From Rhodothermaceae bacterium (GTDB lineage Bacteria; Bacteroidota; Rhodothermia; Rhodothermales; Bin80), in the NCBI GenBank assembly GCA_009841335.1, contig VXLY01000031.1, positions 1 through 64,000 of the forward strand: DNA of 64,000 nucleotides, written 5' to 3'. Position 1 is the first letter of the stretch; each line of letters starts with the position of its first letter. Positions 1-64,000 of the stretch are shown here, piece after piece. The notes beneath the pieces were generated by a model. The model did not search any database, was not told where the DNA came from, and worked only from the letters and a program-made list of their open reading frames with translations. The position numbers were made by a program, and so were the translations under genes.

Positions 1-2
1 TT

Positions 3-818
3 AAGCCGGATGGCTTTGATGCATCCCAGCGGTATCCGATGATGGTGTACTTCTACGAAAAAATGTCCGATGGCTTGCATCAGTATCGTGCACCCTCCAC
101 TGCGCGCTCGTCTATCAGCTTTTCGTTTTACGTCAGCCGGGGCTACCTCGTGTTCGTGCCCGATATTCCGTACAAGGTGGGGTATCCTGGAGAAAGTGCG
201 TTGAATGCCGTAGTACCAGGAGTCACTATGCTCATCAACCAGGGGTTCGTGGATCCTGCCCGGGTAGGTGTGCAGGGACATAGCTGGGGCGGTTACCAGA
301 TAGCATACATGATCACCGAGTCCGACCTGTTCGCAGCGGCGGAAGCCGGCGCACCTGTAGTCAACATGACAAGCGCGTATGGTGGAATACGCTGGGCAAG
401 TGGGATGAGCCGCATGTTCCAATACGAGCGTACGCAGAGCCGAATAGGTGGATCGCTCTGGGAAACACCACTCAGGTATCTGGACAATTCTCCACTTTTT
501 CAGGCAGACAAAGTGAAAACGCCCGTCCTTATGCTCCACAACGATGATGACGGTGCAGTGCCGTGGTATCAGGGAATCGAGTTTTTTGTTGCATTACGTC
601 GTCTGAGCAAACCGGTCTGGATGCTGAATTACAACGGGGAGGGACATGGCCTTTCCAAGTACGCCAATAGAAGGGATTTTGCTATCCGTATGCAGCAGTT
701 TTTCGATTATTACCTGATGGATGCGCCTGCTCCCATATGGATGACCGAGGGAATTCCGGCGACCATGAAAGGAGAAACGCTGGGCTTGGAGCCTGCTGCC
801 GATCAGGAACAGGAGTAG
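3..818 (+). CDS. S9 family peptidase, C-terminal part (5' end outside window)
   Basis: The open frame enters from the left edge of the window, so only the catalytic alpha/beta-hydrolase domain of a prolyl oligopeptidase-family (S9) serine peptidase is present. The nucleophile motif GHSWGG (Ser codon at 282-284), the acid in LMLHNDDDGAVPW and the His in GEGHGLSK appear in the order expected for the Ser-Asp-His triad. Such enzymes remove dipeptides from, or cleave, short peptides, usually in the periplasm of Bacteroidota relatives. The missing upstream part should carry the beta-propeller and probably a signal peptide. The tail after the His motif is longer than the minimal domain. It converges on the DUF4097 gene. 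A second S9 gene lies at 51872-53875. Confidence 0.9.
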   Translation, partial: KPDGFDASQRYPMMVYFYEKMSDGLHQYRAPSTARSSISFSFYVSRGYLVFVPDIPYKVGYPGESALNAVVPGVTMLINQGFVDPARVGVQGHSWGGYQIAYMITESDLFAAAEAGAPVVNMTSAYGGIRWASGMSRMFQYERTQSRIGGSLWETPLRYLDNSPLFQADKVKTPVLMLHNDDDGAVPWYQGIEFFVALRRLSKPVWMLNYNGEGHGLSKYANRRDFAIRMQQFFDYYLMDAPAPIWMTEGIPATMKGETLGLEPAADQEQE

Positions 819-867
819 GCTATTGAGTTACACCCGACTGGTAAGGAAAACCGTCGGGGATGGTGAA

Positions 868-909
868 CAAGAAAAGAGATCAGCGCCGGCTGTCGTACGG
901 TCGGCGCTG
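868..909 (-). terminator. Probable intrinsic terminator of the DUF4097 gene
   Basis: A perfect 8-bp inverted repeat, CAGCGCCG (881-888) and CGGCGCTG (902-909), flanks a 13-nt loop. On the minus strand the stem is followed by the T-rich run ATCTCTTTTCTTG. It sits in the convergent gap and is best oriented to end minus-strand transcripts from 1015-3417. Confidence 0.5.
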
Positions 910-1014
910 TGAATTCTACTTGCTCGTAACTGAACTTTCTCCCTATTCTCCCCCAAATCGGTTTTTCCGGGGCCATATCGCCCTTTTATCCCCGTACTGA
1001 CAGCACACGGGCAA

Positions 1015-3417
1015 TCATTGGGCCAAAAACAATTGTAACGGGAACGGACGGAAAATTGACGTGGCACTTGAGATGCTGAAGTATTCGAGGGGCAGCAAAA
1101 TAATAGCTCCATTGGTTGCTCGCACATGAACCAGTGGTGCGCCCTGGTGCATTGCCATCCGCAGTTCGGGTTCCGTACCGGGATTAACGATTCCCCATCC
1201 GCCCAATTCCAGGCTTTTCCCGGCCAGGTCAAGCGTTGCTGCAAAATTCTCGGGTGCAGATAGAGTCACATCCCCATTTGAGGACTGGATCCGGACATTC
1301 TGGATTTTCTCCACTCCCACATTAACATCACCATTTGAGGACTTGAGCATAAGGCTTCCTATGATTTGACCGATTTGTATATCACCATTTCTCAGGTTCA
1401 CGTCCGCGTGGGCCTCAATTAACCCGGTTTCAATGTCTCCTTTACTTGTCGCTTTTGCTGTCACGAATGCACCCTTGAGGTGCTCGGCAATGATGTTTCC
1501 CTCAGAGGTCTGCAACGAGATTTCACGGGATGTAGCCACATTCTCCAAAGTGATACTTCCATTGCTGGTTTTGGCAAACACAGACTCTCCTTCCAGGCGT
1601 TGTGCACTAATATTTCCGCTGGAAGATTTCAAATCAACTTGACCATTAGCGGAAACAAGACCAATTGCCATATTGCCCTGGGTCGTCCTGACGGATGCAA
1701 GTTCTGCTTCAATCCGGTCCGCGGAGATATTGCCACCTGTTGTTCTGATTTCAAGGTCATTGCCAGCCACCAGTCCAAGGATCATAGGACCATTGACGGT
1801 GCGGACGTTCAGGGACGAAGCATCAATCTGATTTGTGATGATACTTCCGTCTGAGGACTGTAACGTGAGGGTCTCACTGGAAGCGATATTCTGCACCTTG
1901 ATATTGCCATTAATAGATTTTACTATCACGGATGCACCTTGAATCTGCTGTGCATTGATGTTACCGTTATTGGAGGTTCGTATTTCGGCATGATCACTGG
2001 AGGCGATTCCCAGGTGCAGACTGCCATTAGTTGTTTTAACGATCAGGGACGAAGCATCAATCTGGTTTGCCGTGATGCTTCCGCCTGAGGATTGTAGATC
2101 GAGCGCCTCGCTGGAGGTGATTTTGTCCACCTTGATGTTACCATTATTGGAGGTTCGTATGTCGGCATTATCGCTGGTGGCGACTCCAAGATTCAGATCG
2201 CCATTGACTGCTTTGACGATCAGGGACGAAGCATCAATCTGGTTTGCCGCGATACTTCCGACTGAGGATCGTAACGTGAGCTCGTCTCTGGAGATGATGT
2301 TGTCAACCTTGATGTTGCCCTTACTGGAGGTACGTATTTCGGCTTTGTTGCTGGAGGCGGCACCCAAATTCAGATCACCATTGACTGCTTTAACAATCAG
2401 AGACGAAGCATCAACTTGCTTTGTTGTGATATTTCCATCTGAGGTCTGAAGAAGGAGGCTGGTTTTGGATGTCAGTTCTCCAATCTCTATATCCCCATTG
2501 GTTGTTCTGGCTATAACGGACTCGCCTTGCGTTTTTTCTGAAGTGATATTGCCGTCAGATGTTCGAATCTCGGCATGATCACTGGATACGACTCCTAGAT
2601 TCAAATCGCCATTGAATGCTTTGACGGTCAAAGACGAAGCGTCAATTTGCTTGGTTGTGATACTTCCATCAGAGGTCTGAAGAAGGAGGCTGGTTTTGGA
2701 TGTTATTTCTCCAATTTCTATATCGCCATTGGTTGTTCTGGCTATAACGGACTCGCCTTGCAATTTTTCCGAGGTGATACTGCCGTCCGATGTTCGAACT
2801 TCGGCATGATCACTGTCAAGGAATCCAACAGCAACATTGCCATTAACCGTTTTGGCAGTCACAGATGTGCCCCTGAGTTCCTTTGCGGTAATATCTCCAT
2901 CCGAACTCTGCAGTTTGATTGGACCCCCGGATATCGAATTGACCGTGATGCTTCCGTCCGTAGACCTGACTTCGGCACCGGCCTTGAGTTCATTAATCCG
3001 CACTTCTCCGCTAGAGGTACGGAGCCTTGGGTGTACGGTTGCCGGCATGGCAATGGTCACGTCAATGACAGGCGGGTCATTTCGCCAGCCGCGAGTGTCC
3101 AAGTTCTTCCAATCTGGGGCCGAGAGCAATCGCAAGGTCCCCTCTTCCATGACTACGTCAAAGCGTTGCCTGAGGTAGTAATCGTCTACTCTCTGTTGCT
3201 TTTTGCCGGTAACCACAACCTGAATCTCAACATCGAATCGGTCCGATGTTTGAATTGTGAGGTTAGCGTTTGGCACGTTAACGATCAGTTCGGAAACTGC
3301 ACTGGCGGCAAACTGCTGTTTGATGGGAGTGATTTCGACTTGAGCACTGGCAGGAACAACAATTGCAAATGCCAGGAATAGTGTGGCGGCCAGGATGTGT
3401 TTCGGGAAGGATCTCAT
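1015..3417 (-). CDS. Very large secreted DUF4097-type beta-helix repeat protein
   Basis: 800 residues starting with a signal peptide (hydrophobic core LAATLFLAFAIVV, cleavage near ASAQ). After a beta-rich N-terminal part of about 110 residues, nearly the whole protein is a string of turns of about 20 residues built on patterns such as 'SSDGSIT', 'TSNGNI' and 'AVNGDLNLG'. This is the DUF4097 (putative adhesin) style of parallel beta-helix. Family members are commonly near 250-350 residues, so this one is strongly expanded. Higher-order units of 59 and 77-78 residues repeat an 'IDASSLIVK' segment. No catalytic motif was seen. The likely location is the periplasm or cell surface; the role is unknown, and surface adhesion or structural scaffolding is only inferred from the fold. 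It is transcribed alone, with a hairpin terminator downstream. Confidence 0.85.
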   Translation of the reverse strand: MRSFPKHILAATLFLAFAIVVPASAQVEITPIKQQFAASAVSELIVNVPNANLTIQTSDRFDVEIQVVVTGKKQQRVDDYYLRQRFDVVMEEGTLRLLSAPDWKNLDTRGWRNDPPVIDVTIAMPATVHPRLRTSSGEVRINELKAGAEVRSTDGSITVNSISGGPIKLQSSDGDITAKELRGTSVTAKTVNGNVAVGFLDSDHAEVRTSDGSITSEKLQGESVIARTTNGDIEIGEITSKTSLLLQTSDGSITTKQIDASSLTVKAFNGDLNLGVVSSDHAEIRTSDGNITSEKTQGESVIARTTNGDIEIGELTSKTSLLLQTSDGNITTKQVDASSLIVKAVNGDLNLGAASSNKAEIRTSSKGNIKVDNIISRDELTLRSSVGSIAANQIDASSLIVKAVNGDLNLGVATSDNADIRTSNNGNIKVDKITSSEALDLQSSGGSITANQIDASSLIVKTTNGSLHLGIASSDHAEIRTSNNGNINAQQIQGASVIVKSINGNIKVQNIASSETLTLQSSDGSIITNQIDASSLNVRTVNGPMILGLVAGNDLEIRTTGGNISADRIEAELASVRTTQGNMAIGLVSANGQVDLKSSSGNISAQRLEGESVFAKTSNGSITLENVATSREISLQTSEGNIIAEHLKGAFVTAKATSKGDIETGLIEAHADVNLRNGDIQIGQIIGSLMLKSSNGDVNVGVEKIQNVRIQSSNGDVTLSAPENFAATLDLAGKSLELGGWGIVNPGTEPELRMAMHQGAPLVHVRATNGAIILLPLEYFSISSATSIFRPFPLQLFLAQ
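1811..2650 (-). repeat. In-frame tandem repeats inside the DUF4097 gene
   Basis: The plus-strand marker GACGAAG, within the codons for IDASSL, recurs at 1814, 2048, 2225, 2402 and 2633, that is at intervals of 234, 177, 177 and 231 bases, all multiples of three. Neighbouring copies share long nearly identical DNA stretches, which indicates recent tandem duplication of 59- and 77-78-codon blocks rather than ancient divergence. Confidence 0.8.
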
Positions 3418-4261
3418 GTACTCCGGGTTTTAAATCTCGTGGTCTCAGACCTGGAGCGAAACCACAAGATGTCTTATTGTTCCTTGCCTGAACTCACCCT
3501 TCCGGTTTCTCCTACGGGCGAGCTTCGAACTTAACCGTGCGTCAAACTTGTTGGCATTAGTCATGGGGTTCGACCGGTACGGAACCCTGCCAAAGAAGTC
3601 TTGGCCAGTCACCCACCGGCCAATAGACAATCTCATGTGCTATCCCAAGTCTGCTTGATCCGTTAAATGACACAACAAAACTGTTGTCAACGTAATTGTT
3701 GTGAAATTTTGAATTTATCCCTCTTGCTATTGCGAAGTCGTTCTGATGTGTCGTTGGAGGCAGTGCAACCCAAACATCAATTCTAGATTTCGTATCCCTG
3801 CTCAGATAGTCCCTCAGGTAGACCTAATTCCCGGTATATGAAAAACCAGCTTTCCCCATAATTGACGGAGGAGCCCTTACTTGATCCCGTAAAATGATGT
3901 CCACTCTCTCCCTCCTCCAAATCGTTAAAATTTGCTTGCGCTAGTTGCTATACTCATAGGCGTCCTCATTCTCCTGGCCAGAGTCCAGCCTACGGAAGCT
4001 AGACGAGAGGACACCCCGAGTTGGAGGCTCCATATTCGCAAGCACTGAGTGTATATGGACAACAGTCAAATGTTAATTCGAATGGATTGTTACCGATCTA
4101 TTGTTAAGGCGATGATGACGAGTGTACTAGGAAGCAGGAAGGCACCTGTCTCAACACTAAGATTGGTTACGCAATGGATAGTCTCCCGCAGGTGCAGTGT
4201 GGGGAATATTGTTTAATCCAACCTAGCTAGGCATATTTTTCAATCAAGTCACCGTCACGAA
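3418..4261. other. 844-bp intergenic region without a convincing gene
   Basis: No frame with a start, length and composition like the neighbours was found. A minus-strand 63-codon frame (3445-3636) contains 'WVTGQDFFGRV', faintly like the start of an AAA-type ATPase segment, but it lacks a P-loop and is too short to call. The region contains the inverted-repeat cluster at 3662-3703. The divergent neighbours (starts at 3417 and 4262) must both take their promoters from here. Confidence 0.6.
3662..3703 (-). promoter_or_regulatory. Nested inverted repeats with promoter-like boxes
   Basis: CACAAC (3671-3676) and GTTGTG (3698-3703) form outer arms. ACAACA-AAAC-TGTTGT forms an inner perfect hairpin, and CAAC/GTTG repeats once more beside it. 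On the minus strand TTGACA (3690-3685) is followed after 17 bases by TTTAAC, a passable sigma70-like pair aimed at the DUF4097 gene about 245 bp away. Bacteroidota promoters usually differ from this form, so the repeats may instead be an operator. The pattern is seen; the function is inferred. Confidence 0.25.
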
Positions 4262-5284
4262 ATGAACCGCAATACGCTCGCAATTATCACGATTCTCTTG
4301 ATTGCCCGCTCTACACCAGACATTAACGCACAGGATATAGCGCCTCTTCAGTTCAAGCATTTTGAGAGAATTGGCACGATCAAGTTCGATGGTTCAGATA
4401 CGTTGCTTATAGGTAATATTGAGCAGATTGATGTTGATTCAAATGGTCGGTTGCTCATAACCGACCGGATTGGAAAGCAAGTCTTACTGTTTGACTCAAC
4501 TGGTACACTGCTAGCTTCGCTGCATCCTTCAACCTGTCACCCGGCGTTTCCTTTCAGCCCTACCGCCGCTGTATTTGGGAATGATGAATTCATCTTCGTC
4601 AAAAGCAGTTCACCAGGCTATTGGGGCTACCAATTCACGGCAGAAGGAGGTTGCCTGGGGCGTGCTGATCGCAGTTTCAGCAGCCCAAAATTCGTCGACA
4701 TTGATCCAGAAGGGATGATGTATGGTGTAGGTGCGGGACACCCAACAAAGAGAATGTTGACACGCATGAACTCCGCTGGAAAAGTACTTGCAGAGTTTCC
4801 GTTGCCGCCGGTTGAGTTTCCCAACGCCGAACATCGCTTTGATCACGGTGGCCTTATTGCTGACGGAACGCATATCTTCTACGCTTCAGTCGGCACTCTT
4901 GATATACTGAAATTGGACCCGAACGGCACAGAAGTAGATAGATTCTCCAAGCGTAATTCATGGTTCAATTCACCCAACAAAGATATCCCGGCCGATTTTA
5001 GGAAAGCTGTTGCCGCCCTGAAGGACCCTTGGGGTACGACCATATGGAATCTTTTCGAACTTACTGACCAGACCATCATGGTTCAGTATGGCGACCGTAA
5101 AAACGGAATCGGATATCAGGTATTTACTAAGGACGGTGTGCTGGTTGCTGAGGAACTCGGCCTGAAAATGCCATTCCTTCACGCCGCAAATGGAGTTGCT
5201 TACTTCATGGTTTACCCCGACTTTGACGGCCGTGGTGAGTTTCCCAATCCAGCCCTTGATGTTTATAGGTTTATCTCACCTTAA
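4262..5284 (+). CDS. Secreted 6-bladed beta-propeller protein
   Basis: 340 residues beginning with a short signal peptide (MNRNTLAIITILLIARS, cleavage near NAQ). The body shows blade signatures such as 'IDVDSNGRLLITDRIGKQV' and 'DIDPEGMMYGVG', matching the NHL-like six-bladed propeller family common in Bacteroidota, whose members mostly have no known enzymatic role. The protein is clearly paralogous in layout to the one at 23714-24829: both have an early 'LLITD' blade and a Cys pair about 60 residues apart ('PSTCHP' and 'GGCLGR' here). No Shine-Dalgarno sequence is visible before the ATG. The downstream flank is decayed sequence, so it appears monocistronic. Ligand and role are unknown. Confidence 0.75.
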   Translation: MNRNTLAIITILLIARSTPDINAQDIAPLQFKHFERIGTIKFDGSDTLLIGNIEQIDVDSNGRLLITDRIGKQVLLFDSTGTLLASLHPSTCHPAFPFSPTAAVFGNDEFIFVKSSSPGYWGYQFTAEGGCLGRADRSFSSPKFVDIDPEGMMYGVGAGHPTKRMLTRMNSAGKVLAEFPLPPVEFPNAEHRFDHGGLIADGTHIFYASVGTLDILKLDPNGTEVDRFSKRNSWFNSPNKDIPADFRKAVAALKDPWGTTIWNLFELTDQTIMVQYGDRKNGIGYQVFTKDGVLVAEELGLKMPFLHAANGVAYFMVYPDFDGRGEFPNPALDVYRFISP

Positions 5285-5357
5285 TTCAGATCTTGCGGTC
5301 GGATTATCCCACCAAGCTTTCAATAGCTTCTCCAAAAGTTGACAGAACAGACTCCAG

Positions 5358-5730
5358 TTAATTTTGAATTATGGAAGGCCTCCCTTTGCATATGAAGCCG
5401 CAAGGATAGGCCATTAGAATTCGTGATTTTTCATCAGCATCCAAACGATTTACGACTTCTTCAAAAGCCTCAAAAGCGACAGCCTCGTCAAGGTTACGTC
5501 GCAGCTTGTAATTACAACTCACAGCCGCTTGGCCGCGGCATATTTCCGTTTCCTGCCGCTGCCTTCAACGATCACAGCTCCGCGGTTGACAAGTCTTCCG
5601 AGGGTAGTAGATACTTTTCGTAAATTCTGCGAGCTTGAACCCGCTCGCAATGCAGGCCCATCACTGTGCAGACTTGGAGATTCAGCCGAAAGGAGAGGAG
5701 CGCAGTGCCTGTTTTGCCTATGTTAAGCGT
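5358..5730 (-). pseudogene. Remnant of a winged-helix (HTH) protein gene
   Basis: Read on the minus strand, the frame ending at 5519 encodes 'NLRKVSTTLGRLVNRGAVIVE' followed by 'GSGRKRKYAAAKRL' and then a stop. This is a typical recognition helix plus wing of a winged-helix DNA-binding domain. Directly after it, in another frame, 'YKLRRNLDEAVAFEAFEEVV' runs on to a stop at 5358-5360. No start codon with a full N-terminus is present. I read this as a truncated, frameshifted gene fossil that may have belonged to a larger HTH-containing protein. The HTH resemblance is judged by eye. Confidence 0.5.
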
Positions 5731-6114
5731 GAATGACACGAGAACAGGTTAAATCGGACGTGATCTTGAGATGGAAGCACCTGTGCAAATACTTCCCAAA
5801 CACGCCGATGACGCCTGGCCGGCCGGGTCTCGCAAACAAAAGGGCATTCCGATTATGTGTACCCTACAACAATGGAATATCTCCCGCATGATCCAGGCCC
5901 TAGCGTTGGAATAGAGAAAACGCACCCGTAACCCTATGCGAGTACATCTGCAAGTTAACCTGCCCCGTTTGAACCAACGTACGTCCCCGTCTGGATATGT
6001 GACGATCATGATGTCCAAAAACCACTGGTGCAGTCAAATTGGGGATCAACGCCTTCGTAATGGTTGCCCCCACTACCCTGGGGCTGACCAGATGAACTAC
6101 ACCCTTGGCACGAA
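5731..6114. other. Gap with fragmentary coding-like sequence
   Basis: No intact gene. Plus-strand fragments such as 'QILPKHADDAWPAGSRKQKG' and, one frame over, 'TTMEYLPHDPGPSVGIEK' look like coding sequence broken by shifts, but I do not recognise the family. The stretch joins the winged-helix remnant to the left and ends at the start of the permease gene. Confidence 0.35.
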
Positions 6115-8496
6115 ATGCTAAGTGCCGATATCTTCATCGTTCTTGCGATCGTCCTGGTCGCAATCGTCCTTTTCGTTACAGAATGGGTGCGCTACGACGG
6201 CGTGGCGCTCATCGTCCTACTTGCACTGGCCATCAGTGGCGTCATCCCTATGTCACGTGCTCTTGAAGGATTTGCGAATCCAGCCGTCGTTACCATTGCA
6301 GCTGTACTCGTGCTAAGTGGAGGGTTGTACCGCACGGGCATCGCAAACCTACTCGGTGCCCAGGTGATGCGCTTTGCCGGAGCTTCCCCGGCGCGTCTTA
6401 CCGCAGTCATGATGCTCACTGCCGGGCTAATGTCCGGCGTAATGAACAACATTGCGGCCACCGCGCTTCTGCTGCCGGTTGTGCTTGACATCTCCCGTCG
6501 CCTCGGGATGCGCCCTTCCAGGCTCCTGATCCCGCTCGCCTTTGCCGCGCTCTTGGGAGGAATGACCACACTCATTGGGACCGGCCCAAATATCCTCCTT
6601 TCAACCATTCTTGAACGCTCAGGTCAGGGCGAATTCGGGCTCTTCTCCTTCACTCCGGTGGGCGCGGCTGCACTTGTCTTGGGTGTACTGTACATGATCT
6701 TCGTTGGGCGTCATTTCCTTCCAGACCGACGCTCCAATAGCGACCGATCGGTGGCAGAGGTTGACCTACGGGACCGCTATGCTTTGGACGACGCGATCTT
6801 CTGTTTGCGAATGCCAAAGTTCTCGGCTCTTCATGGCCGGACCCTCGTGCAGGCACAACTCGGACGTGCCTTAGGAGTCAATTTACTCGCTGTCCAGCGG
6901 AATGGCCACCTCCTTCGGGCCCCGAGCCCGGAGTTTGTGCTGCAGACCGAAGATACGCTCGTCTTCAAAGGCTCCCCTGAAGCGATGAATGATTTGCGGT
7001 CGTGGGGACAACTCGAGAGTCAGGAGGAACCCGTAGACCTCCAACGGCTTTTGGTCAAGGAGACCGCCACCTTCGTGCAGATAAAAATCGCATCCACTTC
7101 GATTATCGCCGGAAGTACCGTGCGCGAGTTGGATTTCCGCAATCGCCTCCAAGCCCAAATCGTGGCCATCAAACGCGGAGAGAAGACCCGCAGCACGTCT
7201 CTCCAGGACATTCGGCTGAAAGCAGGGGACACCCTACTTTTGCTTGGACGGCAGGAACGGCTGGAGCAACTCCCGCTTGCAGACGAGTTCGCCGCGATTA
7301 CCTGGCTGGACTTTGATGCCGCCATGCAAGAGTACGATCTCCACCTCTGCCTGACACAACTCGAAATACCGGAAGGTTCTGGATTGGACGGACGCACATT
7401 AGCCTCCACCCGTCTTGGCTATGCTTTCGGCCTTACGGTTCTCGAGATCCAGCGCAGTAACGAATCAGACGCTGAGAATCTCTTCCTTCCGGGTGCCGCC
7501 GACTTACTAAGATCTGGAGACCGGCTCATCGTGCAAGGAGGCCCAGAGTCCTATGCGGTGTTCCGGGCCCTCCAATCACTCCAGGCCCATGAAGCTGATG
7601 GCACTTCCATGGTAACGGAGTTAGAATCCGAAGAGGCAGGGTTTGCTGAGGTCACTCTCGCCCCCACTTCAAGGAATATCGTGGGCAGGTCGCTGAGCGA
7701 GATCTTCTTTCGGGATTCCTATGGCCTGAGCACCCTCGCTATCTGGCGCGGTGGTGAGACCATCCACTCCGATATCCATCTCAGTGAAACTCCACTACAG
7801 TTCGGAGATGCTCTCCTGGTCTACGGTCGGCGGGAAAAGATTCAGTTACTGGGGAAAGACAGGCGCTTTCTGGTACTCACGGCCGAGCTCAGCGAAGTAT
7901 TTCGAACGCGCCGTGCCCCGATCGCAGGAGCGATCATGCTTGGGGTCATCCTCTCTGCTTCGTTCAACCTCCTTCCGATGTACATAGCTGCACTTCTCGG
8001 AGCGCTCCTGATGGCATTCACTGGTTGCCTGAGGGGAAAAGAAGTGTACAAACTCATCGAGTGGCGTGTCGTTGTCCTGCTCAGTGGTATGCTCGCACTA
8101 GGACTGGCAATGGAGGAATCTGGCGCTGCTGAACTCCTTGCAAGCGAGGTTATCGGGCGGGCTGCGGAGGCTGGCCCCCGGTTTCTGATCGGAAGTCTCT
8201 TTCTCCTTTGTGCCTTCGCCGCGCAATTCGTACCTACCTCGGCCGTAGCAGTCCTCGTGGCCCCAATCGCACTGAGTATTGCACTGGAGCTGGATATCTC
8301 AGCCCAAGCACTACTCATGGTTGTGGCTGTGGGCTCATCATGCGCGTTCCTAACCCCCTTCGGCCACCCTGTGAACCTCCTTGTTATGAGTGTAGGGGGG
8401 TACAAAGTGACCGACTACACATACACCGGAGCACCTCTCTTCGTCCTGCTGCTTCTCCTCGTTGTCTTCTTTTTGCCCGTGGTCTGGCCGCTATGA
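6115..8496 (+). CDS. SLC13-type permease with four RCK_C (TrkA_C) domains
   Basis: 793 residues. The N-terminal membrane half (about 1-200) carries the helix-hairpin motif 'NNIAATALLLPV' at 111 and 'GTGPNILLS' at 156. The C-terminal membrane half (about 600-793) carries the symmetry-related 'PTSAVAVLVAP' and 'GHPVNLLV'. This is the inverted-repeat architecture of the divalent anion:Na+ symporter (SLC13/CitM/NhaD-like) superfamily. Between the halves lie four RCK_C-like modules, at roughly 228-293, 321-384, 409-483 and 511-576, each ending in a 'GD.LL..G' strand. Bacterial relatives usually have two such modules. They normally bind small ligands and gate or regulate transport. The substrate cannot be told; sulfate or dicarboxylates are typical. 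It converges on the SixA-like gene with a 32-bp gap. Confidence 0.88.
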   Translation: MLSADIFIVLAIVLVAIVLFVTEWVRYDGVALIVLLALAISGVIPMSRALEGFANPAVVTIAAVLVLSGGLYRTGIANLLGAQVMRFAGASPARLTAVMMLTAGLMSGVMNNIAATALLLPVVLDISRRLGMRPSRLLIPLAFAALLGGMTTLIGTGPNILLSTILERSGQGEFGLFSFTPVGAAALVLGVLYMIFVGRHFLPDRRSNSDRSVAEVDLRDRYALDDAIFCLRMPKFSALHGRTLVQAQLGRALGVNLLAVQRNGHLLRAPSPEFVLQTEDTLVFKGSPEAMNDLRSWGQLESQEEPVDLQRLLVKETATFVQIKIASTSIIAGSTVRELDFRNRLQAQIVAIKRGEKTRSTSLQDIRLKAGDTLLLLGRQERLEQLPLADEFAAITWLDFDAAMQEYDLHLCLTQLEIPEGSGLDGRTLASTRLGYAFGLTVLEIQRSNESDAENLFLPGAADLLRSGDRLIVQGGPESYAVFRALQSLQAHEADGTSMVTELESEEAGFAEVTLAPTSRNIVGRSLSEIFFRDSYGLSTLAIWRGGETIHSDIHLSETPLQFGDALLVYGRREKIQLLGKDRRFLVLTAELSEVFRTRRAPIAGAIMLGVILSASFNLLPMYIAALLGALLMAFTGCLRGKEVYKLIEWRVVVLLSGMLALGLAMEESGAAELLASEVIGRAAEAGPRFLIGSLFLLCAFAAQFVPTSAVAVLVAPIALSIALELDISAQALLMVVAVGSSCAFLTPFGHPVNLLVMSVGGYKVTDYTYTGAPLFVLLLLLVVFFLPVVWPL

Positions 8497-8528
8497 TACC
8501 CTATTTCCTGCAGCATTTTTGTCACGGA

Positions 8529-9041
8529 TCAATCGCTGTAGTAGTGATCCGGTAACCGCTTGGGCAGCTGATGCCAGACCAATTTACCCGTGCCGGACAT
8601 GGTATGCGCCCAACTGTCGACTGAAAGATCAACACGCGCCATTGACGCAGTCGGAAAGCGGTCTATCGGATGACCAGATAGCAGCGTTGCAGTCATTGAC
8701 CATGTAGGCTGGTGCCCAACCAGCATGACGGTCTGAATACTGTCCGAAACCTCTTGTAAATAATGTAGCAGAACTTCCGGCCCGGCATGATAGAGTTCGC
8801 GCTCATACTGCACACTGGCAATCCATGCGCCCGCTTCCCGGGCGATGTCACATGTCGAACGGGCACGAATCGCAGTGGAGCAAAGAATGAGTTCGGGCAA
8901 AGGACCTGTGTTTGCAAGCCAATTTCCCATGGCACGAGAGGCTCGCTTGCCCCGAGTATTCAGCGGACGGTCGTGGTCGCGACCGTAACTCGCGTTCCAG
9001 TCCGATTTGCCATGACGAAATAGCAGTACTGTCCTGTGCAT
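8529..9041 (-). CDS. SixA-like phosphohistidine phosphatase
   Basis: 170 residues of the histidine phosphatase (phosphoglycerate mutase-like) superfamily. The catalytic RHG motif is at residues 9-11 ('LFRHGKSDWN'), with 'DHDRPLNTRGKRAS' after it, an internal Arg in 'CSTAIRARSTCD', and the second catalytic His in 'LVGHQPTWS'. This short layout matches SixA, which removes phosphate from histidine-phosphorylated proteins (for E. coli, ArcB or PTS components). The substrate here is unknown. The ATG at 9041 begins right at the core fold, so the start is well supported. No partner gene in the window suggests a phosphorelay. Confidence 0.85.
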   Translation of the reverse strand: MHRTVLLFRHGKSDWNASYGRDHDRPLNTRGKRASRAMGNWLANTGPLPELILCSTAIRARSTCDIAREAGAWIASVQYERELYHAGPEVLLHYLQEVSDSIQTVMLVGHQPTWSMTATLLSGHPIDRFPTASMARVDLSVDSWAHTMSGTGKLVWHQLPKRLPDHYYSD

Positions 9042-9400
9042 GCGAATTATTGGGGATATATGGTTAATCTACTGCCTTGTGCAGCTACCCGCATAGTCTA
9101 TTTCACCACTCGTAAGGACTTGCCTCCACCATACAGTAGCCCCTTACCAAAAATATACCTCCCCGGTTTTTGTAAGACACAGAAATGACCTGCTGTGCGC
9201 CGGTTAGGTACATGTCGTGCCAGACTCGCATCAATTGGCTGGAGAAACGACCCTTCTATCTGCCCCATTCAAAAACTCCTGCCGTGGCGCGCACGGAAGC
9301 CTCTCCTCGCACAACGCTCACAAACTTTAAACTTGAGCTTCCGTTTGGATCGCGCATGCGGATCAGTCAAGAAACTCACCTTTGCGCTACTGCAAAAATG
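9042..9400. other. Intergenic gap, nothing recognised
   Basis: This gap lies between the minus-strand SixA-like start and the end of the DUF4389 gene. Short plus-strand frames exist, but their translations are low-complexity or Arg/Ser-rich and resemble no family. No tRNA or convincing terminator was seen. Confidence 0.5.
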
Positions 9401-9979
9401 TTACGGCCTTAGTGCAAACGGCGGATACACATCGGTAGCCAACATACTTGCATAGGCATGTATACGCAATAACCACCGTAACACACCCGTACTGAAATCA
9501 AATAACGCGCGCGGATAGTTCCCCAAAAACAGGACCAGTAACCAAGCTATGGGGGCAATGCACCAATACAATCCATACAAGAGTGAGGCCACCAGTAAGT
9601 GCGGAATCACAAGTATCCATTTCACAAGCGGCATTAGACGAGCCAAATCCGTATCCGGGTCTGGAAAATCAACCTCAATGCTGATTTCATCATTGTGGTC
9701 GGAGAGTGGATACTCATCAATCAGGAGGTACAAGTAAGCTATTGTTTTGAATTGCAACCGACATGAAAGCAGATTGATGTCAAACAACCATTTGGGATAA
9801 AACCCGAGAATCACAATCCAGACGCCAGCCAGTAAATGAGTTATGGATGTCAGGGCCCCCAGAAGAGACGCAATTAACAACGCCGGTAATGCAAGGATTA
9901 GGCGAAAAAACGCGCTTATCCGGCTTTGTTTCTCGCGATAATGTATTTCCAGACGTGCTGGATACTGAAAATCGTCCAT
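9401..9979 (-). CDS. DUF4389 membrane protein
   Basis: 192 residues with four hydrophobic segments: about 22-45, 50-70, 115-135 and 140-165. The beginning 'YPARLEIHYREKQSRISAFF' followed by 'LALPALLIASLL', and the repeated 'NYPRALFDF'/'FYPKWLFDI' motif, are characteristic of DUF4389. These proteins are inner-membrane proteins of unknown function, duplicated internally around the 'P..LF' motif. The gene lies 43 bp downstream of uppS on the same strand and may be co-transcribed with it. That would link it to envelope biogenesis, but only by position. Confidence 0.75.
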   Translation of the reverse strand: MDDFQYPARLEIHYREKQSRISAFFRLILALPALLIASLLGALTSITHLLAGVWIVILGFYPKWLFDINLLSCRLQFKTIAYLYLLIDEYPLSDHNDEISIEVDFPDPDTDLARLMPLVKWILVIPHLLVASLLYGLYWCIAPIAWLLVLFLGNYPRALFDFSTGVLRWLLRIHAYASMLATDVYPPFALRP

Positions 9980-10022
9980 GGGTTGTAGGTAGATGGATTG
10001 TTAGTTGCAGGTTCGCCTCACC

Positions 10023-10703
10023 CTACACTGTACCAAAGCGTCTCTGGCGCTGCTCAAATGCTGCAAGCGCAGCATCCAACTGTGCGCCGCCAAAATCCGG
10101 CCAATAATCTTGAGTAAAGTAGAATTCGGCATAGGCACATTCCCAAAGCAGGAAATCGCTCAAGCGCTGTTCCCCACCTGTTCGTATGAGAAGATCTACA
10201 TCCGGCACAGGACAGGTTGCATTGTAAGCATGGGTGAGAGCATGCGTAAAATCACCGTTTCCGTTACTTCCAATATAACGCGCCGCCCGCACCAGTGCAT
10301 CACGCGCTGAATAATCAAGTGCCAGACGTAAATGAAGTCCTGTTCCTTTCTCTGTGCGCGCTTCGGCGTGCAAGATCGCCTCTAGGACAGTATCCGGCAA
10401 ACGGTCACGTCTGCCAATGATGCTGAGCCGAATATTTTGCCGGATACACCTTGCCGTCTGCACAGGCAACTGAGCTGCCAGAATACGCATAAGAGCTGTT
10501 ACCTCGCTGGTCGGGCGCCGCCAGTTGTCCGAGGAAAAAGCGTACAGGGTAAGTGTGTGTATGTGCCGTTGGACAGCTGCCTCTACGACCTCACGCAGTG
10601 ACTTGACACCTGCATGATGTCCGGCTGTGCGTGGCAGTCCGCGCTCCCTCGCCCAACGACCATTGCCATCCATGATAATGGCAACATGCAATGAATTACT
10701 CAT
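10023..10703 (-). CDS. uppS: Isoprenyl transferase (undecaprenyl diphosphate synthase)
   Basis: 226 residues; cis-prenyltransferase that extends farnesyl diphosphate with isopentenyl diphosphate to the C55 lipid carrier for peptidoglycan and O-antigen synthesis. The signature 'HVAIIMDGNGRWARERGLPR' covers the catalytic Asp12 and the P-loop. 'FSSDNWRRP' and the C-terminal 'DLLIRTGGEQRLSDFLLWE' provide the remaining substrate-binding Arg and Glu residues. The length is close to the bacterial norm of about 240-250 or slightly short. The ATG at 10703 is supported by the immediate start of the conserved motif. cdsA, its usual neighbour, is not here; DUF4389 follows instead. Confidence 0.95.
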   Translation of the reverse strand: MSNSLHVAIIMDGNGRWARERGLPRTAGHHAGVKSLREVVEAAVQRHIHTLTLYAFSSDNWRRPTSEVTALMRILAAQLPVQTARCIRQNIRLSIIGRRDRLPDTVLEAILHAEARTEKGTGLHLRLALDYSARDALVRAARYIGSNGNGDFTHALTHAYNATCPVPDVDLLIRTGGEQRLSDFLLWECAYAEFYFTQDYWPDFGGAQLDAALAAFEQRQRRFGTV

Positions 10704-10874
10704 TTATGCCTCATACTAATGGAACGATGGTTCCGCCGTCCGCTGAGGAGATGGTGTATCTCCATCTCCCATCCACTCCGCGTCAACCACACCGGATACT
10801 TGCACTCGTTTGGATGAACCTTCCGCGGCAACAAGAATGCCACAACTGAAATCCTGCAAACACACATAGTCATT

Positions 10875-11216
10875 TTAGTCGGGGGTTACAGCACGTGCCA
10901 TTTTTAACATGCGTTCCATCTGCTCCACATAGGCCGAAAGCGCTGCGCCCCCTTTGGATGTCAGCCTGTATTCCGTGAGAGGAATACGGTTCTGAAAAGA
11001 TTTTATGCACTCGACATAACCCGCCTTTTCCAGTTTTCGTGCGTGCCGACTCAGATTACCGTCCGAGGTTTTCAAGAGTGTTTTCAGATCCCTGAAACTG
11101 AGTGTTTCACCGGCCGCCAACGCGCTCACAATCCCCAGACGAACACGTGCATGAATCAATGGATCCAGATTTTGCCTCAGCACTTTCATTGAACCGAAGG
11201 AAATACTACCCTCCAT
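10875..11216 (-). CDS. Winged-helix transcriptional regulator
   Basis: 113 residues from the ATG at 11216 (an internal Met at 11189 is an alternative start). The fold is a compact winged helix: 'DPLIHARVRLGIVSALA', 'SFRDLKTLLKTSDGNLSRHA' as the recognition helix region, and a wing ending in 'TEYRLTSKGGAALSAY'. This matches the small MarR/PadR-like regulators often annotated as 'winged helix DNA-binding domain (HTH_34)'. Its start overlaps the stop of the preceding membrane-protein gene by 11 bp, so the two are translationally coupled and probably functionally paired. The target is unknown; autoregulation of the pair is a common arrangement. Confidence 0.85.
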   Translation of the reverse strand: MEGSISFGSMKVLRQNLDPLIHARVRLGIVSALAAGETLSFRDLKTLLKTSDGNLSRHARKLEKAGYVECIKSFQNRIPLTEYRLTSKGGAALSAYVEQMERMLKMARAVTPD

Positions 11217-11814
11217 ATCTGCGTGCGATGTACAGTCCAAAACCAATGTGCAGCCCCCCGAAACCGAGAGCGAGTAATACGTCCATCCATACATGTGGAA
11301 CGAACAGGGATACGACCCCCAGCACCATAAAGCAGATTCCCAGGAACGGAATAGTGCGCACACTGCTCGCACCACCTGTTATGGTCCCCACGCCGTAAAG
11401 CAGAAGCCACATCGTCGGAAGTACATCCAGGTTACCTGCGCGCCAAAGAGCAACAGTTAGCAGGAGCCCGGCTACCATGGATGGGGCAAGTGTCAGGATG
11501 TATTTGCGACCAGGTCCACTGCTCAGCGAAACACCACACCTACGTGCCTTCCGGCGTAAGGTGAATATCGCAACCGTTACGGCTATGGCCGCATCAATGA
11601 GCCAAACGGTCAACCACCCCTCCGGGGAAGCCTGCAATGCCGCAATCCAGGCCGCCAGTAGCGAGGTGATCCCAACAACAAACATCCCCCACCCCGGTAC
11701 GGCCGTGAAAGAGGCCGATCGCTCCATTACATCGCGGATGAAGCGTAAGTGTTCACTCGCCTGTTCTTCTGAAGGAGTACTTCGGTGCGATATGGGGCCA
11801 TTTCCGATAATCAT
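11206..11814 (-). CDS. Membrane protein coupled to the winged-helix regulator
   Basis: 202 residues from the ATG at 11814; a longer frame reaches 11865, but its extra 17 residues look non-coding. After a soluble N-terminus of about 40 residues containing 'EEQASEHLRFIRDVMERSAS', there are roughly six hydrophobic helices, including 'FVVGITSLLAAWIAAL' and 'LAPSMVAGLLLTVALW'. I recognise no catalytic motif. Such proteins are found as partners of small winged-helix regulators in Rhodothermota/Bacteroidota-like genomes. The 11-bp overlap with the regulator gene argues that they act together, perhaps as a membrane sensor and DNA-binding output, but this is inference. Confidence 0.7.
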   Translation of the reverse strand: MIIGNGPISHRSTPSEEQASEHLRFIRDVMERSASFTAVPGWGMFVVGITSLLAAWIAALQASPEGWLTVWLIDAAIAVTVAIFTLRRKARRCGVSLSSGPGRKYILTLAPSMVAGLLLTVALWRAGNLDVLPTMWLLLYGVGTITGGASSVRTIPFLGICFMVLGVVSLFVPHVWMDVLLALGFGGLHIGFGLYIARRYGG

Positions 11815-12218
11815 GTCACAGTATACCACAACAAGTTCTTTATGTTGCAAAGTACTATAAAGCAATTTCCAGGTTCCGCTGACATTTATTCACTTCCGGC
11901 GTTCAACAAGAAAGGCCATGAGTTTGATCGAATAGGTTTAGTTGCGCCTGGAACGCCACCGGGTGACCTCATTTGATGAGGAACAACAATCATTCAATGT
12001 GATGTTTGTGGTTCTACCGGGATAGGGCAACTGTACGACGGTCACGTTCGGTTTACCGATCTTCATACCCTTTGAAATTAGACACCAATGAAGTACATCA
12101 TCCCCCAAGCTTAAATCTCTATCCACAGTATCGTTGTGCGATCAGGCATTGGTGCCAGCACATTCGGGAACCCATCGTCGGTCCGATTTCGTTCAATTGG
12201 GTTGCAAATTGCTTGGCC

Positions 12219-13361
12219 ATGCGTGTTCTGGAAGATTTACCTACCCCCTGTGTACTCATTGACGAAAGTCGCATGGAGGCGAATCTCGAGCAAATGGCCA
12301 CAAAGGCAGATGGTGTCCGACTGCGTCCCCATACTAAAACCCATAAATCAGTCGCACTGGCAAAACGTCAGCAACTCCATGGAGCCGTTGGAATTACGGT
12401 GGCAAAAGTCAGCGAAGCCGAGGTCTTTGTCCAGAACGGTTTTGATGATGTGCGTATTGCCTATACAGTGGTCGGAGAACAACAATTAAAGCGGTTAGCT
12501 GATCTCTCGAACCAAGCCCGTTTGTCCTTTTGCATCGACACGAAAGAAGGAGCACACTTGGCCTCGAGTGTTCTTGGCAAAGCTGGGGTATCCATTGACG
12601 TATTGCTCGAAATTGATTCAGGCTACGGCAGGTGCGGCGTACCATACAACAGCAGTGAAGTCGTCGAGCTTGCTCTGGAACTGAATGAATTGGAGGGTTT
12701 GCGTCTCTGCGGCATCCTGACACACGAAGGAGATGCGTATTCTCATGGTGCATTGAATGCATTCGAAGTCATGGCACAGACGCGAGACCGGATGCTTGAT
12801 GTAGCTGTTCGGCTGGCTGAGGCACATTGCGCAGAAACAACCACCTTCGAGATCAGCATGGGCTCTACGCCCTCCATCAATGTTTTCGAAAACAACAGCA
12901 AAGGAGGATTCCGTATCACAGAAGTGCGCCCCGGTAATTACATATTCAATGACTTAACGCAGGTAGCGCTCGGCGTTTGTTCGCTGGACGCATGTGCGCT
13001 TACGGTGCTTTCCACTGTGGTCAGCCATCATCGTACATCCCGTGGGACTGAGCGCTTTATTCTGGATTCAGGACGCAAAGTACTAACCAGTGATTCCGTA
13101 GGGGACAAGCCAGGCTACGGCTGTATCCTCTACAATCCCCGTACACGCGTTGCGCATCCACACACACGGATTACGGGGCTGTCCGAAGAACATGGCTGGT
13201 GCGAGGTGCGGGGAGGGGGCACATTCAGCGTCGGAGATCGAGTGCAAATTGTACCCAACCATGCTTGTGTGGTGGTAAACATGATGGATAAAATCTTTCT
13301 CGTGGATGAGAGCAACGTCCTTTCTGAGATCCCCGTTGACGCACGTGGATGCGTCATCTGA
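12219..13361 (+). CDS. D-threonine aldolase / D-serine dehydratase-like PLP enzyme
   Basis: 380 residues from the ATG at 12219, which starts directly on the family motif 'DLPTPCVLIDESRMEANL'; the frame upstream to 12006 looks non-coding. The alanine-racemase-like TIM barrel shows the PLP lysine in 'RPHTKTHKS'. The C-terminal beta domain ends with 'PNHACVVVN', where His and Cys two apart match the Zn2+ site of eukaryotic-type D-serine dehydratases (His/Cys) better than the His/Asp pair described for D-threonine aldolase. The likely reaction is cleavage or deamination of a beta-hydroxy D-amino acid. The zinc dehydrogenase gene starts 24 bp downstream, so the two probably form one catabolic unit. 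Confidence 0.8.
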   Translation: MRVLEDLPTPCVLIDESRMEANLEQMATKADGVRLRPHTKTHKSVALAKRQQLHGAVGITVAKVSEAEVFVQNGFDDVRIAYTVVGEQQLKRLADLSNQARLSFCIDTKEGAHLASSVLGKAGVSIDVLLEIDSGYGRCGVPYNSSEVVELALELNELEGLRLCGILTHEGDAYSHGALNAFEVMAQTRDRMLDVAVRLAEAHCAETTTFEISMGSTPSINVFENNSKGGFRITEVRPGNYIFNDLTQVALGVCSLDACALTVLSTVVSHHRTSRGTERFILDSGRKVLTSDSVGDKPGYGCILYNPRTRVAHPHTRITGLSEEHGWCEVRGGGTFSVGDRVQIVPNHACVVVNMMDKIFLVDESNVLSEIPVDARGCVI

Positions 13362-13385
13362 ACTTCTGTAAAATCAGCCGAATTT

Positions 13386-14432
13386 ATGCAGGCAGTAATG
13401 AAAGTCGCACCCGGAGTCGGGAATATTGAGGTTCGCGATATCCAGGAACCCAGCCCCGGCCCCGACCATGTGAAGCTGAAGGTGCACGCTGCCGGTCTAT
13501 GCGGAACGGACTTGCACATTTATTACGATGAATTCAAGTCATGGCCGCCTGTTGTCCTGGGCCATGAAGTTGCCGGAGAAGTCGTCGAGGTGGGTCCGGG
13601 AGTCTCCGACAACCTCTTAGGTATGCGTGTCACCACAGAAACCTACTTTCATACGTGCAGGATCTGTCGATACTGCCGTGATGGCCACACTAACCTTTGC
13701 CTCGAAAGGCGCTCAATCGGCTCGGCGGTCGATGGCGGATTTACAGAATATCTGGTCGTACCTGCACACAATCTCCACCAGTTATCCGAACAAGTCTCTT
13801 ACCGGGAAGGGGCCCTTACCGAGCCCCTGGCCTGCGTGGTTCACGGCGTGCTGCTGGTTGCACCGACCGTAAGGGCAGGTGACCTGGCGGTTATCGCAGG
13901 CCCCGGTACGATTGGTCTTTTGACACTTCAAGTACTCAAAGCCAGCCAAGCGACCGTCATTGTCCTAGGCACCGCCTCGGACTCACATCGTCTCAGTCTG
14001 GCCCGTGATCTTGGAGCTGATTACGTTGTGAATGTGGAAACACGAGATGTACCGGCACTTGTTCAAGACGCATCCATTCAGGGACTGGGAGCAGATGTAG
14101 TCTATGAATGTTCGGGGGCGGGGGGCGCGGCACAAGGGCTTCTACAACTCGTACGGCGTCGCGGCCGCTATGTACAAGTCGGGCTGTTTGGCAAACCTGT
14201 GGCTTGGGATCTTGATCAGGTATGCTACAAGGAGCTTACTGTTACTGGCAGCAATGCGTCGACACCAGAATCGTGGATTCGGGCTATTCATCTATTGAGC
14301 AGTGGCGCGGTAAAAACGGAACCGCTGATCACGCATGATTTTTCGTTGTCGCAGTGGGAAGCCGCATTTGGTACTTTTACGCAAAAAACCGGCGTTAAGA
14401 CGCTATTTCGCCCTCATTTTAAACAGGGATGA
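13386..14432 (+). CDS. Zinc-dependent alcohol/polyol/threonine dehydrogenase family protein
   Basis: 348 residues of the medium-chain dehydrogenase superfamily. Catalytic zinc ligands are visible in '[10 protein letters not shown]' (Cys), 'LGHEVAGEV' (His-Glu) and 'TEPLACV' (Glu). The structural zinc lobe has all four Cys in '[16 protein letters not shown]'. The Rossmann motif is '[17 protein letters not shown]'. Sorbitol dehydrogenase, threonine dehydrogenase and galactitol dehydrogenase all share this layout, so the substrate cannot be fixed. Its position right after the D-amino-acid enzyme suggests oxidation of a hydroxy amino acid or of the aldehyde/alcohol made from it. The hem operon begins 59 bp downstream. 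Confidence 0.88.
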
Positions 14433-14491
14433 AAACATGTTGATTTTTCGTAATTTTATTGGTTGGCACCTGTGTATTTTCACACCACTCA

Positions 14492-15760
14492 ATGACTGAG
14501 TACTCCTTAGGACTTATTGGCATTAGTCATAAGGCAGCACCTGTGGCTGTTCGGGAGCGCTTGGCCTTGCCTCCACAAGCACGGTCCCAGTTCTTTGCGA
14601 AAGCCCGTACATCACTTGACGGCTTGGCCGTACTATCCACCTGCAATCGCGTAGAGTTCTACGGACACGCTGATGGACCCGGTTCAGCCGATGAAGCGCT
14701 GCATTTTCTCCTGAACACGTCCTTTGATCTGTCCACCGCCCACCCTTACCTGTATCGTAAGCAGGCCGAAGAGGTGCCACGCCACCTGATGCGTGTGGCA
14801 TGCGGCCTGGATTCAATGGTGTTGGGGGAGCCGCAGATTCTGGGACAGGTGAGTGCGTGTTTGCGGTCTGCAGAAACCGCCTCGCTGGCTAGCCCCAAAC
14901 TGAATGCCATATTCCAGGCCGCTGTCAAAGCAGGCAAACGCGCACGCAAGGAAACTGCGCTCGGACGATTTCCTGTCAGTGTTGCCTCAGTTGCGATTGA
15001 CCGCATTCGCGTCGAAGCGGGCCCGCTGAGCCACTTACACGTGGCTGTACTGGGTACCGGGGAAATGGGCAGCCTCGCGGGAAAAATCCTGCGAAAAGAA
15101 GTAACGGCCCGACTCACTTTTGTTAACCGCAGCCTTGAACGTGCAGAAGCATTGGCGGCTGATGCGTGTGCACAGGCCATGCCACTTGAAGAACTGCGGG
15201 CGGCCATTGCACAGGCCGATGTGCTAATAAGTGCGACCGATGCTCCGCATCTGGTGGTTGAGACAGAACATATCAGCCCGAGAACAGGTCGACCACTCCT
15301 TCTGGTAGACTTGGCTGTGCCGCGTGATATTGATCCCGCAGTCAACCAGTTACCAAACGTTAAACTGCTGGATGTAGATAACCTGCGCACAGACATTGCG
15401 CAGTCAAAAGCCGCACGACAAGCAGAAATCCCACAGGTAGAAGAAATCATTGAGCGAGAGTTGGACCTGCTTGATCGGCGTCTGCGTACCTTGGAGGTCG
15501 AACCAATCATTACCGGCCTGCGGCAAAAAGCTGAGTCTATTCGACAGGCCGAGCTTGCTCGGACCTTGGCTGCGCTTGGACCGCTGGATCCCCAGGTGGT
15601 GCAACAACTCGAGCATTTTTCGAACGCTCTGGTCAACAAGTTACTACATGAACCGACCTTGCGTCTGAGAAAAGACGCAGAAAACAACGGCAATCCCGAG
15701 CTGGATTCACACATTATCCGTCGGCTGTTTGATCTGCAGAACTCCGCGCTCAACGAATGA
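14492..15760 (+). CDS. hemA: Glutamyl-tRNA reductase
   Basis: 422 residues from the ATG at 14492; the 11 upstream residues of the longer frame are not conserved-looking. It catalyses the first committed step of the C5 haem pathway, the NADPH-dependent reduction of glutamyl-tRNA to glutamate-1-semialdehyde. 'LGLIGISHKAAPVAVRERL' opens the catalytic domain, the nucleophilic Cys is in 'LSTCNRVEFYG', 'GEPQILGQV' follows, and the NADPH domain has 'VLGTGEMGSLAG'. The C-terminal dimerisation helix is present. The stop shares ATGA with the hemC start, so translation is coupled. Haem-dependent control of HemA stability is known in other bacteria but is not visible here. glutamate-1-semialdehyde aminotransferase (hemL) is not in the window. 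Confidence 0.96.
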   Translation: MTEYSLGLIGISHKAAPVAVRERLALPPQARSQFFAKARTSLDGLAVLSTCNRVEFYGHADGPGSADEALHFLLNTSFDLSTAHPYLYRKQAEEVPRHLMRVACGLDSMVLGEPQILGQVSACLRSAETASLASPKLNAIFQAAVKAGKRARKETALGRFPVSVASVAIDRIRVEAGPLSHLHVAVLGTGEMGSLAGKILRKEVTARLTFVNRSLERAEALAADACAQAMPLEELRAAIAQADVLISATDAPHLVVETEHISPRTGRPLLLVDLAVPRDIDPAVNQLPNVKLLDVDNLRTDIAQSKAARQAEIPQVEEIIERELDLLDRRLRTLEVEPIITGLRQKAESIRQAELARTLAALGPLDPQVVQQLEHFSNALVNKLLHEPTLRLRKDAENNGNPELDSHIIRRLFDLQNSALNE

Positions 15761-16674
15761 CGCGTCAGCTGAAGGCAGGTACGCGTCGCTCCCGCCTGGC
15801 AATTATTCAAACTGAAGAGGTGATCCAACGCCTCGCCTCAACACACCCGGACCTGGGCATCGCGATTGAAACGCTCACAACTGTCGGAGATCAAACGACG
15901 GGCTCGCTTAAAGGTCAGAATCCCGGGGTCTTTACCAACACACTTGAAGAGGCGCTTCTCAACAAACAGATTGACTTCGCTGTTCATTCGTTGAAGGATT
16001 TGCCAGTACAACTGCCAGAAGAGCTGATGATTGCGGCAGTGCCCGAGAGACGTGTAGCCTTCGATGCCCTGGTTACAGACTCCGGATTTACACTTGATGA
16101 ATTGCCCGAGGGAGCGACTGTCGGCACCTCCAGCCTGCGACGTACGTTGCAATTGCGCGTTGCCCGCCCGGACCTGAATATTGTCCCGCTGCGAGGCAAC
16201 GTTGATACACGGGTCCAGAAGATCCTGAAGGGAGAGCTCCAAGCCGCAGTACTGGCTGAGTCTGGATTGGCAAGACTCGGCATTGACAGCAGGTACGTGC
16301 GGCGTATCCCTATGGATACCATGCTCCCTGCACCTGCACAGGGTGCCTTGGCTGTGGAGTGCCGTAAGGATGATGAATTCGCAGCATCTATCTTGCAGGC
16401 GATTACTTGTCGGGCAACCAGAACAGCTACTATCGCTGAGCGTTCTTTTCTTGCGTCGATTGGTGAGGGGTGCGCCGCCCCGATCGCTGCCTATGCAGAG
16501 CTGGCAGGTGAGCAAATACGTATGCGTGTACAGGTGCTCTCACGCAAAGGGCGTGGCCAATTCTCCAGGTCCTTGACTGGATCAGATCCCCTGGCTCTGG
16601 CACAAAGACTCGCGGAGGAGGCAGACCATATGCGGAATAGATGGGTAAATAATTCCGAATTAGAAAGTGCGTAG
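15757..16674 (+). CDS. hemC: Hydroxymethylbilane synthase (porphobilinogen deaminase)
   Basis: 305 residues. It joins four porphobilinogen molecules into hydroxymethylbilane. Visible hallmarks are 'GTRRSRLAIIQTEEV' at the N-terminus, the catalytic Asp in 'VHSLKDLPVQLP', the Arg-rich 'GTSSLRRTLQLR' and 'LRGNVDTRV' cofactor-binding loops, 'PAPAQGALAVECR', and the dipyrromethane-attachment Cys in 'GEGCAAPIAAY'. The length is the usual one. The ATG overlaps the hemA stop (ATGA) and the 3' end overlaps hemD by 8 bp. Confidence 0.96.
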   Translation: MTRQLKAGTRRSRLAIIQTEEVIQRLASTHPDLGIAIETLTTVGDQTTGSLKGQNPGVFTNTLEEALLNKQIDFAVHSLKDLPVQLPEELMIAAVPERRVAFDALVTDSGFTLDELPEGATVGTSSLRRTLQLRVARPDLNIVPLRGNVDTRVQKILKGELQAAVLAESGLARLGIDSRYVRRIPMDTMLPAPAQGALAVECRKDDEFAASILQAITCRATRTATIAERSFLASIGEGCAAPIAAYAELAGEQIRMRVQVLSRKGRGQFSRSLTGSDPLALAQRLAEEADHMRNRWVNNSELESA

Positions 16675-17416
16675 TACACTCACTAATAAACGCATTGCCG
16701 TAACACGTCCGGCACATCAATCGGTCTCCATGTGCCGGATGCTCGGGGCAAGAGGCGCTAAGGTACTGGAATTTCCGACAATTCGGATCGAACCTGCATC
16801 CGATCTCCGACCATTGGTGCAGGCATTAGATGAGCTTGATAACTTCGATCGTGTCATCTTTACCAGCGTAAATGGAGTCATGCATACATGGCAAAATCTC
16901 GAGTGTCCATGGCCGGATTCGGTGCGCGTGGCTGCCATTGGACCCGCAACTGCTGCAGCGTTGCGTTCACGTAACGTGGAACCCGACTTTGTACCGTCTG
17001 AGTACGTAGCAGAGGCACTTGCCAGCGGGCTTGGATCGGTGCGTGATCAGCGAATCCTATTACCGCGTGCTTCCAGGACCCGGCCAGCTTTGGTTGATCT
17101 GCTTCGAGAAAGCGGAGCGCAAGTCAGGACCGTAACCGCATACGAAACTCATGTGAACCGTCCACCGGAGGCGGCATACGCCGCGCTCGCAGACGGCACT
17201 GATGCAATCACCTTTACCAGTGGATCAACTGTTGAAGGATTTGCTGCCCTATTCCCATCTCTGGACACCCCCGTGACCGCAGCCTGTATCGGCCCCATCA
17301 CTGCCGAAGTTGCATCCAGGTCTGGCTTCAATGTGGCTGTCATCGCAAAAACATATACTACTGAGGGTCTTGTAACCGCTCTAGAAGAGTATTTTGAAAA
17401 ATTTGAACAAACATAA
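16667..17416 (+). CDS. hemD: Uroporphyrinogen-III synthase
   Basis: 249 residues, starting with GTG at 16667 inside the 3' end of hemC. It cyclises hydroxymethylbilane with inversion of ring D to uroporphyrinogen III. The family is poorly conserved. Support comes from 'RIAVTRPAHQS' at the start, 'DRVIFTSVNGV', 'ILLPRASRTRPALVDLLRESG', 'AITFTSGSTVEGF' and 'ACIGPITAEVASRSG', which follow the two-lobe pattern of HemD, and from its place in the operon. It overlaps the hemB 5' end by 23 bp. Confidence 0.93.
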   Translation: MRSTLTNKRIAVTRPAHQSVSMCRMLGARGAKVLEFPTIRIEPASDLRPLVQALDELDNFDRVIFTSVNGVMHTWQNLECPWPDSVRVAAIGPATAAALRSRNVEPDFVPSEYVAEALASGLGSVRDQRILLPRASRTRPALVDLLRESGAQVRTVTAYETHVNRPPEAAYAALADGTDAITFTSGSTVEGFAALFPSLDTPVTAACIGPITAEVASRSGFNVAVIAKTYTTEGLVTALEEYFEKFEQT

Positions 17417-18383
17417 ACGACTGAGGCGCCTGCGTACAACTGGCGCTATGCGGCGCATGGTACGGGAGGTGCGGCTTGCACCAGCAGATTTGGTGTATCC
17501 GATCTTTGTGACCCGAGATCAGGCGGGTCCCATTGAAGGAATGCCGGGAGTCTCCCGTCTCACTGTGGAAGGAGCTGTGAAGGCGGCGCACGAGGCGGCA
17601 GCGGCTGGATTAAGTGGTGTTCTTCTTTTTGGCATCCCACAATCCAAAGATGAAACAGGAACGCGAGCCTTGTCCCCTACAGGAATAATCCCAGAGGCGG
17701 TTCGTGCTATCAAACGACGCGCCCTAGACCTGGTGATTATTACTGACGTATGTTTATGCTCCTACACCACACACGGGCACTGCGGACTGATCCGCAATAA
17801 GGTTTTGTCCAACGAGGCAACACTTCCCGTATTAGCACAAATGGCTCGCGTCCATGCCGACAGCGGGGCAGATATTGTCGCTCCCAGTGCTATGATGGAT
17901 CACCAGGTAGGCGCGATCCGCAATGAACTGGATGCCGCCGGACATCAGGAAGTGGGAATTCTTTCGTACAGTGCCAAGTATGCATCGGCATTCTACGGCC
18001 CCTTCCGCAACGCTGCAGGCGGGGCGCCGCAATTCGGTGACCGCAGAATGCACCAGATGGATCCCTGTAATGCACGTGAAGCCCTTCGTGAGATCGAAAT
18101 GGATTTGGAGGAAGGAGCAGATTTGATCATGGTCAAACCCGCGCTCGCCTATCTCGATGTCATTCGGCGAATCCGCGATCAATGGCCGCAGGTGCCCCTG
18201 TTTGCCTACAACGTGAGTGGGGAGTATGCCATGCTCAAGGCAGCCGTCCAGCATGGTTATGCCGAGGAGCGGCCTGCGGTGCTGGAAGTGCTCGGCAGTA
18301 TACGCCGTGCCGGTGCACAAGGTATCATTACGTATCATGCCCTGGATGCAGCACGCTGGCTAAGTACGCAACCCCCTGCATAA
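17394..18383 (+). CDS. hemB: Porphobilinogen synthase (delta-aminolevulinate dehydratase)
   Basis: 329 residues. It condenses two 5-aminolevulinates to porphobilinogen. All three zinc-site cysteines are present in 'DVCLCSYTTHGHCG', and both Schiff-base lysines are visible, in 'YSAKYASAFYGPFR' and 'MVKPALAYLD'. It should therefore be a zinc-type enzyme. The first in-frame start that preserves the conserved 'RLRRLRTTGAMRRMVRE' region is TTG (17394, or a second TTG at 17403); the first ATG lies after conserved residues. The start lies within hemD and the stop TAA overlaps the next ATG (TAATG). Confidence 0.96.
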   Translation: MKNLNKHKRLRRLRTTGAMRRMVREVRLAPADLVYPIFVTRDQAGPIEGMPGVSRLTVEGAVKAAHEAAAAGLSGVLLFGIPQSKDETGTRALSPTGIIPEAVRAIKRRALDLVIITDVCLCSYTTHGHCGLIRNKVLSNEATLPVLAQMARVHADSGADIVAPSAMMDHQVGAIRNELDAAGHQEVGILSYSAKYASAFYGPFRNAAGGAPQFGDRRMHQMDPCNAREALREIEMDLEEGADLIMVKPALAYLDVIRRIRDQWPQVPLFAYNVSGEYAMLKAAVQHGYAEERPAVLEVLGSIRRAGAQGIITYHALDAARWLSTQPPA

Positions 18384-19120
18384 TGGCGATCGATATACAG
18401 GAAAACCGTAACGAAGGCGTTGATCTCCGGGAGCGGGGGCGGGATGCAGACGGACGCACGATTTTTTGTGATGGGCGACTGTTCATGCAACTGTTGGTCT
18501 TCACCGGTTTTGAACAGCACCCCAAGATATTAATAAGGACGCTGAACCGATCAAAGCTTTATGGCGCGTTGTATTCCAGCCTCCATGACCCGAGAGGCGT
18601 GGGACTGCTTACGGTATCCGAGAATCCTGAGTTTTTTGTCACTGAACTTCAGGATTACCTGAGGAGCACCCCGTTTCATGGACTTAAATGTCGTACGGAG
18701 TTGACCTTCATTGGACGTACGTACGCCATCGGATATGAAACCGACCTGAATGAAACTCTATTCGAACGCCCTAAACGCTACGTCTGTAATCCCGAATGGC
18801 CATGGGCCATGTGGTACCCGCTTCGCAGAGCAGGGGCATTTGAGCATCTGAATGCAGAAGAGAGACGGACCATTCTGATGGAGCACGGCGGAATCGGACA
18901 GGCCTACGGGCGCAGCGACCACGCCCATGATATCCGTTTGGCGTGCCATGGTCTGGATCAAAACGACAATGACTTTGTGGTTGGACTGCTCAGCAAGGAT
19001 CTCCATCCGCTTTCTGCTATCGTAGAGCGCATGCGCAAAACCCAGCAGACTTCGCGCTACTTGAGCAGTATCGGGCCATTCTTTGTTGGACACGTGCTCT
19101 GGCAACAATCAGTCTCGTAA
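18383..19120 (+). CDS. hemQ: HemQ-like (chlorite dismutase family) haem protein, probable coproheme decarboxylase
   Basis: 245 residues from the ATG at 18383; the longer frame upstream is the hemB shadow. The C-terminal half follows the HemQ/ChdC pattern: 'WAMWYPLRR' with Tyr145, 'ILMEHGGIGQAYG' with the presumed haem-ligand His168, 'CHGLDQNDNDFVVGLLSKD', and 'MRKTQQTSRYLSSIGPFFVG'. In HemQ the Tyr forms the radical that decarboxylates coproheme III to haem b using peroxide. Unlike the Firmicutes enzyme, Arg149 sits where Lys is expected and the segment between Tyr and His is four residues shorter. The expected distal Gln appears to be replaced, possibly by Asp183 (alignment by eye). Its place between hemB and hemE argues strongly for a role in haem synthesis. 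Confidence 0.8.
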   Translation: MAIDIQENRNEGVDLRERGRDADGRTIFCDGRLFMQLLVFTGFEQHPKILIRTLNRSKLYGALYSSLHDPRGVGLLTVSENPEFFVTELQDYLRSTPFHGLKCRTELTFIGRTYAIGYETDLNETLFERPKRYVCNPEWPWAMWYPLRRAGAFEHLNAEERRTILMEHGGIGQAYGRSDHAHDIRLACHGLDQNDNDFVVGLLSKDLHPLSAIVERMRKTQQTSRYLSSIGPFFVGHVLWQQSVS

Positions 19121-19142
19121 GCAGACTATCCATCCCTCCTCT

Positions 19143-20171
19143 ATGACCGGACGCGAACGCTTTTTATCAGCATGCCAGGGAAAAGCTGTGGACCGTACCC
19201 CGATTTGGATTATGCGACAAGCGGGGCGTTACCTTCCCCAGTACCGCGCGCTACGCAATCAGTATTCCATGGATACTGCCCTGCGCGACCCCGCAATCGC
19301 CGCCGAGATCACACTCCTGCCACTGAAGCATTTTCCCCTGGATGCTGCAATCATATTCTCGGATATTTTGCCGCCACTTACGGCTATGGGGCTTGATCTC
19401 GCCTTTGTCCCAGGCCATGGCCCTCGTATTGGCAACCCCCTTCGAACCCCCAAGGCAGTTGACCTGCTAGGTGTACCCCCGGCCAAAGAGGCGATGGGAC
19501 CAACACTTAAAGCAATAAAGATCGTGCGCCGAGAGCTTGATGCGCGCAATCTAGCCCTCATCGGGTTCGCGGGCGCGCCGTTTACCATGGCCAGTTACGC
19601 GATCGAAGGCGGTGCTACACGCACATTTGAGCACACCAAATCCTTCATGTACAGCGAACCTGCGGCCTGGGATCGTCTTATGGTTAAGCTTTCCGGTATG
19701 GCCATAGATTATCTCAAAGCACAGATTGCCGCCGGTGTGGATTGCGTCCAGCTTTTCGACTCATGGGTCGGAGCACTGAGCCGGTACGACTATGAGCGGT
19801 ACGTGAAGCCCTACAGTCACCGCGTACTTTCGGCCGTGGAGAACTCAACCGTAGTGATCCACTTTAGCACAAACACGGGAACGTACCTGGATGCGGTGGC
19901 GGAAGCTGGAGGGCATGTGATTGGGGTTGATTGGCGGACTCCCATTGACGAAGCATCTGCGCGCGTACAAAAACCCGTGATGGGGAATTTGGACCCCGCT
20001 GCGCTTCTTGCACCCTGGCGCGAATTAATGCCCCACGCGCAGGAAGTAATGCAACGCATGGAAGGGCAGCCCGGGCATGTGTTCAATCTTGGACACGGGA
20101 TTCTGCCGAATACTCCTGTGGAAAACGTACAGAGACTGGTTGATTACGTGCATAACTACAACCATGGCTGA
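19143..20171 (+). CDS. hemE: Uroporphyrinogen decarboxylase
   Basis: 342 residues from the ATG at 19143. It removes four acetate carboxyls from uroporphyrinogen III to give coproporphyrinogen III. The signature 'PIWIMRQAGRYLPQYR' near the N-terminus, 'ILPPLTAMGLDL' with the catalytic Asp region upstream in 'IIFSDILPP', 'GFAGAPFTMASYAIEGG', and 'GVDWRTPIDEA' are all present. It starts 22 bp after the HemQ-like gene and overlaps hemH by 8 bp. This product is the branch point between the coproporphyrin- and protoporphyrin-dependent routes. Confidence 0.96.
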   Translation: MTGRERFLSACQGKAVDRTPIWIMRQAGRYLPQYRALRNQYSMDTALRDPAIAAEITLLPLKHFPLDAAIIFSDILPPLTAMGLDLAFVPGHGPRIGNPLRTPKAVDLLGVPPAKEAMGPTLKAIKIVRRELDARNLALIGFAGAPFTMASYAIEGGATRTFEHTKSFMYSEPAAWDRLMVKLSGMAIDYLKAQIAAGVDCVQLFDSWVGALSRYDYERYVKPYSHRVLSAVENSTVVIHFSTNTGTYLDAVAEAGGHVIGVDWRTPIDEASARVQKPVMGNLDPAALLAPWRELMPHAQEVMQRMEGQPGHVFNLGHGILPNTPVENVQRLVDYVHNYNHG

Positions 20172-21126
20172 CACCGATACCCCGATTGGGATTCTATTTA
20201 TGGCCTATGGCGGGCCTGACAGTCTCGAAGATATACCGGGCTACCTAGCCGACATCCGCGCAGGCCGAACAACCTCCAAAGCGCTAATAGAGGAAATCAC
20301 ACGTAACTACAGGCTGATTGGAGGATCTTCTCCACTCCTGGGCCTGACCGTCGAGACGACCAACGCCGTCATGGAGCGCTTGAATCCGCCAGAGGAGACC
20401 GCACGCTTCAAGGCGTACCTCGGTATGCGTCACTGGGCCCCTTGGATTGAAGAGACGGTCGGTCAAATGATTGAGGATGGTATCACCCGGTCAGTCAGTC
20501 TGGTGCTTGCTCCGCAGTACAGTGGGATGAGCATTGCTAAGTACCAGAAAAAGATTGATGCCGGTCTGAAGTTCTATCGTGGGCACATTGATTTCTCGCA
20601 CGTTGACAGTTACCATGATGCGCCCGGCCTGATAGAAGCATTTGCTAGGCGCGTACATGCAGGAATAGAGCGGTTCCCTGAAGAAGAACAGTCAAGCGTG
20701 CATGTGATCTTCAGTGCACACAGTCTGCCCACGCGAATTTTAAAGCAGAACGACCCCTACCCCATCCAATGTCGTGAGACCGCGCAATTGGTAGCCGAAG
20801 CAGCCGGACTCAACCCAACTCAATACTCTGGGTGCTTCCAATCTGAAGGACGAAGCCCTGAACCCTGGCTCGGTCCACAGCTGGAAGATTACTTGGTTGA
20901 TCTGGCCAAACAGGGTATCCGGAATGTTGTCAGTATCCCAGTGGGATTTGTGTCCGATCATGTGGAGATACTCTACGATATTGATATTGAAGCGCAGGCC
21001 GTGGCAGACAAGCACAACATGCAACTTGAACGCCCCCCTTCGCTTAACAGCGATCCACTCTTTGTCCAGGCACTCGCGGACCTTGTTCATACACAGGCTT
21101 CAAATGCCGGCTGGCTGACTGTATGA
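20164..21126 (+). CDS. hemH: Ferrochelatase (copro- or protoporphyrin type)
   Basis: 320 residues from the ATG at 20164, overlapping the hemE stop. It inserts Fe2+ into a porphyrin. 'GILFMAYGGPDSLEDIPGYL' opens the protein. The catalytic His is in 'HVIFSAHSLPTRIL', and the metal-site Glu is in 'PVGFVSDHVEILYDID'. 'GCFQSEGRSPEPWLGP' is the porphyrin-contacting loop. The 'DSLEDIPGYLADIRAGR' beginning resembles Gram-positive CpfC enzymes, which metallate coproporphyrin III, but substrate cannot be decided from these motifs. It shares ATGA with the next gene. Confidence 0.93.
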   Translation: MADTDTPIGILFMAYGGPDSLEDIPGYLADIRAGRTTSKALIEEITRNYRLIGGSSPLLGLTVETTNAVMERLNPPEETARFKAYLGMRHWAPWIEETVGQMIEDGITRSVSLVLAPQYSGMSIAKYQKKIDAGLKFYRGHIDFSHVDSYHDAPGLIEAFARRVHAGIERFPEEEQSSVHVIFSAHSLPTRILKQNDPYPIQCRETAQLVAEAAGLNPTQYSGCFQSEGRSPEPWLGPQLEDYLVDLAKQGIRNVVSIPVGFVSDHVEILYDIDIEAQAVADKHNMQLERPPSLNSDPLFVQALADLVHTQASNAGWLTV

Positions 21127-22493
21127 GACGTGTGGTTATCGTTGGGGGCGGCATTACGGGGCTTGCTGCCGCCTGGGCACTACGTCAAACATCCGCTCCG
21201 CCAGATATCGTGCTTCTGGAAAAAAATAACCGTCTGGGAGGATGCATCCACACCGAACATTGTGACGGTTTTCTGATGGAGCACGGACCGGATGTGTTCC
21301 TGACCCGCAAGCCGGAGGCAAACCTACTTTGCAAGGAACTGAGGCTTCCTCTCCAAAAAACTAACCAGGATCGGCGTGGTGTCTATCTGCGGCATGGAAA
21401 AGAGCTGTACCGCGCACCGGAAGGGATGAGTGGACTTGTACCGGGAAAAATCTGGCCACTTATCAGTTCCCCGCTACTGAGCCTCCGAGGCAAATTACGC
21501 GTACTCGCCGAACTCCTGCTACCTCCAAGCGCAGATGACACCGACGAGTCTGTAGAGCATTTTTTCTGTAGACGATTTGGCAGAGAAGCTTATTCAACCC
21601 TGATTGAGCCACTTCTTGGTGGGCTGGCCGGCGGTGATGCCAGCAGGCTTAGCATAAAAGCTCTCATGCCGCATGTTCTAAGTCTGGAATCCCGCTACGG
21701 CAGCTTACTCCTTGGAATCAGTCGGGGATCAACTCAAAAGACCCATTCTTCACTCAGAAGTCTTCCGGGTGGACTCTCTTCACTGGTCACAGCGCTTGAA
21801 TCAGTTAACGTAGGGAGTATCCGGCTTGCGCATGAGGTGACCGGGATCAAAAAAACTGCTGAAGGCTGGAAAGTAGGCATTGCTGCACAGGAGTCCCTGC
21901 AAGCCACTGATGTCATTCTTGCTGTACCAGCCTGGAGTGCCGCTAGGATCACCGATCCAGTGAATCCAGAACTGAACAAACTTCTTCAAAGCATTGCGTA
22001 CAGATCAGGTACAATGGTACATTTGGCCTATCACCGAGTGACCCCCTCTCGTGCTCTTGATGCATATGGTCATTTAGTCGCACGCAGCGAGACCTCTTCC
22101 GTTGCGGCGTGCACTTGGAGCTCGGTCAAGTTAAACGGGCGTGCTCCTGTAGGAGACTTGCTGTTTAGAATTTATCTGCGCGGTACTGACCTCAGCGACG
22201 AGGCTGTGCTTTCCCGGGCACGCGCTGAAATGGCCTTGGCACTGGGAATAACAGCTGAACCGTTGTTCACCAGGATTCATCGTTTCCCTGCTGCACTGCC
22301 GCAATATACGCTTGGACATGCCGAGCGGGTAAACGAACTCCGAAACAAGATCAGTTCCTGCGATGGCCTGTTCGTAGCAGGCAATTATCTAGATGGTGTA
22401 GGGATCCCGGATTGCATCCGTAACGGCATGCATGCGGCGCACTGTGTGCTGGATCGACACCAAGACAATTCTTCCGTCGCTCTGGAAGGCTAA
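21123..22493 (+). CDS. hemG: Oxygen-dependent porphyrinogen oxidase (HemY/CgoX type)
   Basis: 456 residues. FAD-dependent oxidase that takes six electrons from proto- or coproporphyrinogen. The dinucleotide-binding motif 'VVIVGGGITGLAAAWAL' is at the N-terminus, followed by 'EKNNRLGGCIHTE' and 'MEHGPDVFLTRKP', and the C-terminal FAD motif 'GLFVAGNYLDGVGIPDCIRNG'. This is the HemY/PPOX (not flavodoxin-like HemG) architecture. With a HemQ-like protein in the same operon, it could act as coproporphyrinogen oxidase (CgoX). It is the last gene of the operon and converges on the epimerase gene with a gap of 125 bp. Confidence 0.93.
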   Translation: MRRVVIVGGGITGLAAAWALRQTSAPPDIVLLEKNNRLGGCIHTEHCDGFLMEHGPDVFLTRKPEANLLCKELRLPLQKTNQDRRGVYLRHGKELYRAPEGMSGLVPGKIWPLISSPLLSLRGKLRVLAELLLPPSADDTDESVEHFFCRRFGREAYSTLIEPLLGGLAGGDASRLSIKALMPHVLSLESRYGSLLLGISRGSTQKTHSSLRSLPGGLSSLVTALESVNVGSIRLAHEVTGIKKTAEGWKVGIAAQESLQATDVILAVPAWSAARITDPVNPELNKLLQSIAYRSGTMVHLAYHRVTPSRALDAYGHLVARSETSSVAACTWSSVKLNGRAPVGDLLFRIYLRGTDLSDEAVLSRARAEMALALGITAEPLFTRIHRFPAALPQYTLGHAERVNELRNKISSCDGLFVAGNYLDGVGIPDCIRNGMHAAHCVLDRHQDNSSVALEG

Positions 22494-22618
22494 CGTCACC
22501 GCGGAAATAGTGGTCGTTTTTCAATCGAACCAGGTGGAGATTAGGACCACCTTCGTCCGCTTTAAATCCCCACAAGCCGCCCGTCTCGCTCTTCATCAAA
22601 CAGCGCAGACGCCCTGGG

Positions 22619-23572
22619 TTAAACCCCTAGGTTACGCAAGTAATTGCGATTTCGTGCTGCGCTTAACCGTGGAGCCCCCATACCGGGCAGCACATCCTGT
22701 TCTACAACGATCCAACCTTCGTAGTCAATCTCACTGAGGCTTGTGAGAATGCCGGAGAAATCCACACATCCCTGCCCCAACTCGCAAAAAAGACCCCTTC
22801 CGACAGCCTCAAAATAGTCCCATCCCAGACGTCGTGCTGCCTCTGCAACGTGAGGATCACAGTCCTTGAAATGCACATACCAGATACGGTCAGCATACTG
22901 GTCGAATAACTCCTTAAAGTTAATACTCCGTCCCCCGGCTCCATACACATAATGTCCCGTATCCAGCACAAGCCCAATTAGTTGCGGGTCTGTTTTCGAA
23001 AGGAGGTAATCAATCTCTTCCGGTGTCTCCACAAAACCTGCGCAGTGATGATGGAACACCGTTTTCAATCCTGTTTCTTCTCTCACCGCTGAAGCCACGA
23101 GATGAGCACCATTTACGAATATTTCCCACTGATTTCGGGTCATCCCCTGCTCGGATGTGATACGGCCGGCATGTTGTACTCGCTCAGGATTCGCAGCATT
23201 CTCATCCGCCAAAACCAGGAAGGGCGGATCGGCTGGATCACCGGCAGCGGCCAACAGTTTGGCCGTGCGTACTGCTTTTCCGACACCGATATCATGTCTA
23301 TCCAAATCCGACAGCGCGACCGGCACAAATGCTCCGCGCAATGACAAATCCCATCGCCCCAACAAACGTTTGAGTGCTGCCGCTTCTACGGGCATATAGC
23401 CCCAATCACCGAGTTCCGTACCTGCGTAGCCCGTCTCTGCAAGCTCTTGAAGCATGACTGCACAGTCCACTTGCGTTCCACCGAGGCCTTTGAATTCAAG
23501 TGTTCCCCACGAGCATGGGGCATTGGCAACTCGAATCGTGCTTGAATCTTCTGGATCACTGGCGCTGATCAT
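22619..23572 (-). CDS. Sugar phosphate isomerase/epimerase, IolE-like TIM barrel
   Basis: 317 residues of the xylose-isomerase-like TIM-barrel superfamily. 'VANAPCSWGTLEF' at the N-terminus resembles inosose dehydratase (IolE). 'GYAGTELGDWGYMP', 'HHHCAGFVETPEEIDYLL', 'LVLDTGHYVYGAGG' and 'WYVHFKDCDP' supply the usual metal-binding Glu/Asp/His residues, and 'WIVVEQDVLPG' the final one. The likely reaction is isomerisation or dehydration of a cyclitol or keto-sugar. No other inositol-catabolism genes are nearby, so the substrate is uncertain. It is transcribed separately from the hem operon. Confidence 0.8.
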   Translation of the reverse strand: MISASDPEDSSTIRVANAPCSWGTLEFKGLGGTQVDCAVMLQELAETGYAGTELGDWGYMPVEAAALKRLLGRWDLSLRGAFVPVALSDLDRHDIGVGKAVRTAKLLAAAGDPADPPFLVLADENAANPERVQHAGRITSEQGMTRNQWEIFVNGAHLVASAVREETGLKTVFHHHCAGFVETPEEIDYLLSKTDPQLIGLVLDTGHYVYGAGGRSINFKELFDQYADRIWYVHFKDCDPHVAEAARRLGWDYFEAVGRGLFCELGQGCVDFSGILTSLSEIDYEGWIVVEQDVLPGMGAPRLSAARNRNYLRNLGV

Positions 23573-23713
23573 TAATACATGAAATATTCAACAGGACTTG
23601 AACGGAATTATGGCCCTCATTGGTGGCTGTCAACATTTATCGGCGGAAATCTGGCACACAACCAAAACACCTGCTCTAATCCACCTCAAACCCGTCATGC
23701 TGCCAGGATTCAA

Positions 23714-24829
23714 CTAGTCTTCTGGCACTACGCCGGTCGGAGGGATGAACCGGTAGCGAATGATGGTTGAATTGCCGAATTCCCCGTCCGGCATGATCAT
23801 ATAATCCCCTACAAAATAGAGATATCCGTGTGCAGCCGCTGAAGGCGTTTTGTGCAGAATCGTACTCACGGGAGGAAACTGATTGCTGTTACTGGCAATG
23901 CTGAGACCCTCCACACGCCGTCCAGTGTCTTCCTCTAAACGGAAAGACTCGTCAATCCAGGAAAACAGCATCATGCGAACATCCTCGTCGAGTGCATACA
24001 GTCCAGTCAAAAGCGGAAAGGCACGCTGTACCTGAAGCCGGGCGTTCAGATCCCGCGTAAACGGGATATCCCTATCCCGCTTGACGAAAAACTCTGGACG
24101 GGCCTGCGTCCGAAGTGCCTGGCCCGATACCGGTTTGGCATCCATGTCCCCTAGATGCTTGTAAAGCACACCACCCTGAAAACAGTCCATATTTCGACCT
24201 CCATAACCTGAAGAGATTGAGTTGAGCCGGGGAAATTCGGGAGGTGCATGCTCAATTGCCCGCTGAAAAACCAAATCCATTGTATAAACCTCAAACATCT
24301 GTTTCTGATTTGAACCGTGGAAGCTCAGTAAAGTGAACAGCGAATCTCCCCAAGTACAGAACGACAGGATTGTTGAGGTCGGATCCGACCGGGCTGTGAC
24401 GCAGTTGCCGGCCCGATCAAACACCACCGTGACACCTTCCCACGTGTTCACCAAAATGGTGCCATTATCGGCAAATCGGGCACCATGCACGGTGTGTCGG
24501 GTGTCATTCGGAAAACACACATTTGTGTTGAAGGTTGATACATGATGGCCTGTAGGCTCGAACAGGTGGACCAACCCGGCGGAATAATCCGTGATAAGCA
24601 AATGCCCCAATGCATCAGCGTCAATAAACCAGATCTGCCCCACCAGGACGGATGGGTCCAGAATCACTGTATCTGGTGGTGCGAATAATTCATCGAATGG
24701 AACAAGATTCGACAGCTCAACGGTTCGCTCAGCTTCGGGGGCTGGATTGGGGCTGTAGCTTGCGAGCATACCAACTACAAGGGCGCATGTAAAACAGTTC
24801 CGCCACAGATTAAGAATGCTAAAACTCAT
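23714..24829 (-). CDS. Secreted 6-bladed beta-propeller protein (second paralogue)
   Basis: 371 residues with an N-terminal hydrophobic segment 'FTCALVVGMLASY' serving as a signal or anchor. Blade-type sequences include 'IWFIDADALGHLLITDYSAG', 'HLFEPTGHHVSTFNTNVCFP' and 'ARFADNGTILVNTWEGV'. Its layout parallels 4262-5284: the early LLITD blade is followed by a Cys-containing strand ('NVCFP') and another Cys ('AGNCVTA') about 60 residues later, suggesting a conserved disulfide. Function unknown; these proteins are abundant in Bacteroidota and are usually predicted to be periplasmic or surface-located. The gene stands alone between two larger blocks. Confidence 0.7.
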   Translation of the reverse strand: MSFSILNLWRNCFTCALVVGMLASYSPNPAPEAERTVELSNLVPFDELFAPPDTVILDPSVLVGQIWFIDADALGHLLITDYSAGLVHLFEPTGHHVSTFNTNVCFPNDTRHTVHGARFADNGTILVNTWEGVTVVFDRAGNCVTARSDPTSTILSFCTWGDSLFTLLSFHGSNQKQMFEVYTMDLVFQRAIEHAPPEFPRLNSISSGYGGRNMDCFQGGVLYKHLGDMDAKPVSGQALRTQARPEFFVKRDRDIPFTRDLNARLQVQRAFPLLTGLYALDEDVRMMLFSWIDESFRLEEDTGRRVEGLSIASNSNQFPPVSTILHKTPSAAAHGYLYFVGDYMIMPDGEFGNSTIIRYRFIPPTGVVPED

Positions 24830-25197
24830 AAAGTACTAGAGGTATTATCCAAAGGTCACTCACTTACACTCGTACATCCAGATAAACAGAGGATAGTCCG
24901 GAGTCTCTCATAAAACCACCTCAGAAGTTGGAGTCAAATAGCCCGGCAGCATGATCTCGGGAAAAGATCTTGGGTTTCTTGGGCCAACGCCCCCAAGGTG
25001 CCGTCTCTCCCTCGAACATACCACAAGGTAAATTTTTAATTATACTTAAGCGTCTTCAATGGTACCGACTGGATACTTTGAAGATCATATACGAGTTGAA
25101 ACTTACGTGAAGCTTCCCGGCAGACGGAAGGGAACCACAAGAAATTTTATACAAATTGATTGCTCTCATTAAAGTAGCGCCAGCCTGCCGATAAACC
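24830..25197. other. Divergent intergenic gap with a possible gene remnant
   Basis: Both flanking genes start here and diverge. A minus-strand frame of 32 codons (24921-25019) reads 'MFEGETAPWGRWPKKPKIFS' and on to a stop. The composition is protein-like, and it could be a tiny gene or the C-terminal tail of a lost gene. The family was not recognised. AT-rich sequence at 25029-25048 may hold the xthA promoter. Confidence 0.3.
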
Positions 25198-26001
25198 ATG
25201 GCTAAACCCATAAAGCTAGTCACCTGGAATGTTAACTCCGTACGTGCCCGGTTGGCTCGAATCCTTTCTTTCGTGGAACGGCATACCCCAGATATCCTCT
25301 GCCTGCAGGAAATCAAAGCCACACAGGGATCCTTTCCTTTTGCCATTCTTGAAGAGGTCGGATACAAATCCTTTATCTGCGGACAACCCTCGTACAACGG
25401 CGTCGCAATCCTGGCCAAAGAGACCGTCGACAACATCCGTATGGGCCTCGACAATGAGGCCCGGGTTATTGCGGGAAGCGTGCACGATTTGCGCGTGATT
25501 AACGTGTACGTGCCAAACGGAAAACAAATAGGTATGCCCAAGCACGCCTACAAGCTTCGCTGGCTTGACGAGTTGAAGATCTTTCTGGAAAGCGAAAGGG
25601 AGAAATATGAGGAGTTCGTTCTGACGGGAGATTTCAACGTTGCTTTTAGCGACCTGGATGTATCCCATCCAGACAACTGGAAAGACTCCGTCCTTTGTGA
25701 TCCCGCCGCACGCAAAAAACTGACCAATCTCATGGAGGAATTCTCCTTGTCAGATATTTTGCGCATGCATGCCCCCGGCCCCGGGGTGTACACGTGGTGG
25801 GATTATCGAACGAGAGGATTCGAGTGGAATGATGGCGTGCGCATAGACCATATCCTTGCTACCCCCCAACTCGCTTCCCTGAGTTCGAATTCGTGGGTGG
25901 ATGTCGCAGAGCGTGATCGCGAACGTCCGTCAGATCACGCCCCGGTCCTGATGCGAATCTTCCAACCGCCTCAGTGCGCCTCCAGCCAGTTAGCGCCATG
26001 A
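25198..26001 (+). CDS. xthA: Exodeoxyribonuclease III / AP endonuclease
   Basis: 267 residues of the exonuclease-endonuclease-phosphatase family. 'KLVTWNVNSVRARL' with the metal-binding Asn, 'PDILCLQEIKATQ' with the Glu ligand, 'VLTGDFNVAF' (Asp/Asn), 'YTWWDYR' and the final 'RIDHILAT' and 'SDHAPVLMRI' catalytic Asp-His are all in place. It cleaves abasic sites and trims 3' ends in base excision repair. Its last 31 bases overlap the end of polA on the opposite strand, so the pair is tail-to-tail. Confidence 0.95.
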   Translation: MAKPIKLVTWNVNSVRARLARILSFVERHTPDILCLQEIKATQGSFPFAILEEVGYKSFICGQPSYNGVAILAKETVDNIRMGLDNEARVIAGSVHDLRVINVYVPNGKQIGMPKHAYKLRWLDELKIFLESEREKYEEFVLTGDFNVAFSDLDVSHPDNWKDSVLCDPAARKKLTNLMEEFSLSDILRMHAPGPGVYTWWDYRTRGFEWNDGVRIDHILATPQLASLSSNSWVDVAERDRERPSDHAPVLMRIFQPPQCASSQLAP

Positions 26002-28709
26002 CCTAGGTTGACCTCCACGGGGACGCTAAGTACCATCGCTTGGGTCATGCACTCCTTCACTATTGTCTTCGTATCCGCCAACTCCTGCTCCGGTACTTCA
26101 AATACAAGCTCATCATGAACCTGTAGGATTGCCCGGGATTGCATCCCGGCATGCCGCAACTCACGATCAATTGCGATTGCCGCCAACTTGATCATATCGG
26201 CCTGGGACCCCTGTATCGGCATATTGACAGCAATACGCTCTGCCGCGGCGCGGACTGCGCTGTTGCGCGCTTGCAGAGCGGGTAGGTAACGGCGACGTCC
26301 CTTAAGTGTGGTGGAGAATCCTCGCTCTCTGGCACTCTCAACCTGCGTCAGAATAAACTGCCAAATCCCGGGAAAAGACTCGCGGTGCGCTTTCATCAAT
26401 TCTTGCGCCTCTCTGTGCGTACATCTTAATCCACGAGCTAGACCGGAAGCTGAGAGCCCGTATGGTATTCCATAATTAACCGCCTTCGCCTTATTACGCT
26501 GCTCCCGCGTAATGTCCGCTGCATCTACATGATAGATAAGTGCCGCGGTTTCAGTGTGAGGATCCCGACCAGTCACAAAAAAGGCCTGCAACCCCTGATC
26601 CCCACTCATGTGAGCAAGAATTCTGAGCTCAATCTGTGAGTAGTCCGCGGATAGGATACACCACCCCTCGGGGGCTACAAACGCACTACGCAGTTCACGT
26701 CCAGTGGCGTCACGAACAGGAATGTTCTGCAACCCGGGATCTGACGAGGCCAGTCGGCCAGTGGCTGCCGAAGTCTGATTAAATACCGTATGAATACGCC
26801 CCGTCGTAGGTACGGCCATACGTACGAGATTATCCACATAGGTACCCTTCAGTTTGGCGGCTTTTCGCCAGTCCATAATGAGTGCCGGTACCTTATGCTC
26901 GGTTGCAAGATCCAGGAGGACCTCTTCTCTCGTGGAAGGCTTGCCGGAAGGCGTTTTTCTTTTTACCGGCAGCGCCAATTTATCTCTGTCAAAAAGGATC
27001 TCGCCAACTTGCTTCGAGGAAGCAATGTTGAATTTTTCCCCGGCTTCTTCGTATATCTCCGCGGCATACCGGTCCAGATCATCCTGTATACGTGGTCCCA
27101 GCTCTTCCAGTACCGCTTGATTCAGTTTCACACCGGTGGCTTCCATATCAGCCAACACATACACGAGCGGGAACTCAATTTTATTCGCTAGATCAAGCAG
27201 GCTCGCCTCTTCAAGCTTCGTACTTAGTTGTTCTCGCATTTCAAGCGGACACGCCGCACGCTCACAAGCCAGGATTTTGAACGCTTCTGGATCCACATCA
27301 CGTGGATCCTTTCTCGAGCGCCCGGTGCCCAAAATGCTGTCTATCCCGACCGGCTCGTAGCTCAACTGCTGTTTCACAACAGTGTTGAACCGATGATTCT
27401 GGTCCGGGGCGAGTAAATAATGCGCGATTTGGGTATCGAAGATTTTTCCACGCACCGGCACCAGAAGTAATCTGAGCCGAACTAGAAGTGGTTTAAGATC
27501 ATGACCAATTTTCTCAACTTTCATGTTGGACAAAATCGGTGCAAGAATACGGACAACCTCAGAAGGAGGTGTACCATCGGGCAGCGGAAGCGGTATGTAG
27601 ACTGCGCTCCTGGAAGCCCAGGAAAGCGCTAATCCAATCCAGTCCGCCCGTACCGGTGAGCCCGGTGTCATGATACTGGCTAATCCCAGGCGGCGGGTTT
27701 CCTTCAGAGACTTCTCGACAGCCTTTAATTCATCTAGCGTTCTGATAACTCTGTAATTAGCCCTGGCAGCATTATACTGGCTGTACGAACTGTCTGCCAC
27801 AACCTCCTCGGTTTCAAACAACTCTGCTCCCGCTGTGAGACGCCGAATCAACGTGTCGAATTCGTAGCGGCGGAACAGCGACAGCGCCTGCATATCTCTT
27901 GGGGAACCACAACGACTAGCCTCCCAGTCCAACTTCACATCTACATCTGTCCGGATCGTAACCAGTTCTTTACTGAGCCGCACCATATCTGGATTCTCCA
28001 TCAGCCCGGTGCGCCAACGCTTATATTTGTACTCGCTCGCTTTTGCCAGTATATTTTCCACCGTCTGGTCCAACTGCACGAGTTGGGCCGCTCCTTTCTC
28101 ACCGATACCGCGTGCGCCGGGCACGTTGTCGCTACTGTCCCCCATCAGCGCCAGCATGTCAATAAAATTCTCGGGAGCAATCTGGTATTTCTCACGGAAT
28201 ACCTCCTCTGTCAGGCGCTGGAACCCTGCGCCGCTGCGCGGCCGCAGCATTTCTACACGAGGTGATAGCAATTGCTGGAAATCCTTGTCCGGAGAAACAA
28301 TTACCGCATGAGCACCTGCCTCGTCGGCTTGGCGGGCCAAAGTGCCGATCACGTCATCGGCCTCAAACATATCGGCCTCCAGGGCCGGGATAGAGAATGC
28401 TCGTGCCAGTTCCTTGATACGTGGCAGATTCTCCAGCAATGCGTCCGGCGGATCATCGCGATTGGCCTTGTATTCGACATAAAGATCGTTCCTGAAGGTT
28501 TTGCCTGGCCCGTCAAACACTACTGCTGCATACCTGAGTCCCGCCTCTTCAATCAAGTTGATCAGCGTAGTCGTAAAGCCGTACAACGCGCTCGTGTTCT
28601 CGCCCCTCGAGTTTATTCGCGGACGACTCAGGAACGAGAAGTGCGCTCTGTAAGCGAGCGCCATTGCATCCAACAGAAAAATTTTACGTCTTTGGCCACC
28701 CTGCTCCAT
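25971..28709 (-). CDS. polA: DNA polymerase I with intact 5' nuclease and polymerase, inactive 3'-5' exonuclease domain
   Basis: 912 residues. The 5' nuclease domain (about 1-300) has its acidic motifs ('FLLDAMALAYRAHF', 'EADDVIGTLA', 'VSPDKDFQQLL', 'MGDSSDNVPGARGIGEK'). The polymerase domain has motif A 'DYSQIELRILAHMSGD' (689), motif B 'REQRNKAKAVNYGIPYG' (R738, K742, Y746, Y750) and motif C 'VHDELVFEV' (His865). The middle domain has lost the proofreading residues. By alignment with E. coli, D355 and E357 become Ala344 and Ile346, D424 becomes Leu408, Y497 becomes Leu480 and D501 becomes Arg484. Tyr746 replaces the usual Phe762. ligA starts upstream on the same strand with an 18-bp gap, and xthA converges. 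Confidence 0.96.
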   Translation of the reverse strand: MEQGGQRRKIFLLDAMALAYRAHFSFLSRPRINSRGENTSALYGFTTTLINLIEEAGLRYAAVVFDGPGKTFRNDLYVEYKANRDDPPDALLENLPRIKELARAFSIPALEADMFEADDVIGTLARQADEAGAHAVIVSPDKDFQQLLSPRVEMLRPRSGAGFQRLTEEVFREKYQIAPENFIDMLALMGDSSDNVPGARGIGEKGAAQLVQLDQTVENILAKASEYKYKRWRTGLMENPDMVRLSKELVTIRTDVDVKLDWEASRCGSPRDMQALSLFRRYEFDTLIRRLTAGAELFETEEVVADSSYSQYNAARANYRVIRTLDELKAVEKSLKETRRLGLASIMTPGSPVRADWIGLALSWASRSAVYIPLPLPDGTPPSEVVRILAPILSNMKVEKIGHDLKPLLVRLRLLLVPVRGKIFDTQIAHYLLAPDQNHRFNTVVKQQLSYEPVGIDSILGTGRSRKDPRDVDPEAFKILACERAACPLEMREQLSTKLEEASLLDLANKIEFPLVYVLADMEATGVKLNQAVLEELGPRIQDDLDRYAAEIYEEAGEKFNIASSKQVGEILFDRDKLALPVKRKTPSGKPSTREEVLLDLATEHKVPALIMDWRKAAKLKGTYVDNLVRMAVPTTGRIHTVFNQTSAATGRLASSDPGLQNIPVRDATGRELRSAFVAPEGWCILSADYSQIELRILAHMSGDQGLQAFFVTGRDPHTETAALIYHVDAADITREQRNKAKAVNYGIPYGLSASGLARGLRCTHREAQELMKAHRESFPGIWQFILTQVESARERGFSTTLKGRRRYLPALQARNSAVRAAAERIAVNMPIQGSQADMIKLAAIAIDRELRHAGMQSRAILQVHDELVFEVPEQELADTKTIVKECMTQAMVLSVPVEVNLGHGANWLEAH

Positions 28710-28727
28710 AATTCCCTAACGGTCCGT

Positions 28728-30926
<2,199 letters not shown>

Positions 30927-30947
30927 CTACACCAAGCACTAAGAATA

Positions 30948-31355
30948 CTATCGCCAAGCCCCCAGAAGCCCGGCCATGGCCAGAAAAACAACCAGGTTGT
31001 GCGCCTGATTCAGCACAAAAACTCCCATACTCTTATCCTCCCATGCTACGCTCTGCCAGCCTAGTGGTAGCGAAAAACCCACCCAAGCCGCAAAGCCAAC
31101 CGTCAAACCGCCCGTAAATGTGCCCATATCCATGAGCGTAATAAGCATCGACAAGACGTATGCCGTTAATACTGAGCCCACCATTGACCCTCCGTAAGAC
31201 TTGGCCGGATTGAGGGTCTCTTTGATCTTTTCCTCGGTCAGGTTCATCATCCGCATCCACATTTTACCAAAGAGTGGACCATACCATAATGATCCTATGA
31301 TCATCGGGAGAAAAATTGCTATCACGAATGCGATCCAGTTTTCGGGCATATGCAT
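30948..31355 (-). CDS. DUF1761 membrane protein
   Basis: 135 residues with four hydrophobic helices. 'IGSLWYGPLFGKMWMRMMNL' near the N-terminus and the later 'GFAAWVGFSLPLGWQSVAWE' are characteristic of DUF1761, a family of small membrane proteins with no assigned function. ATG codons at 31355 and 31349 are both possible starts. It ends 21 bp before ligA and may share its transcript, though a role in repair is not implied. Confidence 0.8.
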   Translation of the reverse strand: MHMPENWIAFVIAIFLPMIIGSLWYGPLFGKMWMRMMNLTEEKIKETLNPAKSYGGSMVGSVLTAYVLSMLITLMDMGTFTGGLTVGFAAWVGFSLPLGWQSVAWEDKSMGVFVLNQAHNLVVFLAMAGLLGAWR

Positions 31356-31454
31356 CTTGATATGAGTGGTTTTGCGAGTCAGTTATATGTATCCAATCAG
31401 GCCGATTGACCCCACGCTGCAACACAACAGCCTGTCAACAGAATACTGTAAAAT

Positions 31455-31811
31455 TCACTGTGAATCAACAGCGCTCCATATGGCACAGGCAGCCCCAGAA
31501 GGATCGCGAATAACGGCATAGCTTTGGCCGGGACCAAATGTTTTTGCCGGTGAGATCAACTCTCCGCCCCGATCCAGACAGTGTTGAATACTCTCTTCTA
31601 TGGATTCTACACGAAAATAAGGGAGCCAGACCGGGGGCAACTTGGCATTTACGCCACGAGCATGACAAATTCCGGCTTGCGCTTCACCATCTATGCCCAT
31701 CGCAAAGTCGTCGTATCCGCCCATTGCGACGGGCTCCGCTTCCCACCCAATTACCGCAGCGTAAAAATCGCGAAGTTTTTCCGCATCGTCAACCGTGATA
31801 TCCACCCACAT
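31455..31811 (-). CDS. VOC (glyoxalase/bleomycin resistance) family protein
   Basis: 118 residues forming one vicinal-oxygen-chelate module pair: 'WVDITVDDAEKLRDFYAAVI', 'LPYFRVESIEESIQHCLDRG' and 'YAVIRDPSGAACAIW'. These correspond to the paired beta-alpha-beta-beta-beta units. A stop codon lies six codons upstream of the ATG, so the start is firm. Members include glyoxalases, dioxygenases and antibiotic-binding proteins; the substrate is not predictable here. Confidence 0.8.
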   Translation of the reverse strand: MWVDITVDDAEKLRDFYAAVIGWEAEPVAMGGYDDFAMGIDGEAQAGICHARGVNAKLPPVWLPYFRVESIEESIQHCLDRGGELISPAKTFGPGQSYAVIRDPSGAACAIWSAVDSQ

Positions 31812-32178
31812 TGGTTCTCGTTTTTTCTAGTTCATTTTGTTATCCTTCGGAGCGAAGGCGGATAAGTACGGTGGAGGAATCATTTTGTTTGTATCGCGAA
31901 AGGCACAATTCCCGACGCGCTCATATCAAGTATAGAAGAAAGCCTGCCCAGCGGCATTAGTTGGCGCAAACTGTACCTAGTTAACTAACCGCTGAAGTCA
32001 TTTTGCAGTGCTGATGTTCGTGCACAACCGCCAAATTCACCGATTCTAGGACTTCTTTAGCTATGGGGAAATTGTGGGGAATAAAGGGGTAATTCTTGTT
32101 TGCAATTTGTTGGCTTAAAATGCATATGTCTCAACATTCTTGCATAAAATTGGGTTGCTGTTTCTTTCATCCAATTAC
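31812..32178. other. AT-rich divergent intergenic gap
   Basis: No gene was recognised. A small perfect hairpin, CCTTCG-GAG-CGAAGG, lies at about 31841-31858 close to the VOC start. The right part is AT-rich ('TTTGCAATTTGTTGGCTTAAAA') and probably contains the promoter of the rightward genes, with a TTTG element of the Bacteroidota type, although spacing is not clear enough to define boxes. Confidence 0.35.
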
Positions 32179-32424
32179 ATGCAAACTGCTACTCAATCCT
32201 CCACCCAATCGGGACCAAAAAACGGCCATCGTCCGCCCTCCCGCGCAGCTAATGCACTCGAAACATTAACCCTTGAACATGTGCTCTACGAAATAGAACT
32301 GACCGAGAGTTCTGGGTGGGCGCTTGCACAGCGGCGTGGCCATTCCTGGTATGATCCGGACGGGGGGGCGTTGGCTGAGGCCCCACAGATCAGGGCAATC
32401 CGAATACCCGCGCGACGCCACTAA
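32179..32424 (+). CDS. Small hypothetical protein
   Basis: 81 codons from the ATG at 32179 to a stop 37 bp before the next gene. The sequence has a Ser/Thr/Gln-rich N-terminus and a more ordered part 'ETLTLEHVLYEIELTESSGW'. No family was recognised and no signal peptide is present. It is co-directional with the phosphodiester glycosidase-like gene and could be its leader gene, or a chance frame in the 5' region. Confidence 0.35.
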   Translation: MQTATQSSTQSGPKNGHRPPSRAANALETLTLEHVLYEIELTESSGWALAQRRGHSWYDPDGGALAEAPQIRAIRIPARRH

Positions 32425-32461
32425 CGGGGAACCGATTCTATGTGCACGGTTCGATGCCCAT

Positions 32462-33409
32462 ATGTATTACGTAGTCAACACTCTTTGGCGGGTTTTTCTT
32501 GCGACAGTTGGACTACTGTTGTTGGGGGCCCTTCTATGGCAGTCAGACCAGTTCCACCGCTTCCTTGTTCAAACACCGTGGGCACGAGAACTCGCTGAAT
32601 TCGTCGCCGAGGCAGTTATGGACTCCCACCACCAAAACCTTGGAAGGCTTGGGGTTGTGCATGGTGAACGCTGGGATCCACTCCATGAAGAGGCACTGAG
32701 TGATAGCCTCTGGGAAGGATCACTGGAATCGCAGGTATCCTATAGTCGGGTCAGTTCGGGAATACAGATCGGCTCGGTACCGATTCGGCACGAGCATGGT
32801 ACGAATTTCTCGCTCGTTGTGACAAAGGTAGATCTGACCAAGGCGGATGTACGTGTTCTCACGAACGACTCTCTTGCTGTAAAGCGAGATTTTGCAGAAG
32901 CCATGGCTAAGAATACCGGGGCAATTGCCGCCATCAACGCCGGGTTTTTCGATGAGAAAGGTGCACGAGGTTTGGTGCTGAAAAATGGAAAAGAACTTCG
33001 TGCGCCTAACCGAACACATGGATACCTGCTCCTGTGGGACGAAGGAGCCCATATCGGCCCCGCGCGCACCCTCGAAGCTGAAAACGCCATACAATCCTTC
33101 CCTTTGCTATTGATAAACGGTGAAGTAATAAGTGATACCGCAAAAAACATGGAAAATGTCGCTCGACGCTCCGCCGCTGCGCTCACATCAAAGGGTGACC
33201 TCCTTTTGGTCGCATCCGATGCCGAACTGGTTGGTCTCACTATCCCGCAGCTGACCGTGCTCTTGCGTGGTCTCGGAGCCAGAAACGCGATCGCACTTGA
33301 TGGCGGAGCCTCTTCACAACTGTACGTTCGAAATGCAGATTACAGAGTCCGGGAATGGGACCCCATCCCGGTAGCCCTAGGAGTTTTTCCGCGATCACGC
33401 ACCCGATAA
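32462..33409 (+). CDS. Phosphodiester glycosidase (NAGPA-domain) family protein
   Basis: 315 residues from the ATG at 32462; the longer frame back to 32324 is unlikely. A signal anchor 'FLATVGLLLLGALLW' at residues 10-25 places the rest outside the cytoplasm. The C-terminal domain has 'GAIAAINAGFFDEKGARGLV', 'SAAALTSKGDLLLVASDAEL' and 'NAIALDGGASSQLYV', the hallmark segments of the NAGPA/DUF2233 fold that cleaves sugar-phosphodiester bonds. The physiological substrate, perhaps cell-wall or exopolysaccharide phosphodiesters, is unknown. Its last 70 bases overlap the convergent DUF3052 gene. Confidence 0.8.
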   Translation: MYYVVNTLWRVFLATVGLLLLGALLWQSDQFHRFLVQTPWARELAEFVAEAVMDSHHQNLGRLGVVHGERWDPLHEEALSDSLWEGSLESQVSYSRVSSGIQIGSVPIRHEHGTNFSLVVTKVDLTKADVRVLTNDSLAVKRDFAEAMAKNTGAIAAINAGFFDEKGARGLVLKNGKELRAPNRTHGYLLLWDEGAHIGPARTLEAENAIQSFPLLLINGEVISDTAKNMENVARRSAAALTSKGDLLLVASDAELVGLTIPQLTVLLRGLGARNAIALDGGASSQLYVRNADYRVREWDPIPVALGVFPRSRTR

Positions 33410-33777
33410 ACAAACTTCAATCCCGACCAGACCTCGTCAACCGAGCAAATCTTGACATCTACCAGCCCCATAAATAATCCGATCTTCTGAACTGTGCCCA
33501 TTGATAAGTCTGTTCGCACCCCAGAGGTCTTCTTGGGCCAGGAAATCCATAGCATACCGGAAGATGCCAGCGTTGGTATCGCAGCCTCGAGTATTATCAA
33601 TAAATGCCCCTGACGATCACAGAATACATGCACGAAGTCTGCTTCATTGATCGCCTCTGCCTTCGGGATCACCGGGGCATCAGAAATCAGTTCGTGATAG
33701 TGTGATGGTGCATTGACCGCATACGCACGCATGCCTGCCTTCAGACCTAATTTCATAGCCAGTGTTCTGGCTGCCAT
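33340..33777 (-). CDS. DUF3052 family protein
   Basis: 145 residues. 'KLGLKAGMRAYAVNAPSHYH', 'ADFVHVFCDRQGHL', 'GMLWISWPKKTSGVRTDL' and 'GLVDVKICSVDEVWSGLKFV' match the DUF3052 pattern end to end. The family is small and cytoplasmic with no defined role, and often occurs as a single gene. The C-terminal tail after 'KFVYRVRD' is basic and lies in the region overlapping the opposite gene, so the tail may be a drifted extension. Confidence 0.8.
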   Translation of the reverse strand: MAARTLAMKLGLKAGMRAYAVNAPSHYHELISDAPVIPKAEAINEADFVHVFCDRQGHLLIILEAAIPTLASSGMLWISWPKKTSGVRTDLSMGTVQKIGLFMGLVDVKICSVDEVWSGLKFVYRVRDRGKTPRATGMGSHSRTL

Positions 33778-33850
33778 TGGACCTGCTGTTCACCCGTAAC
33801 AAATATATGCCTTATTGTTACCATCAGAACCTCAACATTCTTCTTTTCTT

Positions 33851-35305
33851 ATGCCACGAATAATTATTGCCGCCGTTCTCGTACTCGCTGGATGCACACA
33901 GGCAGATCCACCGAATATCATATACATTCTCGCCGATGATCTGGGCTATGGGGAGCTTGGCAGTTATGGACAAACTCTGATCCGAACTCCGAACCTGGAT
34001 CAGCTGGCTGCCGAGGGTATGCGATTTACGCAGCACTACAGTGGCAGCCCCGTGTGTGCGCCGAGTCGTTGCACACTTCTCACCGGCCGACATACCGGTC
34101 ACTGTCAGGTACGCGATAACTACGAGTTAGGAGGATTTGCTGACAGCACCGAGCGCGGGCAACTCCCGCTGGAGGAAAACACTTACACGCTTGGTCGGAT
34201 GATGCAGGAGGCTGGGTACACTACGGCAATCATCGGCAAATGGGGCCTAGGAGGACCTAACTCCATCGGTGTGCCCAATCAACAGGGATTCGATTATTTC
34301 TATGGCTACTTAGACCAGAAACAGGCCCATAACCATTATCCCTCTCACCTGTGGCGCAATGCGGAATGGGATACACTCGCCAACGGCTACTTCCATCCAC
34401 ATCAACGATTTGAGGGCACGGATCCGCACGATCCGTCTGCCTACGACAACTACAAAGGCGTCGATTATGCTCCAGATCTCATGGCAGATGAAGCTGAGGC
34501 ATTCATCCGCGAAAATGCAGGCGAACCATTCTTCCTCTACCTGGCACACACCGTACCTCATCTAGCACTCCAGGTACCAGACGAAGAATTGGCGGCATAC
34601 GACAACATACTGTCCGAGTCGCCCTACGACGGGACCAGGGGCTACCTGCCACACATCCGTCCGCAATCGGCCTATGCTGGCATGATTTCGCGAATGGATG
34701 CACATGTAGGTCAGATCATGGATGTACTCCGTGAACTCGGTATTGATGATGAAACCTTGATCATGTTCTCCAGCGACAACGGCGCCACGTATGTAGGCGG
34801 CGTGGATACGGAGCAGTTTCATAGCTCTGGAGGCCTCAGAGGAGGAAAAGGAGAGGTCTATGAAGGTGGAATTCGTGTACCCATGATTGCCACCTGGCCC
34901 GATGTCATTGCCCCTGGATCAGTTACCGATCACGTATCCGCATTCTGGGACGTAATGCCTACACTCGCCGGTGTGGTGAATACAGAACTGACCATTGAAG
35001 TAGATGGGAATTCCTTCCTGCCCGTTCTCCTTGGAGAGCAGCCTCCAGCACCAAGTGAAATGTACTGGGAATACCACGGACGAAACTGGCGCGGAGCGCA
35101 GGCCGCCAGAATTGGTCCCTGGAAAGGCGTTCGTTTAGGCGGCAAAGACAGCGTTTCAGCGCCCGTGAGAGTCTACAATCTCGTGGATGATCCTGCAGAA
35201 ACGACCGATCTAGCAGATACACATCCCGAGATTGCCTCAGAGTTGCTCGCACTTATGCAGTCGCGCAGTGACTCCAAAATTGCCCGATGGAATTTCGCTG
35301 AATAG
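33851..35305 (+). CDS. Lipoprotein arylsulfatase (type I, Cys-type)
   Basis: 484 residues from the ATG at 33851. The lipobox 'VLVLAGC' (Cys15) makes it a lipoprotein. Metal-binding 'ILADDLGYGELG' is followed by the formylglycine motif CAPSR at Cys69 ('SPVCAPSRCTLLTGR'). Other active-site segments are 'AIIGKWGLGG', 'LYLAHTVPHL' and 'IMFSSDNGATY'. It should hydrolyse sulfate esters once Cys69 is converted to formylglycine; the FGE at 45639-46502 could be the maturase. The likely family is S1 arylsulfatase A-like, acting on sulfated glycans or small sulfates. A terminator-like hairpin lies about 160 bp downstream. Confidence 0.93.
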   Translation: MPRIIIAAVLVLAGCTQADPPNIIYILADDLGYGELGSYGQTLIRTPNLDQLAAEGMRFTQHYSGSPVCAPSRCTLLTGRHTGHCQVRDNYELGGFADSTERGQLPLEENTYTLGRMMQEAGYTTAIIGKWGLGGPNSIGVPNQQGFDYFYGYLDQKQAHNHYPSHLWRNAEWDTLANGYFHPHQRFEGTDPHDPSAYDNYKGVDYAPDLMADEAEAFIRENAGEPFFLYLAHTVPHLALQVPDEELAAYDNILSESPYDGTRGYLPHIRPQSAYAGMISRMDAHVGQIMDVLRELGIDDETLIMFSSDNGATYVGGVDTEQFHSSGGLRGGKGEVYEGGIRVPMIATWPDVIAPGSVTDHVSAFWDVMPTLAGVVNTELTIEVDGNSFLPVLLGEQPPAPSEMYWEYHGRNWRGAQAARIGPWKGVRLGGKDSVSAPVRVYNLVDDPAETTDLADTHPEIASELLALMQSRSDSKIARWNFAE

Positions 35306-35463
35306 CAACTCATTTTCACTGGAAAACACGCTGCGGAAACTCTAGACGGTGAACATGAACCCGCTCCTGCAATAGCACAGGCAGTGATATTTCGTGAATC
35401 CACCGACTGAGTATATTTGGAAGCATCAATGTCCGACACTGTCTTAGTGGCTATTGTTCTCTG

Positions 35464-35487
35464 GGACGATATATCGTCCTTTTCTGT
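35464..35487 (+). terminator. Palindromic hairpin with T-rich tail
   Basis: The 16-bp perfect palindrome GGACGATATATCGTCC (35464-35479) folds as a 6-bp stem with a TATA loop and is followed by TTTTCTGT. This resembles a weak intrinsic terminator for the sulfatase gene. Being perfectly symmetrical, it could equally be a dimeric-regulator operator before the next gene. Confidence 0.4.
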
Positions 35488-35550
35488 CAAACTATGACCG
35501 TATATTGTCGTGTCGTTGGTTTTGTGTAACCCGGAAAAACATATAGATAA

Positions 35551-36108
35551 ATGGTCTCGCTTCTCTCGCTCTGGCTCCCAATTCTAATCTCTGCAGCATT
35601 GGTGTATGTTGCCGCCTTCGTACTGAACGCAGCCCTTCCGCTGCACTCAAAGGATTTTGTGAAACTCCCGAATGAAGAAGCCATCATGGACGCTTTGCGT
35701 GCACAGGAAGCACAAAGAGGGCAATACATGTTTCCAGGTGTAGAGAGCCGCGCGGAATGGAATTCCCCGGAATGGAAGGAGAAGGCCAACCGAGGTCCTG
35801 TAGGGATTCTGTTTGTTTTACGGCCCGGTACTAGCATGACCAAGCAGCTCATTTTTGAGGCATTATTTTCGCTTGCGGTTGCCACGGCGGCAGCCTACAT
35901 GGGCACCGCCAGCCTCGGACCTGGCACATCGTATCTGGAAGTGTTCCAGGTAGTTGGTACGGCTGCTTTTCTGGCCCATTCGGCTGGACATATCACACAT
36001 GCCATATGGTACGGATTCAGCTGGAAGGTGACCTGGATTCGTGTACTCGAGGGCCTGCTTTACGGCGCGCTAACCGCCGGCGTGTTTGGCTGGCTTTGGC
36101 CTCAGTAG
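35551..36108 (+). CDS. Hypothetical membrane protein
   Basis: 185 residues. One N-terminal helix ('LPILISAALVYVAAFVL') is followed by a soluble segment 'SKDFVKLPNEEAIMDALRAQ' and then three to four further helices, including 'IFEALFSLAVATAAAYMGT' and 'VLEGLLYGALTAGVFGWLW', with 'AHSAGHITHAIWYG' between them. This layout recurs in uncharacterised membrane proteins of related bacteria, but I cannot assign a function. The His pair between the helices could bind a metal, which is speculative. Confidence 0.7.
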   Translation: MVSLLSLWLPILISAALVYVAAFVLNAALPLHSKDFVKLPNEEAIMDALRAQEAQRGQYMFPGVESRAEWNSPEWKEKANRGPVGILFVLRPGTSMTKQLIFEALFSLAVATAAAYMGTASLGPGTSYLEVFQVVGTAAFLAHSAGHITHAIWYGFSWKVTWIRVLEGLLYGALTAGVFGWLWPQ

Positions 36109-36192
36109 TACATACATTGCGAAGAATCCGCTATGTATAGGAATCTCATTTCGGCATTCCTGAGAACCTTGGGCCTTTAAACATTTTCAGAG

Positions 36193-36478
36193 CTAAGCCT
36201 TCAATGTCCGTTTCCTGTGATCTGTGTGTCTTCTCTGGTTGTGCACCTCAATCCAGATGACGTGGAGATATCCCCTCACTTCTTGTCGGTCCACTGGATC
36301 ACGAACATTTGCCTGAACGCGAAAGATCGCAGTAGACTGACCATTGGGGTTTGATCTCCTGGTCTGGCCGTACTGAGGGAATGATATAGATGTGACGTAT
36401 ACCCCGAAAACGCTTATCCAGCAACCGGGTCTGCGCCCCCTTGCCTGAGCCGTCAATCCCTTCAATCGCCAATTGCAT
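36193..36478 (-). pseudogene. tmk: Broken thymidylate kinase gene
   Basis: The minus-strand frame from the ATG at 36478 starts exactly like thymidylate kinase, with 'MQLAIEGIDGSGKGAQTRLL' including the P-loop. After 'DKRF' the match jumps to another frame with 'VYVTSISFPQYGQTRRSN', the next conserved block (normally 'FSFPxYGETR'). The rest is unlike the family and ends at 36193, so most of the about 200-residue protein is missing. The start codon lies three bases from the end of icmF, so an intact ancestor was probably its operon partner. dTMP kinase is essential, so another intact copy must exist elsewhere. Confidence 0.7.
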
Positions 36479-36480
36479 GA

Positions 36481-39400
36481 TCACATGCTGCGCCGGTAAC
36501 GACCACCCACGCGAAACAGTGCCTCAGTGATCTGCCCCAATGAACACCACCTTACTGTGTCCATAAGTTCGGCAAACAAATTGCCTCCATTGTGGGCCGT
36601 GTTCATGAGTTTATCCAAGGCCGCCTCTGATCGATGTCGATTGCGCAAATGAAATGCCTCGAGACCGGTAATCTGATGCTGCTTTTCGTCATCCGAGGAT
36701 CGCATTAGAGATTGTTCAGCTTGGATAGGCTGAGCGGGCGGCAGGAAAGTATTGACCCCAATCACTGGCAGTGCACCAGATTGCTTCTGGCGCTCATAGT
36801 GTAAAGACTCCTCCTGAATCTTGCTACGCTGATACATCAGCTCCATGGCTCCTAGTACACCTCCCCGTGCATTTATCCGCTCAAATTCAAGCAGAACTGC
36901 TTCCTCCACTAAATCAGTCAGCTCGTCAATTATATAGGATCCCTGCAGCGGATTCTCATTTTGGGCCAGACCGAATTCCTCGTTAACGATACGCTGGATC
37001 GCGATTGCACTGCGGACACTCTCTTCCGTTGGTGTCGTTAATGCTTCGTCATAGGCATTCGTATGCAGACTATTGCAGTTATCATAGATGGCAAGCAGTG
37101 CCTGTAAAGTTGTCCGAATGTCATTGAAGCTGATTTCTTGGGCGTGGAGGCTGCGGCCGGATGTCTGAACATGATACTTCAGTTTTTGACTTCGCTCGTT
37201 TGCCCCGTAAAGCTGCCGCATGGCCACAGCCCAGATGCGCCGTGCTACGCGACCAATGACTGCGTACTCAGCATCCATCCCGTTTGAAAAAAAGAAGGAC
37301 AAATTGGGCGCAAAGTCATCTATATGTAGCCCGCGGCTCAAGTAATACTCCACATAGGTAAATCCATTCGCCAGCGTGAAAGCAAGCTGTGTAATTGGAT
37401 TGGCTCCAGCCTCTGCAATATGGTATCCGGAAATGGATACCGAATAAAAATTACGGACCTGTTCCCGCGTAAAAAATTCTTGGATATCGCCCATCATGCG
37501 CAGTGCTAGCTCCGTAGAGAAAATGCACGTATTCTGGGCCTGGTCTTCCTTGAGGATATCCGCTTGCACAGTGCCCCGAACAGTCTGTATTGCCTTGCGA
37601 CAGATACGCTCAAACTCCATTCCCTCCAACGCGCCCCACTCGACGAGCTCCTTGGAGGAGGTGCCCAACAGGCTGAGACCGCTACCATCATGCCCCGTTG
37701 GAAAACCCGTTTCACTTCCCTCCGGCCCAAAGGGGATGTACTGAGGCCGATTTGATTCCAGTTGGCTGTTAATAACCCTCTGGGCTTTCTCCCAGCGCCC
37801 CGATTCACGAAGAAATAACTCAGTCGCCTGATCAATTGCAGTGTTGAAAAACAGGGCCAAGACCACAGGCGCCGGTCCATTAATGGTCATAGATACACTG
37901 GTCTCCGGATCGCAAAGATGAAATCCGCTGTAGAGCTTCTTCATGTCATCCAGCGTCGCCACAGACACTCCCGCATTTCCCACTTTACCATAAATATCCG
38001 GCCGCTTATGAGGATTAAATCCGTAAAGTGTCACGGAGTCAAAAGCCGTAGAAAGCCGGTGGGCGGACATGCCTTGGCTCACTACGTGGAACCTGCGATT
38101 GGTCCGTTCTGGGCATCCCTCTCCCGCGAACATCCGAGTCGGCGCTTCATTCCTTCGTTTGAAAGGATATACGCCAGCCGTAAACGGGAAATAACCAGGC
38201 AGATTCTCTTTCAGGGCATAATTCAGCCGCTCACCCTGGTCGGCCACTGCGGGCAAAGCTATACGCGGAATCTTGGTATCGGCCAAAGACCGGAAAAATA
38301 GCGGAACGTTGATATCGCGATCACGCACCGTGTAGGTACACGTTTCCTTCCGATACTTTTCGGCCCATGCATCCCAATTGGTAAGGATATTCCTGCACCG
38401 ACTATCCAAACGCTCCCACCAATGGGCCTCCATCGTGCTAAGGCGCGTGCGTAATTCTTTGGCATCATTGGGATTCCAAGCCTCCACCTGATCTTTCGTC
38501 CCTCTCACCTGCCCCCACTTGCGGGCACAAGTGACTTGGGTGCGCACCCAATCATGGTACTCCCGGATCGAGTCACAGATCTCACCCAAATAGCGTTGGC
38601 GCCGGGCGGGTATAATTGTTTCGCTATTGGGAGATACCGGATGCCCATCCATAGACGTACTGTATCGAAAATTGCATTTCTCACGCAGCATGGCAACCAA
38701 ATCCATATACAAAGCCGTCACACCCGGATCATGAAAACGAGAGGCCGTGGTGGGATAAACCGGCATGGTGTCTGGAGTCTTGTCAAACGCCATCCGATTG
38801 CGCTGGACTTGTTTGCGGACATCACGCAGGGCATCCAGACTACCTCTGTGATCATACTTGTTGAGCACGATGAAGTCGGCCACATCCAGCATACCAATTT
38901 TTTCCAGCTGTGTCGCCGCACCGTAGTCGGAGGTCATAACATACAGCGTAATACCCGCCAAGTCGGCAATTTCGGTGTCACTTTGCCCAACGCCAGCCGT
39001 TTCTACTATCACTAAGTCGAATTCAGCTTTGGAGCAGGCCTTTATGCTTCCCAACAGTGCCTCGCTGGTAGAGCGATGCGCCCGACGTGTGGCCAGGCTG
39101 CGCAAGAAAGCTCGCCCCTTGGCCTTTGGACCATAGAGGGCATTCATCCGAATCCTATCGCCCAGCAGTGCACCCCCAGATCGCCGCTGTGTCGGATCCA
39201 CGGACAAAATCGCCACGCTTACATCAGTTATGTCTTCAAGCAGACGAAGAACAAGCTCATCGGCGAGCGTGGACTTCCCGGCACCGCCTGTTCCCGTAAT
39301 CCCGACAACCACTGCGCGGTCTGGGCATTCTATTTCATTAGAAGACTGCAATTCTACTTGGGTAAGCTGGCGGGCCAACTTATCAAATGGAAGTTTACCC

Positions 39401-39930
39401 ACCGGTTCGGACGTGACTGGAAAATCGCAGGCCTTGAGCATAATATTGATCATCTCCTGAAGCCCAAGCCGCATCCCATCCCGGGATGTGAAAACGCGAG
39501 TCACGCCCATTGCATGCAACTGCCTGACCTCGTCCGGGGCAATTACACCACCTCCACCCCCGAAGACTTTTATGTGCGCCGCTCCACGCGCATCGAGTAA
39601 TGAAAGCAGATAGCCGAAGTATTCCAGATGGCCACCCTGATATGAAGACACTGCAATCCCCTGCACATCCTCCTGCAAAGCTGTCTCCAAAACTTCTTGC
39701 ACAGACCGATTATGCCCAAGATGAATTACCTCCGCTCCAGAAGCCTGCAGTACGCGCCGGATGATGTTGATGGCGGCATCGTGCCCGTCAAATAGACTCG
39801 CTGCCGTAACAATCCGAATGGAATTAGACGCTTGGTACGGTGTTACTTGTGCTGGACGCTCCATTGACTGCCACAAATTAGGATACGGCGAAGAAGTCCA
39901 CTCAGTTGATAACTCTGGATTGTACCCCAT
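36481..39930 (-). CDS. icmF: Fused isobutyryl-CoA mutase (IcmF)
   Basis: 1149 residues in the IcmF order. The B12-binding domain (about 38-165) has '[17 protein letters not shown]' and 'FGGGGGVI'. The MeaI-like G-protein chaperone domain (about 205-380) has P-loop GTGGAGKST at 213-221 and '[16 protein letters not shown]'. The catalytic mutase domain (about 540-1100) has '[19 protein letters not shown]', '[20 protein letters not shown]' and '[19 protein letters not shown]'. The enzyme interconverts isobutyryl-CoA and n-butyryl-CoA (or related acyl-CoAs) with adenosylcobalamin and uses GTP for cofactor loading and repair. The organism therefore needs B12. No cobalamin riboswitch was recognised upstream. 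Confidence 0.95.
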
Positions 39931-40437
39931 GTTCGAATGGATCCAAGCCAGATGAATGCTTCAACCACGATCAATACTTCACAACTGGTAAAAGAAAACT
40001 GTCACATCCCAGTCCGCAACCGCTACTGTTTCACCCATGTCACGGTCTCCGCAGGGTTGCAGTCAAATACACAATGACTACCCGTTAAGCAGTGAAGTAC
40101 ATAGGTGCCATCGATTGCCTCCCTAAGTTTCCCGTAACGAACGATCCGCATACAGGCAATCAATGAATCTACCGCAGTTGTTTAACAGTCGAAGTTTCCG
40201 TGTATCCCCAACAGAATCCTGTATCAAGGCTACGGGTTAATCCAAGCGGATTGACGAAGTACGCCAAGCGATAACAAAGCAATGTGGCCGGCTAGTAGTG
40301 AATGACACCTTGAACATTAAAGGATCTGTTCCTGCAACACCAGAGGAGCTTACAACACCAATCTAGACCACGCCTCCCAGCAAGTTTATTAGGAGATTTC
40401 AAATTCTACGAAGCCCAACATCCGCCGCACGCCAGGG
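39931..40437. other. 507-bp gap with a possible small Cys-rich ORF
   Basis: The gap lies upstream of icmF. A minus-strand frame at 40023-40151 (42 codons from an ATG) reads 'MRIVRYGKLREAIDGTYVLH' then 'CLTGSHCVFDCNPAETVTWV'. It has three Cys in its second half and ends in KQ. It could be a small peptide gene or the tail of a decayed secreted protein. No riboswitch, tRNA or terminator was clear. Confidence 0.3.
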
Positions 40438-41340
40438 TTATGGGCGCTCAGGTGGATCATCCTCCTTTCTATCCAGTCCAAGGCCGTGCAGACTTTGTCC
40501 CACGAAAGTTTTTGGGAACTCTTCGAGATCCTCAAAGCCTAGTTCAATATCACGCCCGTCGTGCGGAATGGACGCAGTCTTGAACAGGTAATCCCAAAGA
40601 CTGAGGCTGATCCCATAATTAATTCCGTATGGGTGTCCCTCCGGCCAATGCTTGGCATGATGCCAAATATGCATCTGAGGGTTATTGATCACGTAACGCA
40701 GCGGCCCCAGTGGTACCCAAATATTGCTGTGGTTCGCGTGGCCAATTACCAGAGTGATCAGGTAAACAATGAAGTACTCTTCAATTCCAAAACCGATCAT
40801 GGCCAAAGGGATGTACTGCAATCCATTGTAGACCACATTTTCCATCCAGTGAAACCGGAGATGCGCGGCAAAACCCATCTCTTCAACAGAATGATGCACC
40901 TTGTGAAACTCCCACAGGGCCGGGACCCGATGCAGTAACCGATGAACATTCCAATGAATGAAGTCCCGAATCACAAACAGAACAAGCAGTTGAGCCCACA
41001 CCGGGAGGTTACCCACCTGGATGGCAACCAGGTTGGTAATCCCTATGCTAGCCAGCGCATCGTTGAAAAGATTCACTAACACCATACTCGCCGCATTAAA
41101 AATAAATAGCGAGAACAGGAAGTAGTTAAAGAACATGTAAAAGAGATCAAGCCAGAAATCATGCCTGAACTTCTTTTGCTCTTTCCGCCAAGGTGCGAAC
41201 AATTCCAGCACAAAGAAAAATGCACTTACCCCAATAAGCCAATAGAAATAGTTCTGCCAGTGAGGCGTCGTGATTTCCCCCCACAGATAGTGGGCGTACC
41301 CATCGTAGGCATTCAGAAATATTTCCCAGTATTTCTCCAT
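40438..41340 (-). CDS. Fatty acid hydroxylase superfamily (sterol desaturase-like) protein
   Basis: 300 residues with about four membrane helices and the di-iron histidine boxes typical of the family: 'HRLLHR', 'FHKVHHS' and 'HIWHHAK', plus 'GHANHSN'. Members hydroxylate or desaturate fatty acids, sterols or carotenoids, or cleave ether lipids, at the membrane. The specific lipid is not predictable. The start ATG lies 5 bp after the recG stop, so it is very probably co-transcribed with recG, an odd pairing that need not be functional. Confidence 0.88.
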   Translation of the reverse strand: MEKYWEIFLNAYDGYAHYLWGEITTPHWQNYFYWLIGVSAFFFVLELFAPWRKEQKKFRHDFWLDLFYMFFNYFLFSLFIFNAASMVLVNLFNDALASIGITNLVAIQVGNLPVWAQLLVLFVIRDFIHWNVHRLLHRVPALWEFHKVHHSVEEMGFAAHLRFHWMENVVYNGLQYIPLAMIGFGIEEYFIVYLITLVIGHANHSNIWVPLGPLRYVINNPQMHIWHHAKHWPEGHPYGINYGISLSLWDYLFKTASIPHDGRDIELGFEDLEEFPKTFVGQSLHGLGLDRKEDDPPERP

Positions 41341-41345
41341 GTCAG

Positions 41346-43448
41346 TTAACCTGTACGTGCATACCCCTCCATCCGGGCTAGCACGAAAGTCTCAAAATAT
41401 GTACGCATGACCTGGTACTCCGGTCGAATCAGATCGTGATCCTGTTCCCAAATCCGCCTGACCGCCTCCTGCGCCTGTTCCAGAATCGGCATATCCTCCG
41501 AGATATCCGCAATCCTGAGCTCAGGCATACCGCTCTGGCGTGTTCCAAAAAAATCACCTGCCCCACGCAGCTTCAGGTCGGCCTCACTGATCTCAAATCC
41601 ATCTGTAGTACGTAAAATCACATTTAACCGCTCCCTCGATTCAATAGACTGCCGCCAATCAGCCATCAGAACACAATAGCTTTGATGTTTTCCCCGCCCC
41701 ACACGTCCGCGCAACTGATGCAACTGACTTAAACCGAACCGTTCGGCGTGTTCAATTACCATCACTGTTGCGTTTGGGGTGTCAACACCAACCTCGATGA
41801 CTGTAGTTGCGACAAGAACTTGGGTCTCGCCCGACTTAAACTGTGCCATCACAGCTTCCTTGTCTGAAGACTTCATTTTGCCATGCACAAGTCCAACGGA
41901 ATGCCCAGAACACAACTTCTGCCACGCGCGATACCCTGCTTCCGCATTCTTGAGGTCACTGCTCTCACTCTCTTCCACTTGCGGGTAAACAATATACGCC
42001 TGACGCCCTTCGCTTAATTGCTGCAGAACCAGTTTCTCCATTTCGGAGCGATACTTGTCTCGAAAAAGCTTTGTGATTACGCGCTTGCGTCCCTTGGGTA
42101 GCTCCCGTATGGTGGTAATTCCCAAATCTCCATACACGGTCAACGCAAGAGAACGTGGGATCGGTGTCGCAGTCATCAAGAGCATGTGCGGGTTATTGCC
42201 TTTCGCAAAGAGTGTGGCCCGCTGCTCAACACCGAAGCGATGCTGCTCATCAATCACTGCGAGTGCCAGATTCTTGAACTTCACTTGTTCCTGAAATACT
42301 GCATGCGTGCCTACAACGATATCTACAGAGCCACTGGCAATCTCTTGCAGAATTTGCTCGCGCAGACGCTTGCGCTGCCCCCCCACAAGTAAACACACAC
42401 GAATACCGATGGGCTCTAGATACCTTTGAAGGCTTGCAAACTGCTGTTCTGCAAGAACTTCTGTTGGTGCCATGAAAGCACCCTGGAACTCGCTATCTAC
42501 TACCAGAATCAACGCTGCAACAGCAACAACCGTCTTACCGCAACCAACATCGCCCTGCAGCATACGGTACATGGGGTGCCCACTTTGCATATCCCGTTTA
42601 ATCTCGTGCAGGGCTTTTTTCTGATCTTGGGTTAATTCAAATGGCAGTACGTGATCGATAAACTGCGAATAGCGCGAACCCTGAACCTCCAGACGAATGC
42701 CCTTTCGCTTGACACGCATCTTCTTGATCTGCCGGAGCATTAGCTGGAGAAAGAATAACTCCTCAAATTTTAGCCGCCGCTTGGCATTGTAAAGTTCGTC
42801 ATGGGATTTCGGGAAGTGGATAGCACGCAGAGCTACGCGACCATCCAATAAGTCATATTCCTCCTGGACCCACTCGGGAAGGACCTGCGGAAACTCCAGC
42901 CCTCGTTTTTTGATGAGCTGATAAATTATATTCCGAAACGTCCTGCTGCTCAATCCTACCGCCTGTAACCGTGCGCTACCAGGATAAAGTGATATAATCC
43001 GCGCGGTTGAGAGCCGCGGACCACTTTCATCCAGCCTGTCGAAATCCGGGTGCACCATTGTCCATCTTCCACCATACTTTGACGACACATCTCCTGTGAA
43101 TGCAATACGATAGCCCTCTACAAAAAATCGACGGATCCATCTGAAGCCTTTGAACCAGACCAGTTTTAAACGCCCGCCCCAATCGTCATGGACATCTACT
43201 TCAAATCGTTCACGATGACGACCTGAAATTACCTTTGTAGCAACAACGGTCCCTATAATCGTTACGGACTCTCCCTCTGTTTTTAGATCTATCACCCGAG
43301 ACACATTGGTATGATCAAGATGACGTCGAGGATAGAAATGCAGGAGGTCACGACAGGTTTTGATGCCAACCTGGGCCAGCGCGTCCGCGCGCGCCGGTCC
43401 TACACCCTTCAGATATTTTATTCCCTCAGCAAATACGTACTGTGCCAT
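41346..43448 (-). CDS. recG: ATP-dependent DNA helicase RecG
   Basis: 700 residues, the usual RecG length. The N-terminal wedge/OB domain includes 'LKGVGPARADALAQVGI' and 'LLHFYPRRHLDH'. The helicase core has Walker A 'GDVGCGKT' at 299-306, 'FMAPTEVLAEQQF', the DExH variant 'VIDEQHRFGVEQR', 'LMTATPIPRSLAL', 'VATTVIEVGVDTPNATVM' and 'QLRGRVGRGKHQSYC'. It reverses stalled forks and processes branched intermediates. The ATG at 43448 begins two codons before conserved sequence. It forms a tight pair with the downstream hydroxylase gene. Confidence 0.96.
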   Translation of the reverse strand: MAQYVFAEGIKYLKGVGPARADALAQVGIKTCRDLLHFYPRRHLDHTNVSRVIDLKTEGESVTIIGTVVATKVISGRHRERFEVDVHDDWGGRLKLVWFKGFRWIRRFFVEGYRIAFTGDVSSKYGGRWTMVHPDFDRLDESGPRLSTARIISLYPGSARLQAVGLSSRTFRNIIYQLIKKRGLEFPQVLPEWVQEEYDLLDGRVALRAIHFPKSHDELYNAKRRLKFEELFFLQLMLRQIKKMRVKRKGIRLEVQGSRYSQFIDHVLPFELTQDQKKALHEIKRDMQSGHPMYRMLQGDVGCGKTVVAVAALILVVDSEFQGAFMAPTEVLAEQQFASLQRYLEPIGIRVCLLVGGQRKRLREQILQEIASGSVDIVVGTHAVFQEQVKFKNLALAVIDEQHRFGVEQRATLFAKGNNPHMLLMTATPIPRSLALTVYGDLGITTIRELPKGRKRVITKLFRDKYRSEMEKLVLQQLSEGRQAYIVYPQVEESESSDLKNAEAGYRAWQKLCSGHSVGLVHGKMKSSDKEAVMAQFKSGETQVLVATTVIEVGVDTPNATVMVIEHAERFGLSQLHQLRGRVGRGKHQSYCVLMADWRQSIESRERLNVILRTTDGFEISEADLKLRGAGDFFGTRQSGMPELRIADISEDMPILEQAQEAVRRIWEQDHDLIRPEYQVMRTYFETFVLARMEGYARTG

Positions 43449-43979
43449 AGTAGCCTGCTGCCGAACATTGTTAGGATACTTGCCTAGTACAATTGCCTAA
43501 TCCAATTATTCCAGCTGATCAGAAAATATTCACGCTGTGTGGAACCGTAACCGTTCCAGAAACTCATATTGACTGAGTACATTGATCAATGATATTTGTG
43601 TCAGACTAGCGGACACGATGCGTAAACAATGTACTCCAAGGTACTAAGTCGAATAAATTGAGCTTTGAGCAAAATTGCCTGCTGCGATGTCGTTTCCCAT
43701 CCATCTTCAGGCTCACCAAATGATATGCTTATCCAGACGGCAGCATTTGTTTTTAATCTGTGCCTAAGCATGGGTCATAAATGTATGGCCGCATATCGGG
43801 GGGCGCTAAAACCCGCGCATGGAAAGACAAGGATAAGTACCCTGTGTCAATAGCACTGAGCTATTTCGCCAAGCAACTACGATCATTCAGTCACACCGGC
43901 CGGGAACCCGCAACACCGTCCATATTCAATTCACGGTGTACCACTCCTTATCAACGAGTTTGAGCCTGGCTCAACGCCT
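43449..43979. other. 531-bp gap with a possible short ORF
   Basis: No known gene. The best candidate is a minus-strand 56-codon frame (43601-43771) starting MLRHRLKTNAAVW and containing 'ISFGEPEDGWETTSQQAILL' and 'AQFIRLSTLEYIVY', whose composition is protein-like. It may be a small gene or a remnant. The rest is unstructured, with no tRNA or terminator visible. Confidence 0.3.
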
Positions 43980-44774
43980 TCAATTGGACCTGCGAGACCG
44001 ACGATTTGAATCTCTACCGCCTGTTTCGGTATCTGAAAGGTCAAGGCCAATACCAAAAGTCGCCTGATATCCTTCACCATTGGGGGAAAGGTCAAGCATC
44101 AGGTTTTCGCCGGTGCGCCGAAAAATTCCATCATTGGAATTCCGAGTAGTGTGCACTCCACGTGCTGCGTATGGCGCTTTCGCAAACACCTGATCAGACA
44201 GTTCATCGTCAAAATAGAGCTGAGAAGTGAACTCATATACGCTTCCCTGATTGACCTCGGTGCGTATCTTGAAATGAATATGCACTGCCCGCCCCCGATA
44301 CCATCCTGGATAAATTGTTGTGAATCTGGCCATTCCAGACGCATCGGTTAACTGGTAACCGCGCAGGAATTTCTCTTCGCGCAGGTCCCCGCCTGCTCTC
44401 CGATCCTGAAATGCCGAGTAGCGTCCCTCCGCATCACACTGCCAAACATCTACTCTTGCTCCTGGCAATGGAGCGCACTCTTCATTGCCAACCCGAGATA
44501 CCTGGAAGGTCAACTCCAATGGCAGGCCCGGCAGAAATACCCCTGTTGAAGGTTCAGTCCGAATATCAGACCGGTCAAGCTCCAGATCCGCAAAGAAGGG
44601 ACCCTCTGTCTGCTCGGGACGAACAATACACGGGGGCAATGCTGTCTTCCCCATCGCGGAAGTTGGTTTCCTGACAACGTCACTCCCCGAACTTACCAGG
44701 AATGCAGCTCCAAAGATCTGCATAATCTCCCGTCGACTAAGTATCCGACCAACCGGCCTATCGTCTGAATCCAT
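43980..44774 (-). CDS. Exported intradiol ring-cleavage dioxygenase-like protein
   Basis: 264 residues. The N-terminus carries a twin-arginine-like signal, 'LSRREIMQIFGAAFLVSSG'. The core has the intradiol dioxygenase pattern: 'VRPEQTEGPFFADLELDRS', 'PLPGARVDVWQCDAEGRYSA' with the first Fe-ligand Tyr, and 'IYPGWYRGRAVHIHFKI' with the second Tyr and two His. All four Fe(III) ligands are therefore present. Such secreted homologues are widespread and have unproven substrates, in contrast with cytoplasmic catechol dioxygenases. No aromatic-catabolism genes are nearby. The C-terminus is an Arg/Ser-rich tail. Confidence 0.85.
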   Translation of the reverse strand: MDSDDRPVGRILSRREIMQIFGAAFLVSSGSDVVRKPTSAMGKTALPPCIVRPEQTEGPFFADLELDRSDIRTEPSTGVFLPGLPLELTFQVSRVGNEECAPLPGARVDVWQCDAEGRYSAFQDRRAGGDLREEKFLRGYQLTDASGMARFTTIYPGWYRGRAVHIHFKIRTEVNQGSVYEFTSQLYFDDELSDQVFAKAPYAARGVHTTRNSNDGIFRRTGENLMLDLSPNGEGYQATFGIGLDLSDTETGGRDSNRRSRRSN

Positions 44775-45066
44775 GATGTCTCACTCTTGCAAAACTGATT
44801 GAAAGTTATGTACACGTCCATGCATTATTATTAAGACGCGATTTGTCGCCCTTTTATTCCGACCCATACCTTACCCCACAAGTTTTATCTGTACCAAGGC
44901 GACTCGATGTTTTAAAACTACCAATACTCATCAGGCCGGTGACAAATCTACAACAGGGACAAGGAGATGAAACATCAATAATAAACGAGTGGCTTGCACA
45001 ATTCAATACATAATTCCCGATGGTTATACTTGGGTTCATTCTGTTAAGAACGTTTGCATTTGATTG

Positions 45067-45675
45067 ATGCATGGCCTGGAGAACATCCAACAGAGGATTA
45101 AACAGCCGAACGCTGACATCAGCCGCCTAACTACCGTGGTATTGATGGGGGCGGAGTCGACTGGAAAATCAACACTGGCGGCGGCCCTGGCGAAACACTA
45201 CAAGACGGCCTGGGCTCCCGAATACCTGCGTCTATTTGTCGACAACAAAGGGGCTCTTCCTGAAGAGTCTGACGTCTATGCCATCGCTCAGGGACACCTG
45301 AAACTTGTCGCCCGGATGGGGCTCAGGGCCCGCAGGGTTCTATTCGTGGATACGGATCTCTTTACCACGTGTGTCTACCAGCGCATCTACTTTGGAACAT
45401 GCCCATCAGACATCGAGGAGTCCGCCTTGGACCATAGGTCAGGACTATACCTGTTCACAGAACCTGACATTCCATGGGAACCTGATCCCGGCCAACGAGC
45501 GAGTCCAGAAGAGCGTTTACGTTCACATGCACTCCTGCGCGCTGAAACGGAAAAGCATGCGCTGAACACGGTCAGTATCAAAGGGACCCACACCGAACGC
45601 TTGAATATCGCTGTGGCAGCAGTTGATCAATACCTGCATTACGGCACATCCTTCACGAGGCGGAAACCTACGTGA
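45067..45675 (+). CDS. NadR-type nicotinamide riboside kinase domain protein
   Basis: 202 residues from the ATG at 45067 (preceded in frame by TTG). The P-loop 'VVLMGAESTGKSTLAAALA' and 'TAWAPEYLRLFVD', then 'AIAQGHLKL', 'RRVLFVDTDLFTTCVYQRIY' and 'LYLFTEPDIPWEPDPGQR', reproduce the kinase half of NadR. That half phosphorylates nicotinamide riboside to NMN in NAD salvage. The nucleotidyltransferase half of NadR is absent, and no PnuC transporter is adjacent. The 3' end overlaps the convergent FGE gene by 37 bp. Confidence 0.85.
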   Translation: MHGLENIQQRIKQPNADISRLTTVVLMGAESTGKSTLAAALAKHYKTAWAPEYLRLFVDNKGALPEESDVYAIAQGHLKLVARMGLRARRVLFVDTDLFTTCVYQRIYFGTCPSDIEESALDHRSGLYLFTEPDIPWEPDPGQRASPEERLRSHALLRAETEKHALNTVSIKGTHTERLNIAVAAVDQYLHYGTSFTRRKPT

Positions 45676-46502
45676 TAGAGTGCCGTCTCCGGCGTTGAGT
45701 GGCTTCGCCCAGACACTCGATAGCCGTGACACCAGCCAGGTTCACACAGAAAACTCCCTCCACGCTGTGCTTTTTCGCTGCTCGGGTTCGGCTGGAATGC
45801 CTTATCGCGGTCTGCGTACGATCGATACCAGTCTGCCGTCCACTCCCAAACATTGCCCCCCATATCAACGAGACCGGTTGACGTGGTCCCGAATACTCCA
45901 ACAGGTGAGGTAGTCGCGTATCCATCCGCGTTGGTATTGAATGCGGGAAATCGCCCATTCCATACATTCGCCTTGTGCCGGCCATCTTTTACAAGCGAAT
46001 CCCCCCAAGCATACTGACCATCGCTCCCCAGACGGGCGGCATGCTCCCATTCTATCTCAGTCGGGAGCCGTTTATCAGCCCATGCCGCATATGCAACCGC
46101 ATCATTCCACGATACCTGCGTTACCGGATGATTCTCCGGTGCAGAAGGACCTTCGGGCCCCATTGGCCACTCCCAGTACGCCCCGTCTCTGAGCTCCCAC
46201 TGCCTGGTTCCAACGTTGAATAAGGCTGCATTCCCAAATGACTCGGCCTGGGTCACATACCCGGTTGCCTGAATGAACTCCCGAAATTCTCCAACAGTGA
46301 TGGGGGATGAATCCATAAAAAAAGATTTGACTCGTGCCTTGAAGACCGGCCGCTCATGCGGAATACCATCCTCGGAACCGATCTGCGTTCTCCCACCCGG
46401 GATATACACCATGCCGGGTGGTGGGGTTGGCGGTGGCCCCTGACTACACGCAGCTATACCAAAAAACAGTAAAATCAGAAAGCAACCTGTTAGTCGTTCC
46501 AT
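45639..46502 (-). CDS. Lipoprotein formylglycine-generating enzyme (SUMF1/FGE family)
   Basis: 287 residues. The signal peptide and lipobox 'LFFGIAACSQ' (Cys19) predict a membrane-anchored, extracytoplasmic protein. The FGE-sulfatase domain follows: 'MVYIPGGRTQIGSEDGIPHE', 'NHPVTQVSWNDAVAYAAWAD', 'RLPTEIEWEHAARLG' and 'GNVWEWTADWY'. Cys253 and Cys258 in 'GGSFLCEPGWCHGYR' keep the spacing of the two copper-binding catalytic Cys of true FGEs, which oxidise the sulfatase Cys to formylglycine with O2. Many SUMF1-domain proteins lack these Cys. Its start overlaps the sulfatase gene by 13 bp, so the maturase is translationally coupled to a substrate. Confidence 0.9.
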   Translation of the reverse strand: MERLTGCFLILLFFGIAACSQGPPPTPPPGMVYIPGGRTQIGSEDGIPHERPVFKARVKSFFMDSSPITVGEFREFIQATGYVTQAESFGNAALFNVGTRQWELRDGAYWEWPMGPEGPSAPENHPVTQVSWNDAVAYAAWADKRLPTEIEWEHAARLGSDGQYAWGDSLVKDGRHKANVWNGRFPAFNTNADGYATTSPVGVFGTTSTGLVDMGGNVWEWTADWYRSYADRDKAFQPNPSSEKAQRGGSFLCEPGWCHGYRVSGRSHSTPETALYHVGFRLVKDVP

Positions 46503-47887
46503 TCTGGAATATCTAGTTGCGACGGTGCTTTTACAAGCTCCTCCTTATGTGCGTCTACCATTGCTTGAACCTCACGTAGGACCTCCGGCTCGTCTGCGGC
46601 TACATTAAATCGCTCTCCTGGATCCCGGTCGAGGTGATAGAGCGCGGGTGGAATATGCATGACCGGCTGATCTCGCACATAAGCGCTTCGAGTGATATAG
46701 TGCATTTTCCAGGGGCCCTTCCGCGCTGCCCACAATTGTGCGCCTCGATAATAGTAAACGGACTCCCGAACACGGGCCGCAGGATCCTTAAGAACCGGGG
46801 TCAGGTCGACACCATCCAGAACCCGGTCCCCCGGCAGAGCTGCTCCGGCCAGTCCCAACATGGTCGGTAGCAGATCCATGGTCGTCCCCAGTGCCTGTGT
46901 AACGTTACCAGCCGGAATTGTCTCTGGCCACCAAGCTATAGTCGGCACGCGCATTCCCCCTTCCCAAGTCGTTCCCTTACCATTGCGTAGAAGCCCGGCC
47001 GTACCACCTGCCAGCCCGACGGTGAGCCATGGACCATTGTCGCTAGTGAAAATCACGAATGTCTTGCGATCCAAACCCGTGTCGCGCAGGACCTCCAGTA
47101 TTTGTCCGACGCTCCAGTCCAACTCTTCAATTACATCCCCATAAAGGCCACGTGTACTCGTCCCCTCAAAATCTTCTGATGCAAAAATGGGAATGTGGGG
47201 CATCGAATGAGGTACATACAAGAAAAAAGGGTTATCCACATTGCTGCGAATAAAAGTGATCGATTCTTCGGTATATCTACGTGTCAAGAGGCGCTGGTCG
47301 GGCTCTTCTTCAATGATTTCCTCACCACGTATCAGTGGTAGAGGCGGATAGGTCTGTACGCGTGCCCCCTTACTCGCCGAAGGGGTCATATCATTCGAGT
47401 ACGGGATTCCAAAATACTCATCAAAGCCATGTGCCGTCGGCAAGTACTCCGGCAAATGTCCCAGATGCCACTTACCAATCGCTGCTGTCGCGTAACCGAT
47501 CGACTTCAGCGCTTCTGCTATGGTGATCTCTGCCGCCGGCAATCCTCCCTGGCTTGGAGGGAAGATAACTCTGATTCGATCATCGGCCATGCCGCTTCGA
47601 ACAGGCAGCCGCCCAGTCAGGAGGGCAGCCCGGCTAGGCGTGCATACCGATGCACCGGTATAGAACTGTGTAAAACGAAGTCCCTCGGCGGCCATCCGAT
47701 CCAAGTGCGGAGTCCGAATCGTCGGATGACCGTACACGCCCAAGTCCCCGTAACCCAGATCATCAGCGAAGATTATCACAAAGTTTGGCTGCCCAGCAAA
47801 AGAACCATTCTCACTCACTCGTGAGTTCGATTCGCAGCCACAAAACGCCACAATAACTATAATTGCTAGTACACCTGAAAAACGCAT
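46490..47887 (-). CDS. Lipoprotein sulfatase (type I, Cys-type)
   Basis: 465 residues. Lipobox 'IVAFCGC' (Cys18). Metal site 'IIFADDLGYGDLG', formylglycine motif CTPSR at Cys82 ('GASVCTPSRAALLTGRLP'), 'AIGKWHLGHLPEYLPTAHGF', 'LYVPHSMPHIPIF' and 'IFTSDNGPWLTVG' give the full sulfatase active site. It hydrolyses sulfate esters outside the cytoplasm. The overlapping downstream FGE gene is its probable maturase. The beta-barrel protein at 47914 starts divergently 26 bp away, so the two share a very short promoter region. Confidence 0.94.
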   Translation of the reverse strand: MRFSGVLAIIVIVAFCGCESNSRVSENGSFAGQPNFVIIFADDLGYGDLGVYGHPTIRTPHLDRMAAEGLRFTQFYTGASVCTPSRAALLTGRLPVRSGMADDRIRVIFPPSQGGLPAAEITIAEALKSIGYATAAIGKWHLGHLPEYLPTAHGFDEYFGIPYSNDMTPSASKGARVQTYPPLPLIRGEEIIEEEPDQRLLTRRYTEESITFIRSNVDNPFFLYVPHSMPHIPIFASEDFEGTSTRGLYGDVIEELDWSVGQILEVLRDTGLDRKTFVIFTSDNGPWLTVGLAGGTAGLLRNGKGTTWEGGMRVPTIAWWPETIPAGNVTQALGTTMDLLPTMLGLAGAALPGDRVLDGVDLTPVLKDPAARVRESVYYYRGAQLWAARKGPWKMHYITRSAYVRDQPVMHIPPALYHLDRDPGERFNVAADEPEVLREVQAMVDAHKEELVKAPSQLDIPEWND

Positions 47888-47913
47888 TTCGCCAAATTAT
47901 TTACTCAATCGCC

Positions 47914-48783
47914 ATGAATTCCCAAGATAAATGGTTTGTCTCAAAACTTGCTGCTAAAACTGTAAGACGGGTCGCAGTTTTCGTAATTATTGCCACATCT
48001 ACACTTTCAATCACACACGCCCAAACAGATAGTTGGTATTTCGAATTCGGGGCAGGCCCGACCTTTAGCAGCGAGCTGTCCCAGTCGGGATTTAATTTCG
48101 ATACATCCTGTTACCCTGGTCGGACAGAATGTCAACCCGGTAACGGATATCGCTGGTTCTACCAAATACCAACGGACCCGGGGTTTGCTTTTCGCGTCGG
48201 TGCCGGAAAGGAGCAAGGTAGCCTGCGCATAGACGCAAACGTTAAACACTCATCACAAAATCTGGAACAGGTCTTCTCTCGTCTCACGTTCCTGGATGGA
48301 TCAGACTATCCTGCATATGACCCGAGCAGTGGGGTTCAAAGCACGGTCACAACAACGATAGGGCGGCTTCAGGTTTCCTCATTTCGCCTAAACATATTTC
48401 TGAGCCTTCTCCCTGAGATACGTGTGCTCCGTCCCTATATCGGCTTGGGAGGGGGAGCTGCACGCGCGGTAGTGACGGGTTTGTACTTCGAGGAGCGTTT
48501 TTCATGCACCGGCCCACCATGTAAGGGAGACATTTCAAGCTATGACTCGCTGCATGACGAAGATCTATCAGACACGATTCTCCTGGGCGTCGGGCACGCT
48601 GGGTTTGAGTACGCGCTCACAAACAGGATCCTGGCAGGCATACGTATCAGCTATACTCTTTTGCAGCGCATCTCCGGTGAGGGCACCTACGCTGAGCACA
48701 AGATCCCAAATCTAGCCAATACGACAACCTTCGGTGAGGCCAATCTGACTACCGTGATGGCTACCGTTCGCTATCGCCTGTGA
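47914..48783 (+). CDS. Outer-membrane beta-barrel protein
   Basis: 289 residues from the ATG at 47914, with a signal peptide (core 'VAVFVIIATSTLSI', cleavage near THAQ). The mature part alternates aromatic and hydrophobic residues in strands such as 'WYFEFGAGPTFSSELS', 'VLRPYIGLGGGAARAVVTGL' and 'ILAGIRISYTLLQRI', ending in 'TVMATVRYRL', a typical barrel C-terminus. Two Cys pairs ('CYPGRTEC', 'CTGPPC') lie in predicted loops. An eight- or ten-strand OmpW/OmpA-like barrel is likely; the role is unknown. It is divergent from the sulfatase-FGE pair. Confidence 0.75.
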   Translation: MNSQDKWFVSKLAAKTVRRVAVFVIIATSTLSITHAQTDSWYFEFGAGPTFSSELSQSGFNFDTSCYPGRTECQPGNGYRWFYQIPTDPGFAFRVGAGKEQGSLRIDANVKHSSQNLEQVFSRLTFLDGSDYPAYDPSSGVQSTVTTTIGRLQVSSFRLNIFLSLLPEIRVLRPYIGLGGGAARAVVTGLYFEERFSCTGPPCKGDISSYDSLHDEDLSDTILLGVGHAGFEYALTNRILAGIRISYTLLQRISGEGTYAEHKIPNLANTTTFGEANLTTVMATVRYRL

Positions 48784-48792
48784 TTCTCGGGT

Positions 48793-50595
48793 TCACTGGC
48801 TGAGACTTGGCAAGTAGTCTTCGCCAGGATTCACGTAAAGATCTTTTTCGTAGCTATGCTGCTGGTCATACAGCTCACGGTAGCGGCCCGCCAGATCGTA
48901 GAGTGTGCGATGATTGCCACATTCGATAATCTCGCCGTCCTCCAGGACTAATATTTGATCCGCACTGCGGATCGTTGAGAGTCGATGTGCAATCACGAAT
49001 GTCGTTCTCCCATAACGCAGATTTTGGAATCCTTCCTGGATTAACGCCTCGCTTTGCGTATCAAGATTGGAAGTAGCCTCGTCAAGAATCAGGATTCTAG
49101 GATTTGCCAAAATCGCACGTGCGATGGAGATTCTTTGCCGCTGTCCTCCACTGAGTTTAACCCCGCGCTCACCAACTATCGTATTGTAGGCATCAGGAAA
49201 CCTTCGGATAAACTTATCCGCATTAGCAATCCTTCCTGCGTCCTCAATCTCGTTGCGTGAGGCCTCTGGTCGGGCAAAACTGATGTTATCCGCAATCGTG
49301 CCATCAAACAGGAAATTTTCCTGCATCACCACCCCCAGATGCTTGCGGTAATCCCTCAACTTTAAGGTTGCCAGATCCTGGCCGTCCACCAAAACCCGCC
49401 CCGCGTCGGGTTTATTGAAACCCATGACCAAGCTCACGAGCGTGCTCTTGCCTGAACCGCTTGAACCCACAAGCGCCGTCGTCGTCCCCTCGGCAGCCCT
49501 GAGCGAGACGTTACGTATTACAGGCACTGTTTCATCGTATCGAAAGTGTACGTTTTCCAGAACAATCTCTCCCCCAACAGTTCTCAGCGTCTTGCGCTGA
49601 TCTTCATCCTCATCTTCACGCGTCTCTGCCATCAGCTCCCGGATTCGATCAAGTCCTGCAAAGGCCTCTGAAACTTGGGTGCCTACCATAGCCATTTGCA
49701 CAATCGGAGCGACCATGACACCAACCACAAAGATGTACATCACAAAGTCTCCGAGTGTCAATGCGCCTTCGGTGATTGCCCTGCCCCCCATCACAATCAT
49801 GAGAACACCAACTACGCCAACGAAGACCGTGCCAAACGCAACCGTTGCAGAGCGTCCTCGAATAGATTTGGCAATCAAATCAAACAGCCGTTCAATTCCG
49901 CCGCTGAACTTTGCTTGCTCCCGTTCTTCAGAGCCATAGGCCTTAACCAGCCTGATACCTCCCAGGGTTTCCCCTAAGGCGCCCGTTACCTCCGCCTGAA
50001 TTTTCTGACGTTTTCTGAATATCGGGCGTAGTGCCCGGAAAGCATAGGCCATCAAGCCCCCGAAAACTCCTAGAATTACACAAGTAATGAGCGTCAGCTG
50101 CCAGTAGAGTACGAACATGATGACGAGAGCCAATACCGCCGTGACTACGCCCCCTGCGAGCATTACAACACCTGTACCCACCAAGTTGCGGATTCCTTCG
50201 GCGTCGCTCATTACACGCGATATAAGCTCCCCACTCTTATGTCGCTCGAAAAAACGCGCCGGCAAGTGTATCACATGTTCATGGACCCGGCGGCGCATGT
50301 CCATGATAGCGCGCTGGGCCGCTATACTGATCACGTTCGATAACAAATAGGACGTTCCGGCCTGGACGAGAGTGGCCACAGCCGCCAGGATGGCCAGCGG
50401 CAGAAGGAGTTCCATCCGATTGTTGCCGACCACCTCGTCTATCAACCACTTACTACTGCCCGGTAACACAAACCCACTCACACGATTAACCACCATGAGG
50501 CCCATACCTATGGCAAGAACCTTACGATAATTCCACATCAGGCGCCGTGCCTGTTGCCAGGCCGACCGAGTGATTTTGCGGCGCTTACCGATCAC
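48793..50595 (-). CDS. ABC exporter, fused permease and ATPase (MsbA-like)
   Basis: 600 residues starting with GTG at 50595. The membrane domain (about 1-320) has six helices. The ATPase has Walker A 'GSSGSGKSTLVSL', Q-loop 'GVVMQENFLFDGT', signature 'LSGGQRQRISIA', Walker B 'ILILDEATSNLD' and H-loop 'VIAHRLSTI'. A homodimeric type IV exporter is expected, for lipid A core, lipids or drugs; MsbA-like assignment rests on layout only. No accessory exporter gene is nearby. It converges on the beta-barrel gene with a 9-bp gap. Confidence 0.93.
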   Translation of the reverse strand: MIGKRRKITRSAWQQARRLMWNYRKVLAIGMGLMVVNRVSGFVLPGSSKWLIDEVVGNNRMELLLPLAILAAVATLVQAGTSYLLSNVISIAAQRAIMDMRRRVHEHVIHLPARFFERHKSGELISRVMSDAEGIRNLVGTGVVMLAGGVVTAVLALVIMFVLYWQLTLITCVILGVFGGLMAYAFRALRPIFRKRQKIQAEVTGALGETLGGIRLVKAYGSEEREQAKFSGGIERLFDLIAKSIRGRSATVAFGTVFVGVVGVLMIVMGGRAITEGALTLGDFVMYIFVVGVMVAPIVQMAMVGTQVSEAFAGLDRIRELMAETREDEDEDQRKTLRTVGGEIVLENVHFRYDETVPVIRNVSLRAAEGTTTALVGSSGSGKSTLVSLVMGFNKPDAGRVLVDGQDLATLKLRDYRKHLGVVMQENFLFDGTIADNISFARPEASRNEIEDAGRIANADKFIRRFPDAYNTIVGERGVKLSGGQRQRISIARAILANPRILILDEATSNLDTQSEALIQEGFQNLRYGRTTFVIAHRLSTIRSADQILVLEDGEIIECGNHRTLYDLAGRYRELYDQQHSYEKDLYVNPGEDYLPSLSQ

Positions 50596-50738
50596 GAATC
50601 TATTGCAGTGTAGAAGACGACATTTATTCCCTTCAGGACATGGATTGATCCGTCCAGAACCACGCCTTTCAGTTATACCTGTCGCAACTGGCTCTCATCC
50701 TCATATGATTATCGCCCACGCCCGATAAAGCCCACATC

Positions 50739-51863
50739 CTAGTATCCCAGAATTCCGCGTATCAGTATACCAATTGCGAAACCAGTGTAATTGCCGATCG
50801 CATATCCAAGCAGCCCCACTGCCACTCCTGACAATACCCGATCCGTTGCACCCCGCGCAGTGGCCAATGCCATTGCCGATGCAGGTCCGCCCACATTTGC
50901 CTGTGAAGCTATTGCCAGCGTAGTCGGATCCATCCTGAACAATACGCCAAAACCGAATACAAAAATTCCATGCAGCGTCAGTGTACCGATCGCAAAGTAA
51001 AGCACACCTGGACCAATGGCTACAATATTGCGCACCACAGACTGTGCCCCATTCGTGGTGAGGAAGAGCAGGAGCAAATAGTATCCCCACATGGCCGCAC
51101 CCGAAAGTCGACGCACTTGTGGCACTTGTGCGACTGCAAGTGCAATGGTGGTCAACCACAGCACCTCAGGGATGACCGGAATTATGCTCCCCAATTGTTC
51201 TGAAAACCATACGGCACCCAGCGCGATAACCACTAGGAGGGCGGTATCCTGCAAGGCTATACGCTCCTTGCTCTTGTATAAAGATTGGGTTAGACCATCT
51301 TGGGACTGGAAACTTTCCTTTCTCTGCTTTCGCCTGAAAAGTAACGGAACCATCAGGCAAGCGGCCATCCACAGTGCTGTCAACAGTACGTCTGCGGCAA
51401 TTGCAGCAGCAAAAAGCTCACTGCTAGTATCAAACGCACGCCCCAGCGCTGCAAAATTGACGCCACCTCCATTATAGGTACCTGTAAACTGACCGGCTAA
51501 CTTCCAGGTCTCTGGTCCAACGAGCGGTGCCAATACCAGTGCCGATACAAATGCGCCTGCAGCGGTGCCGACCGCTCCCAGACCAAATGCAGCCAGCATT
51601 GCACCACCTGCCTTGCGAATGGTTTTGACATTTACCTCCAGCAAAATCAGTACAATGCCCAGACTGATACCGGGGTTAATCAGAACATCATAGGCCTTGT
51701 TATCCGCCGGAATGATCCCCACATTGGATAATACCATAGCCAGCAGTATGCCAACCAACGCGGCACTGAGCGCCTTGAAGAGCGCTACGCGAGACTCCAG
51801 CCACACCGCAGCCCAAACGATAACTGCCAGAATCAGGAATACAGCAATGGGGTGTGTTATCAT
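50739..51863 (-). CDS. DUF819 family membrane protein (putative permease)
   Basis: 374 residues with about ten transmembrane helices. 'GTYNGGGVNFAALGRAF' and the C-terminal 'IASQANVGGPASAMALATAR' are the conserved glycine-rich segments of DUF819. The family belongs to a transporter-like group that includes bile-acid/sodium symporter relatives and has no agreed substrate. The gene begins 8 bp after the stop of the S9 peptidase gene on the same strand, so it probably works with that peptidase, for example in uptake of released dipeptides or amino acids (inference). Confidence 0.85.
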   Translation of the reverse strand: MITHPIAVFLILAVIVWAAVWLESRVALFKALSAALVGILLAMVLSNVGIIPADNKAYDVLINPGISLGIVLILLEVNVKTIRKAGGAMLAAFGLGAVGTAAGAFVSALVLAPLVGPETWKLAGQFTGTYNGGGVNFAALGRAFDTSSELFAAAIAADVLLTALWMAACLMVPLLFRRKQRKESFQSQDGLTQSLYKSKERIALQDTALLVVIALGAVWFSEQLGSIIPVIPEVLWLTTIALAVAQVPQVRRLSGAAMWGYYLLLLFLTTNGAQSVVRNIVAIGPGVLYFAIGTLTLHGIFVFGFGVLFRMDPTTLAIASQANVGGPASAMALATARGATDRVLSGVAVGLLGYAIGNYTGFAIGILIRGILGY

Positions 51864-51871
51864 CCAGAAGT

Positions 51872-53875
51872 CTACATGTGCGCCCTATCGGTGTCACGCG
51901 CATGCCTCTTAAACCAGTGGTGCAGATAAAGCTGTGTGCGCAGATAGTTACTGGGTTTGGAGGTTGTTCCGTGGTATTCCCCGTTGAAGCGGATCATGGC
52001 AGTAGGCACCTTGAGCAATTTGAGTGCCTGATAATACTCCTCTGTCTGCGACATAGGGGTACGTAGGTCATTGACCCCCGTCATAAGCATGGTTGGTGTC
52101 GAGACATTACCGACATGCATGAGTGGAGAGCGACGCAGGTGCTCCGAGGGATCTTCCCAAGGAAGATGGTCAAAGTTATAGTACCAGGATGCACCGTCTG
52201 TCGTCCCTACAAATGAAAGCCAGTTGGTTACCGGACAGTTGGCACTGGCAGCAGCAAAACGATCGGTCTGCCCGACAACCCATGAAGTTAATACACCTCC
52301 CCCACTGCATCCGTACACAAATAAATTGTCTTCATCTATATACCCGCGTGCAATCACCTCGTCTACTCCACGCATCAAATCATTGTAATCTTTGCCGGGG
52401 TATGCCCGCTTTATAGCATTACCAAAGTCACTGCCGTATCCGCTTGATCCTCGTGGATTGGTGTACAGCACGACATACCCTTGGGCGGCATGGTATTGCC
52501 AGGAAAAACTGAAACCGACATTGTACATGCCATGCGGACCGCCATGGATCACAAGTATCAGCGGATACTTCTTATCGGCATCAAAGTCCGGGGGCTTGAT
52601 GATCCAGCCCTGAATATCTAAATCATCCACAGAGGAATAGTTGATCTCTTCGATGGCACCTAAATCAATGTGCCCCAAAACATCCTCATTTACATCAAGC
52701 AACACTTGGGGAGAATCTTCCTCTACACCCAAAGTAACCAGTTGTGAAGTATTGTATGAATCGCTGTACGTACCGACAAACTGGCCTCTAACCGCACTCG
52801 AGATGCTCAGCATAGCATTCAATTGAGTGATCGGTCTCACGTTGCCATCCAGATCAACATGGTAAAGGTTGCGCGTCCCGTGATCGTTGGCCGTAAAATA
52901 TACACCCTCACTGTCAGGTTGCCATATCAATCCTCTGGGGGAACGGTCAAGACTTTCCGTCAATACCGTTGAGCCACTGCCGTCAATATTCATAACGTGC
53001 AGGCGCTGCGCAATGTATGTATCATCTGAAAAGTCATATCCCGTGTAAGCGACCATGCGTCCATCAGGAGATACCACAGGATTACTATCAGGTCCTCTAC
53101 GTGTAGTTAGCTGCCGAATATCACCCGAAGAAACGTTGACCGCATAGATTTCGGACTCCCTCCAGGCCCAAGGTGCATCTTTTGTGCGAAGGCTGGAAAA
53201 CAGGATTTCGGATCCATCGGGAGTCCAGGCAATGCCTGCACGTCCGTGATGCCAGTCACCATCAGTGAGCTGCCGTGCTGTTCCTCCCTCGGCGGAAACT
53301 ACAAACACATGTGTATATCCCGGCTCGTAGAATCCAACGCGGTCACGCCGGTAGACTAAATCTTCTACGACCCTCGGGGAGGTCGTCCACTTGGCTCCCT
53401 CCGGTTTGCCGGGTGGATTAATGCCCCAGCCTTTGTCTCCTGGAACAAAGGCTGTAAAGGCAATCCATTTTCCATCCGGGCTCCATCGCACATTGGAGGG
53501 CGCCTGCTCGAGGCGCGTGACCTGTGTGGCCGGGCCGGCAATGGTCCGCCATTGTACAAAAACTTGACGCCCACTGGGTTCTCCGTCCGCGAGATAAAGA
53601 TAGCGAGTGCCGTCAGGTGACCAGCGAGGAGAAGAACCGTGAATCAGGAACCGGTTGTGGGCACCATCCGAATCCATGATCCAGAGGCTTGATGCTCTCC
53701 GATCTTCCATCTTATCAATCCAGCCTCTCGTATAAATGATTTCCGCCCCATCAGGGGACAACTGTGGGTTGGACACCGTTTCCATGTCCAGATACTGCAC
53801 CAATTCTATCCGATCCTGCGCCTGCACACTGGCAGTAATTACGAAAAAGACAACTAAGCTTGCGAATGTTTTCAT
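51872..53875 (-). CDS. Secreted S9 family peptidase (dipeptidyl peptidase-like)
   Basis: 667 residues from the ATG at 53875, which opens a signal peptide ('FASLVVFFVITASVQAQ'); the longer frame upstream is discarded. The N-terminal beta-propeller shows TolB/PD40-like repeats ('PQLSPDGAEIIYTRGW', 'RWSPDGKWIAFTAF'). The hydrolase domain has 'LVIHGGPHGMYNVGF', nucleophile 'YGCSGGGVLTSW', acid in 'TGVNDLRTP' and His in 'NGEYHGTTS'. It cleaves peptides, typically releasing dipeptides, in the periplasm. It is followed at 8 bp by the DUF819 gene. Confidence 0.93.
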   Translation of the reverse strand: MKTFASLVVFFVITASVQAQDRIELVQYLDMETVSNPQLSPDGAEIIYTRGWIDKMEDRRASSLWIMDSDGAHNRFLIHGSSPRWSPDGTRYLYLADGEPSGRQVFVQWRTIAGPATQVTRLEQAPSNVRWSPDGKWIAFTAFVPGDKGWGINPPGKPEGAKWTTSPRVVEDLVYRRDRVGFYEPGYTHVFVVSAEGGTARQLTDGDWHHGRAGIAWTPDGSEILFSSLRTKDAPWAWRESEIYAVNVSSGDIRQLTTRRGPDSNPVVSPDGRMVAYTGYDFSDDTYIAQRLHVMNIDGSGSTVLTESLDRSPRGLIWQPDSEGVYFTANDHGTRNLYHVDLDGNVRPITQLNAMLSISSAVRGQFVGTYSDSYNTSQLVTLGVEEDSPQVLLDVNEDVLGHIDLGAIEEINYSSVDDLDIQGWIIKPPDFDADKKYPLILVIHGGPHGMYNVGFSFSWQYHAAQGYVVLYTNPRGSSGYGSDFGNAIKRAYPGKDYNDLMRGVDEVIARGYIDEDNLFVYGCSGGGVLTSWVVGQTDRFAAASANCPVTNWLSFVGTTDGASWYYNFDHLPWEDPSEHLRRSPLMHVGNVSTPTMLMTGVNDLRTPMSQTEEYYQALKLLKVPTAMIRFNGEYHGTTSKPSNYLRTQLYLHHWFKRHARDTDRAHM

Positions 53876-54103
53876 GGGTAACCTGCAATTTGAGACCAAT
53901 CTCTTTTGAGATGCTATAAGATATTCCCTTTCAACTTCCCGAACCGGTGCTGCCGGTCGCAATGGATCATCGTGAATCGAGGTAGATTTCCAAACCCAAA
54001 CACCTCATCCCTCCCGGTCATCGCAATCCCGAAAGAACGTCTTTGTGAGAGACGGGTAAGCCACTGGGATTGCATCCTAAAAACCTCATAGCCTCAATCA
54101 GTT

Positions 54104-55807
54104 ATGCAAAGGACGTGCATCCTCATTCTCTCTGGAATATTTATCGGTGCAGCTCCTGCCTGGAGCCAGCCCCAGGTCACTCTCGAACATGCATTCCCAA
54201 ACCTTTTCTTTAATCGGCCGGTGGATATGCAGCACTTCGGAGAACAGCTCTTTGTAGTCGAGCAACAAGGCGTTATTTGGACTTTTGAAAACAAACAGGA
54301 TGTAACCGATCGTCACAGATTCCTGGACATACGGGACCGTGTTCGAGCAGTTAATAACGAGGAAGGTTTGCTCGGGCTGGCCTTCCATCCGGACCACGCC
54401 GTTAACGGGTACTTTTTTGTCTACTACACTGCCTCAAACCCAAGACGGAGCGTGGTCGCACGTTTCAGTTTACTCGCTGGTGATCCGAACCGGGCCGATT
54501 CGAACAGCGGAACCGTGATCCTCGAGGTAAATCAGCCCGCTGGCAACCACAACGGCGGACAATTGGGCTTTGGGCCCGAAGGTGCTCTGTACATTGCCTT
54601 CGGTGATGGGGGTGGTGCAAACGACCAATTCCGAAACGGTCAGAATACACGCTCGCTTCTGGGTACTATCTCCAGAATCAATGTGGATGATGTTCCCTAC
54701 ACAATCCCGCCGGATAACCCTTTTGCCAGCGGGGCTGCCGGTCTGCCGGAAATCTTTGCCTGGGGACTTCGTAATCCATGGAGATTTGCTTTCGATTTCA
54801 AGACTGGCGTTTTTTACGCCGCAGATGTAGGACAAAACACGATCGAAGAAATCGATATCATCGAAAATGGCAAGAATTATGGGTGGCCGATTATGGAAGG
54901 AACGCAGTGTTTCCGGCCGCGTGCGAACTGTGACCAAAGTGGCCTGGTGCTGCCGATTTTTGAATATGATCACTCAAACGGTCCTGCCTCCGTAACGGGC
55001 GGATACGTTTATCGCGGCCCTGGGGTACCGGATCTTACAGGCTGGTATGTTTTCGGAGACTATGTCGACGGTCGGTTTTGGGGACTGCTCTACGACGGAA
55101 ATACCCTGCTGGAAAGCGCATTACTAGAAGACACTTTCCTGTCTCCTCTTTCTTTCGGCATCGATCACCAAAGCGAAGTCTTTATGCTCGCCGGAAATGG
55201 GCGGATTTACAGGTTCTCGGCAACAGGCGGCTCATTGGGATTTGAATCCTTTGTTGAGCCTCTTCAATTCACGCTGGGTGCCCCGATCCCAACCACTACG
55301 CTGCCCGCTGCCCGAGGGGGAAGTGGATCATTTAGCTACTCGCTTTCCCCCTCTCTTCCCGCGGGGCTGTCCTTTGATGCTTCAACGCGCATATTACAGG
55401 GAACAGCCACTGTCCTCGCAGACACGACTACCTATACGCTCCATGCCGTAGATACCAATGGTTTGCAGGGAGCACTACAGTTCGAACTCTCCGTACACGA
55501 ATCACTAAGCAATGAACTCCCAGATGTGTTACCAGGCTTTATTCTTCATGGTCACTTTCCCAGTCCCTCGTCCGGTGACACGCGCATAGTTTTTGACCTG
55601 CCTGAGCGAGCCAGCGTATCGGTAGAGTTACATGACTTGCTTGGGCGCCGCATTACTACCATACCCCCGCAAATCATGGCTCCGGCAATTCAACAATCCG
55701 TCCTTGTACCCACAAGTACGCTCCCTGGAGGAGTGTACTTGTACCGTGTCATCGTTACCAAGCAGAATGCGTTGTTGACTGCTCACGGGAAACTTCTGGT
55801 TCAGTGA
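54104..55807 (+). CDS. T9SS-exported PQQ-type sugar (glucose/sorbosone) dehydrogenase
   Basis: 567 residues with a signal peptide ('LILSGIFIGAAPAWSQ'). The six-bladed GSDH propeller (about 25-375) has 'EEGLLGLAFHPD', 'AGNHNGGQLGFGPEGALYIA', 'GLRNPWRFAFD', 'GQNTIEEIDII' and 'NYGWPIMEG'. A short Ig-like domain (about 385-470, 'GSFSYSLSPSLPAGLSFD') follows, then a C-terminal type A T9SS sorting domain ('FPSPSSGDTRIVFDLPERAS', 'VELHDLLGRRI', 'LPGGVYLYRVIV'). It should oxidise sugars outside the cell using PQQ; PQQ genes are not in the window. The sorting domain shows the genome encodes a type IX secretion system. Confidence 0.92.
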   Translation: MQRTCILILSGIFIGAAPAWSQPQVTLEHAFPNLFFNRPVDMQHFGEQLFVVEQQGVIWTFENKQDVTDRHRFLDIRDRVRAVNNEEGLLGLAFHPDHAVNGYFFVYYTASNPRRSVVARFSLLAGDPNRADSNSGTVILEVNQPAGNHNGGQLGFGPEGALYIAFGDGGGANDQFRNGQNTRSLLGTISRINVDDVPYTIPPDNPFASGAAGLPEIFAWGLRNPWRFAFDFKTGVFYAADVGQNTIEEIDIIENGKNYGWPIMEGTQCFRPRANCDQSGLVLPIFEYDHSNGPASVTGGYVYRGPGVPDLTGWYVFGDYVDGRFWGLLYDGNTLLESALLEDTFLSPLSFGIDHQSEVFMLAGNGRIYRFSATGGSLGFESFVEPLQFTLGAPIPTTTLPAARGGSGSFSYSLSPSLPAGLSFDASTRILQGTATVLADTTTYTLHAVDTNGLQGALQFELSVHESLSNELPDVLPGFILHGHFPSPSSGDTRIVFDLPERASVSVELHDLLGRRITTIPPQIMAPAIQQSVLVPTSTLPGGVYLYRVIVTKQNALLTAHGKLLVQ

Positions 55808-55856
55808 CCCCCTTGCTGTCCCGGAAAGCCTGACCAGTTCAGACTGGTGCCGGATG

Positions 55857-57035
55857 TTACTGTCCCGATGTAGATACCGAATTGAACCACGCTCGTGTGC
55901 TTGCAATTGCGAGGGGAGCACAGTCACCATGCTCACTTTGCGGGCTGGGATCCAACAATGTAGCGGCCTCGCCAAGCGACTGTGCGGCAATTATAGAATT
56001 TTCAATGGGTACGAGTTCGTCAGCCGCGCAATGATATAACCGTGTTGGTGCCCGCGGTGTCCAGTTGGTCAGATCATTCTCACGCAGACGCTGACGGAAT
56101 GGGTGGTTGAGGTCAGACAGAAAGGACCGGCGAACATCTGGATGTACGATTTGAATCGGGATAGTTGGCATAGCCTCATTAATGTCACCGCCGCCATGCA
56201 TTCCGTCAAATAATGGAGGTAACGCAACATCGTAAGGGCTTGCAAGAAAATCAGACGGACTGTCATACAAACCATAAGCCTCGTTATAGCTGAATAGCAC
56301 GTAGGGGAAATAATACGGTTGGGGATATGGTTCTTCCCGCAGCATGAGGTCCAACATGGTTCCACTCAAATCGTAAGGTCCTGCCATCAGGGAAGACGCT
56401 TTAATGGTAAATTCGCTTGAATACTCAGCCTCCAAAAGGCGATGTGCTGCCATGCCCGTGTAACCGCCTGCCGAGTATCCTGCCATGTAAACCTCGCCCG
56501 AGTAGCTCCATGGCTGGGTGGCGGACCAGCGAACCACAGCCTGCATCATATCGACTATTGCCGAAGCTGATACATCGGCTATCAAATAGGGATGCAGCCC
56601 CGGCGAACGCCCCAACCCAAGCAGGTCCGGCATTACTGATAAATACCCGTCTGCGGCAAAAAACATGCCCACCACAGCTTCATTCGTGTCACCTCTAGAA
56701 GGCGCGCCCGAACGCCGCGTTACCGTCCCGTGCTGAAACGAAACCATCGGAAGCGACCGTAGAACAGGTTGCGGAACGGCTACTGCACCCGAAGCCGTCG
56801 TTTCCTCTCCATGCGTGTCCACGGTCAGGTACTCCAGGACATAAAATGAAATACCATACCTCGCTGAATAAGGTATCCCATATGCGCCAACCAGTTGTGA
56901 TACCTCCTCAGCTGTGTAGGTTGCAAGAGTGGTCACGTCAATAACATCCCCCCTGACCGGAGTGGGTTCGGGTTCCATGCCTGACGAATCGCAGCCCAGC
57001 AAAAAAACCACGGACAGCAAACAGAAAGTTCGCAT
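55857..57035 (-). CDS. Lipoprotein alpha/beta hydrolase (secretory lipase-like)
   Basis: 392 residues from the ATG at 57035, which begins a lipoprotein signal ('LLSVVFLLGCDSSG'); the frame further upstream is the shadow of the next gene. Nucleophile elbow 'YMAGYSAGGYTGMA', acid in 'YHCAADELVPIENS' and His in 'SEHGDCAPLA' form a Ser-Asp-His triad. 'VSFQHGTVTRRSGAPS' near the oxyanion region is like LIP-family secretory lipases. An ester or lipid substrate outside the cytoplasm is likely. The gene lies 4 bp downstream of the GH113-like gene, so the two are one transcript. Confidence 0.82.
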   Translation of the reverse strand: MRTFCLLSVVFLLGCDSSGMEPEPTPVRGDVIDVTTLATYTAEEVSQLVGAYGIPYSARYGISFYVLEYLTVDTHGEETTASGAVAVPQPVLRSLPMVSFQHGTVTRRSGAPSRGDTNEAVVGMFFAADGYLSVMPDLLGLGRSPGLHPYLIADVSASAIVDMMQAVVRWSATQPWSYSGEVYMAGYSAGGYTGMAAHRLLEAEYSSEFTIKASSLMAGPYDLSGTMLDLMLREEPYPQPYYFPYVLFSYNEAYGLYDSPSDFLASPYDVALPPLFDGMHGGGDINEAMPTIPIQIVHPDVRRSFLSDLNHPFRQRLRENDLTNWTPRAPTRLYHCAADELVPIENSIIAAQSLGEAATLLDPSPQSEHGDCAPLAIASTRAWFNSVSTSGQ

Positions 57036-57039
57036 GTAC

Positions 57040-58071
57040 CTACAGGCTGGCTGTGAACCGGGAACGGATAACTTCTTCGGCCGGCTTTCCTTGTGGAGTG
57101 AAATCGAGATGGGTGCGAGGCCGGTCACGATCGCCGTACCATTTCCAGAGAATGGCACCACTAAACCACGGTTTATCCCACAACTCGTCAAAAAACACTT
57201 CATACAGCCTGGCCTGTAGATCATCATCCGGCTCCACCAAATCCGCTTCTCCACGTGAGGGCCAACGCCATGGCTTAGCGGCTGCATCAGGAACATTCCG
57301 GTAGCCAATTTCAGTAAAAAGAATGGGGCGATTCATACGCTTGGAAAGACCCGCAAGCGCCTCAATATGAGGCTCCCAGCCATCTGCCAGCATCCCGTTG
57401 GTTGGGTTGGGCTCATCGGAAAGTTCGAAATATGCTTGTACACCTATAAAATCCAGCATATCCCAAAACTCTATTTCCTCGTATTCCTCCCACCAGTTGG
57501 CCGCATAAGTCAGATTGCCCCGGTACACAGAACGTATATCCCTTATGAGTCCGCGCCAATAATCCGGACGCTCATGGGCGCTCCTTGCAAGTTCAGTACC
57601 AACTACAAGCATTGCCGCATCAATCTCTTCGGCGAGGTGTGCGTAATGCATGAGCAGCTTAGTGTACTGCGTCTCCCAAGTCTGCCAATCGTGTTCCTCC
57701 GAATAGCCTATTGAGCTTCTCGACTGACCTTCAGAACTGTAACGACCAAGCCAAAGATGCGGCTTTAGGATAATCCCCATTCCGAGGCTGTCAGCTTTTT
57801 GAGACAATTCCCGCGCCGCTCGATCACTTTCACTGTACCATCTTGCGTCGGGATTCATGCGGATCTCAGGAATGTCAGCATCCCGCTGAAAACCAAACTG
57901 CACCAGCGTTATATGTGTGAGCCCGGATTCTTTCAGCTTGGGCAGCATTGCCGCGGACGGCTCATTCCGAGCGTCAAGTGTCACGGATCTGATCACGGAG
58001 ACCGTGTCATTTTGCCGGTCGCCTGCGTCGCAGCCGGCAATCAGTAAACAGACTAGAACCCAACAAAACAT
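57040..58071 (-). CDS. Lipoprotein glycoside hydrolase, GH113-like
   Basis: 343 residues from the ATG at 58071 (a GTG six codons upstream is the alternative). Lipobox 'LLIAGC' at Cys14. A TIM barrel follows, with the putative acid/base Glu160 in 'MLVVGTELARS' and nucleophile Glu254 in 'ILFTEIGYRN'. 'YAANWW' and 'FIGVQAYFEL' also fit GH113 (beta-mannanase-type) and related GTA-TIM families. It would cut a beta-linked glycan at the outer face of the cell envelope. It is paired with the alpha/beta hydrolase gene, suggesting attack on an acylated glycan (inference). Confidence 0.8.
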   Translation of the reverse strand: MFCWVLVCLLIAGCDAGDRQNDTVSVIRSVTLDARNEPSAAMLPKLKESGLTHITLVQFGFQRDADIPEIRMNPDARWYSESDRAARELSQKADSLGMGIILKPHLWLGRYSSEGQSRSSIGYSEEHDWQTWETQYTKLLMHYAHLAEEIDAAMLVVGTELARSAHERPDYWRGLIRDIRSVYRGNLTYAANWWEEYEEIEFWDMLDFIGVQAYFELSDEPNPTNGMLADGWEPHIEALAGLSKRMNRPILFTEIGYRNVPDAAAKPWRWPSRGEADLVEPDDDLQARLYEVFFDELWDKPWFSGAILWKWYGDRDRPRTHLDFTPQGKPAEEVIRSRFTASL

Positions 58072-58157
58072 GCGTACCTCGGGTCGCACAATAATCTCTA
58101 TATCAGTGTATGAAATGTCTTAATTTGTTTACTGATCAATTAAAGAAGGGTTTAGTC

Positions 58158-59459
58158 ATGTCAAACCGCAGGCAGTTTCTTTACCAGATTGGGGCCCCCG
58201 CAGCCGCGGCCCTCACATACAGTTCACTGGTTCCTGCGCGAGTTCCGGCTGTACTTGAACACATAGCAGGTGTAACTGGCGATGTAACGCGAGATGAGAC
58301 TTTTTGGCGTGAGGTGCAACAGGCCTTCACGGTTGACCGCAGTCTAATCAACCTCAACAGCGGCGGCGTGAGCCCTTCTCCAAGGATTGTCCAAGAGGCT
58401 ATGAAAGGACATCTGGACTACTCCAATGAAGCACCAGTGTACACCATGTGGCGCATCTTGGAACCTCAGCGCGAGGGAGTCCGACAACGCTTGGCGTTGG
58501 AGTTTGGCTGTGATTCCGAGGAGATCGCACTGACCCGCAATGCAAGTGAAGGTCTTCAGATATGCCAATTGGGACTGGAATTTGAGCCTGGTGATGAAGT
58601 GTTAACTACCACGCAGGACTATGGACGTATGATCACTACGTTCAAGCAACGAGAACGCCGTGAAGGAATTGTCCTTAAACAGTTTTCCATACCCATACCC
58701 TCCGAAGATCCGGGAGAGATCGTACGCCTCTTTGAGGAAAACATTGGCCCCCGCACCCGTGCCATACTCATGTGCCACATGATCAATATTACCGGTCAAA
58801 TCCTGCCAGTGAAGCCGGTAGTCCAAATGGCTCGACGCAAGGGTATCCCGGTTATCGTGGACGGTGCACACGCGTTTGGGCATTTCGATTTTAAGCATGA
58901 AGATCTGGATTGCGACTACTACGCTTCCAGCCTGCACAAGTGGCTATTGGCACCACATGGCACTGGACTGCTGCACGTGCGCAAGAATAAAATCAAGGAG
59001 TTATGGCCGCTTATGGCAGCTCCCGAGGGAATGGATGAGGATATTCGCAAGTACGAAGAAATTGGCACGCACCCTGCGGCCAACTACATAGCTATTGCCG
59101 AAGCGCTTACCTTTCATCAGGGTATTGGAGCCAAACGCAAGGAGGATCGTCTGCGGTACCTGCGTGACTACTGGGCAAAACCGCTCATGCAGCACGACCG
59201 CGTTCGTCTGCACACTAGCCTCAAGCCCGAATTTTCCTGTTGTATCGGCACGGTCCAGATTGAGGGCATTGATACGGCGGAGTTGGGCACGCACCTATGG
59301 GATGCGCATCGCATAATCGCTACACCAATTAAACACGCGGAATTTGAAGGCCTGCGAGTTACGGCTAACCTATTCACAACCTTGGAGGAACTGAACCGTT
59401 TTGTAGATGCCATGGAACAGGTTGTGCGTCACGGTTTACCTGCAACAGAGAGCTCCTAG
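58158..59459 (+). CDS. Tat-exported class V aminotransferase-fold PLP protein
   Basis: 433 residues from the ATG at 58158. The N-terminus 'MSNRRQFLYQIGAPAAAALT' is a strong twin-arginine signal, so the protein folds with PLP before export. The fold-type I core shows 'INLNSGGVSPSPRIVQEAM', 'RNASEGLQICQLGL', 'MCHMINITGQILPV', Asp in 'VIVDGAHAFGH' and the PLP lysine in 'ASSLHKWLLAPHGTG'. Relatives are annotated as isopenicillin N epimerase-like or cysteine desulfurase-like; the reaction is unknown. lhgO begins 8 bp downstream. A degenerate copy of its 3' end lies at 61071-61386. Confidence 0.88.
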   Translation: MSNRRQFLYQIGAPAAAALTYSSLVPARVPAVLEHIAGVTGDVTRDETFWREVQQAFTVDRSLINLNSGGVSPSPRIVQEAMKGHLDYSNEAPVYTMWRILEPQREGVRQRLALEFGCDSEEIALTRNASEGLQICQLGLEFEPGDEVLTTTQDYGRMITTFKQRERREGIVLKQFSIPIPSEDPGEIVRLFEENIGPRTRAILMCHMINITGQILPVKPVVQMARRKGIPVIVDGAHAFGHFDFKHEDLDCDYYASSLHKWLLAPHGTGLLHVRKNKIKELWPLMAAPEGMDEDIRKYEEIGTHPAANYIAIAEALTFHQGIGAKRKEDRLRYLRDYWAKPLMQHDRVRLHTSLKPEFSCCIGTVQIEGIDTAELGTHLWDAHRIIATPIKHAEFEGLRVTANLFTTLEELNRFVDAMEQVVRHGLPATESS

Positions 59460-59467
59460 TCCTACTT

Positions 59468-60661
59468 GTGGAGTGTGACGTAGCAATCATCGGGGGAGGA
59501 ATTGTCGGCCTTGCAGCAGCTTGGCAACTGGGCCGGCGCTATGACTGTCGAGTTTTGGTTCTTGAGAAGGAAAGTTCCGTCGCAACACATCAGTCAGGCC
59601 GTAATTCGGGCGTGCTGCACTCAGGAATCTACTATCGTCCAGGGTCGAATCAGGCACAGACATGTCTGCGAGGGCGACGATTAATGGAAAATTTCTGCCG
59701 CGCAAACCACCTGCCATTCGAGCTCTGCGGCAAAGTAATCATAGGCAGTACCCCCCGGGAATTGGCTCGTCTAAACACCCTACACGAATGGGGACGTGCA
59801 AATGGTGTGCAATGCCAAATCATTGGCCAAGACGCACTCCTAGAACGTGAGCCCTATGCAGCCGGTATTAGAGCACTTCTGGTGCGTGATGCTGGTATCG
59901 TGGACTTTCGGAGCGTTGTACAGTGCCTGACGTCGCTGTCACAGGAACAAGGTACTGAGGTATTGACAAATTCATACGTGCACAGGGCACACGTGGAACG
60001 TCAACATATTGTTCTGGAGACCGACAATCTTACGGTCCATGCGCGGCAAGTTCTTAACTGTGCCGGATTGTATGCTGACCGTGTAGCTAAACTTCTGGGG
60101 CAGGAACCCACTATTCGTGTATTACCGTTCAGAGGGGAGTATTACGCACTCCTACCCCGACAGTACTGCCGCCACCTCATTTATCCCGCGGGAGATGATC
60201 GCGTCCCCTTCCTTGGCGTACATGCAACCCGTTTGACTGACGGCCGTGTTCTTTGTGGCCCAAGCGCCGTGCTGGCATTATCCCGGGAGGGATACAAACG
60301 CTTCACAGTAGCACCCGGAGACATCCTGGATACAGTCCTTTGGCCTGGCAGTTGGCACCTCGCACGCTCATTGTGGCGAACTGGTGCACGAGAAATTCTG
60401 CAAAGCCTCAGCAAAAAGTATTATTTGCGGGTATTACAACGCCTAATTCCCGCAGTTGAACTATCCAATCTTAGGCCTGCACGAAGTGGAGTGCGCGCTC
60501 AGGCAGTCAAAGCTGATGGCACGATGATTCGAAGCATGTATGTCCAAGAAAGTCGACGAGCGCTGAGTGTACTAAATGCGAGTTCGCCAAGCGCAACCGC
60601 GTCACTTGCCATTGGGGAAACTCTGGCGAGAGATTTGATAAATCGACTTCGATCCGATTAA
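59468..60661 (+). CDS. lhgO: L-2-hydroxyglutarate oxidase/dehydrogenase
   Basis: 397 residues, GTG start at 59468. FAD-binding 'CDVAIIGGGIVGLAAAWQLG', 'EKESSVATHQSGRNSGVLHS' and 'GIYYRPGSNQAQTCLRGRRL' match LhgO closely, as do 'FRGEYYALLP' and 'VPFLGVHATRLTDGRVLCGP'. The enzyme oxidises L-2-hydroxyglutarate to 2-oxoglutarate and feeds electrons to the membrane quinone pool, repairing a side product of central metabolism. It follows the aminotransferase-fold gene at 8 bp. It ends next to the decayed region at 60682-61386. Confidence 0.93.
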   Translation: MECDVAIIGGGIVGLAAAWQLGRRYDCRVLVLEKESSVATHQSGRNSGVLHSGIYYRPGSNQAQTCLRGRRLMENFCRANHLPFELCGKVIIGSTPRELARLNTLHEWGRANGVQCQIIGQDALLEREPYAAGIRALLVRDAGIVDFRSVVQCLTSLSQEQGTEVLTNSYVHRAHVERQHIVLETDNLTVHARQVLNCAGLYADRVAKLLGQEPTIRVLPFRGEYYALLPRQYCRHLIYPAGDDRVPFLGVHATRLTDGRVLCGPSAVLALSREGYKRFTVAPGDILDTVLWPGSWHLARSLWRTGAREILQSLSKKYYLRVLQRLIPAVELSNLRPARSGVRAQAVKADGTMIRSMYVQESRRALSVLNASSPSATASLAIGETLARDLINRLRSD

Positions 60662-60681
60662 TAGTTCGGCACCAGGTCGGG

Positions 60682-61055
60682 TCAGGCCAAGACAGACATT
60701 AACTTCGCCCAAACCTCAGTCGGCGGCGTCATAGTTGTTGCAATCCAGCGCGGTTTGGGGTCAATTGCAGGATCACCAGACACCCGCTTACCTTGCTCAC
60801 CCGAAAATATTTTCCTGAGCAAGTCTGCTGTATGGGTATTTTGACGACTCATCTCTTCGGGAGAACTAGCAAAAAGGATCTCCTCACCTGGGTGCGTCTC
60901 TCAGGACCTATATCGCAATGCAATCAGCAATTTTTTCATGCGGGTTGTGTCCTATTACCAGCACTGTATTGCCTTTGTCCGCCAGCTCCAGCAAATCATT
61001 CAGAAATACCTCAATTTCCTCAAAATGCAGCCCCGTCGTTGGCTCATCATATTGA
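60682..61055 (-). pseudogene. uvrA: 3' remnant of uvrA (excinuclease ABC subunit A)
   Basis: Read on the minus strand, 'YDEPTTGLHFEEIEVFLNDL' then 'LELADKGNTVLVIGHNPHEK' and IADCI reproduce the second ATPase Walker B/D-loop and H-loop of UvrA, normally 'LDEPTTGLHF...VIEHN'. A stop at 60908 breaks the frame. In a shifted frame, 'EILFASSPEEMSRQNTHTAD' then LLRKIFSGEQG matches the UvrA C-terminal tail. The catalytic Glu-His context is altered and everything upstream is missing, so this is a non-functional fragment. It abuts the duplicated junction fragment to its right. Confidence 0.75.
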
Positions 61056-61070
61056 TGCATTGTCCGACCT

Positions 61071-61386
61071 ATTGACGGCCTTGATACTGCGGATTTAGGC
61101 ACGCACTTATGGAATACGCACTTCACAGTCGCTACGCCAATTTGACACGCGGAAAGTGAAGGCCTGCGAGTTGCGGCTAACCTGTTCACGACCTTGGAGG
61201 AATTGAATCGTAGCGTGGATGCCATTGAACAGGTTGTGATCACGATTTACCTGCAACAGACAGCTCCTGATCCTGTCAATGGTGCGCTAAGTAGCAATCA
61301 TTGGTAGAGAGACTGTCGGCGCTGCAAGAGCTTGGCAACTGGGTCGATACTGCGACTGTCAAGTTTTCGTTCTGGAGAATGAAAGC
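61071..61386 (+). pseudogene. Decayed duplicate of the aminotransferase-lhgO junction
   Basis: The bases closely follow 59259-59577 (end of the class V aminotransferase gene through the start of lhgO). Shared runs include GGCCTGCGAGTT, GCCAT(G/T)GAACAGGTTGTG and AGCTTGGCAACTGGG. By eye roughly four bases in five agree, with small indels and in-frame stops, and the lhgO start is lost. It is a fragment of an old tandem copy of the pair. Confidence 0.85.
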
Positions 61387-61422
61387 TGATTCCTGAATCG
61401 GTGCAGGGGGTGATTCCCTATT

Positions 61423-61446
61423 TTCGTACAGATACGGATGTACGAA
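61423..61446. repeat. Inverted repeat downstream of the TonB receptor gene
   Basis: TTCGTAC (61423-61429) and GTACGAA (61440-61446) form a 7-bp stem with a 10-nt loop, 23 bp beyond the stop of the receptor gene. No T-run follows on the minus strand, so a terminator role is weak. Confidence 0.3.
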
Positions 61447-61468
61447 CTATGATCCGGATGGGTAGCCT

Positions 61469-64000
61469 CTAACCGCTGCGATCCGTTGTATACGTGAGCC
61501 TGATAGTTGCAATTCGCCCGAGCTTGGGGGCACCGACGAATTCGCGGTGGTTACTGTTGAACAGATTGTTGATGCCCAGATCAGCACGGAATCCGGCTTT
61601 ATGAATCGCATATCCGATGCCTACATCAAGCACCGTATAGCTCTGCACGTTTCCCACATATTGACCAGAAATTACAGGAAATCCCTTTGTAAACCGTCCC
61701 GATGCCATGAACGAAAAGCCATTCTTTGGTTGGTATTGACCGCCGATCTTAAACTTGAATCCCGGCGCATTGAGGGCCAATTCCAGATCCTCTGACTCTT
61801 CGTTGATCTCCGTATGATCAAAATAATCGTCACTTACCCAAGACGCATTTCCAAAAAACATCAGTTTTTCACTGGCGATGATCTGAGCTGAAAAATCCAT
61901 ACCAAAATACCGGATATCTCCAAAGTTAGGAAAGGTCAGCATCAGTTCAGGAAAATTCCCCGCTCCCTTGTTGTTCTCGTTTGTCTGTACAATTGCCACT
62001 GGAGTTTCACTATCTGGCAGATCACTGCCCGCAATATCGACGAGCATTTCTGCAGCCAATTGAGGGGTCACCCCAAATAACTCCAGTGCATTCGCAATGT
62101 CCGAATTTGCTGCCAGTCCAGCTGAGATGTCTTGAATGAGATCCTGTTTCAGATTTGGAACCAGAACAAATGGTGTTTTAATCTGAAGTGGACCTGTAAA
62201 ATTTTTTCTTCTACTGTAGTAGCCGTCCAGTGCGAAGAGAATATGATCACGCATAATTCCTTTATATCCAATTTCCCAAGATTGAGTGATGGTTGGCTTG
62301 ATTGGACCGGTATCCTGAAGATTATTCAACTCCGGGTTGGATTTGAGCTCGAGCGTACTTAGGTTCACGAGACTAAGGATCCCAGAACTGAATCCCTGAA
62401 CTGGAGTCACTTCTGGGTTCAATCCCTGCTTCAGGAGGGGCAGAAGTTGAGGGGGAATATCTAGTCCTGCATCAGCAAGTATTCGTGCAAGTTCATCATC
62501 TGGAATTTTTGTTAGACCATCGTAAATCAACCCATAGAGAAACCCTGTATCTATTCCAACGGGAGTTGGATATCCTTCCATTCCTGGGAGCATACTGGAA
62601 GCAACAAGAGATGTTGGTGCACCAAGTTCAAGGTAGTTGGGATTTCTGTCAAAGGTAAATCCGGTTGACCCTCCGCGGGCCCGCACCGTGAGCGGCCCAA
62701 TAGAAGCTACCACTAAATCCAACAGGTAATCGGTCGACAGCGGCGAAGAGAGACTACGGTTATAGGTTGCACGCAGACCTGAGGAAGGAGTTGGTTTTAA
62801 CACGAGTGCGACGCGTGGAGATAATTGAAGATCGGGTACGATATTGTTGTAGTCTCCCCGAAGGGCGAGTGTCAGTTTGAGTCTATTTGAGATCTGTGTA
62901 GTCGATTGCAGGTATGCACCATATTCGTCAAGCCCTGCAATCCCATCAATGCGTTCGATAACAATTGCTCTGGTATCAGGACGATCAAATCGTAGGTCCA
63001 CTCCTGCAATCAGCTGCTGTCTAGACCCAATCTCTTGCGTATACTGGCCTTGCACGGAAAATTCTTCGGAGTATTCTTGAACAGGATCTCCACCATAGAT
63101 ATAGGAGTTCCCCGAATTGATTGAATTCATATACGCCTGCACGAAGAGAGGGCCGCTGGACAGCCGAATCTGTGCATAGCTGGCAACCATTCCCTTTGCC
63201 TGAATTGTGCCCAAGCTGCTGAGCATTGCACCATCCAGATTTCCAATCCCCCCACTCAACGAAATAGTGGTAGATTTGCCCAAGCGCAAGTCCACAGTAC
63301 TGGATAGCACAAGCTTGCGGTTTTTGGTTTCGCGAACCCCATCAACAAACAACTGAACTGCATCTTCGGGATCAGGGCATTCACTAAACCTTTCACTCTT
63401 GAGGAGTGCAGCGTCACACCCTTCAAGAGTAAAATCCTCCGATGTTGCGTAACTGCCAATCACTTTGACACCTAGATTTGCGCCTAGAACCGTAGCCATG
63501 CGTCCCTGAACATTGAGCATAGACCTTTGGCCACCTGAAACAGAGATCGTAGCTCCCGGGTAATTGAATGCATCTTTTGAGATGTAGTGGATCACTCCTG
63601 AATCCACACCAGGTCCATAAAGTGCGGATCCCGGCCCCCGAACTACTTCAATCCGTTCCGTATCGATGGCCAGACTTGGCATAACGTTATGCAGGTTGAC
63701 ACCAATGGAGGCAACCGCTGCCTTCCTGTAATCGGTGAGTACGTGCGTAGATCTTGAGAAAGCGTCATTGAATCCGCGGAGTACGATTTCGTAGCGATCA
63801 ACGCCGGTCTGTACCATATCTAACCCGGTCACATTTCGGAGTGATTTTGCCGTTGTCTGTGCGACATCTAATTGAAGGTCTCGCGAAGTAATGACATCGA
63901 TAGAAGAGGGTGCATTCAATGTCTTCTCATTCCGGCGTCCCGCGGTAACCTGCACGGGGTCTAGATCTGTTCCTGGGTCTAAGGCAACGTTCCAGACATA
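61469..64000 (-). CDS. TonB-dependent outer-membrane receptor (5' end outside window)
   Basis: The frame runs to the right edge, so the signal peptide and any N-terminal carboxypeptidase-like domain lie beyond it. The plug domain begins around 'VQVTAGRRNEKTLNAPSSID' and includes 'ERIEVVRGPGSALYGPGVDS' and 'GVIHYISKD', the classic plug signatures. The remaining 700 residues are barrel strands, ending in 'LGRIATIRLTYTTDRSG'. Such receptors import siderophores, B12 or glycans using TonB energy. 'DSGVIHYISKD' replaces the more usual 'GGVINIITK'. The ligand is unknown; the neighbouring glycosidases, and the B12 need of IcmF, are possible hints only. Confidence 0.92.
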   Translation of the reverse strand, partial: YVWNVALDPGTDLDPVQVTAGRRNEKTLNAPSSIDVITSRDLQLDVAQTTAKSLRNVTGLDMVQTGVDRYEIVLRGFNDAFSRSTHVLTDYRKAAVASIGVNLHNVMPSLAIDTERIEVVRGPGSALYGPGVDSGVIHYISKDAFNYPGATISVSGGQRSMLNVQGRMATVLGANLGVKVIGSYATSEDFTLEGCDAALLKSERFSECPDPEDAVQLFVDGVRETKNRKLVLSSTVDLRLGKSTTISLSGGIGNLDGAMLSSLGTIQAKGMVASYAQIRLSSGPLFVQAYMNSINSGNSYIYGGDPVQEYSEEFSVQGQYTQEIGSRQQLIAGVDLRFDRPDTRAIVIERIDGIAGLDEYGAYLQSTTQISNRLKLTLALRGDYNNIVPDLQLSPRVALVLKPTPSSGLRATYNRSLSSPLSTDYLLDLVVASIGPLTVRARGGSTGFTFDRNPNYLELGAPTSLVASSMLPGMEGYPTPVGIDTGFLYGLIYDGLTKIPDDELARILADAGLDIPPQLLPLLKQGLNPEVTPVQGFSSGILSLVNLSTLELKSNPELNNLQDTGPIKPTITQSWEIGYKGIMRDHILFALDGYYSRRKNFTGPLQIKTPFVLVPNLKQDLIQDISAGLAANSDIANALELFGVTPQLAAEMLVDIAGSDLPDSETPVAIVQTNENNKGAGNFPELMLTFPNFGDIRYFGMDFSAQIIASEKLMFFGNASWVSDDYFDHTEINEESEDLELALNAPGFKFKIGGQYQPKNGFSFMASGRFTKGFPVISGQYVGNVQSYTVLDVGIGYAIHKAGFRADLGINNLFNSNHREFVGAPKLGRIATIRLTYTTDRSG

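Follow-up and report, generated by a model that had tools for sequence, protein, structure and literature searches.

The Toastrack/DUF4097 family (PF13349), which Pfam describes with a model of 247 positions, has a place in the PSP response according to the accessible part of the paper devoted to it (PMC11237479), where fusions to membrane domains are stressed, the sheets are proposed as docking surfaces for envelope-stress complexes and the solved structures 4QRK and 4OPW are named. DUF4097-type repeats also occur in LiaX and LiaG, and the LiaX literature, in its accessible part (PMC11601895), describes the release of the N-terminal part of LiaX from the cell. Long beta-helix arrangements are likewise found in the secreted adhesins EtpA and HMW1. 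At the level of abstracts, we found no mention of variation in rung number within the DUF4097/Toastrack family, which is not proof of its absence.

The window analyzed here, i.e., the whole stretch of 64,000 nucleotides from a Rhodothermaceae bacterium (contig VXLY01000031.1; genome G000 below), carries near its start a much longer member of this family. The features of the locus are as follows.

1015-3417, reverse strand: long Toastrack/DUF4097 gene, 800 aa, ATG start (open reading frame; Pfam PF13349, E = 7.9e-51, in six stretches)
3340-3417, reverse strand: probable Sec signal peptide, aa 1-26, cut after ASA (or before or after Q26), read by eye
3034-3339, reverse strand: N-terminal cap region, aa 27-128, ahead of the rungs (rung map; low-to-middling model confidence)
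1243-3033, reverse strand: predicted solenoid, a 31-rung chain with 18-20 aa per rung, about aa 129-725 (motif search and AlphaFold)
2327-2788, reverse strand: pair of 231-bp four-rung copies, 2327-2557 and 2558-2788 (TRF, register; dS 0.49; codon-shuffle control)
1955-2485, reverse strand: 177-bp three-rung copies, 1955-2131, 2132-2308 and 2309-2485, the last only 69% alike (TRF, register; dS 0.29 for the two blocks compared; codon-shuffle control)
1018-1242, reverse strand: C-terminal tail, aa 726-800, without a recognised anchor or sorting domain (Pfam and NCBIfam scans; model confidence low from residue 733)
1-818, forward strand: neighbouring 3' part of an S9 peptidase gene, convergent and cut by the contig end (Pfam PF00326, E = 1.4e-26; the contig starts at window base 1)

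The first-pass annotation of this DNA had described the gene as more than twice the usual family size, and this was borne out. The product scored 173.2 bits against PF13349, above the curated cutoff of 22.9, and its approximately 31 rungs and 800 aa compare with 247 profile positions, with a 349-aa relative in the same genome (G000:C106:3370-4416, the short copy below; 40% identity over query positions 1-292) and with a third DUF4097 frame of 303 aa (G000:C98:6164-6850). The short copy, which remains at the alaS locus, is less than half as long as the window protein, as whole turns of the rod have been gained in the latter. Unlike the membrane-domain fusions stressed in the accessible part of PMC11237479, the window protein is free-standing with a probable signal peptide; after removal of the signal its net charge is -22. 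DUF4097 was present in 108 of the 114 genomes of the order and, among the matches listed from these 114 genomes, frames (stop to stop) of at least 600 aa comprised, by eye, seven orthologues and one multidomain protein. The latter, a frame of about 1056-1060 aa in G019 (L052:1634-4804), was rejected as a second giant, as by eye its DUF4097 part is short and is joined to HEAT-like repeats and to a membrane-peptidase-like part that we take to resemble M56/BlaR1. The last residues of the window protein (window 1015-1080) are unlike the PPPVP-type ending of five orthologues, and the window and G009 share a different tail. An antisense open reading frame of 244 aa (window 2647-3381, forward strand) mirrors the repeats and is probably a mere by-product of composition.

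A motif search placed successive turns (mostly NG, DG or SG) 18-20 aa apart in a single chain of 31 rungs, and the strongest self-match in several orthologues was found at 77-78 aa, i.e., four rungs. Judged from the sequence, the 59-aa unit may represent the four-rung unit minus one rung, removed at a turn; at one place where the 59-aa unit may have lost a rung, G003 still has 19 more aa. The AlphaFold2 model of the 800-aa protein, built from a seven-sequence alignment, had a mean pLDDT of 81.9 and a pTM of 0.74 (503 of 800 residues at 90 or above), and showed strands and turns throughout the middle; most blocks between about aa 150 and 670 had a pLDDT above 90. The protein is thus confidently predicted to be one continuous repetitive beta-solenoid with DG/NG-turn rungs, as in Toastrack, and with an N-terminal cap modelled at low confidence; structure prediction in this way bears out the repetitive beta-helix that had been proposed.

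When this model was compared to the PDB, Foldseek gave no match at E ≤ 0.001; searches of solved structures with phmmer gave two chance-level chains only (E = 0.3 and 0.56), and a profile search gave none at E ≤ 0.01. A second-look structural ranking put long beta-helices first, with EtpA at Z 22.0 (rmsd 4.5, 334 aligned) and the HMW1 secretion domain at Z 20.3 (rmsd 2.2, 230 aligned), while the solved structure 3JX8 reached Z 10.9 (rmsd 4.4, 177 aligned). The model of the short copy (pLDDT 90.6) matched 19 PDB chains at E ≤ 0.001 in a Foldseek-type search, with solved Toastrack-type structures among them, the first being 4QRK (E = 7.3e-8), with 3LYC, 3LJY, 3PET, 4OPW (E = 3e-6) and 3JX8 among the later matches. 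A further match of the short-copy model (L033:3370-4416) is to one chain of the Dot/Icm core complex of Legionella (7muc_AM; Z 17.6, rmsd 3.6, 261 aligned).

It had also been suggested that the protein is a surface rod and perhaps an adhesin, in which case it would reach the surface by an unrecognised route and bind host or substrate. The rank of the long secreted beta-helices EtpA and HMW1 at the top of the second-look matches, the name "putative adhesin" given by depositors to solved relatives of the short copy, and the variable length of the protein all point this way. However, the likeness to adhesins is one of arrangement, not function, and a common beta-helix arrangement does not show function; the alignments with EtpA and HMW1 had 13-16% identity, and Pfam finds no secretion domain in the window protein. 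Moreover, neither a lipobox nor a C-terminal membrane segment was seen by eye and no sorting domain or anchor was found in the Pfam and NCBIfam scans, even though the T9SS sorting tail (PF18962) is matched 69 times in this genome at E ≤ 0.001, never at the window gene. The proposal of a surface adhesin was therefore not supported, and we regard such a role as unlikely. Elsewhere in the window (55556-55765), a weak T9SS-tail match of 22.3 bits (cutoff 27) lies at the end of a 571-aa frame.

The in-frame DNA steps of 177 and 231-234 bp that had been noted within the gene were confirmed. TRF reported two arrays, both with 0% indels, one of 177 bp at 1955-2414 (2.6 copies, 83% matches, score 619) and one of 231 bp at 2368-2815 (1.9 copies, 88% matches, score 728), and the members of the 177-nt family, placed in register, were spaced by 234, 177, 177 and 231. 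As a control we shuffled synonymous codons of the window gene 500 times, keeping the protein and the codon usage. Identity at spacing 177 was 0.836, compared to a shuffle maximum of 0.729, and identity at spacing 231 was 0.870, compared to a shuffle maximum of 0.753, so that none of the 500 shuffles reached the observed value in either case; at 117 bp, identity within the window gene did not differ significantly from the shuffles (88 of 500). As identity at 177 and 231 bp exceeds that in all codon shuffles, these repeats reflect duplications at the DNA level and not the constraint of the fold alone, and constraint on the protein mimicking duplication is rejected for both spacings. This control, together with the copies found in relatives, upholds lengthening by in-frame tandem duplication. 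Every spacing is divisible by 3 and corresponds to an integral number of rungs of 18-20 aa; as such steps keep the frame, they change length and would not switch the gene off, and the phase variation suggested for the gene is accordingly not supported as far as frame-shifting repeats are concerned.

That the repeats were created in assembly is conceivable, as all genomes compared are fragmented and the orthologue in G008 carries an exact repeat of 227 bp, which assembly could have affected. In the window gene, however, the longest exact repeat is 36 bp, which makes a short-read artefact improbable, the gene is a single open frame, and it pairs block for block with that of G009; we thus consider an artefact possible for the repeat in G008 and very unlikely for the window gene.

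The first-pass annotation had called the duplications recent, which did not hold for the window gene. The dS between its own copies was 0.49 for the 231-bp pair and 0.29 for the 177-bp pair, compared to whole-gene dS values of 0.16 and 0.45 between the window gene and its orthologues in G009 and G003, respectively. In a tree of the repeat blocks, the five blocks of the window gene paired with five of the six of G009, and window blocks 3-5 paired also with those of G003 and G001; blocks 1-2 did not correspond one to one in the latter two genomes, possibly through inter-block exchange or a separate duplication. The dS values and the block tree indicate that growth of the window gene is old, the 177-bp duplication being common to three relatives and the 231-bp pair dating from about the time of the split from G003, and they reject recent, species-specific growth of the window copy.

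Growth is fresh in the relatives G009 and G008 and not in the window gene. G009 carries a 117-bp insert of two rungs (39 aa), which is absent from the other six aligned sequences and has a dS of 0.11 between copies, and TCAATGGCGAT (NGD turn codons) occurs at both of its outer ends as well as between the copies. G003 has an extra 19-aa rung as compared to the window gene. In G008, a stretch of 231 bp is duplicated with a single mismatch, and the ends of this duplication are not mapped to a turn with certainty. Similarity between the window gene and that of G009 is uneven: alignment columns 101-400 (the 5' half) are about 88-92% identical (dS 0.31), columns 401-800 are 97-99% identical (dS 0.06), and upstream positions 3900-4122 are 87% identical. 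The mosaic over window 2200-4120 suggests, as far as sequence comparison goes, recombination inside the gene. The relation of G000 to G009 is not simply that of two strains: although they are 97-99% identical in three regions of the window contig, identity is only 90.5% over the first 1500 nt of alaS and 88.5% over the short copy.

The distribution of the gene was investigated in 10 genomes of the genus including G000, one genome per species and all fragmented assemblies. Nine of the 10 had a match at E ≤ 1e-10, and the long gene was found in eight, intact in seven and truncated in G001, where the orthologue (L031:5997-7749) is without the signal peptide and the first rungs, ends early and looks truncated. 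The seven intact orthologues have 31 (G000), 33 (G009), 32 (G003), 25 (G002), 23 (G004), 23 (G005) and 20 (G008) rungs, one double step being scored as two rungs in each of the last three. The expected variability in length was thus observed, at the level of species; repeat number is not identical in this between-species comparison, nor is the predicted fold a non-repetitive one. G007 has the short copy and no long gene; G006 had no match at E ≤ 1e-10, and a family search found there a DUF4097 frame of 310 aa about 1.5 kb from alaS. Among the matches listed from 394 genomes of the phylum, with two candidates per genome scored, E ≤ 1e-40 was reached by six genomes, which belong without exception to this genus, one of the 170 genera covered.

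These differences in length could be tolerated drift, in which repeats recombine as repeats, the fold absorbs rungs, and length is neither selected nor used. Rungs have been gained or lost by one, two or four in different lineages, the short paralogues of G002, G008 and G011 were likewise seen by eye to differ in rungs, and the long gene is missing or truncated in three of 10 genomes (G006, G007 and G001). On the other hand, at least 20 rungs are kept in all seven intact orthologues, all pairs compared have a dN well below their dS, in the repeat region too, and this genus alone reached E ≤ 1e-40 among the matches listed from the phylum. We therefore hold drift to be possible, if doubtful.

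The neighbourhood bears on the origin of the gene. Genes were named by Pfam for one representative each of alaS, thiolase and pump and for two of the peptidase, and the rest by BLAST cluster. The order is alaS, short DUF4097 gene and thiolase in G014, and alaS, short, long and thiolase in G002 and G008, with the same neighbours in G004 and G005 (by eye). In G011, alaS and the short copy were seen and the stretch has no thiolase, in G007 another gene separates the short copy from thiolase, and in the stretch from G012 neither alaS nor thiolase was seen. The long gene adjoins an S9 peptidase gene in G000 and G009 and lies about 3.5 kb from one in G003, and the short copy adjoins alaS in G000, G009 and G001 (the G003 contig starts there) and is flanked on the opposite side by an AcrB-type pump in G000, G009 and G003; in G000, thiolase follows after about another 10 kb. 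Long and short copies form separate groups in a tree built from the N-terminal 130 aa, the deepest node of which is weakly supported (0.13). The long gene is probably a tandem duplicate of its short (approx. 350 aa) alaS-side neighbour that was then lengthened; the simplest history has a tandem duplication, lengthening of one copy and its relocation in one lineage, that of the window, and G007 and G006 either lost the long gene or branched off earlier.

The same neighbours speak to a role as an envelope-stress sensor or regulator like LiaX/LiaG, in which extra rungs would provide more binding surface. The shared DUF4097-type repeats, the NCBIfam matches below cutoff, the PSP context of Toastrack and the LiaX literature cited above (each as far as accessible) agree with such a role. 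However, the scores are far below both curated cutoffs (LiaG, 122.4 bits compared to 285; LiaX, 112.6 compared to 350), so that the protein is not assigned to either equivalog, and the genes nearby are alaS, thiolase and an AcrB-type pump or S9 peptidase, with no PspC, two-component or Lia-type gene recognised among those scanned. A LiaX/LiaG-like function is, in our view, improbable.

We favor, with a probability of about one half, the explanation that the window gene arose by tandem duplication from a short gene for an exported Toastrack protein and has grown, in this genus, into a long and rigid periplasmic beta-solenoid rod. The Sec signal read by eye, and the failure to find a T9SS tail in a genome that has many, agree with this location. 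As every rung would have an Asn/Asp-Gly turn, its codons would provide a short, near-identical stretch of DNA once per rung, and recombination or slippage between such stretches would add or remove whole rungs in frame and leave a protein that can still fold. The turn codons would thus act as the recombination register, as suggested by the one set of breakpoints read in detail, that of G009. A beta-solenoid rises about 0.48 nm per rung, and 31 rungs would therefore span about 15 nm. A rod of this length, with long flat faces for partners, might serve as an envelope spacer or docking scaffold. Several observations weigh against parts of this explanation: the 800-aa model had no Foldseek match at E ≤ 0.001, and its best second-look matches are secreted adhesins and toxins, which counts against a scaffold; none of the nearby genes examined was recognised as a partner in a stress response; and the accessible part of PMC11237479 predicts Toastrack to be intracellular, which speaks against an exported form. 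More speculatively, the rod could be an envelope ruler tuned in length, in which recombination at turn codons sets a whole number of rungs that tracks some envelope dimension in each species, although we consider this rather unlikely.

Overall, stages in the growth of a beta-solenoid can be seen within a single genus: the sister copy is short, the orthologues have 20-33 rungs, and there are fresh duplications for which a breakpoint could be read. These genes offer a clear example of modular protein growth and a natural series in which to study how a repeat protein can become longer and still fold correctly, and whether the length of a rod is useful in the bacterial envelope.
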